A DNA stretch of 42,295 nucleotides from contig CAMXBD010000009.1 of assembly GCA_947179245.1 (NCBI GenBank), positions 1-42,295 on the forward strand, read 5' to 3'. Below the pieces are notes generated by a model. That model searched no databases. It saw only the letters and a program-made list of their open reading frames with translations, and was not told where the DNA came from. This DNA is from an uncultured Lachnospiraceae bacterium (lineage in GTDB: Bacteria > Bacillota > Clostridia > Lachnospirales > Lachnospiraceae). A program made the position numbers and the translations under genes. This document shows positions 1 to 42,295 of this stretch, piece after piece (position 1 is the first letter of the stretch; every line of letters begins with the position of its first letter).

Positions 1-85
1 GCAATATAATAATTAAAAAATCCCACTCAAATATCTGCTGGCAACTACCTGACTCGTTGCTCGCGGGAATAAAGGAGCCCTCAAA

Positions 86-769
86 ATGTCCCCATCACCT
101 ACCTATAAAATCCTACTCATCGAAGACGATCCCTTAATCCGTGAAGAACTCCACACCCTCCTCTCCAATATCGGTTACACCGTAAATTCCATCACCAACT
201 TCGACACCACCCTAGACCATGTCCGCTCCTTTTCCCCTGACCTTATTCTGCTCGACATCAATCTGCCGGGGCAGGACGGCTACACGCTCTGCACTTCCAT
301 CCGAAGTTTTTCTACAGTTCCCATCCTCTTTATCACTGGAAGAAATACAGCTATGGACGAGCTTCAGGCTCTGACGCTCGGCGGGGACGACTATATCACA
401 AAACCCTACAACATTCCCGTTCTGCTGGCACGCATCAACCTTCTCTTACGCCGATACAATACAGCTTCTGAGGAAATCTACCAAATAGAATATAAAGGCG
501 TCCGCCTAAGCCTTGTCGCCGGAACCTTAAGCTTCGGACCACAAGAGATTGAACTGACCAAAACCGAACTGAAAATCATGCACTATCTGTTCACTCATCC
601 GAACGAGATTGTCTCCCGTTTAGAACTGGTAGAATATCTGTGGGACAATGAGATTCATATCGACGATAATACTTTGAGCGTGAACATTATGCGTATCAGG
701 GACAAATTACGCAGTCTTGGAGCCGCTGACCTGATACAGACTAAACGAGGCATGGGGTACAAAATATGA
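86..769 (+). CDS. OmpR-family response regulator, BceR-type
   Basis: This is a 227-residue two-component response regulator. The N-terminal receiver domain (about residues 8-120) shows the acidic pair at 14-15, the phospho-acceptor Asp57 in LLDINLPGQDG, the ITGRN switch region and the conserved Lys in ITKPYN. The C-terminal winged helix (about 130-227) has the OmpR-type ELTKTELKIM and DDNTLSVNIMRIRDKL segments. A strong AAAGGAG ribosome site at 71-77 supports the ATG. The stop overlaps the start of the kinase gene by four bases, so the two are translationally coupled. Being followed by a kinase without a sensor domain and by a BceAB transporter identifies it as BceR-like (VraR/GraR in other genera). 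It would be expected to activate the transporter genes downstream when peptide antibiotics are sensed; that role is inferred from context. Confidence 0.9.
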   Translation: MSPSPTYKILLIEDDPLIREELHTLLSNIGYTVNSITNFDTTLDHVRSFSPDLILLDINLPGQDGYTLCTSIRSFSTVPILFITGRNTAMDELQALTLGGDDYITKPYNIPVLLARINLLLRRYNTASEEIYQIEYKGVRLSLVAGTLSFGPQEIELTKTELKIMHYLFTHPNEIVSRLELVEYLWDNEIHIDDNTLSVNIMRIRDKLRSLGAADLIQTKRGMGYKI

Positions 770-1776
770 AATTTCCCGATTATATCACAGATCACAAAAA
801 AAACCTGCTTATCTGCTTTTCCGGTGGCCTACTATTTTCTGCTCTCCTTTTTTTCTTTGGTCTTGGCGCATCCGAACTCCTCCTGCTATGGCTGTGTTAT
901 GCCGCAATTCTCATATTTACTATATGGACCGACTATCTGAACAAGCGAAGAAGAATCCGTTCCCTGTTATCTATTCTGGATTCCTTAGATCAGAAATATC
1001 TGTTAGCAGAGATTGCAGACAATCCGGAAACTGAACTTGAAAAGGTTTACTTCCATTTGCTGAGAACCGCGCTAAAAGATATGACAGACGAAATTGCCGT
1101 ATCCAAACGGATGAGTCAGGAATACCGGGATTATATCGAACAATGGATCCACGAAATCAAAGTCCCCATCACTGGCATTGAACTCGTCTGCGAAAACAAC
1201 AAAACAGATATCACGCGTAAGATCATGACCCAGACAGAGCTGATTGAACAGGAGGTGGAAAAAGTTCTATTTTACGCCCGCCTTGGCAGCGTGGAAAAAG
1301 ACTATCTGATCAAAGAAATCTCCTTGAAAAACTGCGTTCTGGAAGTTCTTGCCCGCAACAAACAATTTCTGATTCAGAATGGTGTCTGCGTGTACACCGA
1401 TTCCATTACAGACACGGTATACTCGGATCAGAAATGGCTCTGCTTTATCCTGAACCAGATTATAATTAACAGCATCAAATACCGCAGTGAGCATCCACCG
1501 GTGATTCAGATAGTATCACACAATACGGAAAACTATGTTGCCCTGTCGATCACAGACAACGGAATCGGCATTAAACCGAGTGAGATAAGCCGTGTCTTCG
1601 ACAAAGGATTCGTCGGCAGTAACGGAAGATGCGGTACAAATGCTACCGGAATCGGGCTGTATCTGTGTGAAAGGCTCTGCGCCAAATTGGGAATCGGTAT
1701 CGATATCGAATCAGAAACCGGGCACTATACTACTGTTCTGCTGTATTTCCCGAAAAGCGATCACTTGAATATATAG
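766..1776 (+). CDS. Intramembrane-sensing histidine kinase, BceS-type
   Basis: This 336-residue sensor kinase has two hydrophobic segments (about 14-34 and 36-55) separated by almost nothing. It therefore lacks an extracellular sensor domain, which is the hallmark of kinases that read the state of a partner ABC transporter. The dimerisation/phosphotransfer region has His129 in QWIHEIKVPITG. The ATP-binding domain shows an N box (LNQIIINSIKYR), a G1 box (ITDNGIGI) and a GIGLYLCERL G2 box. Length and layout match BceS/GraS proteins. It overlaps the regulator gene by four bases and is followed after 205 noncoding bases by the transporter. It should phosphorylate Asp57 of the upstream regulator; the specific inducing peptide cannot be read from sequence. 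Confidence 0.9.
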   Translation: MKFPDYITDHKKNLLICFSGGLLFSALLFFFGLGASELLLLWLCYAAILIFTIWTDYLNKRRRIRSLLSILDSLDQKYLLAEIADNPETELEKVYFHLLRTALKDMTDEIAVSKRMSQEYRDYIEQWIHEIKVPITGIELVCENNKTDITRKIMTQTELIEQEVEKVLFYARLGSVEKDYLIKEISLKNCVLEVLARNKQFLIQNGVCVYTDSITDTVYSDQKWLCFILNQIIINSIKYRSEHPPVIQIVSHNTENYVALSITDNGIGIKPSEISRVFDKGFVGSNGRCGTNATGIGLYLCERLCAKLGIGIDIESETGHYTTVLLYFPKSDHLNI

Positions 1777-1782
1777 TTTTCT

Positions 1783-1823
1783 TATCTTACAAATTTGTTA
1801 GATAAAATCAAAGGACTTCTATA
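1783..1823 (+). promoter_or_regulatory. Candidate promoter and dyad operator for the BceAB genes
   Basis: An imperfect 22-bp dyad (1783-1804, centred on ACAAATTTGT) overlaps a possible -35 TTGTTA (1795-1800), which is 17 bases from a weak -10 TCTATA (1818-1823). A dyad over a weak -35 is what a BceR-type activator site would look like. The remaining 150 bases up to the ABC gene hold a copy of a dispersed repeat (1866-1929) and no ORF of note. This is inference from position and symmetry only. Confidence 0.35.
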
Positions 1824-1865
1824 CCACCCCTGCCAGTCAACATGTAAGATAATGAATTAAACAAG

Positions 1866-1929
1866 TTCGATTGCGAGATTGCTCCGTAAACCTGAAGAAG
1901 TCCAATTTTTCTTCGCAAACTCGCAAAAG
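1866..1929 (+). repeat. Dispersed intergenic repeat, copy A
   Basis: The segment carries TCGATTGCGAGATTGCTCCG near its start and TTCGCAAACTCGCAAAAG at its end. Together these resemble the ends of the element at 12147-12178 and the core of the inverted copy at 4910-4945. The two ends are partly complementary (GCGAG and CTCGC), so the RNA could fold into a hairpin in the leader of the ABC transporter genes. Confidence 0.5.
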
Positions 1930-1981
1930 TAAAACAGCATCTGAACGAACTCGATAACGACACACGGGAGGAACGTAGACC

Positions 1982-2764
1982 ATGAACAAAAAACCAAATC
2001 ATCCAACCACACTGCTCAGCGTAGAGCACATCGAAAAATATTACGGCAGTCAGAGCACAGTCACAAAAGCTCTCGATGACGTCAGCTTCCAAGTACAACG
2101 CGGCGAGTATGTCAGCATCATGGGTGCTTCCGGCTCCGGTAAGACCACTCTGCTCAACTGCATCTCCACGATCGACACCGTAAGTGCCGGACATATCTTA
2201 TTATCCGGAAAAGACATTACCTCCATAAGCGACAATGATATAGCGGCGTTTCGCCGTGATAATCTCGGTTTCGTTTTTCAGGATTTCAACCTCTTGGACA
2301 CTTTGACTCTGGAAGAAAATATTGCTCTTCCCCTGACAATCAGCGGCATTCCACCCAAAGAGATCGATGAACGTGTATACAAAATTGCAGAAAAACTGCA
2401 AATAAATGATGCACTGCAAAAATTTCCTTTTCAGGTATCTGGCGGTCAGAAACAGCGTTGTGCCTTTGCCCGCGCCGTGATCTGCGATCCCAAGCTGGTC
2501 ATGGCGGATGAGCCTACTGGTTCACTGGATTCCCATTCCTCCCGTGTTCTTTTGGAGATCATGTCAAACCTCAATACGGATCTGAGCGCTACGATTCTCA
2601 TGGTAACTCACGACGCATTCTGTGCAAGCTATGCAGATCGTATCTTATTTTTAAAAGACGGAAAGATTTTCAATGAAATACGCAAAGGTGAAAAAACACG
2701 CAATATTTTTTATCATGAAATCCTTGACGTGCTCGCCCTGTTAGGAGGTGACAAACCATGCTGA
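1982..2764 (+). CDS. ABC transporter ATP-binding protein, BceA-type
   Basis: This is a 260-residue ABC ATPase of the MacB/LolD/BceA class. It has Walker A GASGSGKT at 48-55, a Q loop in FVFQDFNLLDTLT, the signature VSGGQKQRCAFARA, and Walker B with the catalytic Glu in LVMADEPTGSLDS, followed by the H-loop His in MVTHD. The ATG follows a GGGAGGAA ribosome site. The 3' end overlaps the permease gene by seven bases. It powers the BceB-like permease, which protects lipid II-cycle intermediates from peptide antibiotics and passes transport flux information to the BceS-like kinase. Confidence 0.93.
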   Translation: MNKKPNHPTTLLSVEHIEKYYGSQSTVTKALDDVSFQVQRGEYVSIMGASGSGKTTLLNCISTIDTVSAGHILLSGKDITSISDNDIAAFRRDNLGFVFQDFNLLDTLTLEENIALPLTISGIPPKEIDERVYKIAEKLQINDALQKFPFQVSGGQKQRCAFARAVICDPKLVMADEPTGSLDSHSSRVLLEIMSNLNTDLSATILMVTHDAFCASYADRILFLKDGKIFNEIRKGEKTRNIFYHEILDVLALLGGDKPC

Positions 2765-4791
2765 AACAATTATCACTGCGCAATGCCAAGAGACAGTCGA
2801 AAGAATATTCTCTTTACTTTATCACTCTGGCATGTACGGTTTCCTTCATGTATGCCTTCAATACCCTTATTTTCTCAGATATTATCCAGACATTCTCCAG
2901 CGCGGAAGTACTTCCATACATGATCGTGGCAGCCTCTTTATTGATCGTGCTTGTCATGGGATGGATCGTCGGGTACATGACGAATTTTATTTTGAAAAAG
3001 CGCAGCCGCGAGCTAAGTATCTACATGCTGGCAGGTATTCCAAACCGCTCCGTCAGCAGGCTTGTTTTCTATGAAAATGTATTAATCGGTACTTTCTCAT
3101 TTGCGTTAGGTCTGCCCATTGGTATGCTGTTGTCACAGATTTTGGAATCTGTCATTGACCACATGTTCGGAATAAGATATGTATTCAGCTTTGGTTTTTC
3201 ATGGAATGCAGCAGGAATCACTCTCCTATATTTCCTTGCCATTCTCTTTCATGCGATCCGTAAAAACAGAAAATGGGTACGCAGAATAAGTGTCCACGAC
3301 CTTCTGCTGCTTGACCGTCAGAATGAATTGATTCCTGCCTCAGGTAATGCATCTGCCACTCTTATCTTTATCTTGTCCATATTATGCGGTTGTACAGGCG
3401 CTTATCTGATAACAGCCCTGCCTTTAGGCAAAGGTTATGATATCCTTATCGGAATCTCTTGTCTTACCCTGTTTCTAATGGGATTCTTCCAAAGCATTCC
3501 GGCATTTCTCGTGACCCACTTTGCAGGACGCACTGAATGGAAATACCGGCAGGACAGACTGGTGATCTTTCGGGAATTTACAACGAAGATCCGCTCCACA
3601 AGCATCGTCATGGGTGTGCTGTCAGTTCTTTTCATGCTGTCATTGACTTTTATGGGTATAGGCACGGCCGTCTACATGATTGCGGAACAGCATATGGAGC
3701 ACCGCGTATTTGATGTGATGATTCTGCACCAAGCAGAATTGTACGATTTTGCGGCATACGAAGATGCCCTGCGCAGAAGTTTTCCCGTCCGGTCAAGTCA
3801 TACCTACGGCATCTATACAGATAAGAAGAAAGATTTCCTCACAGTCCGTGGCAAAGTCATCTCAGACACAGATCACGGCAATGATATCATGTATAAGGAA
3901 TATCAATACGACACTTATATGCGGCAGAGCGATTATCAAAAACTTCGGGAAATGCTCGATTATGAATCAGTATCCCTTGATCCATCCCTGTGCTATGTTC
4001 ACTGTATGCCAGCGTTGAAACAGGCCTTCCTTGCATCCATCCGGGAAAATATCGATTTAGACTGTGCTGGCTATTCATTTGCTTCGGACAGTGTCTTCTG
4101 CGAACCCTTCAACCAGATGGAAACTTACGGAAATGGCTGGGATTACTGTGTGATCGTTCCCGATCAGGCTGTGGACAGGATGGAAATTGTGTACTGCCTG
4201 TTTGCGGTTATAACAGAATCATCTTTTGACAGCAATGATTCAGATCATTTTATGCAGATCTGCGATGGACTGGCGCCTTTAGAAAGAAATAGCGTAATCT
4301 CGACCTCAGATAACCAAGGCAACGCATTTTGCACATCTTTAAGACAGGATGCTGACTACCTCTCCGGCAAATGGGGCGATAAAGAGAGTTTAATGATATT
4401 TTATGCTATGGCGATCTGTCTGTTTTACCTTGCACTGATATTCGAGATCATCGGTGCGGCGATTCTCTCAACCCAAATCCTCAGTGACCGGGAGAAAAAG
4501 CAAAGACAGCGGCACATACTGCTGCAGCTCGGAATGACTGAAAAACTGATTACCAGAACAAACCGCCGCCAGTTCGCTCTGATTTTTTTATTTCCTCTCA
4601 TACCCGCGCTTTTGATCAGCAGTTGCTTTGTGTATACCTGTGCATTAAAAATGCGGTCTGCGGTTTTCCATCTCACTGCCCTTGACAATCACTTATGGAT
4701 AGCCAAATCACTTGGTATCACATACATTTTCTTTATATTGCTATATGGCATTTATTATACTGCCGTACAAGAACTACCTTATCCGTCTTAG
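2758..4791 (+). CDS. ABC transporter permease, BceB-type (FtsX family)
   Basis: This 677-residue membrane protein is close to the usual BceB size. Hydrophobic segments occur at about 17-38, 53-75, 105-130, 150-170, 200-225, 230-255 and 285-310, then three more at the C-terminus (about 545-570, 603-625, 645-670). Between them lies a large soluble region (about 315-540) corresponding to the extracellular ligand domain of BceB proteins. The start ATG overlaps the end of the ATPase gene and follows GGAGGTGA. With the upstream ATPase, kinase and regulator it completes a peptide-antibiotic resistance and sensing module. Bacitracin, nisin-like or other lipid II binders are all possible substrates; the sequence does not discriminate. 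Confidence 0.9.
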   Translation: MLKQLSLRNAKRQSKEYSLYFITLACTVSFMYAFNTLIFSDIIQTFSSAEVLPYMIVAASLLIVLVMGWIVGYMTNFILKKRSRELSIYMLAGIPNRSVSRLVFYENVLIGTFSFALGLPIGMLLSQILESVIDHMFGIRYVFSFGFSWNAAGITLLYFLAILFHAIRKNRKWVRRISVHDLLLLDRQNELIPASGNASATLIFILSILCGCTGAYLITALPLGKGYDILIGISCLTLFLMGFFQSIPAFLVTHFAGRTEWKYRQDRLVIFREFTTKIRSTSIVMGVLSVLFMLSLTFMGIGTAVYMIAEQHMEHRVFDVMILHQAELYDFAAYEDALRRSFPVRSSHTYGIYTDKKKDFLTVRGKVISDTDHGNDIMYKEYQYDTYMRQSDYQKLREMLDYESVSLDPSLCYVHCMPALKQAFLASIRENIDLDCAGYSFASDSVFCEPFNQMETYGNGWDYCVIVPDQAVDRMEIVYCLFAVITESSFDSNDSDHFMQICDGLAPLERNSVISTSDNQGNAFCTSLRQDADYLSGKWGDKESLMIFYAMAICLFYLALIFEIIGAAILSTQILSDREKKQRQRHILLQLGMTEKLITRTNRRQFALIFLFPLIPALLISSCFVYTCALKMRSAVFHLTALDNHLWIAKSLGITYIFFILLYGIYYTAVQELPYPS

Positions 4792-4823
4792 TGCTTTTAT
4801 CTTCTTTTTCTTTATTCTAATAG

Positions 4824-4894
4824 GATTCGGGTGTCAAAAGGTGCTTCAATAGGCTTTTAACGGCATATGCAAAGCACCTTTTGACACCCGAATC
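4824..4894. repeat. Perfect 23-bp inverted repeat with 25-base loop
   Basis: The arms at 4824-4846 and 4872-4894 are exact reverse complements (start GATTCGGGTGTC, end GACACCCGAATC). The element sits between the convergent BceB-like gene and the repeat-rich membrane protein gene. It could act as a bidirectional terminator, but neither side has a U-tract, and the long stem looks more like a REP/MITE-like element. A diverged copy of one arm lies at 35163-35187, with 20 of 25 bases identical. Confidence 0.8.
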
Positions 4895-4909
4895 TTCTGC
4901 TCCGTTCTT

Positions 4910-4945
4910 GCGAATCTCGCAATCGGGGCTTGCTCAATTTTTATT
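4910..4945 (-). repeat. Dispersed intergenic repeat, copy B
   Basis: Read on the minus strand it begins AAAAATTGAGC and continues to CGATTGCGAGATTCGCAAG. Both halves recur in the rqcH leader (12086-12178), and the second half recurs at 1866. It lies just past the stop codon of the membrane protein gene at 4952-6661. Confidence 0.5.
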
Positions 4946-4951
4946 GTTCAC

Positions 4952-6661
4952 CTAGAACACTTTTAAATACTGTTCATAGTCCTTATAGGTAACTGTTACC
5001 CATCCCTCATCGTAGTTGAAACCGATCTCCATTCCCTGCGGTGTATAGAATACAATAATATCGGTTGAATCGAAGTGAGCTGTGATTTCCTGATCTGACA
5101 TCCTTGTCAGATAACTGATCTCTCCGTTCTGGATATCGCTCTTTTCCCTGAACTCTACAGAAAAATCATCGTTTACATTGAGCATACTCTCATTATCCAG
5201 AATAATTCCATTTTCCATATCGATATTAATACTGTACAGGAAAACATCATTATAATAATCACTGTATACATTTTCGGAGAATACAATACTCAATTTTTCC
5301 TCATCCATATAGGTCACATAGCCGGTTGATGATGCTTGAAAATAGCTGTCACCATCATCGGTAAAATATTCTTCATACTCATCTTCAAAGTATTCAACCA
5401 AAAAGTCAATTTCACTCTGAATCGTACTATTCAGCTTATCCAGATTAGGAATATCTCCGTCTTTATTTGAAATGACAGGATAAAAAACCATGATATCTAC
5501 ATTCTCATAATCTGTATCATATTCGTAATAATCAAATTCTACCGAATAGGACAGATTTTCTTTGATATCATCATGAAGGGTATAATACTCATCGTCATCA
5601 TAATTATACTCATCGTAGTCATCATAGCCGTAATCGTAGTCATTGTAATCGTCATCATATTGATCGTCATCTCTGCTGTCACCATCTCTACGATCCTGAT
5701 TCTTATCCTGATCCTGCCCCTTATCCCAATCATCGAAATTATACTCTTCCCGGTCACTGCGTATGCTGGCTCTTCCATCTGAATATAATGATACTACTTT
5801 ATATGTCAGCGCACCAAAGGCTATCAGGAACAATACGATAACCGCTGCCACTATACCGATGATCAGACCGGTATTATTCTTCTTCTGCGGTACAGCATAA
5901 GGGCTGTACTGGTTATTGCCGAAAGGCGGATTCCCATATTGATTATTATTGCCGTATTGGCTGGTATTCTGTGTTGTCTGTCCACCATATGAGTTATTCG
6001 CATAAGAATTGTTATAGTACGGATTATCGTTCTGTGCTGCCTGTCCGTTATATTGGCTGTTCCCATACGGATTGCCATTGTACGGATTATCGTTCTGCGC
6101 TGTCTGTCCGCCATATTGGCTGTTCCCATACGGATTACTATTATACGGATTATTATTCTGTGCTGTCTGCCCACCATATGGAGTATTCATGTACGGATTG
6201 CCATTATATGTATTATTGTTCTGTGCCGTCTGCCCGCCATATGAGGGATTCATGTATGGATTGTTATTATACGGACTATTATTCTGTGCATTTTGTCCAA
6301 CATACGGATTATTAGCATACGGATCACTATAATATGTATTTTTATTTACAGACACACCGTAAGGGTTGTCCGTCGAATCATTCGTATAACTTTCCTGCGG
6401 CGCAGTATTACTATCTTCTGTCACAGCATCTTCAATAACAGTATCTGCCTCAGATATCACTTCTAAAGTCGATTCTTCGATAACACCTGAATCCTCCGCC
6501 GTCTCTACTATTTCCTGCATCGGAGTATCATTCAATGAACTGCTGGAAACATCCGGTGTATTATAGATATCAGCGCTGCTCTCTGTGGTATATGTATCTG
6601 AAACTGTATTTGCCTCATTATTCCCATTATTATAATTATCAAACTGATCTGACTGGCTCAT
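4952..6661 (-). CDS. Single-pass membrane protein with NPY/GGQTAQN repeats and an extracellular DUF3298-like domain
   Basis: A 569-residue protein that I cannot name. Residues 1-110 are acidic and Ser/Thr-rich. Residues 115-238 hold six 21-residue Asn/Tyr/Gln-rich units, with the GQ dipeptide recurring exactly every 21 residues. A short basic patch (PQKKNN) precedes one membrane segment (about 264-290). A very acidic Asp/Tyr linker (300-368) and a C-terminal folded domain (369-569) follow, the latter ending in VFYTPQGMEIGFNYDEGWVTV, reminiscent of the DUF3298 domain of RsiV-type anti-sigma factors. With no signal peptide and positive charge on the N side, the repeats should be cytoplasmic and the C-terminal domain outside. 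I start at the ATG at 6661, behind GGAAGGAAAAGG; an in-frame TTG at 6685 is less likely. It is the last gene of the yicC operon, 35 bases after cinA. Function unknown. Confidence 0.75.
   Translation of the reverse strand: MSQSDQFDNYNNGNNEANTVSDTYTTESSADIYNTPDVSSSSLNDTPMQEIVETAEDSGVIEESTLEVISEADTVIEDAVTEDSNTAPQESYTNDSTDNPYGVSVNKNTYYSDPYANNPYVGQNAQNNSPYNNNPYMNPSYGGQTAQNNNTYNGNPYMNTPYGGQTAQNNNPYNSNPYGNSQYGGQTAQNDNPYNGNPYGNSQYNGQAAQNDNPYYNNSYANNSYGGQTTQNTSQYGNNNQYGNPPFGNNQYSPYAVPQKKNNTGLIIGIVAAVIVLFLIAFGALTYKVVSLYSDGRASIRSDREEYNFDDWDKGQDQDKNQDRRDGDSRDDDQYDDDYNDYDYGYDDYDEYNYDDDEYYTLHDDIKENLSYSVEFDYYEYDTDYENVDIMVFYPVISNKDGDIPNLDKLNSTIQSEIDFLVEYFEDEYEEYFTDDGDSYFQASSTGYVTYMDEEKLSIVFSENVYSDYYNDVFLYSINIDMENGIILDNESMLNVNDDFSVEFREKSDIQNGEISYLTRMSDQEITAHFDSTDIIVFYTPQGMEIGFNYDEGWVTVTYKDYEQYLKVF
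5948..6319 (-). repeat. 63-bp coding tandem repeat, six units
   Basis: Six imperfect 63-bp units encode the 21-residue repeats of the membrane protein. The Gln of the GQ dipeptide is at residues 123, 144, 165, 186, 207 and 228. Unit length is exactly conserved while the sequence has drifted, consistent with selection on the protein and a potential for unit gain or loss. Confidence 0.85.
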
Positions 6662-6696
6662 TCGTTTTTCCTTTTCCTTCCTCAATTTACCACTTT

Positions 6697-7968
6697 CTAC
6701 TTGTCCTTACCACCGAATGTCACTTCACTATAATACTGCAAAATACACTCTCGCATTAATGACAATGCAGAAGAAACCGTGTTTTCCCTGATTTTTGCAC
6801 GATCACCGCTAAAACGGCACTCCTTGACCGTAAGACGCCCACAGACATTACAGCCGATATACACCAGCCCTACCGGTTTATCTTCTGAGCCTCCATCCGG
6901 TCCGGCTATCCCCGTAACACTTACAGCCACATCTGCTTTGGATACCATTGCGGCTCCTTTAGCCATCTCCCGCGCGATTTGCTCACTGACTGCCCCATGT
7001 TTCAGCAATGTATTCTTCTTGATTCCGAGCAGTCTTCTCTTTGCCTTGTTAGAATAGGTAATATACCCAGACTTAAAAACTTCCGAAACACCGGGTACAT
7101 TAATCAGCCTTGCCGCTATAAGCCCGCCCGTACAAGATTCCACAGTGCTGATTGTCAGTTTATTGGCAAGAAGCAGATCCACTACCGCTTTCTCTAACGT
7201 CACTTCATCGTCCGTCGTATAAACATGATTACCAAACCGTCTTTTTAATTCTTTGATGATTGGTTTGACCAGCTTTCTTGCCGCTTTCTCATCCTCAGCT
7301 CTGGCTGTCACCCGCAGATGTACTTCACCTGTCTTCGCGTAAGTTGCTATCGTAGGATTGGACTGTTCATCTATCAAATCGCGAACCATAGTTTCTGCTT
7401 TACTCTCACCTACGCCGCATACCTTGACGGTCTGGGAAAAGATCACACAGGATTGAAGCCTGCTTAAATATGGCATAATAGACGTCTCAAACATCGGAAT
7501 CATCTCATTTGGCGGTCCCGGCATTAAGATCACATGCTTGCCGTTCTCCTCCATGATAACACCGGGAGCCGTTCCGTTCGGATTATCTACAACAATACAT
7601 CCCTCCGGCATCATAGCCTGTTTCCAGTTATTATCCGTGATCTCCAAACCTCTTTTTTCAAAAAATTTCTGAATAGCGTCTTTGCTCTGCTCATGAAGAT
7701 ACAACGGTCTGCCAAGCGCCTTTGCCGCCACTTCCTTTGTCAGATCATCCTGCGTCGGTCCAAGTCCACCGGACAAAAGCAGGATATCGGCTCTGGACAG
7801 TGCCGTCTTAATCGCCTCATAAAGCCTCTCTTCATTGTCGCCGACCACATCCTGATAATAGCAGGAAAGTCCGAGTCCTGCGCACTTCTCCGATAAATAT
7901 GCTGCATTGGTATTGACAATGTTTCCTAATAAAATTTCCGTTCCTACTGAAATAAGCTCTACAATCAT
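6697..7968 (-). CDS. cinA: CinA family protein (nicotinamide-nucleotide amidohydrolase)
   Basis: This 423-residue protein has the normal two-domain length. The N-terminal MoaB/MogA-like domain (about 1-170) begins MIVELISVGTEILLGNIVNTN and contains LSGGLGPTQDDLT. The C-terminal CinA amidohydrolase domain (about 255-415) contains TVESCTGGLIAARL and VTGIAGPDGGSEDKPVGLV. In this family the C-terminal domain deamidates nicotinamide mononucleotide in NAD salvage, while the N-terminal domain hydrolyses ADP-ribose-type nucleotides. The start follows AGGTGG. It lies 33 bases downstream of pgsA, the usual neighbour in Clostridia and Bacilli. The link to competence is historical and is not supported by anything here. 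Confidence 0.95.
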   Translation of the reverse strand: MIVELISVGTEILLGNIVNTNAAYLSEKCAGLGLSCYYQDVVGDNEERLYEAIKTALSRADILLLSGGLGPTQDDLTKEVAAKALGRPLYLHEQSKDAIQKFFEKRGLEITDNNWKQAMMPEGCIVVDNPNGTAPGVIMEENGKHVILMPGPPNEMIPMFETSIMPYLSRLQSCVIFSQTVKVCGVGESKAETMVRDLIDEQSNPTIATYAKTGEVHLRVTARAEDEKAARKLVKPIIKELKRRFGNHVYTTDDEVTLEKAVVDLLLANKLTISTVESCTGGLIAARLINVPGVSEVFKSGYITYSNKAKRRLLGIKKNTLLKHGAVSEQIAREMAKGAAMVSKADVAVSVTGIAGPDGGSEDKPVGLVYIGCNVCGRLTVKECRFSGDRAKIRENTVSSALSLMRECILQYYSEVTFGGKDK

Positions 7969-8001
7969 TTTTCCACCTATTCTGAAGCATCTGTCACGCT
8001 A

Positions 8002-8535
8002 TCACTTTGTGTCTTTCATAACGTCCTTATTTTTTGCCAGATAATCCACTAAAGATACTACCGTCAATATGAGCGCTGCCCACATGACGATTCCAGTAAG
8101 CAGGTTTAAGGCAGGAATGTCTGCAATCATAAGACAGATCATGACCATCTGAAAAGTGGTCTTAAATTTCCCCCAGTAACTTGCCGCGATAACTACGCCA
8201 TTGTCTGACGCAATCAATCTGAATCCGCTGATAATAAACTCTCTGGCAATAATAATGATCACAATCCATGCCGGTATCTTATTGAGCGCCACCAGACAAA
8301 TCAGTGCGGAACATACCAGAAGTTTATCCGCCAAAGGGTCCATAAATTTACCGAAATTTGTCACCAGATTATATTTTCTTGCAATCTTGCCATCCAGCAG
8401 ATCCGTCAGACTGGCAATGATAAAAATCACAAGTGCGATCCACTTATCTACCGTTGTTATGTAAACTAACATAAACACCACGAAGAATGGAATCAATATT
8501 ACGCGAAACATCGTTAACTTATTAGGTAAGTTCAT
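8002..8535 (-). CDS. pgsA: CDP-diacylglycerol-glycerol-3-phosphate 3-phosphatidyltransferase
   Basis: This 177-residue integral membrane enzyme makes phosphatidylglycerophosphate from CDP-diacylglycerol and glycerol-3-phosphate, the committed step to phosphatidylglycerol and cardiolipin. The CDP-alcohol phosphotransferase signature is intact: DGKIAR, then eight residues, then GKFMDPLADK. Several hydrophobic helices surround it (about 10-35, 80-100, 125-165). I place the start at the ATG at 8535 (MNLPNKLTMFRV), which has GGAGAG seven bases upstream and overlaps the end of rimO by 14 bases. The upstream in-frame ATG at 8550 would add five residues and has no comparable ribosome site. Confidence 0.95.
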   Translation of the reverse strand: MNLPNKLTMFRVILIPFFVVFMLVYITTVDKWIALVIFIIASLTDLLDGKIARKYNLVTNFGKFMDPLADKLLVCSALICLVALNKIPAWIVIIIIAREFIISGFRLIASDNGVVIAASYWGKFKTTFQMVMICLMIADIPALNLLTGIVMWAALILTVVSLVDYLAKNKDVMKDTK

Positions 8536-9862
8536 CCTCCAACTCTCCAATCAGATCATATTCATAAGAGCCGGTAATCTTTACCTTGACAAAATCACCG
8601 GTCATCAGCTCCCTGCCTGTATTTACAAACAGAAAACCATCCACATTCGGCGCATCTTTATAGGTCCGTGCCACATATGCGTTTTCATCGGCGACCTTTC
8701 CTTCGATCATGGCAGCCACTACCCTGCCCGTCATGCTTTCTGCCGCCTCAAAAGCTATATCCTGCTGCAGCTCCATAAGCTGCGCTCTTCTTTGTTCCTT
8801 AACATCCTCCGGAATCTGGTTCGGCATGACCGCAGCCGGTGTATCCTCCTCCTGAGAATATGCGAAGACTCCTAACCGGTCAAATTCCATGCGGTCAATA
8901 AAATCTAACAATTCCTCATGATCTTCTTTGGTCTCTCCCGGAAAACCGCTGATTAATGTAGTTCTTAAACAAATATCCGGAATCTCATGCCTCAGTCTTC
9001 CTATAATATCCTCTAACTGGCGTTTGTCTGTTTTCCGCCCCATCCTCTGTAATATTTTATCCGAGGCATGTTGAATCGGCAGATCCAGATAATGACAGAT
9101 TTTTTTCTCATCCCGTATCGTTCGGATCAGCTCATCATCAATCTCTTCCGGATAGCAATACAATATCCGTATCCAATAGATACCGCTTATCTGGCAGAGT
9201 CTGCGCAAAAGCTCCGAAAGCGCCTTATGCCCGTATAGATCTGTACCATACAGAGTCGTTTCCTGCGCTACGAGAATCAGTTCTTTTGCTCCATTCCCAG
9301 CCAGTGTTTCCGCCTCTCTGACAAGATCATCCATCGGCACGCTGCGATAACCTCCCCTGATCTTGGGGATAATACAATAGGTACAGTGTTTGTCACAACC
9401 TTCTGCAATTTTAAGATAAGCATAATGTCCACCGGTGGTTACAACACGTTTCACCCCGGTCAACGGTTTCTCGTCCAGACTCTTGTAATGGTTCATCCTA
9501 TTACCACCAGACACCTCATCTATTGTCCTGACGATCTCGTCAATTGCCATCGTACCCAGAATGGCATCCACTTCGGGAATCTCCGTCTGTATTTCCTCCC
9601 GATACCGCTGTGCCAGACACCCTGCCACAATCAGCATTTCAATGGAACCGCTTTTCTTAAGTTCCGCCATTTCAAGAATCGTATTGATACTTTCCTCTTT
9701 GGCATCATTAATGAAGCAGCATGTGTTGATTACCACAATGTCTGCTTCCCGCTCATCGTCCGTAAATTCATATCCGTTCTGTGCCAGCATTCCCAGCATC
9801 ATCTCGGAATCTACCAGATTCTTGTCGCACCCCAAAGATACAAACAGTATTTTTTTCTTCAT
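8522..9862 (-). CDS. rimO: Ribosomal protein S12 methylthiotransferase RimO
   Basis: This is a 446-residue radical-SAM methylthiotransferase that modifies the conserved Asp of ribosomal protein uS12. The N-terminal UPF0004 domain carries three cluster cysteines in SLGCDKN, INTCCFIND and VAGCLAQ. The radical-SAM CxxxCxxC is CDKHCTYC, preceded by KIAEGC. A C-terminal TRAM domain covers about 380-446. The RimO identity rather than MiaB is supported by the SLGCDKNLVDSE start and the neighbouring pgsA and cinA. The ATG lies six bases after the rpoZ stop, with a weak GGGGAAG ribosome site in the rpoZ tail. Confidence 0.95.
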   Translation of the reverse strand: MKKKILFVSLGCDKNLVDSEMMLGMLAQNGYEFTDDEREADIVVINTCCFINDAKEESINTILEMAELKKSGSIEMLIVAGCLAQRYREEIQTEIPEVDAILGTMAIDEIVRTIDEVSGGNRMNHYKSLDEKPLTGVKRVVTTGGHYAYLKIAEGCDKHCTYCIIPKIRGGYRSVPMDDLVREAETLAGNGAKELILVAQETTLYGTDLYGHKALSELLRRLCQISGIYWIRILYCYPEEIDDELIRTIRDEKKICHYLDLPIQHASDKILQRMGRKTDKRQLEDIIGRLRHEIPDICLRTTLISGFPGETKEDHEELLDFIDRMEFDRLGVFAYSQEEDTPAAVMPNQIPEDVKEQRRAQLMELQQDIAFEAAESMTGRVVAAMIEGKVADENAYVARTYKDAPNVDGFLFVNTGRELMTGDFVKVKITGSYEYDLIGELEDELT

Positions 9863-9868
9863 TTACTT

Positions 9869-10138
9869 TTATGCTTCCCCATCGGCAATCTCTGCCGGTT
9901 CATTCTCGCTTTCCTCGCTTGTAATTGTCACCTTGCCCTGATTCAGTTCTTCTACAGCAACAGAGAGTGGTTTCTTGCCTTTGCCTTCCACCAGTGCCTC
10001 ATCACCTGCAATAATCTGTCTTGCTCTTTTGGAAGTAGCCATTACAATAGAGTATCTGCTGCTTACAACAGGATCTTCTCCCTCCTCTACTCCGCTGTTT
10101 ACTACTTTGATTAAGTCTGCATAAGATGGATGTAACAT
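9869..10138 (-). CDS. rpoZ: DNA-directed RNA polymerase omega subunit
   Basis: This 89-residue protein begins MLHPSYADLIKVV and contains RYSIVMATSKRARQI, the conserved core of omega, followed by KKPLSVAVEELNQGKV. It assists folding and assembly of the beta-prime subunit. The C-terminal tail is acidic (ESENEPAEIADGEA) as in other clostridial omegas. Its ATG shares one base with the gmk stop (TAATG) and uses a GGAAGGAG site inside gmk, so translation is coupled. The gmk-rpoZ order is conserved through Firmicutes. Confidence 0.95.
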   Translation of the reverse strand: MLHPSYADLIKVVNSGVEEGEDPVVSSRYSIVMATSKRARQIIAGDEALVEGKGKKPLSVAVEELNQGKVTITSEESENEPAEIADGEA

Positions 10139-10761
10139 TATTTTTCTCCTTCCAGTTCTGTTCTGATATTTTCTATAAACTCCTTATTTCTATCAGGAGT
10201 GTTATGAGCTGCTGTTACGATTTCATGAAGCTGCCTGACACATTCCGCCAGATCATCATTTACGACGATATAATCGTATTCCTCAATACCCTGTGCCTCC
10301 TGTGCCGCACGGCGCATTCTCTTATCAATGACTTCCTCCGTCTCCGTGCCTCTTCCCACAAGCCTGCGCCGCAGTTCCTCTGCACTTGGCGGCATCACGA
10401 AGAGCAGCAATGCATCGACATACTGTTTCTTAACCTTGAGCGCACCCTGAATCTCAATCTCTAAGATCACGTCTTTGCCGTCATCAAGCTGCTGTTCCAC
10501 ATACTCTCTCGGTGTACCGTAATAATTATCACAATAACATGCATATTCAATCAGCCCGTTCTCAGCAATCTTGCGCTCAAACTGCTCTTTTTGCAGGAAA
10601 AAGTATTCCCTGCCGTCCTCTTCTCCCGGTCTGGGCTGTCTGGTCGTAGCCGAAATGGACAATGCATAACCGTCATATTCTTCTATCAGTTTTTTGACCA
10701 AAGTGCCTTTGCCCGCTCCCGAAAACCCGGAAACGATAATCAATATACCCTTACGTTTCAT
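10138..10761 (-). CDS. gmk: Guanylate kinase
   Basis: This 207-residue cytoplasmic kinase converts GMP and ATP to GDP and ADP. The P-loop GFSGAGKGT lies at about 11-19, the GMP-binding segment is SATTRQPRPGEEDGREYFF, and the lid region contains RLVGRGTETEEVIDKRM. I start at the ATG at 10761 (MKRKGILIIVSG), which has GGGGAGA immediately upstream in the remA tail and overlaps remA by 11 bases. A longer reading from 10827 would add 22 residues of remA-overlapping sequence with a Cys-rich, atypical composition. Confidence 0.96.
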   Translation of the reverse strand: MKRKGILIIVSGFSGAGKGTLVKKLIEEYDGYALSISATTRQPRPGEEDGREYFFLQKEQFERKIAENGLIEYACYCDNYYGTPREYVEQQLDDGKDVILEIEIQGALKVKKQYVDALLLFVMPPSAEELRRRLVGRGTETEEVIDKRMRRAAQEAQGIEEYDYIVVNDDLAECVRQLHEIVTAAHNTPDRNKEFIENIRTELEGEK

Positions 10762-11011
10762 CTGTCTCCCCGCTCTCCGCCTGTGCTCTGCCCGATATGG
10801 TTTCAGGCAGCAATGCCGACAGCACAATCTGGCTGTTCTCCATCACCAGCACTGCCTTCGTCTTACGTCCCTGTGTGGCATCGATTGCCATTCCTGTCTC
10901 TTTCGCTTTCTGCACCATACGTTTGATTGGTGCAGAATCCGGGCTGACAATAGCAATGATCTTCCCGGTATTTACTACATTACCAAATCCTATGTGGATC
11001 AGTCGTCCCAT
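10751..11011 (-). CDS. remA: RemA/DUF370 family DNA-binding regulator
   Basis: This 86-residue protein starts MGRLIHIGFGNVVNTGKIIAIVSPDSAPIKR and has the DATQGRKTKAVLVM core typical of DUF370/RemA. In Bacillus subtilis RemA is a ring-forming DNA-binding protein that activates biofilm matrix and osmoprotection genes. In Clostridia it is usually found between yicC and gmk, as here. The last 14 residues (SGRAQAESGETDET) are a variable acidic tail. The ribosome site is GGAGGAAGG. Regulatory targets in this organism cannot be inferred. Confidence 0.92.
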   Translation of the reverse strand: MGRLIHIGFGNVVNTGKIIAIVSPDSAPIKRMVQKAKETGMAIDATQGRKTKAVLVMENSQIVLSALLPETISGRAQAESGETDET

Positions 11012-11048
11012 GTTGACTGCCTTCCTCCATCATCAGCCATAGCGGCTT

Positions 11049-11927
11049 CTATTCGATATTCTGAATCTGTTCACGCACTTTTTCAATCTCTGTCTTCAAC
11101 TCAATGGCGCGGTTGGAAATCTCCAGATCATTCGCCTTAGATAAGATTGTGTTAGCCTCACGGTTCATCTCCTGTGCTATGAAATCGAGCTTACGTCCGA
11201 TGCTGCCGCCTTGAATAAGGTTCTCCCTTGTGGTTTCTATATGACTTCGCAGGCGCACCAGTTCTTCGTCCACACATACTTTATCCGCAAAGATCGTGAC
11301 CTCCATTAAAAGACGGCTCTCGTCCACTTTCACATCGTCGATCATTTCCTTTACCTTTTCTTCCAGCTTCTGCTTGTACTCCGTGATGATCTGCGGCGAC
11401 CGTTCCGTAATATAATCCACATGCGTGAGCATACCGTCCAGTTTGTCGATCAGATCATTTTTCAGGTTCTCACCTTCCCTGATTCTGGTTTCCACAAACC
11501 CTTCTGATGCGCCCTTGATTGCTTCACTCAAAAGCTGCCAAAGTTCTTCCTCATCTACCGTCTGCTCTTCCATAATCAGTATTTCCGGATATCTGGACAG
11601 CGTAGAAACACGGATATCGTTGTCCAGCGCGAAGTCTTCCGCCATCTGTCCCAGATATTTCATATATTCCGCCGCCAGCTCTTTGTTGTACTTCACACAT
11701 ACGTTGGACTCAGTAAGATCCTCATAGGTAATAAAGATATCCACTTTGCCTCTCTGGATATAATTCTTTAGCTCGCTTCGTATCGCTGCTTCAAAAAAGT
11801 TAAGTTTCTTAGGCATTTTAATGCTGATATCCAGATATCTGTGATTAACGGATTTCATCTCCACAGTAATCTTCCGCTCACCCTTAGCAATTTCGCATCT
11901 GCCGAAACCGGTCATGCTCTTTATCAT
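11049..11927 (-). CDS. YicC family endoribonuclease
   Basis: This 292-residue protein begins MIKSMTGFGRCEI and contains VEMKSVNHRYLDISIKMP, the defining N-terminal signature of the YicC family. The C-terminal DUF1732 region (about 210-292) contains LLMEVTIFADKVCVDEELVRLRSH and ends in a helical KLDFIAQEMNREANTI segment. E. coli YicC and its relatives are RNases implicated in small-RNA turnover. It is the first gene of the operon, with a sigma-A promoter at 12018-12046 and a GGAAAGG site about 12 bases before the ATG. The second in-frame Met (SMTG) is a possible alternative start. Confidence 0.92.
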   Translation of the reverse strand: MIKSMTGFGRCEIAKGERKITVEMKSVNHRYLDISIKMPKKLNFFEAAIRSELKNYIQRGKVDIFITYEDLTESNVCVKYNKELAAEYMKYLGQMAEDFALDNDIRVSTLSRYPEILIMEEQTVDEEELWQLLSEAIKGASEGFVETRIREGENLKNDLIDKLDGMLTHVDYITERSPQIITEYKQKLEEKVKEMIDDVKVDESRLLMEVTIFADKVCVDEELVRLRSHIETTRENLIQGGSIGRKLDFIAQEMNREANTILSKANDLEISNRAIELKTEIEKVREQIQNIE

Positions 11928-12017
11928 AGTCGTATACTTGCCTTTCCATCATTGTATCCGCACTCTGCGATGCGTCGATATTTCTGGAACACAACTCTAA
12001 CTGTGCGTACAGATTTA

Positions 12018-12046
12018 ATTATAGAATAATTACGGGAAGTAGTCAA
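12018..12046 (-). promoter_or_regulatory. Sigma-A promoter of the yicC operon
   Basis: On the minus strand TTGACT (12046-12041) and TATAAT (12023-12018) are separated by exactly 17 bases, a near-consensus promoter. The start point would be near 12011, giving a leader of about 85 bases before yicC. It faces away from the rqcH promoter, whose -35 begins six bases beyond it. Confidence 0.8.
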
Positions 12047-12051
12047 GGAAG

Positions 12052-12080
12052 TTGAAAAGTATGAGTGGGTAGTGTACAAT
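12052..12080 (+). promoter_or_regulatory. Sigma-A promoter of rqcH
   Basis: TTGAAA (12052-12057) and TACAAT (12075-12080) are 17 bases apart. Transcription would start near 12087, exactly where the tandem hairpin repeats begin, so the repeats form the first part of the rqcH mRNA. Confidence 0.7.
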
Positions 12081-12085
12081 AAAAA

Positions 12086-12134
12086 ATTGAGCTTCGCTCA
12101 ATTACGAGCTTCGCTCAATTACGAGCTTCGCTCA
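12086..12134 (+). repeat. Tandem hairpin repeat in the rqcH leader
   Basis: Three head-to-tail units of ATTACGAGCTTCGCTCA (17 bp; the first is 15 bp) follow one another. Where units meet, AATTGAGC and GCTCAATT form an 8-bp stem around a three-base loop, and each unit contains GAGC/GCTC. The 11928-12226 intergenic region otherwise holds the two divergent promoters and repeat tail C. Confidence 0.85.
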
Positions 12135-12146
12135 ATTGCGTGCAGA

Positions 12147-12178
12147 GCTCGATTACGAGATTTGCTACGCAAACTCGA
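12147..12178 (+). repeat. Dispersed intergenic repeat, copy C
   Basis: The segment runs from CTCGATTACGAGATTTGC to CGCAAACTCG. It resembles the two ends of copy A (1866-1929) and the core of copy B (4910-4945). It continues directly from the tandem hairpin array in the rqcH leader. Confidence 0.5.
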
Positions 12179-12226
12179 AAACAATCAAGAAATTTCCTAT
12201 GGAATAAAAAAGGACAGGTATTTATC

Positions 12227-13993
12227 ATGGCATTTGACGGAATCACAATTGCAAATATAACTGCAGAACTTAACAGCACGCTCCTCGGCGGACGAATCTA
12301 CAAGATCGCACAGCCGGAGAGCGACGAACTTCTGCTGACGATTAAGAATAACAGTTCTCAGTACCGGCTGCTGCTTTCAGCGGACGCCTCTCTGCCCCTG
12401 ATATATCTGACAGAGACAAACAAACCGAGCCCTATGACTGCGCCCGGATTCTGTATGCTGTTGCGTAAGCATTTACAAAATGCTCGAATTACCGGCATCA
12501 CACAGCCGGGACTGGAACGAATCATACATCTGGAACTGGAACACCTGAATGAACTTGGGGATGTCTGCCGCAAGAAACTGATCGTAGAGATCATGGGTAA
12601 ACACAGTAATATTATTTTCTGCGACGATCAGAATAAGATCATCGACAGTATCAAGCATATATCCGGTATGGTCAGCTCTGTCCGCGAGGTATTACCCGGC
12701 AGGGATTACTTTGTTCCACAGACGCAGGATAAATATAACCCCCTTAGATTCTGCCCACAGTATACGGAAGAGGCTCCCGTCATGAGTTATGTAAACTTAT
12801 GTGACCATATGCGTGCAAAACCTATGGCTGTTTACAAAGCAATCTACTCTTCCTATACCGGACTTTCTCCCATCATGGCACAGGAAATATGCTATCGTGC
12901 CGGCATTGATGCGGATATGCCCGCTAATGTACTGGAAGATGCGCCTATGCACGCTCTGTATGACACGCTCACGGCTATGATGTCTCAAGTTGTTACGGCT
13001 TCTTTCACTCCGACCATCATTTATGACGGCAGGGAACCGATCGAGTTTGCCGCACTGCCCCTGACGCTCTATGCCGATAAGACTGCCAGAACCTATGGTT
13101 CCATCAGTGCAGTTCTGGAACAATATTATGCGGAGCGCAGTATTGTGACACGCATCCGCCAGAAATCCGTTGACCTGCGTAAGATTGTGCAGACTGCTTT
13201 AGAGCGTAATATTAAGAAATACGACCTGCAGATGCGCCAGATGCAGGACACTGAAAAGCGGGAAAAATATAAGATATACGGCGAACTGTTAAACACCTAC
13301 GGTTACAATGTCGAGCCCGGCGCGAAATCCATGGAGGCGTTAAACTACTATACTAATGAGACTGTCACGATTCCGTTAGACGACACTCTCACGCCTCAGG
13401 AGAATGCAAAAAAATATTTTGATAAATATGGGAAAATGAAAAGAACATACGAAGCCCTCTCTGAATTGACCATTCAAGTCAAAGAAGAGATTGAACATCT
13501 GGAATCCATTCTTGCCGCTCTGGATATTGCCATGCAGGAAGAAGACCTTGTGCAGATTAAGGAAGAGCTGATTGAAAGCGGCTACATCCGCAGAAAAGGC
13601 GGCACTAAGAAAACAAAAATTACCAGTAAGCCCTTTCACTATATCAGCAGTGACGGCTTCCATATGTATGTAGGCAAAAACAACTATCAGAACGATGAGC
13701 TGACCTTTAAATTTGCTACTGGCAACGACTGGTGGTTCCATGCCAAACAAAAAGCTGGCTCCCACGTCATTGTCAAGACCGAGGGACAGGAGCTGCCCGA
13801 CCGCACCTTTGAAGAAGCGGCACGGCTCGCTGCCTATTATTCTAAAGGGCGCGAGCAGAATAAAGTGGAAATCGATTACATCCAGAAAAAACATGTGAAG
13901 AAACCTGCCGGAGCCAAGCCCGGATTCGTGGTATATTACACAAATTACTCTATGGCGATTGACTCGGATATTTCGGGGATAGAGCAGGTCTGA
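12227..13993 (+). CDS. rqcH: Rqc2/RqcH ribosome quality-control protein (NFACT family)
   Basis: This 588-residue protein binds the peptidyl-tRNA-blocked 50S subunit and drives C-terminal alanine tailing of stalled chains. The N-terminal NFACT-N domain starts MAFDGITIANITAELNSTL. A helical coiled-coil middle follows (about 330-460, including LTIQVKEEIEHLESILAALD). The C-terminal NFACT-R (DUF814) domain holds the FHYISSDGFHMYVGKNNYQND and DWWFHAKQKAGSHVIV signatures. It was formerly called fibronectin-binding protein FbpA. I start at the ATG at 12227 rather than 12140, because the family starts at MAFDG and AAAAGGACAGG precedes it. The gene runs divergently from the yicC operon. Confidence 0.93.
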   Translation: MAFDGITIANITAELNSTLLGGRIYKIAQPESDELLLTIKNNSSQYRLLLSADASLPLIYLTETNKPSPMTAPGFCMLLRKHLQNARITGITQPGLERIIHLELEHLNELGDVCRKKLIVEIMGKHSNIIFCDDQNKIIDSIKHISGMVSSVREVLPGRDYFVPQTQDKYNPLRFCPQYTEEAPVMSYVNLCDHMRAKPMAVYKAIYSSYTGLSPIMAQEICYRAGIDADMPANVLEDAPMHALYDTLTAMMSQVVTASFTPTIIYDGREPIEFAALPLTLYADKTARTYGSISAVLEQYYAERSIVTRIRQKSVDLRKIVQTALERNIKKYDLQMRQMQDTEKREKYKIYGELLNTYGYNVEPGAKSMEALNYYTNETVTIPLDDTLTPQENAKKYFDKYGKMKRTYEALSELTIQVKEEIEHLESILAALDIAMQEEDLVQIKEELIESGYIRRKGGTKKTKITSKPFHYISSDGFHMYVGKNNYQNDELTFKFATGNDWWFHAKQKAGSHVIVKTEGQELPDRTFEEAARLAAYYSKGREQNKVEIDYIQKKHVKKPAGAKPGFVVYYTNYSMAIDSDISGIEQV

Positions 13994-14007
13994 TAAAGAC
14001 CTGCTCT
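13981..14007 (+). terminator. Hairpin terminator between rqcH and the GH31 gene
   Basis: A perfect 10-bp stem (AGAGCAGGTC/GACCTGCTCT) with a 7-base loop overlaps the rqcH stop. It is followed by a T-rich but interrupted tract (ATCATTATTTCTTTC). It lies between convergent genes, 4 bases from the GH31 stop, and may serve both directions, although no U-tract is visible on the minus side. Confidence 0.6.
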
Positions 14008-14011
14008 ATCA

Positions 14012-15988
14012 TTATTTCTTTCGAAACACTGGAATAACATCTAGCGGAGCATTCACATCATAAAATTGTCCACCTTCATACTCCTTTCCGTCCACCTGTG
14101 AAATCCAACTCTCTCCTTTCGGCAGATAAACATTTCTTGAAGTCTGACCCGCATACAGAATCGGAGCTACCAGCAGATCCGGCCCATAAAAATATTCATC
14201 TTCCACTTCCCAGCAGGTTGAGTCGTCAGGATACATATAAAAGAGCGTTCTCATAACCGGAGTCCCCTTCTGATGCGCTTCTTCCATGACACTCCTCGTA
14301 TAGGGACGCATCTGCTCCCTCAGTTCCATATACTTCTTACAGATCTCATAAACTTCTTCTCCGTAACTCCATACCTCGTTAGCCGCCCCTGAACAACATG
14401 TTGCACCACCAGTAGTTCCATATTGAGGCTGCCTTGGCTCACGGTCCCCATGAAGGCGCATGACCGGACAGAACGCTCCCCATTCAAACCATCTTACAAA
14501 CAGTTCCCTAAATGCCGGCTCATCCGGATTGCCGCCATGGAAACCGCCGATATCGGTAGTCCACCACGGAATACCCGCAATTCCCATATTTAGTCCTGTT
14601 GCCAACTGATTTCTCATACTCTCGAAACTAGAAGCAATATCCCCAGACCATACGAGTGCACCGTATTTTTGGCTTCCCGCCCACGCACAGCGAAGAAGGT
14701 TCACGATATTTGTCTGCCCTTCTCTCTCCATTCCTTCATAGAATGTTTTAGCATAATCTAGCGGATAGGTATTTCCAATCTGCAAATTTGTCCCTCTGTG
14801 ATACCGATAATTATCGAAATCATAAGCTGTATACTCAGGTTCTGCCTCATCCAGCCAGAACACCCGGATTCCCTTATCATAGTAATTCTGTTTTGCTTTT
14901 CTCCACACATACTCCCGTGCCTGCGGATTCGTAGCATCATAGTGGATTGTTGCTCCTTGAAAATCCAGACCAACTCGAAACCCTCTCTCAGTGCGGATCA
15001 GGTATCCTTTTTCCAGCATTTCTTCATAGTTTTCACAAGTCTTATCTACCGTAGGCCAGATAGACACCATCAGTTCAATCCCCATCTCCTTTAGTTCACG
15101 CACCATAGCATCAGGATCAGGCCAATACACCGGATCGAATTTCCATTCTCCTTGTTTGGGCCAATGGAAGAAATCTATGACAATCAAATCAATCGGAAGT
15201 TTCCTGCGTTTGTACTCTCTTGCCACCTCCAACAATTCTTCCTGAGTCTGATAACGAAGTTTACACTGCCAGAATCCTAATCCATATTCAGGCATCATCG
15301 GCGCTGTTCCTGTCACTGCCGCATATGCCTCCTCAATCTCTGCAGGTGTATCGCCTGCCACTACCCAATAATCAAGTGCCTTAGTAGAATATGCCTCGAA
15401 ACTCATGATATTCTTGCCAAACACAGCGCGTCCCACGCCAGGATTATTCCACAAGAATCCATATCCCAATGATGAGATGGCAAACGGAACACTGGCTTGC
15501 GAATTTCTGTGTGCCAGTTCCAGATCAAGCCCTTTCAGGTCAAGATATGGCTGCTGATACTGCCCCATTCCGTATATTTTTTCATTCGGATCTACAGACT
15601 CAAACCGCATGGTCAGATGGTAATCTCCCCCGACAATAGGGCGGAATTCCCGCGCCTCAACCTCTATTGCACTGCATTTTTTGTCAAGCACATCCTTACG
15701 GTTTCTGCAGTATTCTTCCAACAGCAGCCTGCCATCCGTGTGATAAATCATGATTTTCCCAAGTTTTGTGATTTGGGCTCGTATTTTCCCGTTAACAATT
15801 TCTGCACCTTTCCTCGTATATCTGATTTCTGCTTTATCTACACCCTTCTTACATAGCGCCCAATCCTCCCACGGCATTTGAGATTCTTTTGTAGCACGGA
15901 TTCTCAGAGCATCAGGTCCCCAAGGCTCAATCCACACCATTTCTGCATCATAGTGATATATCAGCTTGTTTTCAAATATTTCCAACAT
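14012..15988 (-). CDS. Glycoside hydrolase family 31 (alpha-glucosidase/alpha-xylosidase type)
   Basis: This 658-residue cytoplasmic enzyme has no signal peptide. An N-terminal beta-sandwich (about 1-230) precedes a TIM barrel. The barrel has LGFWQCKLRYQTQEEL, the nucleophile region VFWLDEAEPEYT, the acid/base region LVWSGDI and WWTTDIGGFHGG, all GH31 landmarks. The WLDEAEPE form differs from the WxDMNE of classical alpha-glucosidases, so specificity (glucose, xylose or sulfoquinovose linkages) is open. The start ATG is preceded by GAGGAGAG. It is the last gene of the transporter operon, 41 bases after the second permease, so it should cleave what the importer brings in. Confidence 0.88.
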   Translation of the reverse strand: MLEIFENKLIYHYDAEMVWIEPWGPDALRIRATKESQMPWEDWALCKKGVDKAEIRYTRKGAEIVNGKIRAQITKLGKIMIYHTDGRLLLEEYCRNRKDVLDKKCSAIEVEAREFRPIVGGDYHLTMRFESVDPNEKIYGMGQYQQPYLDLKGLDLELAHRNSQASVPFAISSLGYGFLWNNPGVGRAVFGKNIMSFEAYSTKALDYWVVAGDTPAEIEEAYAAVTGTAPMMPEYGLGFWQCKLRYQTQEELLEVAREYKRRKLPIDLIVIDFFHWPKQGEWKFDPVYWPDPDAMVRELKEMGIELMVSIWPTVDKTCENYEEMLEKGYLIRTERGFRVGLDFQGATIHYDATNPQAREYVWRKAKQNYYDKGIRVFWLDEAEPEYTAYDFDNYRYHRGTNLQIGNTYPLDYAKTFYEGMEREGQTNIVNLLRCAWAGSQKYGALVWSGDIASSFESMRNQLATGLNMGIAGIPWWTTDIGGFHGGNPDEPAFRELFVRWFEWGAFCPVMRLHGDREPRQPQYGTTGGATCCSGAANEVWSYGEEVYEICKKYMELREQMRPYTRSVMEEAHQKGTPVMRTLFYMYPDDSTCWEVEDEYFYGPDLLVAPILYAGQTSRNVYLPKGESWISQVDGKEYEGGQFYDVNAPLDVIPVFRKK

Positions 15989-16029
15989 TCTTTATTCTCT
16001 CCTCGCTTTATATTGTCATGTTGCTTTTC

Positions 16030-16878
16030 TTACCCCTTTACTGCACCGCTCGTCATACCGCTTACAATATACTTCTGCATGAAAATAAAAATCAACGCTA
16101 CCGGAATGATCGTGACAACCGCAAACGCTGTCAGATAGCTCCACTTAGTTCCATATTGCCCCATAAAATTAAAGATACCTGCCGTAATCGGTCTTTTCTC
16201 CTGATCCAATATAAAAGTCATACCATATGCCAAATCTCCCCATGCATACAGGAATGAAAAGATCGCACATACCATAACTCCCGGTCTCGCAATTGGAATG
16301 AGTATCCTCACAAATGCAGTAAAACGATTACAGCCGTCCAAGTATGCCGCCTCCTCCAAATCTTTCGGTATCGAGGCAAAATAATTTTTTAAGATTAATA
16401 TAGAGAACGGAATACCGATCGTGGCATCCGCCAGCACAGCCGCGACCCATGTATTATACACATGCAGATTTTTAAACATAATAAACATCGGTGTAAGCAA
16501 TACAGATACTGGGAGCATCTGTGTCACTAAGAATGATAACAACATAATTTTTCTGCCTTTAAATTTGTATTTGGCAATCCCATAAGACGCCGGCACTGCG
16601 AGGATGACTGCAATTATAGTTGCCCCAATCGAAATCAGGAAACTGTTCCCAAAGGAACGAAACATGTTAAAATCTCCGGTCTCTACCTGTGCAGCATAAG
16701 ACTTTGAATTCACAACATGCGGATAAAAAGTCGGCGGATTCTGAAAGATTTCCTGCTCTGTTTTTAAGGAAGTAATAAATGCCCAATATAACGGAAATAA
16801 AAGAATACACAAAATCAATACAGAAACGATACATAATACGATATTCTTTTTCCCTGAGATTCTTTTTTCTTCATCCAT
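16030..16878 (-). CDS. Carbohydrate ABC transporter permease, MalG type
   Basis: This 282-residue inner-membrane permease has six hydrophobic segments, starting at about 13-33. The cytoplasmic EAA loop reads EEAAYLDGCNRFTAFVRILIPIARPG. It ends near the IVSGMTSGAVKG tail that is characteristic of MalG-like subunits. The ATG shares one base with the stop of the upstream permease (TAATG) and uses its AGGAGG. It pairs with the MalF-like subunit and the lipoprotein encoded upstream. No ATPase gene is present in the cluster. Confidence 0.92.
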   Translation of the reverse strand: MDEEKRISGKKNIVLCIVSVLILCILLFPLYWAFITSLKTEQEIFQNPPTFYPHVVNSKSYAAQVETGDFNMFRSFGNSFLISIGATIIAVILAVPASYGIAKYKFKGRKIMLLSFLVTQMLPVSVLLTPMFIMFKNLHVYNTWVAAVLADATIGIPFSILILKNYFASIPKDLEEAAYLDGCNRFTAFVRILIPIARPGVMVCAIFSFLYAWGDLAYGMTFILDQEKRPITAGIFNFMGQYGTKWSYLTAFAVVTIIPVALIFIFMQKYIVSGMTSGAVKG

Positions 16879-17774
16879 TATACTTCCTCCTCTGTTGTAG
16901 CTTTAATATAGAAAACACCCACGATTAGCAAAATCACCAACAACACATTTGCCACCGCAGAGCCTTTACTGTACTTAAACATTTCAAAAGATAGCTTATA
17001 AGAATAGGTAGACAGCATATGTGTCGAATTAACCGGACCGCCGCTCGTCATAACATAAACCAGATCATATACTTTAAAAGTATAGATAAATCCAAGAATC
17101 AACACAGATTCAATGGTTGGCTTTAAGAGCGGAAGCGTAATTCTCATAAAAGTCTGTACTTTATTCGCTCCATCGATTGAGGAACTCTCATAAAGCTCCT
17201 TCGGGATCGTCGTCAGCCCTGTGGAAATCAGAATCATATTAAAAGGAATACCGATCCACACATTGGCACAGATTAAAGCAAACATAGCTGTCCCCGGCGT
17301 TGTCAGCCACTCAACATTTTTGTTTATCAGATGGAGACTTCGCAAAATGAAATTAATTACTCCGATATCTGTTGCGAAGAGCAGTTTAAACATTAATGCC
17401 GTAACCGTGACTGGTATCATCCACGGCACAAGTAAGATTCCACGGATTGGTTTCGCAAATGCAAATTTCCGATTAAAGAAAAGAGCCAGCGCAAATCCGA
17501 TCACAAACTGGAATACCAGACATAAAACTGTATAACGTAATGTATTAAACAACGATGTCTTAAAAACACTGTCCCCAATCAATTCCAAATAATTGTTAAA
17601 CATTACAAAATTTTTTGTCCCACGGACTAAATTCCCCGCATTCACATCCTGAAAGCTTAAAATGATATTGCGGATAATCGGATATCCCACGAAAATCAAC
17701 ATATACAGAAATGCTGGCAGCACAAAAAATATCCCGACATTATCATAGCGAAAAAATTTTTTTATTTTTCCCAT
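16878..17774 (-). CDS. Carbohydrate ABC transporter permease, MalF type
   Basis: This is a 298-residue membrane protein with about six helices. The EAA motif is ELYESSSIDGANKVQTFMRITLPLLKP, and the opening FFVLPAFLYMLIFVGYPIIRN is usual for CUT1-family permeases. The start is taken at the ATG at 17774 (MGKIKKFFRYDN), with AAGGAGA six bases upstream; the in-frame ATG at 17795 overlaps a terminator-like hairpin and is less likely. It is the first of two permeases, separated from the binding-protein gene by 170 bases that contain a strong hairpin. Confidence 0.92.
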   Translation of the reverse strand: MGKIKKFFRYDNVGIFFVLPAFLYMLIFVGYPIIRNIILSFQDVNAGNLVRGTKNFVMFNNYLELIGDSVFKTSLFNTLRYTVLCLVFQFVIGFALALFFNRKFAFAKPIRGILLVPWMIPVTVTALMFKLLFATDIGVINFILRSLHLINKNVEWLTTPGTAMFALICANVWIGIPFNMILISTGLTTIPKELYESSSIDGANKVQTFMRITLPLLKPTIESVLILGFIYTFKVYDLVYVMTSGGPVNSTHMLSTYSYKLSFEMFKYSKGSAVANVLLVILLIVGVFYIKATTEEEV

Positions 17775-17798
17775 GAAATTTCTCCTTCCAAACATATA

Positions 17799-17850
17799 AA
17801 AAGGCTGTCACGCAGGTTTACATAATTCTAAATCTGTGTAACAGCCTTTT
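17799..17850 (-). terminator. Intercistronic terminator/attenuator after the binding-protein gene
   Basis: The arms 17799-17815 and 17834-17850 pair over 17 positions with two imperfect pairs (AAAAGGCTGT and ACAGCCTTTT ends). On the minus strand the stem runs into CTTTTTATATG. Partial termination here would give more binding protein than permease, which is the usual stoichiometry of such importers. The rest of the 17775-17944 gap has smaller hairpins but no ORF. Confidence 0.7.
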
Positions 17851-17944
17851 TGCTTTTTTACTACAGTCCAGCGTTTCACTTCGCTGTAATATCCATGCAC
17901 GTCCCTGCAAAATCAACGGAAAGCCAAACTGTCACTTCGTTCAT

Positions 17945-19264
17945 TTATTTTACAATACCATCAATCGTTGCCTGAGCTTCTGCTGCGGCATCCTCTGGCG
18001 CTGCTGTTCCGGTAATAACCTGATTAAACGCTAAAGAGATCGCATCTGACACACTGGGCCACTCAGCAAGAGGTCCTCTCGGCATTGCATAGTTCAGTTC
18101 CTCAACAAATGGCTGATAAGGAGAATCTGCTTCAAACTGATTTTCTGCAATCGTCTTATCGGCAGATATGTAACCAAATTTATCCATCAGATATTTTACC
18201 TTTTCTTCGGAAGTTGCATAAGTAAGAAAATCCAAAGCGCCATCTACATTGCCGCCATTGATGACTGCATAGTTCTCACCTCCGAGCACAGAAGAATACT
18301 CTGCATCCTTCGGAATCAATGTCACCTTCCAGTTCAGATCAGGCGCCTCTGACTGCATCGTAGGAATCTGCCAAGGGCCATTTTCCATCATAGCTACGTT
18401 ACCGGAAATAAACTGATTCATTACGTCGCCCTGTGTCCAGTTAATACATTCTTTACTCATAACGCCTTCATTCACCAGACTCTGGATAAAAGTCAATGCG
18501 CGAACTCCGTTGTCGTTATTGATTTCATAAGAAGTAGCTCCTGTTGACCATAACCACGGAACAAAGTTGAAAGTGCCTTCCTCATTCTGTACACTGCAAA
18601 GTGCAAGTCCTGTAACACTGTCGGTCGTCAATGCCTTTGCCGTATCCATAAGTTCATCCCATGTAGTCGGCACACTGCATCCCGCCTCATTCAACATGTC
18701 TTCGTTATAATACAGCGCCAGACAATTGGCTCCAAAAGGCACACCATACAGTTTCCCGTCAACAGTACAAGAGTTTACAGTTCCATCATAATAGTTGCTT
18801 ACATCAAATTTCCCTGTTAGATCTTCGAAAATTCCCATTTCAACATAGGATGCATGATCCGGAGAATCCAGAATTGCGATATCTGGAAGTTCATCCGCAG
18901 ATGCACCGATGGATAATTGTTTCTTAAAATCCGCAAAAGGAACATATTTCGCAGTAACTTCGTATTGTTCCTGAGATGCGTTATAATCCTGAATAACCTG
19001 ATCTAACGCCACCTGATGTCCTTCTGTTTCCCAGTAATACCAAATTGTTACCGCATCTGCTTCCCCTGTGTGTGCCGCCTGCTCTGAATTATCCGCCTCA
19101 GTAGTTTCGGCTGCGGGGCTTTCCTGCACCTCTGCTCCTGCATCGCTTCCTGTTCCTGTTGTGTCAGCGGCAGCTCCTGAATCACTAGAAGAGCCGCATC
19201 CTGCCAATAAACCTGCAGTCATTGCCATGGCTGTCAATAATGCTGTTATTTTTTTCTTTTTCAT
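17945..19264 (-). CDS. Extracellular sugar-binding lipoprotein of a CUT1 ABC importer
   Basis: This 439-residue binding protein (SBP family 1) is anchored by a lipoprotein signal peptide with lipobox LLAGC (Cys23). A Ser/Gly/Ala/Glu linker follows to about residue 65. The mature domain starts VTIWYYWETEGHQVALDQVI and contains the family motif NEDMLNEAGCSVPTTWDEL. I choose the ATG at 19264 because AAGGAGAGGG precedes it and the signal peptide begins MKKKKITALL; the open frame extends 49 codons upstream without lipoprotein logic. It is the first gene of the importer operon behind its own candidate promoter, and delivers an oligosaccharide to the two permeases. Confidence 0.92.
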   Translation of the reverse strand: MKKKKITALLTAMAMTAGLLAGCGSSSDSGAAADTTGTGSDAGAEVQESPAAETTEADNSEQAAHTGEADAVTIWYYWETEGHQVALDQVIQDYNASQEQYEVTAKYVPFADFKKQLSIGASADELPDIAILDSPDHASYVEMGIFEDLTGKFDVSNYYDGTVNSCTVDGKLYGVPFGANCLALYYNEDMLNEAGCSVPTTWDELMDTAKALTTDSVTGLALCSVQNEEGTFNFVPWLWSTGATSYEINNDNGVRALTFIQSLVNEGVMSKECINWTQGDVMNQFISGNVAMMENGPWQIPTMQSEAPDLNWKVTLIPKDAEYSSVLGGENYAVINGGNVDGALDFLTYATSEEKVKYLMDKFGYISADKTIAENQFEADSPYQPFVEELNYAMPRGPLAEWPSVSDAISLAFNQVITGTAAPEDAAAEAQATIDGIVK

Positions 19265-19372
19265 CTTTACCCTCTCCTTCAATCCTTTTCTCATATAAGG
19301 TTTGTCTGTTGATGCATTCATCATACAGCCATTTACCGCTCCCCTAAACGGTAAAAAAATGAAAAAGGATAA

Positions 19373-19402
19373 ATTATCTAAACTGAATGTCTTTTCTGAC
19401 AA
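19373..19402 (-). promoter_or_regulatory. Candidate promoter of the sugar-binding protein gene
   Basis: On the minus strand TTGTCA (19402-19397) and GATAAT (19378-19373) are 18 bases apart, just past the stop codon of the yesN-like gene. A small 7-bp stem (19332-19338/19349-19355) lies in the resulting leader. This would let the regulator genes and the importer be transcribed separately, with the importer activated by the YesN-like protein. Confidence 0.45.
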
Positions 19403-19411
19403 AATGTCCAT

Positions 19412-20944
19412 TTACCTATTGGATTTCCTATATTCTGCAGGCGACATTCCCACACATTCCTTAAAGACTCTCGCAAAATATTTAGCATCCGTATAACCTA
19501 CTTTCTCCGCAATCTCATACTGCTTTAGCTGGGTCGCAATCAATAATTCTTTAGCCTTGGATAAACGATAATTACGGATATATGAACTGAAATTCTCCCC
19601 CAATTCCTTGTGAAACTGAGCTCCCAAATATTCCTGTGTCAAGTTCATCCTGTCAGCGATCTCGCTCAGAGTAATTCCATCAGTATAGAATTCATGAATC
19701 ATACTTTGTGCTTTTCTCACCGCAAGGCTTATTCCCTCCGCTTCTTTCAAGGAAACTCTCATATGCTCAAACAATTCATCATAAGTATTCTTTAACTCAT
19801 CTACCGTTTTTGCACTCATAATACGATTCAAAATCTGCTTCTGATCGATCTGCTTATAATCGATACAGTCAACTTCTTTCGCAATATTGATCATTGACCA
19901 GAGAAAGCGGACATAGGACTCCTTCACCTCTTTGGGCAAATAAACTTTTCCGTTCTTAAAATAATCGTAAAATTGTTCTATCACCTTGCGGATTTTATCC
20001 TTCTCTCCCGTACAGATTGCCGCTTTCATCTGATTCTCTAATTCCACCGGATAAATACAGATTTCTGTCTGTATATCTGCGATTCGGGGATAAGAGATCA
20101 GAATATCGTCTCCTAAGACAATACTCCAATCCATATAGGAGAGCATTGTCTGGTAACCCTCTCTGATTGCCGCAATCCCGTTTACTTCCAACATCCCGTA
20201 ACTTATTTTTTCTTCCCACTTCTCCCTTTTTTGGAATAAAACTTGATTCTGATACCATCGCTCAATCTCTTGTCTGGATGAATAGCCATAAATCACCGCC
20301 ACAGCAACTTTGTCATATTCTATATCTACTAGACAATACGCTATCTCTTTTTGCTGCAAGATTCGATTCATCTCATGTCGTTTTCTTTTTCTCTGTTCAT
20401 CAAAGCAGTCCCCCATATAGATTAATATCTCAATAAAATTCGTATGGTCCGATATTCCATAGCGTTTATCTATAAATTCTTCCATTTGTCCGTCCAATAT
20501 TGTAACTCCATGTAAAACGCCTGAAATAATGTTTTCCAGATTCCCCATCGTATCAGGTGTCCTTTTCTGTTCCTGCTCATAAAGATTCTGTATTTTACTG
20601 ATCGTCTGTACAAATTCCTGCACTACTACCGGCTTGATAATATAATCACACACACCTAATTTGACTGCCTGCTGTGCATAAGTAAATTCGGAGTATGCAG
20701 TAAGAATAATAACTTTCGGAAACATTCCCAAATCTTGTACTCTAGAAAGCATCTCCAGCCCATTCATGCCCGGCATTTTAATATCGGTGATCACCAAATC
20801 TGGTCTGTTTTCCTCTATACAGACAAGCCCTTCTTGTCCATTACTGGCAACCCCAGCAACCAAAATTTCAGGAAACATCTTATTTAACAATCTGCATAAA
20901 CCTTCCCTGATCAAAATCTCATCTTCCACTACTACAGCTTTCAT
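19412..20944 (-). CDS. YesN-type response regulator, receiver plus AraC DNA-binding domain
   Basis: This 510-residue regulator has an N-terminal receiver (about 1-125) with the acidic pair in VVVEDEI, phospho-acceptor Asp54 in VITDIKMPGMNG and Lys in YIIKPVVVQEF. A long middle region (about 130-400) has no motif I recognise. The C-terminal AraC helix-turn-helix pair (about 405-508) contains LSEIADRMNLTQEYLGAQFHKELGENFSSYI and the ending VGYTDAKYFARVFKECVGMSPAEYR. It overlaps the kinase gene by four bases (ATGA). Position and type imply that it activates the downstream sugar importer and GH31 genes. Confidence 0.93.
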   Translation of the reverse strand: MKAVVVEDEILIREGLCRLLNKMFPEILVAGVASNGQEGLVCIEENRPDLVITDIKMPGMNGLEMLSRVQDLGMFPKVIILTAYSEFTYAQQAVKLGVCDYIIKPVVVQEFVQTISKIQNLYEQEQKRTPDTMGNLENIISGVLHGVTILDGQMEEFIDKRYGISDHTNFIEILIYMGDCFDEQRKRKRHEMNRILQQKEIAYCLVDIEYDKVAVAVIYGYSSRQEIERWYQNQVLFQKREKWEEKISYGMLEVNGIAAIREGYQTMLSYMDWSIVLGDDILISYPRIADIQTEICIYPVELENQMKAAICTGEKDKIRKVIEQFYDYFKNGKVYLPKEVKESYVRFLWSMINIAKEVDCIDYKQIDQKQILNRIMSAKTVDELKNTYDELFEHMRVSLKEAEGISLAVRKAQSMIHEFYTDGITLSEIADRMNLTQEYLGAQFHKELGENFSSYIRNYRLSKAKELLIATQLKQYEIAEKVGYTDAKYFARVFKECVGMSPAEYRKSNR

Positions 20945-22719
20945 ATAACCCTCTCATCCTCCACAGCCGGAATCCATATCTGTATCGTTGTCCCTTGGTT
21001 CAATTTACCCTCAATCAAAACCTTTGCATTCTCACCATAATACATTTGAATTCTCGTAATCGCATTTTCCATTCCGATATGGTTTTTATCATCTGTCTTG
21101 CGAAAAATACCCTGATTGATTTCCTCTGCCATCTGTTCTGATATACCACAGCCATTATCTTCTATCGTTATATGTATACGGTCCATGTCCTTCGTCATAT
21201 CAATCTGAAGACAATGCTTTCTGTCAACTCCTTCAAATCCATGCAGAATCGCATTTTCAATAAAAGGCTGCAAAAGCAGTTTATGGATTGGCAATCCCAT
21301 AATTTCCGGCTCTACATTGATATGGCACTCAAAAGAATTCTTTAGTTTGGTCTGTTGCAGGAAAATATACTGTTTCAGCCACTCTACCTCTTCTTTTATT
21401 TTAACCACACCATTACTGTCTGAAATCCCATATCGCAAAATACTAGCTAATGTCGCGATCATATTGCTAATCTCATATTCATCCTTATCAATCGCCATCC
21501 AATTGATCGTATCTAAAGTATTGTAAAGAAAATGCGGATTAATCTGTGCCTCCAATGCCGCGATTTCTGCATTTTTTTGTTTTTCAATGGACAATTTCAA
21601 TTTATCCATTGTAGAATTAAACTCCTCCGCAATGATCTCGATTTCTGTCGGCCGCGTCTGATCCGGTTCCACATGGACTGTCAGATCGCCTTTTCCCGCT
21701 TTTCTCATCGTCTCTATCACCTTTTTGATAGAGCTAGTCATTCTGGTCACTTGTCCGACCATAATAATTAGTACCGTCAAAAGAGAGAGCAATATGATGA
21801 ATGCTAGCAGTTTCTGCTGCTGTCTAAGCCCTCGCACAAGTTCCTCCTGATTTGTTGCACGTATAATCTCCCAGCCAGTCTTTTCATCATGCACAGAATA
21901 GATAGACAATTCTCCATCTCCCAGCAATCCTGTCTGTTCTGCAATCCGGCGATAGGCTGACATTCTCTCCTCGTCATTTGCACTTTCTATAAAAATAGCA
22001 CGTCCAATATCCGTATCGTCCACGCAAGATACCAGCTTGCCTTTACTGTCAACAATAAAATTAAGTCCACTTTCTGTAGCCGTTGAACATATTTCTTCCA
22101 AAAGCTGTTCATCAATACTTACCATGACTACACCGCACTGTTTCTTAACATTCCGGTAATCAATAATTCTGTGCCCAATATGAAATAAATAGCAGGGATT
22201 ACTCCCAAAATCTACTTTATCACCTGTCGAGAAAAGGTGTGTTTTATTATCACTGCTGATTTCTTTATACAATTCATCCTCTGACATGGAAATGCTATCC
22301 ATCCATGATGTAGAAGTCGTAGAAGCAGTCAGCTGATCATAAAAAACTAGTTCACCGCTTTCCGTAATCACAGTAATAGACTTCACATAATCTTTAGTAT
22401 AAAACAGACCTCTTAACGTCTTTCTAAGCAGTTTCCTATTATTGGCAACATCCTCACCGGCATTGATTTTATCAACCAGCTCTACAATATAATCGTCTGT
22501 GTAAACCTGAAACAAAATATCTTCATAAGAATCCAGCCATACGTCCAGACTTACTCTCGTCTGTTCAAGATTTGCTTCTGTCATGCTTTCTACGTTTTGT
22601 TGTACAAGTATTGACGTATTATAATACGATATAATATTGACAAATAATATTGGTATAACTGATGTAAGAATAAACGCTGTCACTAAACGGATTTTGATGC
22701 TCTTCCTATCAAGTTTCAT
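20941..22719 (-). CDS. YesM-type sensor histidine kinase
   Basis: This 593-residue membrane kinase has a first membrane helix at about 11-33. An extracytoplasmic region of roughly 240 residues follows, probably a double-Cache fold. A second helix (LLAFIILLSLLTVLIIMVG) leads to a HAMP linker and a His_kinase/HATPase module. The phosphorylated His is in INPHFLYNTLD, and the ATP site shows IEDNGCGIS. The start chosen is the ATG at 22719 (MKLDRKSIKIRLV) behind GGGGAGGG; the frame is open a further 29 codons upstream without a comparable ribosome site. It should sense the imported sugar, or its binding protein, outside the cell. Confidence 0.92.
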   Translation of the reverse strand: MKLDRKSIKIRLVTAFILTSVIPILFVNIISYYNTSILVQQNVESMTEANLEQTRVSLDVWLDSYEDILFQVYTDDYIVELVDKINAGEDVANNRKLLRKTLRGLFYTKDYVKSITVITESGELVFYDQLTASTTSTSWMDSISMSEDELYKEISSDNKTHLFSTGDKVDFGSNPCYLFHIGHRIIDYRNVKKQCGVVMVSIDEQLLEEICSTATESGLNFIVDSKGKLVSCVDDTDIGRAIFIESANDEERMSAYRRIAEQTGLLGDGELSIYSVHDEKTGWEIIRATNQEELVRGLRQQQKLLAFIILLSLLTVLIIMVGQVTRMTSSIKKVIETMRKAGKGDLTVHVEPDQTRPTEIEIIAEEFNSTMDKLKLSIEKQKNAEIAALEAQINPHFLYNTLDTINWMAIDKDEYEISNMIATLASILRYGISDSNGVVKIKEEVEWLKQYIFLQQTKLKNSFECHINVEPEIMGLPIHKLLLQPFIENAILHGFEGVDRKHCLQIDMTKDMDRIHITIEDNGCGISEQMAEEINQGIFRKTDDKNHIGMENAITRIQMYYGENAKVLIEGKLNQGTTIQIWIPAVEDERVI

Positions 22720-22802
22720 GCCAGACCCTCCCCTTTTATTATACATGCTGTTCATTATGAAAAAAGGGGAATATTCTAAGAAAGGTGAATAGATATAAGA
22801 AA

Positions 22803-22816
22803 TCAAGCAAACTCGA
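22803..22816 (+). repeat. Short fragment of the dispersed repeat, copy D
   Basis: CAAGCAAACTCGAA matches the end of copy C (GCAAACTCGAAAA at 12169-12181) and resembles the end of copy A. It lies between the YesM-like gene and the coat-protein terminator. With so short a match, chance similarity is possible. Confidence 0.3.
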
Positions 22817-22822
22817 AAAATT

Positions 22823-22858
22823 CAGGGGCAGGCTGCACAATAACACAGCCTGCCCCTG
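22823..22858 (-). terminator. Intrinsic terminator of the coat-like gene pair
   Basis: A perfect 13-bp GC-rich stem (22823-22835 with 22846-22858) has a 10-base loop. On the minus strand it is followed within a few bases by a run of five T. It lies 7 bases after the stop of the gene at 22866. Confidence 0.85.
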
Positions 22859-22865
22859 TTGTCTA

Positions 22866-23126
22866 TCAAAGTGTTTTTGAAGAAAACAGCGATTTCACAT
22901 GATCGATTTCTTCCTGCGTCGCCTTTGCCGCAGGCACATAATAAGATTTCTCTCTTGCGATCTGATACAATTCCTCCTGAGACTGCTCACAGGCATTACG
23001 GAACTGCTTCAATGTCTGCTTCAATTCCTTATTCTCTGTCTGGGCGATCATTTCACCGAAACGCACCAATTCTCCATTGATACCGGTAAGGGTATCTGCC
23101 ACCATTGTCTTTTCTTCCATCTGCAT
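22866..23126 (-). CDS. Small helical CotF-like spore coat protein
   Basis: This 86-residue soluble, mainly helical protein contains FGEMIAQTENKELKQTLKQFRNACEQSQEELYQIAREKSYYVPA. The combination of a helical bundle with a closing YYxPA segment and a small helical partner gene resembles CotF-type coat proteins of Clostridia. A clean AAGGAG site lies eight bases before the ATG. It follows its partner by 24 bases and ends at a strong terminator, so the two form a short operon. Coat function is inferred; the sequence alone shows only a small alpha-helical protein. Confidence 0.65.
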   Translation of the reverse strand: MQMEEKTMVADTLTGINGELVRFGEMIAQTENKELKQTLKQFRNACEQSQEELYQIAREKSYYVPAAKATQEEIDHVKSLFSSKTL

Positions 23127-23150
23127 AATCCGGACTCCTTTTCTTCATTA

Positions 23151-23336
23151 TTATCTCAAATACTCCATCAACTGCTGCTTGTTCTGCATCGCAGACTGCG
23201 CGCCTTTTTCAAAGAACTGCTTCACCTTCGTATCGGATGCGCACTGCGCATACTCTTTCATCTTGCAGTGTGTTACGTCATAACCGCCCATAAGATGGCG
23301 AAGATTCTGTAAATCCAACTCTGATAAGTTTGCCAT
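23151..23336 (-). CDS. Small CotF-like spore coat-associated protein
   Basis: This 61-residue protein begins MANLSELDLQNLRHLMGGYD and ends FEKGAQSAMQNKQQLMEYLR. It has two cysteines and a helix pattern similar to the beginning of CotF-domain proteins. AGGAGG sits seven bases before the ATG. It is cotranscribed with the 86-residue helical protein just downstream. The upstream noncoding region contains a 9-bp dyad (23359-23394). The function is not proven and the coat assignment rests on family resemblance. Confidence 0.65.
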   Translation of the reverse strand: MANLSELDLQNLRHLMGGYDVTHCKMKEYAQCASDTKVKQFFEKGAQSAMQNKQQLMEYLR

Positions 23337-23358
23337 ATGATTACCTCCTAAATTAAAG

Positions 23359-23394
23359 TGATTGTCCTAAACAGTATTTGTTGTTGGACAATCA
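23359..23394. repeat. Inverted repeat upstream of the coat-like genes
   Basis: TGATTGTCC and GGACAATCA form a perfect 9-bp dyad around an 18-base loop, in the short gap between the flippase stop and the coat-like pair. It could be an operator or a weak terminator of the flippase gene. No U-tract follows. Confidence 0.4.
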
Positions 23395-23437
23395 TTTATT
23401 CGGGTTTTTATATTTTTTAAAAAATCTTCATCTCATC

Positions 23438-25075
23438 TTATTTCAACAGATGCAGTTTCTTTGCAAAATGTATAAGCATAGTCCCCTTCGGGAAAGACCT
23501 CAATTCTTTCTCAGTTACTCCTCCCATCAGAAGAATCAACGCAAAATAAATCATAGCGCCGATGCCGATCGCAATAAGCAGTGCTACCCTGCTGACAGGC
23601 AGCAGCATATACAATCCGTGATATATTCCATACGCCGCCGCCCCCATCACTAAGGACGCTATAAACGGTATGATAAAAGTCCTTACAACCTCCTGCCTGT
23701 AACCCAGATGCTTTCTGACAGAAATCTGGTTCAATATACACATCACAAACGAATAAATGATATTGGCACATGCAAGGGCATACAAATTCAAATCTGTAAA
23801 CCATAATAAAAGTATTAATCCTGCCGCCTGAAGCACCAGCGCAATCGCAGAATGGATTACGGGCGTATTCACTTTACCGATTCCCTGCAAGACTGCGTTT
23901 GTCAGCGTGGACAGACAATACAAAATCACCGTGACAGCCAGTGCCGCCAGCAGCCCCGACGCCTGATCCAGAGAATCCTTCTGCGGAAAAATAAAATACA
24001 TGATCGGTTTCGCCAAAAGCAACAGCCCCACCGACGCAGGTATAGCAATCAGCATCGTCATACGAATGGCCTTGGATACCTGTTCCTTTGTCTTCTTGTA
24101 CTCTTTTCGTACAAAAGTCGTAGAAACACCCGGTATTGTTGCCGAAGACATCGCCGACGCAATGGCAATCGGGATATTGACGACTGATATGGCTTGTGTG
24201 GAAAAAATACCATAATCAATGTGGACTGCTATTGAATCAAATTTCTTATATTCGATCAAAACATCATAGTAAATACTCATATTGACCACAGTAGAACAAT
24301 TATAGATAAAAGTACTTAAGATAAAAGGTGTGACAATCGTGAAAATCATCTTAAAAATTTCACCGTAACTGTCCACCTTGCTTCTTCTGTCATGTTCTGC
24401 CCGCCTGTTGATCATCTTGCGGTTTAACATATACATGCCAAACATAAAAAGCAGAGCTGTCACAACTCCCGCTCCGGTGCCGAGTGCACTTCCGGCTGAA
24501 CCGTAGATTGCCTGTGTCGTCTCACTTTCATTCGCCACCATCCCGATTAGCAGATAAGCTGCCCCGATACTGACCACCGCATTCATGATCTGCTCTAAGA
24601 TCTGCGACAATGAAGTGTGCATCATGGAGCCATGTGCCTGAAAGTAACCTCGAAATACTCCCAGAAATCCTGAGAAAAAGATTGTCGGCGCAAGAACCCG
24701 AAGTGCTACGATTGAATTAACGCTTGTACTCATAAAGACAGGCGCCGCCACGAAAGTAATAAGAGCCGCAATACCGCCAACTACCAGCACATATATCAGC
24801 GCACACCGAAAAACCCTCTGTGCATTACGATATTCCTTAAATGCAAGCTTCTGCGCAATTACCTTAGAAATTGCTGACGGAATACTGTAAGAGGAAATCA
24901 ACAGAATGATCGTATAAATATTGATTGCCGTAGAGTAATATCCATTACCCTCCAGACCAATAATGCTCAAAAGCGGACTTCGATAGATCAGGCTGATGAC
25001 TTTCACAATCATACCCGCCGCCGCCAGAATACCCGCTTGGAGCACAAAATTATTCTTTTTCTTTTGTCCGTTCAT
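23438..25075 (-). CDS. MOP-superfamily polysaccharide flippase (SpoVB/PST type)
   Basis: This 545-residue integral membrane protein has about 14 hydrophobic helices. The first (FVLQAGILAAAGMIVKVISLIYRSPLLSIIGLEGNGYYSTA) is the typical opening of SpoVB/MurJ/Wzx-like lipid-linked sugar flippases. A cytoplasmic loop near 215-245 is basic (NRKMINRRAEHDRRSK). I take the ATG at 25075 (MNGQKKKNNF) with GGAGG six bases upstream; the open frame extends eight codons further. Next to coat-like genes a SpoVB-like role in spore cortex synthesis is attractive, but a general polysaccharide exporter is equally possible. Confidence 0.85.
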   Translation of the reverse strand: MNGQKKKNNFVLQAGILAAAGMIVKVISLIYRSPLLSIIGLEGNGYYSTAINIYTIILLISSYSIPSAISKVIAQKLAFKEYRNAQRVFRCALIYVLVVGGIAALITFVAAPVFMSTSVNSIVALRVLAPTIFFSGFLGVFRGYFQAHGSMMHTSLSQILEQIMNAVVSIGAAYLLIGMVANESETTQAIYGSAGSALGTGAGVVTALLFMFGMYMLNRKMINRRAEHDRRSKVDSYGEIFKMIFTIVTPFILSTFIYNCSTVVNMSIYYDVLIEYKKFDSIAVHIDYGIFSTQAISVVNIPIAIASAMSSATIPGVSTTFVRKEYKKTKEQVSKAIRMTMLIAIPASVGLLLLAKPIMYFIFPQKDSLDQASGLLAALAVTVILYCLSTLTNAVLQGIGKVNTPVIHSAIALVLQAAGLILLLWFTDLNLYALACANIIYSFVMCILNQISVRKHLGYRQEVVRTFIIPFIASLVMGAAAYGIYHGLYMLLPVSRVALLIAIGIGAMIYFALILLMGGVTEKELRSFPKGTMLIHFAKKLHLLK

Positions 25076-25125
25076 GTGCTGCCTCCGAGTTTCTGACATT
25101 CAAAAAAGTAGAGCAATTTCCTGTA

Positions 25126-25158
25126 AGAAAAAAAAGAGCAAGCCAAACGACTTGCTCT
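25126..25158 (-). terminator. Intrinsic terminator of glgA
   Basis: On the minus strand an 8-bp stem (AGAGCAAG/CTTGCTCT, arms 25151-25158 and 25135-25142) with an 8-base loop is followed directly by eight T. It lies about 30 bases after the glgA stop, between glgA and the flippase gene. Confidence 0.88.
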
Positions 25159-25188
25159 GATATCCTGTAAGTATCCGACCGGTCCACT

Positions 25189-26634
25189 CTAACCGATCAG
25201 CCAGTCATACATCTCCTGATATTTCTTCGCTGATACATGCCATGAATAGTCTACTGCCATCGCTCTGTCAACAATCTTATTCCACTCACGCTTCTTGTCG
25301 TAGAATATATGCTCCGCATAGCGGATCGTGCCAAGCATTTCATGCGCATTATAATTAGTAAAGCTGAATCCGGTACCGGTTCCCTCATACTCGTTATACG
25401 GCTGTACAGTATCCTTCAATCCACCTGTCTCACGTACAATCGGCACTGTTCCGTAACGAAGAGACATCAGCTGGCTCAGACCGCATGGCTCAAACAAGGA
25501 AGGCATCAGGAACGCATCACTCGCCGCATAAATCTTATGGGACAATGCATCGGAATAATAAATATTAGCCGACACCTTACCGTGATACTTCCAGTCAAAA
25601 TGACGGAACATATTCTCGTACTGCTCTTCACCCGTTCCCAGAACGACAATCTGTACATTATCCTGACAGAGTTCATCCATGATATATGCAATCAGGTCAA
25701 AACCTTTCTGTCCGGTCAGACGCGATACAATACCGATCAACATCGTCCTGTCATCCTGATTTAATCCCAGCTCAGCCTGCAATGCACGTTTATTCTTAAT
25801 CTTCTCCTTACGGAAATTCACCGCATTGTAATGATTCTCAATATAATGATCTGTCTCCGGATTAAACTCATCATAGTCGATACCATTGACGATGCCGCGC
25901 AGGTCTCTTGCCCTTGCACATAAAAGTCCGTTCAATCCCTCGCCATAAAATGCTGTTTTGATCTCCTCAGCATATGTATCGCTGACAGTAGTAATTGCAT
26001 CCGCATATACCAGACCGCCTTTCAAAAGATTGGCATCCTTATATGCTTCCAATTTATCAGATGTGAAGAAGTAATCCGGAAGACCTGTAATCTCTTTAAC
26101 TTCTTTCACACTCCATTTGCCCTGAAACTTCAAGTTGTGAATGGTCATAACGGTTTTGATTCCTCTATAGAAATCACCGCCTTGGAATCTCTCTTTGAGA
26201 TATACCGGAATCAATCCGGTCTGCCAGTCATGACAGTGAATCAGATCCGGTCTGAAATCAATCACCGGCAGGATAGACAATGCCGCTTTACAGAAGAATG
26301 CATACTTCTCAATCTCGAATAAAGCATTGTCTCCGTACGGTCTGAAACCGCCAAAGAAAGACTCATTATCAATGAAGTAGTACTTCACTCCATCAACTTC
26401 GGCTTCCATAATGCCTACATACTCTTCTTTCCAATGAAAATCCATATAGAAATGAGTCTTATAAGTAAGTTTATCCTTCATCTCCTGCTTCATACAGGTA
26501 TATTTGGGAAGGATTACCCTGATGTCAAAATACTCCTTGTCTATACATTTCGGCAGAGACCCCACAACGTCTGCCAAACCGCCTGTTTTAATAAAAGGAA
26601 CTCCTTCTGACGCAACAAACAAAATATTTTTCAT
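25189..26634 (-). CDS. glgA: Glycogen (starch) synthase
   Basis: This 481-residue GT5 glucosyltransferase extends alpha-1,4-glucan chains from ADP-glucose. The substrate-binding KTGGLADVVGSLPK lies at about 17-30. The second Rossmann domain shows IGIVSRLTGQKGFDLI and the C-terminal FEPCGLSQLMSLRYGTVPIVRETGGL motif. The length is standard. The ATG follows GGAGG by six bases. No other glycogen genes are adjacent. It has its own promoter-like -10 and a good terminator, so it looks monocistronic, placed between the Spo0A-like gene and sporulation-type genes. Confidence 0.95.
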   Translation of the reverse strand: MKNILFVASEGVPFIKTGGLADVVGSLPKCIDKEYFDIRVILPKYTCMKQEMKDKLTYKTHFYMDFHWKEEYVGIMEAEVDGVKYYFIDNESFFGGFRPYGDNALFEIEKYAFFCKAALSILPVIDFRPDLIHCHDWQTGLIPVYLKERFQGGDFYRGIKTVMTIHNLKFQGKWSVKEVKEITGLPDYFFTSDKLEAYKDANLLKGGLVYADAITTVSDTYAEEIKTAFYGEGLNGLLCARARDLRGIVNGIDYDEFNPETDHYIENHYNAVNFRKEKIKNKRALQAELGLNQDDRTMLIGIVSRLTGQKGFDLIAYIMDELCQDNVQIVVLGTGEEQYENMFRHFDWKYHGKVSANIYYSDALSHKIYAASDAFLMPSLFEPCGLSQLMSLRYGTVPIVRETGGLKDTVQPYNEYEGTGTGFSFTNYNAHEMLGTIRYAEHIFYDKKREWNKIVDRAMAVDYSWHVSAKKYQEMYDWLIG

Positions 26635-26685
26635 GCTAACCCTCCAAGATATTGATTGTCCAATCTAGTCTAACTCATAGAACAT

Positions 26686-26691
26686 ATTATA
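26686..26691 (-). promoter_or_regulatory. Candidate -10 element of glgA
   Basis: A perfect TATAAT on the minus strand lies about 50 bases before the glgA start. The corresponding -35 region (TTTTAT at 17-base spacing) is poor, so an activator or alternative spacing may apply. The 26635-26741 gap contains nothing else that I recognise. Confidence 0.4.
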
Positions 26692-26741
26692 CAGCATTTT
26701 GATTGGCAATAAAAGGGTTATTTTTCAAAAAAATGAGCAGG

Positions 26742-27260
26742 TTAATTTCGGTATTGAAGACGTATCTTGTCCGCAATCAGTGCAATAAATTCCGAATTTG
26801 TGGGTTTACCCTTACCTGTGTTGATCGTGTATCCGAACAACGCATCTAATGTCTCCATTCTTCCTCTCGACCACGCCACCTCGATTGCATGTCTGATTGC
26901 ACGCTCCACGCGGCTCGGCGTTGTCTGATATTTCTTCGCTATGGTAGGATACAGTACTTTTGTGATGGAACCCAGCATCTCCACATCCTGTACAGACATC
27001 ATAATTGCCTCTCTCAGATACTGATAGCCTTTGATATGCGCAGGCACACCGATCTCATGTATCATATCCGTCACATCTTTTTCCAGATCGCGTGTCACAC
27101 TTGTCTGTATCATCGTATCAGCTATCTTCACATCTTCCTCTTTAGTTCCTGAGGGAACGGTTATCATGATCTGAAACTCCTTATTGGCGCTGATCAGGTT
27201 ATTCAGAATTCTGTAAAATTGTTCTTCATCTCTCGATGCTGTCACGTTTAATGTTTCCAT
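26742..27260 (-). CDS. Spo0A C-terminal-domain protein lacking a receiver domain
   Basis: This 172-residue protein's C-terminal two-thirds (about 58-172) match the Spo0A effector domain. Features include [52 protein letters not shown] (the helix that reads 0A boxes) and [19 protein letters not shown]. The first 57 residues replace the receiver with a short segment ([23 protein letters not shown]) lacking the Asp and Lys of a phosphorylation site. The ATG has GGAGGAG nearby, and an in-frame stop lies six codons upstream, so this is not a truncated view of a longer gene. It may act as a phosphorylation-independent paralogue of Spo0A. Confidence 0.88.
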
Positions 27261-27300
27261 AGTACTCCTCCATTTTTATTTTCCCTTATTACATTTTGTC

Positions 27301-27338
27301 TGTCGGCATATTGACGACTTCCGACATAAACTATTATA
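27301..27338 (-). promoter_or_regulatory. Candidate -10 and adjoining dyad of the Spo0A-like gene
   Basis: On the minus strand TATAAT (27338-27333) is followed at the expected start point by TGTCGG and, after 14 bases, CCGACA (27326-27301), a perfect 6-bp dyad. The half-sites resemble the TGTCGAA 0A box imperfectly, so autoregulation is conceivable. The -35 region is weak. Confidence 0.35.
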
Positions 27339-27391
27339 AACAATGAAAGTATGCTATGGAACCTTAAGGCATCGCACAAAATAAACCTATG

Positions 27392-27994
27392 CTATTCAGA
27401 CAGGTCAATCATTCTTGTCGCAATCCTTTCCGCAAGATGTTTATTATGCGTAACTGCAATAATTCCCATATTGCGCTTATCTGCTTCCTCCAAAACCACA
27501 TTCCAGATCTGTGCCTGCGTGATTACATCCAACATAGTGCTGATTTCATCACATATGAGATAGTCTGCTCCACTCATCAACGCTCTCGCCACACAGAATC
27601 TCTGCAGTTCTCCGCCGGACAGCTCCCGCGGAAATCTGTCAAGCCATGCCCGTTCGATTCCAAAGGCATCTAGCACATCCTCCCGAAGCTTTCCACTCTC
27701 TTCCAATACGCGTTTCAGTCTCCAGCGGGGATTGACCGCCTTTTCAGGGTGCTGGTAAATCAGTTGAACGGGACAGATCCCCTTTGCAGGCAGCGGCTTA
27801 TCATCCAGCAGGATTTCACCCTTCTCCGGTTTCAAATAACCTGCCAAAAGCAAAGCAAGCGTTGTCTTTCCGTAACCGCTTGGCGCAGATACTGCCAGAC
27901 GCTCTCCCCTATCAATCTTCAAAGTACAGTCTTCAAGAATCCATGGCTGCTTCCTGCCATATCGGAAATAAATATTCTTCGCTTCAAGCGCCAT
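27392..27994 (-). CDS. Nickel/peptide ABC importer ATPase, second subunit (NikE/OppF-like)
   Basis: This 200-residue ABC ATPase is shorter than the usual 250-330 residues because it lacks the C-terminal oligopeptide domain. Walker A reads APSGYGKTT, with Ala in place of the first Gly. The signature is LSGGELQRFCVARAL and Walker B is DYLICDEISTMLD, followed by VTHN at the H loop. The start overlaps the preceding ATPase gene by 11 bases, with an AGGTG site. It is the last gene of the lar-nik operon and should form the asymmetric ATPase pair with the gene before it. Confidence 0.85.
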   Translation of the reverse strand: MALEAKNIYFRYGRKQPWILEDCTLKIDRGERLAVSAPSGYGKTTLALLLAGYLKPEKGEILLDDKPLPAKGICPVQLIYQHPEKAVNPRWRLKRVLEESGKLREDVLDAFGIERAWLDRFPRELSGGELQRFCVARALMSGADYLICDEISTMLDVITQAQIWNVVLEEADKRNMGIIAVTHNKHLAERIATRMIDLSE

Positions 27995-28919
27995 AATAAC
28001 ACCTCACTTCGCCGCCCCTGATTTCACGCACCGGCGGTACGGCATCCATGCATTGTGCTGTTTTGTAAGGACAACGCGGCGCATACAAACAGCCTTTTGG
28101 CAGTGCCCCGGCGTAAGGCTGAAAACCACAGACAGGCTGGAATCCATTTTGCGGCAATGCTCTCCACAAAGCCTGAGAATAAGGGTGCCTCAACGCATCG
28201 GGACCTTTTTTGAAATCGGATGCCAAGGCTGTTTCTACGGTAGTTCCTGCGTAAAAAACAGCAACTCTGTCCGTAAACTCAAATGCCAGATCAAGATCAT
28301 GGGTTATCAGAATAACCGCTTTACCATCGTCTGCCATTTCACGAAACATCCTCAGCGCCTCAAGCGCCTGTTCAAGACTCATGCCGGGTGTCGGCTCGTC
28401 CGCAATCACAAGCTTGGCATCTGTGAGCAAAGCTGTAGATACCAAAGCACGCCTTGCCATACCGCCGGAAAGCTGAAACGGATAGAGCTGTTCCGTTTTA
28501 TCCGGAAGTCCCAATCGTTTAAAAATACTTTTCCGCTTGTCTGTCGGCAGCGGTTTACGATGTCCGTCCGCCTGTGCGCCTACCTTCATCAACGGATCAA
28601 GAAACGCAACTGACTGCGGTACAAGCGCTATATCCGTTCCCCGAAGCTGTTCCTGCCGTTCCTGCGTCAATTCCTGCCCCTTATAGTGCAGATGGCCATG
28701 TACTGTGGCATTACCGGGCAGAATACCTAAAATGGCAGAAGCCAGCAGACTTTTTCCCGAGCCGGAAGAACCAGCAACAGCAACAATCTCACCGGGATAT
28801 ACTGTCAGATACAGGTCGGAAATTACCTGAAGATCCGTTTGTTCCAAGCCGTGATCGTACATCCTGAAGGAGACGGACAGATCATGAATTTCCAATATAG
28901 TTTCATCTTTTTGTTTCAT
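27984..28919 (-). CDS. Nickel/peptide ABC importer ATPase, first subunit (NikD/OppD-like)
   Basis: This 311-residue ABC ATPase has Walker A GSSGSGKS at about 55-62, a Q loop in ALVPQSVAFLDP, signature LSGGMARRALVSTAL, Walker B LVIADEPTPGMS and an H loop in LITHDLD. The C-terminal oligopeptide-transporter domain shows the Cys pattern GCLYAPRCPYKTAQC. The gene begins 10 bases after the permease stop, behind AAGGAGA. The substrate class cannot be fixed from the ATPase, but the operon with larE, larB and larC points to nickel or a nickel chelate. Confidence 0.88.
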   Translation of the reverse strand: MKQKDETILEIHDLSVSFRMYDHGLEQTDLQVISDLYLTVYPGEIVAVAGSSGSGKSLLASAILGILPGNATVHGHLHYKGQELTQERQEQLRGTDIALVPQSVAFLDPLMKVGAQADGHRKPLPTDKRKSIFKRLGLPDKTEQLYPFQLSGGMARRALVSTALLTDAKLVIADEPTPGMSLEQALEALRMFREMADDGKAVILITHDLDLAFEFTDRVAVFYAGTTVETALASDFKKGPDALRHPYSQALWRALPQNGFQPVCGFQPYAGALPKGCLYAPRCPYKTAQCMDAVPPVREIRGGEVRCYYGA

Positions 28920-28929
28920 AATAGTCTCC

Positions 28930-29754
28930 TTAATCCTGTGCGCTGTAAGGATCCATGATCATCCGCAGGTTATCTCCCAATTTATCCACTAGCAGAACGA
29001 TCAGCACAAGTGTCAGTCCGGGCAGCACTGCAGACCACCACATACCCGTCTGGATATACCGCATACTTTCTGAAAGAATGATACCGATGGCAGGCTGTTC
29101 AGGCGGCAGTCCAAACCCCAAAAAGGAAACAGATGCTTCATGCAGAATCGCATGAGGAAACAATAAAATTAACCCTACAACAAATTGAGGTACCAAATGA
29201 GGCAGCAAATGATGCACCAATATCCATCCGCCGGATTTTCCAAGCTTACGGGATACCGCTACATATTGCTGAGAACGAAGCTGCAAAACTTCACCTCTGA
29301 TCAGACGTGCAAGACTGCACCAGTGTGTAGCAGCAATTCCAACAAGTAATCCTTTTAACCCCCGTCCCAGAGCAAAGGAAATAAGTATAACGAGAATCGT
29401 ATGCGGAACACCCATCACAACATCAATGAACCAGTTAATTAAGGCATCCACACACTTTGAACCGGTGGCAGCTGCAATTCCGACAAAAACAGCAATCACC
29501 GCGCTGATCATAGAAGCAGCAGTTCCTACCGTCATGCTGACAGCCATTCCTTTCAGGGTACGCAGAAACAAATCACGTCCCAGCGCATCGGTTCCGAAGG
29601 GATGTGCCAATGAGGGCGGCTGCTTTGCGCTCAGAAAACTACCCACCACAGCATCATCGGGAATTAACAGTCCGAAAGAGAATACAGCAATCAAAATAAT
29701 TGTCATAAAAGCAGTCAGGATAACAACCTGTGTACGGCGATTTAAGTTTCTCAT
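28930..29754 (-). CDS. Nickel/peptide ABC importer permease (NikC/DppC-like)
   Basis: This 274-residue membrane permease has an N-terminal helix (VVILTAFMTIILIAVFSFGLL) and the DppC/NikC opening AHPFGTDALGRDLFLRTLKG. The EAA-type loop includes AVSRKLGKSGGWILVHHLLPHLVPQ. The ending DKLGDNLRMIMDPYSAQD is typical for this subunit. The ATG overlaps the previous stop by four bases, with AGGAGG seven bases upstream. It pairs with the NikB-like permease as the heterodimeric channel. Confidence 0.9.
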   Translation of the reverse strand: MRNLNRRTQVVILTAFMTIILIAVFSFGLLIPDDAVVGSFLSAKQPPSLAHPFGTDALGRDLFLRTLKGMAVSMTVGTAASMISAVIAVFVGIAAATGSKCVDALINWFIDVVMGVPHTILVILISFALGRGLKGLLVGIAATHWCSLARLIRGEVLQLRSQQYVAVSRKLGKSGGWILVHHLLPHLVPQFVVGLILLFPHAILHEASVSFLGFGLPPEQPAIGIILSESMRYIQTGMWWSAVLPGLTLVLIVLLVDKLGDNLRMIMDPYSAQD

Positions 29755-30746
29755 CCGCCCACCTCCTGAATCTGCGGATCAATGATTCCGTAAAGCAGAT
29801 TTGCAATCATATTACCAATGGCGACAAATAACGCAGAAAACAAAGTCACGCCGAGAAGCAAAGGTACATCAGAATTTAATCCTGCAGCAGCTGCCGCACT
29901 GCCGAGTCCGGGATAGCTGAACACATTCTCCGCCATGACCGAACCGCCGAACAATTCCGCAAAAGATGCAAACTGTAACGTCAGCGCAGGAAGAAGAATG
30001 TTCCGTAGTCCGTGGCGGCGAAGAATTGTCCACTTCCTTTCGCCCCTCGCCCTCGCAAACAGAACATATTCGCTGTTCAGAACATCCACTAACTTCTGAC
30101 GGGTATGCAGTGCAATATTGGCAAAAGACATGAAGGCCAATGTAAAAGCCGGCAAAATCAAATGATGAAGTTTCTCCCAAACAGTTATGTCCTTATCAAG
30201 AACTCCAATGGGTCCGGAAAATCCGATTGGAAACCATTTCAGCCATACAGAAAATACCAGAAGAAAAACCAGTCCAAGCCAGAAGGTTGGAATAGAGCTG
30301 ATAATATAACATACTTTTTTCAAAATCTTATCCGGTAATCTGTCCTGATACATTCCCATGACACATCCGATAAAGAAACCGATCACACCTGACAGCACCC
30401 ATGCGCACAACATCAACGCAAGTGAATTTACAAACCGCTCCCCGATGATATCCGCAACAGGTCTCCTGTATATAGCTGATTCGCCCATATTACCCTTCAC
30501 AAGTTCTGACATCCAGCCAACATAACGTTCTACCAGCGGTTCATTCACACCCCAATATTCTTCGATTTGCGTTCGTTGTTCAGGAGAAACGGCAGTGCCA
30601 AGTCCCATAATATATTGCCGTACCGGATCAATCGGTGATACACTGACCAGTACAAATGTAATAACGCTTACCGCTAATAACAGAGTAATGATTCTGATGC
30701 CATATGTAGCGAAAATGTGAATTAACCGCCTAGTAGTCCTTTTCAT
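29751..30746 (-). CDS. Nickel/peptide ABC importer permease (NikB/DppB-like)
   Basis: This 331-residue permease starts at the ATG at 30746 (MKRTTRRLIHIFATYG), with GGGAGGAG seven bases upstream and four bases between the binding-protein stop and the start. An in-frame ATG at 30773 would overlap the previous gene by 23 bases and lacks a site. Landmarks are ISVSP-like VSVSPIDPVRQYIMG, then SSIPTFWLGLVFLLVFSVWLKWFPIG and the EAA loop EYVLFARARGERKWTILRRHGLRNILLPALT. The ending NLLYGIIDPQI is the classic DppB/NikB end. It forms the channel with the NikC-like subunit. Confidence 0.9.
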   Translation of the reverse strand: MKRTTRRLIHIFATYGIRIITLLLAVSVITFVLVSVSPIDPVRQYIMGLGTAVSPEQRTQIEEYWGVNEPLVERYVGWMSELVKGNMGESAIYRRPVADIIGERFVNSLALMLCAWVLSGVIGFFIGCVMGMYQDRLPDKILKKVCYIISSIPTFWLGLVFLLVFSVWLKWFPIGFSGPIGVLDKDITVWEKLHHLILPAFTLAFMSFANIALHTRQKLVDVLNSEYVLFARARGERKWTILRRHGLRNILLPALTLQFASFAELFGGSVMAENVFSYPGLGSAAAAAGLNSDVPLLLGVTLFSALFVAIGNMIANLLYGIIDPQIQEVGG

Positions 30747-30750
30747 GACA

Positions 30751-32337
30751 CTACTCCTCCCAAGTCCACTCATGCAGGTTCTGAATCAACGGCAAACCGT
30801 GGCCATGACCATGAACCGGCTGTTCTCCGATAGAAAGACCGTCCCGGACATAGGTGACATGATCCAGATTGACAATCCATACCCACGGACATTCACCCTG
30901 CATGGCAGTACCGGTAGTGCCATCCCACTGTACTTTCTGCCAGTTTGCATTGGCATCTTCTACCGTCAGGGCTTCCATAGCTGCATCAAGATAACCATCA
31001 GTCACATCATTCCTGTACCCTTCAGGATTATAGAAATCATCAAGAAGAGCCCCTTCGGAACGATACAAGTAATAAGTCTCGTTAGGAATCGCAGAACCCC
31101 AGCCCATCATAACAGCTTCGGAGAACATCCGCTGTGTAATTTCATCCCAGCTTGTACCTTCCACATTAATCTGGATACCGATTTCCTTTACCTGCTCTGC
31201 CGCTGCCATGGCAACAGCCTGACGCACCGAGTCTCCGGACGGATATACACAGGAAAACTCCGCTTTCAGACCATCTTTTTCAACGATCCCGTCCCCATCG
31301 ACATCAACCCATCCTGAATCTGCAAGCAGTTTCTTTGCATATTCCACATCAGTCTCTATTACCACCTCTGGATTGTTCCACGGCATACTATCGTTTTCAG
31401 AATAAGCAGGTCTGCCAAAACCGTTCAGTACAGCATCGGCAATCTGCTGTCGGTCGATTGCATAAGCAATCGCCTGACGGATTTCAAGATTACAGGTTAC
31501 ATCGTTTCCTATGGGTGCTCCATTTTCCGCAGTCTTACCCTCACTAGGCAACACAGGAAGAGTAAATCCACGATTATCCGCAGAAGTAATCGCTTCAACA
31601 TGATAACCATCCACCTTAGCCGTGCCGAGAGTCGCTGTAGAATATGCAACATCGACCTCTCCTGCCTGAACTGCTGCAAGCGCGGCATCCTCGGACATAA
31701 ACACAACCGTTACATTCTTAATTGCGGGAGTCCCGCCATAGTAGTCTTCATTAGCGGTAAAGACAATCTGTTCCTGTGCTTTCCATTCAACAAACTTATA
31801 AGGACCGGAGCCGATGGGATTCATGCCATAATCTTCACCGTAAGCGTGTCTGGGCACGATACCGACAGAAGCAATCGTGTTAAGGAAAATGGAGGTAGGC
31901 TTCGACAGCGTAACGACAACCGTTGTATCATCCTGTGCAACGGCGCTTTCCATATAGGTCAGGTCTACAGATCCTTGCGCCGCCTTGGCTGTTTCCAGCG
32001 TGAAAGCTACATCGGCAGCGGTAACTTTCCCGCCATCGGTGAATACGGCATCATCACGAACGGTAAATGTCCATGTCAGACCATCATCTGACAATTTGTA
32101 TCCGGTCGCCAGATCATTCTCAAAAGTCAGATCGGCAGTGTACTTTACCAGAGTGCTCTGGACAATAGGTGAATTGCCGTGTCCCCAGCCCTTAGTGGGA
32201 TCAAGTGTTTCAGGTTCCGAACCAATAGCTATGATCACACTGTCTTTAGTCGTTGCAATATCATGATTACCACAGGCGGTTATCATCAAAAGTATAGCTG
32301 CTATCAGAACTAATGTTGATATTCTCTTGATATTCAT
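30751..32337 (-). CDS. Nickel/peptide-binding lipoprotein (NikA/SBP family 5)
   Basis: This 528-residue extracellular binding protein has a lipoprotein signal peptide and lipobox ITAC (Cys22). The mature part opens with the SBP_5 pattern IAIGSEPETLDPTKGWGHGNSPIVQSTLVKY and contains GSGPYKFVEWKAQEQIVFTAN. The C-terminus holds a His/Gly cluster (VHGHGHGLPLI) just before NLHEWTWEE, which could contribute metal ligands. It is translationally coupled to larC by a four-base overlap, behind GGAGG. It most likely binds nickel or a nickel complex for import; a peptide substrate cannot be excluded from sequence alone. Confidence 0.87.
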   Translation of the reverse strand: MNIKRISTLVLIAAILLMITACGNHDIATTKDSVIIAIGSEPETLDPTKGWGHGNSPIVQSTLVKYTADLTFENDLATGYKLSDDGLTWTFTVRDDAVFTDGGKVTAADVAFTLETAKAAQGSVDLTYMESAVAQDDTTVVVTLSKPTSIFLNTIASVGIVPRHAYGEDYGMNPIGSGPYKFVEWKAQEQIVFTANEDYYGGTPAIKNVTVVFMSEDAALAAVQAGEVDVAYSTATLGTAKVDGYHVEAITSADNRGFTLPVLPSEGKTAENGAPIGNDVTCNLEIRQAIAYAIDRQQIADAVLNGFGRPAYSENDSMPWNNPEVVIETDVEYAKKLLADSGWVDVDGDGIVEKDGLKAEFSCVYPSGDSVRQAVAMAAAEQVKEIGIQINVEGTSWDEITQRMFSEAVMMGWGSAIPNETYYLYRSEGALLDDFYNPEGYRNDVTDGYLDAAMEALTVEDANANWQKVQWDGTTGTAMQGECPWVWIVNLDHVTYVRDGLSIGEQPVHGHGHGLPLIQNLHEWTWEE

Positions 32338-33605
32338 TTGAGTTCCTCCACAAGCGAAGCCGCTTCTGAGATGCTTATACCCTTCTCTCTCGCAATACGC
32401 GAAAGATCATCATATTCGTATTTTCTGCGCGTGGCACCATAGCCGGACGAAACCTTGAAACGAACTGCACCGTAAGGTGTCTCAATCGTTTCGATATGGC
32501 GTTCAAGCACATAACGCCGGAGCGTGCTTTCCCGAATACCAATAGTTGTTGTATACTTGAAAACTATTTGAATCATAGCTTCCTTATCCGCCCTACGGCA
32601 CATGATACGGATGAGAATGCCGGGGCGGGACTTTTTCATGCCAATCGACACTGTATACACGTCAAGGGCTCCTGCAGCAAAAAGACGTTCTGTGGCAAAA
32701 CCGATCTCTTCACCGGTCATATCATCCACATTACAGCTCAGCTCACAAACCTCATCTCCTGCTTGCTCTGTTTCACCCAGCATCGCTCTGACACAATTTA
32801 CTTCTTCAAAGTCCTTCTTTCCCATACCATAGCCGATTGCCTGTATTTTCATAACAGGCATACTGTCAAATCTGGCTGCAAAATGTTTCAGCAAAGCCGC
32901 ACCGGTAGGCGTACACAGTTCACCCCTGACACTTCCGCCATAAATGGGCACGTCCTTGAGAATATGAGCCGTCGCAGGCGCCGGAACAGGAAGAATGCCA
33001 TGTGCGCATCTGACCTGACCGCTGCCGACATGGATAGGTGAAACAACGACTTCGTCCGGCGACAGGCGGCCAATCAGCATACAGACCGCCGTGATATCAG
33101 CAATCGCATCCATGGTTCCTACTTCATGGAAGTGTATCTCAGTCATCGGAACACCGTGCACATGGCTTTCCGCTTCTGCGATCAGCCTGTACACTGCCAT
33201 CACATCATCCTGCACTTTCTGCGATAAAGAAAGATGTCCTCTAATGATGTGCTCAATATCATGCAGACTGCTATGGTGGTGATGCGCGTGGTGATGCGCG
33301 TGGTCATTCTCATGACTATGATCGTCATGGAAATGATCGTGTTCATGGTTCACGTGACAATGTTCGTGCCCGTGTTCATGATGATGGTCATTGCTTTCTT
33401 CTTCCTCACCATTTACCGTTACAGTCATATGTGTTCCCGTAATACCGCATTTTACAGACGGCTCTTTCGTGAACTGCACGCCGGGAATACTAAGGTCGTT
33501 CAGCTCTTTTACAAATTCATTGGGATCAGGCAACAGTTCCAGTAATGCCGCTGTCAGCATATCGCCTGCCGCACCCATTCCACAGTCCAAATATAATGTC
33601 CGCAC
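32334..33605 (-). CDS. larC: Nickel-pincer nucleotide biosynthesis nickel insertase LarC
   Basis: This 423-residue protein inserts nickel into pyridinium-3,5-bisthiocarboxylic acid mononucleotide in a CTP-dependent reaction, giving the NPN cofactor. It opens MRTLYLDCGMGAAGDMLTAALL, the LarC/DUF111 signature, and contains EIHFHEVGTMDAIADI and ELCTPTGAALL. Residues 74-111 contain 21 histidines, a probable nickel store. Both LarC halves are in one uninterrupted frame, unlike Lactiplantibacillus plantarum, where a programmed frameshift joins larC1 and larC2. The start is GTG, with AAGGAGG seven bases upstream, two bases after larB. Confidence 0.95.
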   Translation of the reverse strand: MRTLYLDCGMGAAGDMLTAALLELLPDPNEFVKELNDLSIPGVQFTKEPSVKCGITGTHMTVTVNGEEEESNDHHHEHGHEHCHVNHEHDHFHDDHSHENDHAHHHAHHHHSSLHDIEHIIRGHLSLSQKVQDDVMAVYRLIAEAESHVHGVPMTEIHFHEVGTMDAIADITAVCMLIGRLSPDEVVVSPIHVGSGQVRCAHGILPVPAPATAHILKDVPIYGGSVRGELCTPTGAALLKHFAARFDSMPVMKIQAIGYGMGKKDFEEVNCVRAMLGETEQAGDEVCELSCNVDDMTGEEIGFATERLFAAGALDVYTVSIGMKKSRPGILIRIMCRRADKEAMIQIVFKYTTTIGIRESTLRRYVLERHIETIETPYGAVRFKVSSGYGATRRKYEYDDLSRIAREKGISISEAASLVEELK

Positions 33606-33607
33606 TC

Positions 33608-34369
33608 TTATGCCTCCTTCTTTCCATTCATGTGATTAATCATATTGGCTAAATATCCTGCACCGAAACCGTTATCAATATTGACAACCGATACACCGCT
33701 GGCACAGGAGTTAAGCATAGACAAAAGTGCCGAGAGACCGCCAAACGACGCACCGTAACCGATACTTGTCGGGACAGCAATGACCGGACAATCGGCAAGC
33801 CCGCCGATCACGCTGGCAAGTGCACCCTCCATTCCCGCAATGGCAATGATAACACTGGCGCCCATAATATCATCAAGATGAGCAAGTGTCCGGTGAAGTC
33901 CGGCAACACCGACATCATACAGACGGACTACCTCATTACCAAGAATCGCGGCTGTCAGCGCCGCCTCTTCTGCCACCGGAATATCACTTGTACCACCTGT
34001 GGCTACAACGATCTTACCGATTCCATCCGGAACAGGCATCTGCCCGATTATTCCGCAACGGGCATCCTTATAGTAATCCATAGGATGTGCCTGACTGACA
34101 ATCGCAGCGGCCTCTTCGGTAAGACGGGTAATAAGAATGGTATTTTGTCCATTTTTCAACATTGTCTTGGCAATTCCGATGATCTGTTCAGGTGTTTTTC
34201 CCGCACCGTAAATCACCTCCGCCGTTCCCTGACGCAGTTTTCGATGCATATCAACCTTTGCGTAGCCGATATCCTCAAACGGCTTTATTTTCAGTTTCAA
34301 GAGCGCATCATCGATAGAAACACTTCCATCGCTGACACCCTCCAATAATCTTCTGATATCAGTATTCAT
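33608..34369 (-). CDS. larB: Pyridinium-3,5-biscarboxylic acid mononucleotide synthase LarB
   Basis: This 253-residue protein carboxylates and hydrolyses nicotinic acid adenine dinucleotide, the first step to the nickel-pincer cofactor. The C-terminal half (about 120-250) is PurE-like, with VVATGGTSDIPVAEEAALTA, GVAGLHRTL and VIIAIAGMEGALASVIGGL. The N-terminal third contains YGAGKTPEQII. The ATG overlaps the larE stop by four bases, and its ribosome site lies in the larE tail. Length and order (E, B, C) are consistent with a complete cofactor pathway. Confidence 0.95.
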   Translation of the reverse strand: MNTDIRRLLEGVSDGSVSIDDALLKLKIKPFEDIGYAKVDMHRKLRQGTAEVIYGAGKTPEQIIGIAKTMLKNGQNTILITRLTEEAAAIVSQAHPMDYYKDARCGIIGQMPVPDGIGKIVVATGGTSDIPVAEEAALTAAILGNEVVRLYDVGVAGLHRTLAHLDDIMGASVIIAIAGMEGALASVIGGLADCPVIAVPTSIGYGASFGGLSALLSMLNSCASGVSVVNIDNGFGAGYLANMINHMNGKKEA

Positions 34370-35112
34370 CCTCTCACCTCCAAATCCAGTGATACAGTCT
34401 TATAATATTCTTTCAGTTTAGCCAGAATATCCTTACGATGCTCCATCAAAAGCCCTATCTGTGCCTCCGGCACTTGAAGCCGTGCATGCCCTTCCTGCGA
34501 ACGTACACGAAAATCTGTAAATCCAAGAGAAAAGAGATAATCCTCTGCGATCTCCGTTGCGGACAGTTTATACGTGGTAATTTCTTCGCCAGTTGGAATT
34601 CTCGTTGCAAGGCAGGCATATGCGGGCTTATCCCACGTAAATAATCCTGCTTCTTCGGAAAGCTGACGAATCTGTGATTTGGTCAATCCACATTCCCGAA
34701 GCGGAGAAAGAACCGATAACTCTGACAAAGCGCGCATACCCGGACGATCACCGGCATCATCAGAAGCATTTGTTCCGTCCAGAAGAACCGTAAACCCATC
34801 TGCCCCAGCAGCAGACGTGATTGCACTAAAGATTGCCCTTTTACAGTAATAGCATCGATCAGATGGATTGGCACTTACATTGGGAACAGAAAGCACATTC
34901 AGCGTAAGTACCTTCATGTCTGCCCCCAGCTCATCCGCCAGCCGTACTGCATCGTCTAATTCAAATTGCGGCTGAAATTCGGATTTCACATAGTAGGCTT
35001 TCACTTGATGTGCATATTTTACCGCCGCATAAAGAAGATAAGCGGAATCCACCCCGCCGGAAAATGCTATCGCTGCCCTTGGATATTGTTCAAAGAACTC
35101 CTGTATAGTCAA
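34366..35112 (-). CDS. larE: ATP-dependent sacrificial sulfur transferase LarE
   Basis: This 248-residue PP-loop enzyme adenylates the LarB product and replaces carboxyl oxygens by sulfur. The PP-loop is FSGGVDSAYL (about 17-26), and LLDGTNASDD matches the family. A single Cys (167) lies in KPAYACLATRIPTG, where the L. plantarum enzyme has its sacrificial Cys; other cysteines are 87, 90 and 141. The start is a TTG at 35112, behind GAGGTG with five bases between. No ATG fits: the nearest upstream ATG is in another frame and closes at once. It is the first gene of the operon. Confidence 0.93.
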   Translation of the reverse strand: MTIQEFFEQYPRAAIAFSGGVDSAYLLYAAVKYAHQVKAYYVKSEFQPQFELDDAVRLADELGADMKVLTLNVLSVPNVSANPSDRCYYCKRAIFSAITSAAGADGFTVLLDGTNASDDAGDRPGMRALSELSVLSPLRECGLTKSQIRQLSEEAGLFTWDKPAYACLATRIPTGEEITTYKLSATEIAEDYLFSLGFTDFRVRSQEGHARLQVPEAQIGLLMEHRKDILAKLKEYYKTVSLDLEVRG

Positions 35113-35336
35113 ATAATCACCTCAATTTCATAAGAATAAAAATGCCCTTCCACTTTGTTCTCAACGCCTTTTGGCATTCGAATCCTATAAAGACAATAAG
35201 ACACACATATCCCCTTCTGAGGATTTGTGTGCCTTCTAAGCATACTGTTTACGATATATCACATTGTTTACAACAATACAAAATTCAATATTACATCTTA
35301 GCGCTTCGGCGCTGTTATCGACAGCTTCCTGCTGTC
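35113..35336 (-). promoter_or_regulatory. Hairpin-rich leader of the lar-nik operon
   Basis: This is the noncoding stretch between the candidate start point and larE. On the minus strand it contains, in order, GACAGC/GCTGTC (35336-35320), AGCGC/GCGCT (35313-35300), ATTGTT/AACAAT (35277-35263), an 11-bp stem with one mismatch (35231-35202, ending TGTGTGTCTTATTG) and AATGCC/GGCGTT inside a repeat (35187-35163). A direct repeat TGTTTAC occurs at 35246 and 35265 on the plus strand. I do not recognise a known riboswitch, but five stems in 225 bases suggest regulation by RNA structure or by a regulator site. Confidence 0.45.
35163..35187 (-). repeat. Diverged copy of the 4824-4894 repeat arm
   Basis: On the minus strand it starts TAGGATTCG and contains CAAAAGG. 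Of 25 positions, 20 match the arm that starts at 4821, and all five differences are transitions. Its own AATGCC/GGCGTT part can fold. Confidence 0.6.
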
Positions 35337-35342
35337 TTAGAT

Positions 35343-35370
35343 ATTGTACACTATTTAAATGAAAAGTCAA
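35343..35370 (-). promoter_or_regulatory. Sigma-A promoter of the lar-nik operon
   Basis: On the minus strand TTGACT (35370-35365) and TACAAT (35348-35343) are 16 bases apart. The start point would be near 35336, about 225 bases before larE. The -35 touches the foot of the hairpin at 35370-35400 that ends the upstream glycosidase operon. Confidence 0.65.
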
Positions 35371-35400
35371 GAGGTTATGTTTTCAACAGCGGTAACCCCT
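35370..35400 (-). terminator. Probable terminator of the glycosidase operon
   Basis: On the minus strand AGGGGTTA and TAACCTCT pair over 8 positions with one G-U, around a 15-base loop, 15 bases after the GH43 stop. The following tract (TGACTTTTCATTT) is T-rich but interrupted, so termination may be partial. Confidence 0.45.
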
Positions 35401-35415
35401 TCTGAATTTGTTATT

Positions 35416-37221
35416 CTAACACCCAGAAGCAAGCTTCACGGCCTCTCCTTCCGTAATTCCGTTTTCATTAAAAGCATCCACGCGCACATAATATTCCTGT
35501 CCTTTGACCAATGCACCGACACGCTGCGCCTTTCCAAATATCATATAGCTGTGATAAAGCTTTTCCGGACTGCTGCCCCACAGAATGTTATATCCTACAG
35601 CATCACCATTCGTGATATTTACCATCATATCCAGATCACTATCCCTTACCGCTTCAAACTCCGGTTTTTCCGGCTTTTCCCCATCTCCAACTCCAAACAC
35701 GCGGAAGCCTGAAATACATGGTTGCTGCCCATAAGGGACTTCCAAAACTGTCAGCTTTAAGAACCGTATCTGAATGCCTTCTTCCCGCACAATCAGGTCA
35801 TGGGCTAAATCTGTCGTGGCTTTCGATTTATCCTCTACCAGAAAATAATGCTCGCCGTCAAGCGAACCTTCTAATTTCCACCTAGTTGCATAGTCTTTCT
35901 CCTCAATGTAACGCGCCTGCGTCGTTCCACGGATTTCTCCCGGTGCCGGAATATCTATTGCATCATCGGCAAAATTAATCTGGACTGCATTCACTGTATA
36001 TTCCTTCTCCAAATCAATCTGTATCCATTCTCCACTGTCAGCAGTTGCAGCACGCCACCATGTCTGTACGTTTTCATCCACAGCCTGCTCCGGCTCTTTT
36101 CCTTTCTCGCAGGAAGAAGCTGTAATCCTTCTCCCATAACTAAGCAGATACCATTTGGGTTCTTTCCACGGGTTCATCCTGCCGCTTTCTACTTCCATAG
36201 GCCAGTCCCCGTAACGCTGGTTGCAGAAAAGCTCCCCGTCCTCGTCGAATCCCGCCGGCCAGATGCCCACACGCCTCTCAAAGTCATGGTTCTTACTGAT
36301 CCGCATCGTTGCCGTATGCCATAGATTCTCCTCCTTATCCCACATGGTAGAGCCATGTCCTGCCCCCGGAAGAAACCCGCCCGGCTTATAGGAATAAGGA
36401 TTATTATCTGCGAGTACAAAAGGACCAAGGGGAGAGTCCCCTATATAAACACCATCGGAATAGATATTGTACTGCGTTCCCGAGCAGGCATACTGCAGAT
36501 AATATTTCCCCTGATATTTATCCATCCATGCACCTTCAATATAAGGCTTGTCGCTGAGCATTCCTCTGATCAAAGGAATATATTCCTTTGGAACCTGCTC
36601 CCTTGCCTCCGGTCCCTGCATCTTAAAAAATCCTTCTAAAGCGGCATCCACTTCCTCTTCACTCTTTGGATATCTGCAATGGTCTTCCCCTACACGCTCA
36701 TATCCTTTACTCCATGCATCTCCGTCTATCAAAGCTTTCCGTTCCCCTATGGGAATCATAGTTTCCGGATTGAGCTCCACGCCCCAAAGCGGCGTGGCAT
36801 TTGAACATCCCCAGTAAAAATAAACTCTCCCGTCATCATCACAAAACAGATTCGGATCCCAGAAATCAAAACTTCCCGTAATCTCCTCGTAAGGTCCGTT
36901 TAAGATATCCTTCGTGCGATAAAAGTTACAATTCTCCCCACGTTTGGATGCGCTGAAATACACATATTCGCCAAGCACCCTGACATCCGGAGCATAATCA
37001 TACAGTGGCAGATTTTCCGGCAGACGGCAACTCTCCCAGCAAACCATGTCCTCTGACACCCATACACTCAATGTCATGGATGCGAAGATATAATATTTTC
37101 CCTGAAAATAAATCATAGACGGATCTGCCGCCTCCCTGCAGATCTGCATCTTAGGCTTGCGGGGGTCTGCATTGAACTGATAACGATAATTGATATTGAC
37201 CGGATTACAAAAATACTTCAT
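35416..37221 (-). CDS. GH43-type five-bladed propeller glycosidase with discoidin and Fn3-like domains
   Basis: This 601-residue protein has no signal peptide. The N-terminal propeller (about 1-340) shows three acidic landmarks of GH43: AADPSMIYFQGKYYIFAS, FWDPNLFCDDDGRVYFYWG and YIEGAWMDKYQGKYYLQYA. Next comes an F5/8-type C (discoidin) sugar-binding region (about 365-510, with AVDENVQTWWRA and WIQIDLEKEYTVNAVQI). The last 80 residues look Fn3-like. I start at the ATG at 37221 (MKYFCNPVN), with AAAGGAG nine bases upstream; the in-frame ATG at 37242 would contain that ribosome site. It overlaps the rhamnosidase gene by 17 bases. The likely substrate is an arabinose-, xylose- or galactose-containing oligosaccharide. 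Confidence 0.82.
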   Translation of the reverse strand: MKYFCNPVNINYRYQFNADPRKPKMQICREAADPSMIYFQGKYYIFASMTLSVWVSEDMVCWESCRLPENLPLYDYAPDVRVLGEYVYFSASKRGENCNFYRTKDILNGPYEEITGSFDFWDPNLFCDDDGRVYFYWGCSNATPLWGVELNPETMIPIGERKALIDGDAWSKGYERVGEDHCRYPKSEEEVDAALEGFFKMQGPEAREQVPKEYIPLIRGMLSDKPYIEGAWMDKYQGKYYLQYACSGTQYNIYSDGVYIGDSPLGPFVLADNNPYSYKPGGFLPGAGHGSTMWDKEENLWHTATMRISKNHDFERRVGIWPAGFDEDGELFCNQRYGDWPMEVESGRMNPWKEPKWYLLSYGRRITASSCEKGKEPEQAVDENVQTWWRAATADSGEWIQIDLEKEYTVNAVQINFADDAIDIPAPGEIRGTTQARYIEEKDYATRWKLEGSLDGEHYFLVEDKSKATTDLAHDLIVREEGIQIRFLKLTVLEVPYGQQPCISGFRVFGVGDGEKPEKPEFEAVRDSDLDMMVNITNGDAVGYNILWGSSPEKLYHSYMIFGKAQRVGALVKGQEYYVRVDAFNENGITEGEAVKLASGC

Positions 37222-39403
37222 AAGAATAATCTCCTTTCCCAACCTTTTCTACTCTTCCATCCGGAAGATAAATCTCTGCTTCTGCCGGCACGGTTACTTT
37301 CATCGTAAGCTGATCTCCCTCATACTTCCACGCCGACTTAATTTCCCCTGCCCTCGAAAGATAACTTCCTGACACACTACCAAGACGTTTATCCGGATAG
37401 GGCTGAATCTTTACCTTCTTAAATCCGGGCATAAGAGGCTTGATTCCCAAGATATACTGGTAATAGAACTCACCCACACTGCCAAAAGCGTAATGGTTAA
37501 AGGAAACCATATTATCATCTGTTATTTTATCTTCATTTACGGTTCCGTCCTCACGAATAGCGTCCCACCTCTCCCATGTGGTAGTCGCCCCGCGGTCAAT
37601 CTGGTACATCCATCCCGGACAGCCTTCATGCAGTAGAACATCATAAGCCAGTTCTGTCTCGCCTGCCTCAATCAACAGGGGCAGCAAATGCTCCGTCGCA
37701 AAAAATCCCGTTGTCATTCCATCCCTGCGGACATTTTCTACATATTTCTTCAAAACCCTCTGACGCAGCTCACCTTCCGGAATCACAAATTTCAAAGCCA
37801 TAATATAAGCTGACTGATAGTCCTGCGCCACATCTCCGTCTTCATTTACAAACATCTGCAGATAAGCACCCCTCGTTGCCTGATACTGGGCGCCATAACG
37901 TGCGGCATCCTCTTCATGCCCAAGCGTTTTTGCCGTTTCACTTAATACCTTTAAATCATGTACGATAAAGGAATTGGAAATAGGGTTATTATGCTGTGCC
38001 TGCCATGCCATGTCCTTCCCAAGTGCCAGCCAGTCGCCTAAAGATACTCCAAGCCAGAGATTTTTACCATCCATCTTCCGAATTTCTGCATCCACGAACT
38101 TTTTCATGCTTTCATACTGTTCCGGGAGAGCCTTTTCATCCCCAAACTGCCAGTACATCATCTCCGGCAGGATCGTGACTGCATTCCCCCAGCCAAGCAT
38201 ATTGACAAAACCAATACCTGCAGGACCAGTCTGCGGCACAGTGGCACACACATACCCTTCTGAATTATCAAGCTGCCCCAGTTCCAGATCGCGCAGGAAA
38301 TTTTTCCAGAAATCATCAGTATCAAAATTATAGGCGCCTGTCAGGGCGTAAACCTGTCCGTCCCCGGTATACCCCATCCGCTCGTCCCTCTGGGGACAAT
38401 CAGTAGGCACCTCCACATAATTGGATTTTTGTCCCCAAACCTGATTTTCATACAGTTTCTGTACTTTTTCATGTTCACAGGTAAAGAAACCTGTCCGTTT
38501 CATATCCGTATAAAGTGCATATGCCTTTATCATTCCCGGCTTGTACTGCGCTCCTGAAACCTCCATGTAACGGAAACCCATATAAGTAAACCTTGGGCGG
38601 TATCTCTTCTTTTCTGCCCCTGCATGGTAAATGACAGTCGCCTTTGCTTTTCTTAGATTTGCAGTATACAGACTGCCATCCGGATTTAAGATTTCCCCGT
38701 GGCGGACTGTCAGTACTTCCTCCTCAAGGAACGCCGGATCAATTTCCACAATACCTGCAAAATTCTGCCCGAAGTCCAGAATGGTTTTGCCTTCCGACTC
38801 TGTTACGCTTTTTACAGGCATTTCCTCCTGCACACGAACTTCCGTCAGTGTCCTTTCCAACGCAAAATCCATTTTCCCTTGAAAAACGACCGGATGACCG
38901 ATTACGCGGTTCCTTCCATCCGCAAAGTATATTTCGCCGTCATATTCCCCAGCATACGCATAGGGGGATTCCAGTTCTTCCACATCCGCATCGGAATGAA
39001 CCTCCTTTTCACTTCCATCAGCAAATTTGAGGCGCAGCAACCATGAAACCGCCGGCTTTTCCCCATATATCTGTGTCTTATTCTCACAGAGAAATCTTCC
39101 GCAGTACCAGCCCTGTCCCAGATAAAAGACCAGCTCATTTTCTGCTCCATCCTCCGTGTCCAGAAGTGCTGTCACGTCATGCTCCTGATAAAGGACACGG
39201 CGCGGATAATAAGTATAGCCGGGAGCAAACATCTGCTCTCCCACTTTTTTCCCATTGATCTCTGCATCATAAACCCCCATGGCTGTAGAAAAAAGTACGG
39301 CGCTTACCACATTTTCTCCGGAAAATTTCTGCCGGAAGACCGCCACATCCCCTTCTTTATATTCCCTGTCTATGGTAATAAAATATTGTTTCAATTCCTG
39401 CAT
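37205..39403 (-). CDS. Alpha-L-rhamnosidase, GH78
   Basis: This 732-residue enzyme has the GH78 layout. N-terminal beta domains contain VYDAEINGKKVGEQMFAPGYTYYPRRVLYQ and GQGWYCGRF, and a concanavalin-like region contains TILDFGQNFAG. The (alpha/alpha)6 barrel has the family signature VPTDCPQRDERMGYTGDGQ, holding the catalytic acid. A C-terminal beta domain starts near MPGFKKVKI. There is no signal peptide, so it would act inside the cell on rhamnosides such as rhamnogalacturonan fragments or flavonoid or glycan rhamnosides. AAGGA precedes the ATG. It lies between the isomerase-like gene and the GH43 gene in one operon. Confidence 0.92.
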   Translation of the reverse strand: MQELKQYFITIDREYKEGDVAVFRQKFSGENVVSAVLFSTAMGVYDAEINGKKVGEQMFAPGYTYYPRRVLYQEHDVTALLDTEDGAENELVFYLGQGWYCGRFLCENKTQIYGEKPAVSWLLRLKFADGSEKEVHSDADVEELESPYAYAGEYDGEIYFADGRNRVIGHPVVFQGKMDFALERTLTEVRVQEEMPVKSVTESEGKTILDFGQNFAGIVEIDPAFLEEEVLTVRHGEILNPDGSLYTANLRKAKATVIYHAGAEKKRYRPRFTYMGFRYMEVSGAQYKPGMIKAYALYTDMKRTGFFTCEHEKVQKLYENQVWGQKSNYVEVPTDCPQRDERMGYTGDGQVYALTGAYNFDTDDFWKNFLRDLELGQLDNSEGYVCATVPQTGPAGIGFVNMLGWGNAVTILPEMMYWQFGDEKALPEQYESMKKFVDAEIRKMDGKNLWLGVSLGDWLALGKDMAWQAQHNNPISNSFIVHDLKVLSETAKTLGHEEDAARYGAQYQATRGAYLQMFVNEDGDVAQDYQSAYIMALKFVIPEGELRQRVLKKYVENVRRDGMTTGFFATEHLLPLLIEAGETELAYDVLLHEGCPGWMYQIDRGATTTWERWDAIREDGTVNEDKITDDNMVSFNHYAFGSVGEFYYQYILGIKPLMPGFKKVKIQPYPDKRLGSVSGSYLSRAGEIKSAWKYEGDQLTMKVTVPAEAEIYLPDGRVEKVGKGDYSYEVFL

Positions 39404-39457
39404 TTTAACTCATCCTTTCCTTAAATAATAGATAAAACGCATAGCTGCCGACGCATA

Positions 39458-40306
39458 TCACACATATTTCTTCATAAACTCTGCGGAAAACTGTATGGAT
39501 TTGATTGGTGATTTATCCACCCAATTTTTATGGCTCTCCAGAATAACCGCATCCACTCCTGCTGTCTTGGCCTGCTGCGTCAGCGCCGGCAAATCCATAT
39601 TTCCATACCCCAGCTCCATGCTGTCTGACTTTAAAATCGGCGTCATGGACGCACCTGACACTCTGCTGCCCCTATCATTAATATGGTAAAGTTTCAGTCT
39701 GTCTCCTAACTGCCGCATCAGTGACAGAGCATTCACCCCTGCCTCTGTAGGCCAGTAGGAGTCAAATTCAAAGTTAAGATATGCCGGATCCGTTTCCTCA
39801 AGCAGGAACTGATATGCAGTTTTTTCCTTTGAAATTTTGCGGAATTCACAGTTATGGTTATGGTATAAAAGCTCTATGTTTCCCTGCCTTAATACTTTTC
39901 CAGCTTTGTTTAAATCCTCTGCCAGTTTCCCCAGCGCTTTTTCATCTGAATAATCAAAGCGATACATGCCTGTTATGACCACATACTTTGTTCCAAATTT
40001 CTTCGCCTCATCCATTACCGCATCCGGGTCTCTTTGAATCGTTCCCAGATCTTCATGCACACTTACTACAGAAAGTCCGGCTGATTTTACCAATGCATTC
40101 CAATCCAGATTACCGCCTTTTCCTACCGGCATCCCTGCCATTTTTGTCATCATCCGCACCATAAATGAAGTGGGACGAATCATAAATCCGTTCAACTCGA
40201 TTCCGTCATACCCTGCCTTTTTGATAGCAGAGAGCGTTTCTTTTGCCTGCTCTTCTTTTATCGTTACTGTTCCCAGCATGATTTGCTGTACTGCTCTCAT
40301 TGGCAT
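39458..40306 (-). CDS. Sugar phosphate isomerase/epimerase-like TIM-barrel protein
   Basis: This 282-residue protein of the xylose isomerase-like TIM-barrel (AP endonuclease 2) superfamily contains IKKAGYDGIELNGF, VVSVHEDLG, LLYHNHNCEF and FEFDSYWPTEAG, with metal-binding Glu and His positions. I start at the ATG at 40306 (MPMRAVQQIMLG), with AGGAGG eight bases upstream; the in-frame ATG at 40327 would include this site. Such proteins next to glycosidases often isomerise, epimerise or dehydrate the released sugar. The exact reaction cannot be read here. Confidence 0.82.
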   Translation of the reverse strand: MPMRAVQQIMLGTVTIKEEQAKETLSAIKKAGYDGIELNGFMIRPTSFMVRMMTKMAGMPVGKGGNLDWNALVKSAGLSVVSVHEDLGTIQRDPDAVMDEAKKFGTKYVVITGMYRFDYSDEKALGKLAEDLNKAGKVLRQGNIELLYHNHNCEFRKISKEKTAYQFLLEETDPAYLNFEFDSYWPTEAGVNALSLMRQLGDRLKLYHINDRGSRVSGASMTPILKSDSMELGYGNMDLPALTQQAKTAGVDAVILESHKNWVDKSPIKSIQFSAEFMKKYV

Positions 40307-40362
40307 AGCAATATCCTCCTGTTCCATTCCAATTCCGCGCCTGTCCGGGTCGCCGCTGTTTA

Positions 40363-42295
40363 TTAATCGACAACTTTTTTAATCTTCTGTAATGCATCGT
40401 TCAATGCCTTTATCTCCTCCGGATTTATTACATCTCCTGCCTGCTTCAACATGCTCTGCAAGGTCATTCTCTGCATCATGCGCTGCAGAGCCGGATTATC
40501 TTTCACGCTCTCTGCCACGTCTCCCCTACTTGCCGCTGCCTTTGCCGTCAGCCTCTGCACGATGGCATTTGCCTCCGGGCTTCTGGCAATCTCACCTAGC
40601 GTATCTCCCACGGAATAGCAGTCCTCATGAAAATCTTCTTTATCAAACCAGTTGACAATATCCCCTTCCTTGACAAAGAGATAATCCTTATTTGCCTCAG
40701 CCACCTTTTTTATTGTAATTTCATCCCTGTATTCTCCTGCCTGTGCTACAACCTTGTGAATCCCCGAAAGCAGAACTTCAAACTCAAATATCCTGCTGCC
40801 TTCCTGTTCCGCCACCAGCCTTCCATCCAAATACAATGCCACGGAGGTCTGATTGGAATATACTTTCACTTTTGTCACTTCCTCAGTACGGTCTACATAG
40901 CGGCTGCCACATAAATGAACAAAGTTCTCTCTGCTCCAAAACGCTTTGTATAAATAGAACGCATCCTTTTTTATCTTACGGTCAATGGTCACCAAACCTT
41001 TTTGGTTTTCCCCATGCTTACCGCCCTCGTCTCTTCCGTCTGCGGCAAAGTCAAACAGATTCCAAACATGAGTCGCCCATAACCACGGGCGTTCTTCAAT
41101 CATGCGGAGCATATGTTCATGATAAAGGCACTGATACTCTTCCGTGTAATCTCCCCTGTCAGGTTTTGCAGAATGGTACGCCGGATTTGCGTCCGCTCCA
41201 TACTCGGAAAATCCAATACAGCGTTCAGGATAGACGCTATGATATTCATCAAAAAATTCGTCTGTCTGCTTCATTTCACCCAGATACCAGCCAAAATACA
41301 GATTATAGCTGTTGATATCCGATATCTCCAACATTGGGCTGTCTGTTTCCAGCATAAACACATTTGCCATTACCGTCTTTCTTGTCTGATCCAGCTCATG
41401 GCATAAATTGTTCAGTTCCCTGTGATTTTCTAACAATTCTTCATTCACCGCACTTGCCGCCGTGATTTCATTAGAAAGCCCCCAACAGACAATAGACGGA
41501 TGGTTATAATTCTGAATGACCAGTTCCCGCATCTGGCTTACTGTATTTTCCCTTCCGTTACCCATGTGCATGGTAATATAAGGAATTTCCGCCCACACGA
41601 TGATTCCGTTCTCATCGCACAAGTCATAAAATTCCTGTGCATGCTGATAGTGTGCCAGACGCAGTGTATTGGCACCAATCTCCTTTATAATCTCCATATC
41701 CTCTTGATGCATGGCAAGAGTAAGAGCATTTCCCGCATCCTTCCTGTCCTGATGGCGGCTTACACCCCGAAGCGGATAAGAACGCCCGTTCAGGAAAAAT
41801 CCCTCCTGTGGGTCTATGCGGAAACTCCTGCACCCAAAGCGCGTTTCCACCACATCCCCGCTCTCCAATTCTGCCCTTGCGGTATAAAGGTAAGGATCAT
41901 CCATCCCGTCCCATAAATGCACTGTCTCAAGATCAAATTCCACTTTCGCGTAGCCATCCGTGACCGCTGCCTGCTTTGTTTCATCTGCTGCCGTAACCGT
42001 AACACGTTCTGCACCGCCGTCCGCCCAGATTTCCACGGTAACCGCTGCGCTTGCGGCTTTCCCGTCTTTTTCCGCCAAAGTCACTTCCGGCGTTACCTTG
42101 ATGCCGTTCCCCCCATAATAATCCATGGAAAAATGACTTTCCGGCACTGTAATCAGGCGCACCATGCGGTACAGCCCGCCATAAAAGGTAAAATCGGCTT
42201 TCTGCGGATATACATAGTCGTTATCCGAATTGTCTACGGCAACCAGCAGTTCGTTCCCTGTTTCCGCAAGCTTTTGTGTAATCTCAACACGGAAT
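40363..42295 (-). CDS. GH2 family glycosidase (beta-galactosidase type), 5' end outside the window
   Basis: At least 643 residues are visible. The frame stays open to the window end and contains VAVDNSDNDYVYPQKADFTFYGGLYRMV, the GH2 sugar-binding jelly-roll, so the ATG at 42165 is internal. The catalytic barrel shows RLAHYQHAQEFYDLCDENGI, acid/base Glu in CWGLSNEIT and nucleophile Glu in IGFSEYGAD. A beta domain follows (KVYSNQTSVALYLDGRLV). The last 90 residues are an unusual helical tail rich in Met, Gln and Ala (ARSPEANAIVQRL, LQRMMQRMTLQSMLK). It is the first visible gene of the operon with the isomerase, GH78 and GH43 genes. It probably removes beta-galactosyl or related residues inside the cell. 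Confidence 0.88.
   Translation of the reverse strand, partial: FRVEITQKLAETGNELLVAVDNSDNDYVYPQKADFTFYGGLYRMVRLITVPESHFSMDYYGGNGIKVTPEVTLAEKDGKAASAAVTVEIWADGGAERVTVTAADETKQAAVTDGYAKVEFDLETVHLWDGMDDPYLYTARAELESGDVVETRFGCRSFRIDPQEGFFLNGRSYPLRGVSRHQDRKDAGNALTLAMHQEDMEIIKEIGANTLRLAHYQHAQEFYDLCDENGIIVWAEIPYITMHMGNGRENTVSQMRELVIQNYNHPSIVCWGLSNEITAASAVNEELLENHRELNNLCHELDQTRKTVMANVFMLETDSPMLEISDINSYNLYFGWYLGEMKQTDEFFDEYHSVYPERCIGFSEYGADANPAYHSAKPDRGDYTEEYQCLYHEHMLRMIEERPWLWATHVWNLFDFAADGRDEGGKHGENQKGLVTIDRKIKKDAFYLYKAFWSRENFVHLCGSRYVDRTEEVTKVKVYSNQTSVALYLDGRLVAEQEGSRIFEFEVLLSGIHKVVAQAGEYRDEITIKKVAEANKDYLFVKEGDIVNWFDKEDFHEDCYSVGDTLGEIARSPEANAIVQRLTAKAAASRGDVAESVKDNPALQRMMQRMTLQSMLKQAGDVINPEEIKALNDALQKIKKVVD

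Follow-up and report, generated by a model that had tools for sequence, protein, structure and literature searches.

What does a bacterium do with the nickel-pincer cofactor (NPN) when the genes for its synthesis are joined to a nickel-type importer and no lactate racemase gene (larA) is found with them? The question is raised by a locus in an uncultured member of the Lachnospiraceae, a family common in the gut. The DNA analysed, referred to here as the window, is a stretch of 42,295 nt. To our knowledge, the only users of NPN known so far are LarA-family racemases and epimerases.

The lar operon and its importers

The minus strand of the window carries eight open reading frames between positions 27392 and 35112, consisting of larE, larB and larC followed by genes for a lipoprotein, two permeases and two ATPases (Table 1). 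LarE, LarB and both sections of LarC (LarC1, 211.7 bits, cut-off 90; LarC2, 146.6 bits, cut-off 50) score above curated cut-offs, which bears out the original prediction that these are NPN synthesis genes. LarC displays 22 His within residues 67–116. Measured from larE to ATPase 2, the junctions are −4, +2, −4, −23, −4, +10 and −11 nt, where −23 applies to the longest permease 1 reading frame and becomes +4 from the probable start at 30746. Judged by this spacing (−4 to +10, with overlaps of up to −11, or −23 for the longest frame), the locus does appear to be one operon as predicted, and the eight genes are probably transcribed as one unit. No terminator-like site is found in the junctions in a scan of the window, which gave 8 sites where 7.4 are expected. 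Promoter-like matches are frequent in the window (26 found, 14.9 expected by chance); comparable sites are also present 5′ of the leader in relatives. Compared with the relative G057, all eight genes show dN of 0.04–0.09 and dS of 0.73–0.98 and thus are under purifying selection.

Table 1. Positions of the genes and predicted regulatory elements in the window.
Feature	Position	Strand	Evidence and remarks
Sigma-70-type promoter-like site, TTGACT-16-TACAAT	35343..35370	-	10/12 matches; best on minus strand; 5′ of larE
Leader RNA 5′ module, tandem hairpins H1 and H2	35297..35336	-	Model R2, E = 6.6e-8 (window is a training sequence)
Leader RNA 3′ module, antiterminator arm and 15-pair terminator-like stem	35193..35245	-	Model R1, E = 2.2e-11 (training sequence)
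larE, sulfur insertase	34366..35112	-	TTG start; SGGVDS and CYYC...C; TIGR00268 256.2 bits, cut-off 150
larB, carboxylase/hydrolase of NPN synthesis	33608..34369	-	NF033503 285.8 bits, cut-off 175
larC, nickel insertion, single ORF	32334..33605	-	GTG start; PF01969 E = 2.2e-140; TIGR00299 and NF052512 above cut-off
YntA-type binding lipoprotein	30751..32337	-	YntA (4ofl) E = 1.9e-108; Pfam SBP_bac_5; C-terminal VHGHGHG
Permease 1	29751..30773	-	PF00528 (BPD_transp_1); probable true start 30746, after GGGAGGAG
Permease 2	28930..29754	-	PF00528 (BPD_transp_1)
ATPase 1 with oligo_HPY C-terminal region	27984..28919	-	PF00005 (ABC_tran), PF08352
ATPase 2, short (200 aa), without oligo_HPY match	27392..27994	-	PF00005 (ABC_tran)

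In L. plantarum, larA-E are found together with the nickel transporter LarMNQO. The two systems are alike in having LarB, LarE and LarC, the NPN synthesis enzymes, with a linked transporter that in the window is predicted to carry nickel, but here a peptide/nickel-family ABC importer takes the place of LarMNQO and LarA is not found. The L. plantarum LarE has a single sacrificial cysteine, whereas the window LarE displays the CXXC-C cysteines, a motif described in an excerpt of PMC9283937.

The importer has the composition of the YntABCDE type: a YntA-like lipoprotein, two permeases and two ATPases. The excerpted text of PMC2667541 names YntABCDE as a distant type of nickel ABC transporter that can be recognised from its gene neighbourhood. 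The window importer shares with Yersinia YntABCDE the binding protein and the five-gene composition, but differs in being linked to NPN synthesis. Among solved structures, the binding protein gives an E-value of 1.9e-108 with YntA and 1.9e-43 with the oligopeptide binder AppA; its nearest solved relative is the nickel-binding YntA. The motif [VI]HGHGHG is present in 8/8 of the Y-type proteins listed. The label Nik/Opp-like, given to the importer at first, holds for the superfamily but not for the NikA type, as the protein is YntA-type instead and falls below the NikA equivalog cut-off (TIGR02294, 144.5 vs 393 bits). Oligopeptide models match it as well (Opp4A, 134.2 bits), and its score is below every equivalog cut-off. 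Given this and the breadth of the superfamily, another solute could be carried, such as a peptide, cobalt, an NPN precursor or NPN itself. We consider this improbable, since nickel-binding YntA is the nearest solved relative by a wide margin and a second binding-protein type, NikZ, occupies the equivalent place in 28 genomes, nickel being what the two have in common. Specificity for nickel is the best reading of the importer, with nickel or a nickel chelate as the most likely solute, in line with what had been proposed.

In the 45 genus genomes that are LarC-positive, the lar cluster contains a YntA-type importer in 3, a NikZ-type importer in 28, the genes m135-m105 in 9 and neither in 5, two of which are short contigs. 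The m135-m105 genes are two small unnamed membrane genes that replace the ABC importer; the nine genomes show no match in the Y-type (E ≤ 1e-40) or NikZ-type (E ≤ 1e-60) lists. The neighbourhood of larEBC with an importer, when tabulated, is common in the genus, with a nickel-type ABC importer of one or the other binding-protein type in 31/45 LarC-positive genomes, but uncommon in the wider family (4/40 larC loci read). The window's binding protein is found at 16 places (E ≤ 1e-40), all directly beside larC. The NikZ-type protein is found at 29 places (E ≤ 1e-60), of which 26 are beside larC and 2 at the opposite end of the cluster; the remaining one is only a fragment, located where a contig begins, and its genome is 66% complete and gives no match to LarC. 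One of the 29, in G043, carries an in-frame stop. NikZ-type importers such as Campylobacter NikZYXWV thus have their binding-protein type at the equivalent place in 28 genus genomes, and the window type differs from it. The nearest structures to the NikZ-type protein are 8efz and 4oet, the latter of which we take to be Campylobacter NikZ. GHHG near its C-terminus is kept in 28 loci and is perhaps the 'HH-prong' named in a cited title.

Clustering of the open reading frames that flank larC loci gave no partner enzyme common to all importer classes. The clusters are mainly local neighbours of the Z-type operons (trigger-factor-like, AsnS, peptidoglycan hydrolase, chemotaxis receptor and regulator-like), and also include DUF3842. 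Regulator-like genes are found only in Z-type subsets, GntR-like in 6 and DeoR-like in 4, these names being our own reading. DUF3842 occurs close to lar or m135-m105 in 13 different loci (on the other strand in L058) and a few kb or less from lar in 6/40 family loci. It is not found in the window, and it sits upstream of the leader, not behind it. An AlphaFold prediction of DUF3842 with four sequences reached a pLDDT of only 55, which is insufficient for comparing folds. The best match among solved structures has an E-value of 0.034, so that no relative is recognised there, and the papers searched do not mention DUF3842.

LarA and the client of the cofactor

As previously noted, no larA gene adjoins the operon. 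The source genome (G000) is 87.6% complete in 233 contigs, and a search of it with PF09861 (Lar_N) and NF033504 shows no LarA-family gene. NF033504 gave no match, and the sole Lar_N match, a DUF362 ferredoxin (9.8e-5), is below cut-off; Thermotoga and Methanosarcina controls are positive in the Lar_N search. LarA is present in 4/77 genus genomes, all four LarC-positive, and is not found in 41/45 LarC-positive genomes, the source genome included. The original prediction offered two uses for the cofactor, a LarA elsewhere in the genome or another LarA-family racemase/epimerase. Each requires a Lar_N protein, and both are unsupported because none is found in the source genome or the other genomes of the 41.

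In a sample of 299 genomes of the family, LarC is present in 186, LarA in 63 (E ≤ 1e-12) and both in 48, with LarC without LarA in 138; a 187th LarC match, below cut-off, was dropped. Among family genomes at least 90% complete and at most 5% contaminated, LarC without LarA is found in 113/158. Of the 63 LarA genomes, 15 show no LarC match. Coupling between LarC and LarA is loose in both directions.

The ordinary client, a LarA-family racemase, could lie in an assembly gap or be too diverged to detect. The incomplete assembly is consistent with this, as are the 48/186 LarC-positive family genomes that have LarA and the four genus genomes that carry LarA together with a lar-importer operon. These four share one Z-type operon (L052, L054, L061, L083), so that the operon alone is no guide to the client. 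A hidden LarA is nevertheless improbable: the controls were found by the same search, and LarA is also absent from 22/25 LarC-positive genus genomes with at least 90% completeness and at most 5% contamination, a pattern for which an assembly gap is no explanation. The DUF362 ferredoxin itself is a relative of LarA with the spacing of LarA H174, K184 and H200. Besides its weak Lar_N match, it displays H-x9-K-x15-H in 20/21 DUF362 loci read (LarC-positive L157 lacks the motif); the same spacing is found in 21/25 LarA or Lar_N loci scanned, and the pattern used returned no row for the other four. Clan CL0471 unites the DUF362 and LarA families according to the excerpted text of PMC11770544. However, DUF362 is present in 72/77 genus genomes irrespective of LarC, and the spacing is kept in 10/10 LarC-negative genomes read. 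Since the site is kept where the cofactor cannot be made, DUF362 is unlikely to need NPN; it was rejected as a specific NPN partner, and we give it hardly any credence as the client.

NiFe hydrogenase is found in 0/77 genus genomes, and Ni-CO dehydrogenase above cut-off in 0/77. The counts cover these two nickel enzymes, and NPN may share the nickel with others such as urease or Ni-glyoxalase I. With LarA undetected in the source genome and most LarC-positive relatives, and these two nickel enzymes absent from the genus, the protein that NPN serves is probably not a member of the LarA family. The question has been raised in print: in the excerpted text of PMC11796402, about 15% of genomes have LarBCE but no LarA, and its authors infer non-LarA NPN proteins. 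The absence of LarA is identical here; what differs from the genomes described in that excerpt is the setting in a Lachnospiraceae genus, the linked nickel importer and a common RNA leader.

A structured leader RNA 5′ of larE

The leader, on which the original prediction was silent, is the most novel element of the locus. It consists of two GAA-loop hairpins, H1 (GACAGC-AGGAA-GCTGTC in the window) and H2 (AGCGC-CGAA-GCGCT), and then an antiterminator/terminator pair. Covariation is strong: double changes are found in 12/12 pairs of the 5′ module, and 9/15 pairs of the 3′ module show changes on both sides. The region 35113–35345 gives a folding z of −4.38. Thus the leader combines double-change pairs, a place 5′ of the first gene and a terminator-like stem, as in structured cis-regulatory RNAs with an attenuator; in the window, however, the stem has an imperfect T tail and is missed by the terminator scan.

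Two models were built from different parts of the leader, both seeded by eye. R1, part of whose stem is a feature of any terminator, gave 44 sense sites, including 14 training sequences, when 67 loci were searched (E ≤ 2.2e-4); it places the leader in 39/45 genus loci, with no match in L002 (Y-type) and L051 (Z-type). R2 gave 35 sites (E ≤ 0.02; 24 training sequences), all within leaders found by R1. At 47/47 sites tabulated the leader is upstream of a lar, importer or m135 gene, and it is found at 0/24 larA loci. No further site is present in the part of the source genome covered (20 stretches and L079, 416 kb, about 12% of the genome; best E-value = 0.51).

The riboswitch and leader families of Rfam are likewise cis-acting structured RNAs before metal genes, but when the window and five loci were compared with Rfam 15, the leader had no match at gathering score and the one hit was a tRNA in L081. 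A permissive search with three leaders showed sub-threshold matches only, the best with CsrB (7.8e-4), RsmY (0.011) and CRISPR-DR33 (0.013). Among the papers listed, titles and the opening parts of abstracts gave no description of a lar or nickel-pincer leader RNA, and PMC5640608, in its excerpted text, treats other riboswitches. The leader is an uncatalogued but conserved RNA structure and probably controls the operon.

The leader might itself sense nothing and instead serve as an array of sites to which an RNA-binding protein of the CsrA kind, or an antiterminator protein, attaches. Such an array would fit the repetition of hairpins that have AGGA/AGAA loops, as it would the scores of one leader against CsrB (19.7 bits, gathering 71) and one against RsmY (18.6 bits, gathering 57), which belong to one clan. 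The CsrA signature is GGA in hairpin loops. However, the loops vary by locus (AGGAA, ACGAA, AAGAA, AGAA) and GGA is not kept, so that the signature is missing in many leaders; moreover, no regulator-like gene is common to all importer classes. We regard a protein-bound array as possible, though on the unlikely side. The best reading of the leader is an attenuator responsive to nickel or the cofactor, both the ligand and the direction of the response being presumed. A wider proposal, which we put forward tentatively as a little short of an even chance, is that a new cis-regulatory RNA class senses nickel or NPN and controls NPN synthesis, two nickel ABC importers and m135-m105 as one regulon, in which NPN would serve an undiscovered non-LarA enzyme. 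Other targets of the leader would then point to that enzyme.

A possible supply line for NPN

Direct observations comprise the genes and the families they belong to, the counts of linkage, what is absent from the genomes searched and the conserved RNA structure, and the steps that may connect them are as follows. The YntA-type ABC importer would take up Ni(II), which probably enters in the form of a small chelate. LarB, LarE and LarC would convert nicotinic acid adenine dinucleotide, sulfur and nickel to NPN, the presumed product in this strain. Transcription probably starts about 225 nt 5′ of larE, and in the leader the GAA-loop hairpin array and antiterminator may compete with the terminator stem. 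Import and synthesis would be set jointly through the leader by nickel or NPN status. NPN would then pass to a client protein, most likely outside the LarA family. We think it likely that the locus is such a self-contained NPN supply line, with nickel import, NPN synthesis, an attenuating leader and a non-LarA client.

The locus suggests a lineage with an intact NPN pathway that is under selection, supplied with nickel and mostly without LarA. The leader RNA provides a sequence tag for finding the rest of the regulon and possibly the missing enzyme. Should this RNA bind nickel or NPN, it would represent a new class of sensor, which would also make m135-m105 a candidate for a nickel importer of a new kind.

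The operon and its importer

The predicted eight-gene operon is present in the sequence as originally described, as its open reading frames, Pfam/NCBIfam matches and junctions show; the binding-protein/permease junction becomes +4 in place of −23 if the permease start having the better ribosome site is taken. LarE carries an SGGVDS motif and CYYC...C cysteines; passages of PMC9283937 tie LarE cysteines of the CXXC-C type to a [4Fe-4S] cluster. The larC gene is a single open reading frame with 22 histidines within residues 67–116. Because dN is far below dS in all eight genes when compared with genome G057, the operon is no relic. Immediately 3′ of it is a 172 aa protein whose sole domain is the Spo0A DNA-binding C-terminal domain (TIGR02875, 207.3 bits; cut-off 200).

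The closest solved structures to the window binding protein are those of Yersinia YntA (3ry3, E-value = 3.6e-109; 4ofl, E-value = 1.9e-108), far ahead of peptide binders. Since the protein also misses the NikA equivalog cut-off, we class it, from its sequence, as YntA-type. The Z binding protein is closest to 8efz and 4oet, the latter of which we take to be Campylobacter NikZ. All 8 of the Y loci inspected for it retain the motif [VI]HGHGHG, and 28 Z loci retain GHHG.

LarC is present in 45 of the 77 genus genomes, and all 45 larC loci were read for importer class. A YntA-type importer (Y) or a NikZ-type importer (Z) is found in 31: Y in 3 and Z in 28 (26 beside larC, 2 upstream of larE). Five have neither importer nor m135-m105, a pair of small membrane genes, L073 and L080 among these five being short contigs. 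With the window binding protein as query, 16 places were found at E ≤ 1e-40, all beside larC; the Z protein gave 29 at E ≤ 1e-60, 28 within a lar cluster. At these respective thresholds LarC-negative genomes show neither protein, the one exception being a fragment on a G053 contig. The linkage is rarer in the wider family, where an importer adjoins larC in 4 (L193, L204, L212, L222) of 40 loci chosen among the matches listed (20 from the 138 LarC-positive, LarA-negative genomes and 20 from the 48 with both).

In a rapidly built LarC tree (55 rows), at least 3 changes are needed to account for the Y/Z/M labels, against a possible minimum of 2, which weakly suggests more than one exchange. The window LarC clusters with Y-type relatives assigned to different named genera, away from the Z clade to which its own genus contributes, and thus transfer, or misbinning of the window contig, is possible; the same type is also carried by G057 and G032.

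The m135-m105 loci

In the remaining nine genus genomes (M), m135-m105 adjoin larB or larC, and none of the nine loci carries a Y- or Z-type importer. L081, one of these, has a distant Opp-type importer 1.4 kb upstream of m135, its binding protein being 22% identical to the Z type. Neither small protein has a Pfam match, or an NCBIfam match above cut-off. FEH precedes WHGE in at least 95% of 40 m135 sequences, these having been picked by a pattern containing WHGE. Among the 299 family genomes, 40 have m105, including 6 that lack LarC, and at locus L100 it adjoins hypB. The pair is a candidate new nickel importer. In most of its loci larE is replaced by a second LarE subfamily, approximately 38% identical to the window LarE.

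Features at the loci read (L, locus; G, genome; C, contig)
Feature	Position	Remark
m135, m105	L081:7683-8090 and 8112-8429	two small hydrophobic proteins
Second LarE subfamily	L081:10575-11402	also L095, L097, other M-type loci
DUF3842 (PF12953)	L004:7775-8194, L007:7664-8077, L086:2817-3218 and others	
RACo-type corrinoid activator	L112:1812-3302	adjoins m135-m105
DUF362 ferredoxin	L001:940-2064 (-), G000:C33	
Spo0A C-terminal domain protein	window 26742-27260 (-)	

LarA and other nickel enzymes

It had been suggested that LarA might lie elsewhere in the genome, but a search of the window genome (G000, 87.6% complete) for LarA/DUF2088 homologues gave none: PF09861 matches only a DUF362 ferredoxin and NF033504 matches nothing. 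PF09861 is matched by 57 of the 77 genus genomes at E ≤ 0.001, only four of these (G008, G048, G061, G074; all LarC-positive) at E ≤ 7.8e-42. A match at 4.5e-9 in LarC-negative G023 was left out of the LarA count, and the remainder are short, end near position 194 and have E ≥ 1.1e-5. Those individually read are DUF362 (the window genome and 20 further loci, one of which lacks the H, K, H motif). In the window genome's ferredoxin the H, K and H residues are spaced as in the cofactor site of LarA, and this spacing is also retained in genomes without LarC.

Of the 39 genus genomes that are at least 90% complete and at most 5% contaminated, LarC is present in 25, and only 3 of those 25 also have LarA. 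The family sample of 299 genomes gave 187 LarC matches, one of which (G093) is below cut-off and was dropped; 138 genomes have LarC without LarA. LarA, counted at E ≤ 1e-12, is found in 63, with LarC in 48 and alone in 15 (e.g. G091, G155, G273); the latter may be relatives not using NPN, users of imported cofactor, or gaps. The search for other nickel enzymes covered two: NiFe hydrogenase was found in 0 of 77 genus genomes, as was Ni-CODH above cut-off (one match below it, G042). The absence of LarA is a known open question that is sharpened here, not discovered, because passages of PMC11796402 report larB, larE and larC without larA in approximately 15% of genomes, inferring NPN proteins yet to be found, and passages of PMC2667541 report 10 organisms with nickel transporters but without a known nickel protein.

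The leader RNA upstream of larE

A gap of 303 bp separates larE from the next open reading frame; in it are a promoter-like site and a leader whose fold is more stable than those of its shuffled versions (z = −4.38). Alignment with four relatives shows conserved blocks between DUF3842 and larE, and a pattern search found similar hairpins before Z- and M-type operons. DUF3842, a protein of approximately 135 aa bearing the motifs GGGIG and HC, precedes the leader in several loci of types Y and M and also occurs with m135-m105 alone; there is none in the window. This uncharacterised protein is possibly a nickel or NPN protein.

The segments scored for covariation had been selected by eye in leaders showing hairpins, which biases the following values towards structure. 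The 5′ module (24 sequences) forms two hairpins with loops of mostly AGGAA, ACGAA, AAGAA or AGAA; 96.5% of cells are paired, 12 of 12 pairs show double changes, and the score is 0.893 versus 0.309 shuffled (slid versions ≤ 0.161). In the 3′ module, a 15-pair stem (14 sequences) has 92.4% of cells paired, double changes in 9 of 15 pairs and a score of 0.495 versus 0.342 shuffled, a value that none of 500 shuffles reached. The module also has an arm that could pair with the stem's 5′ side and would then form an antiterminator. For this pairing the evidence is weaker than for the stem: 88.1% of cells are paired, double changes occur in a single pair, and the score of 0.233 is equalled (0.234) by a version slid two columns.

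Models of the 3′ module (R1) and 5′ module (R2) found 30 sites beyond the 14 training rows and 11 beyond the 24, respectively, and these matches are independent of the choice of segments by eye. All 11 R2 sites are in the same leaders, those in L068 and L088 overlapping an R1 site. In the 1.12 Mb searched, R1 gives no further location even at E 10: its other rows fall on the complementary strand at sites already counted or, in the case of the L081 leader, repeat the match there. The best R2 match off-site has E = 0.19.

The antiterminator loop carries a GAAG resembling the one in both upstream hairpins, a hint that one ligand or protein may read all three. That plentiful nickel would close the leader is an economical guess on direction. 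The NPN genes, m135-m105 and both types of nickel importer have the leader in common; judged from these gene contents, the factor common to the leader-bearing genes would be nickel or NPN.
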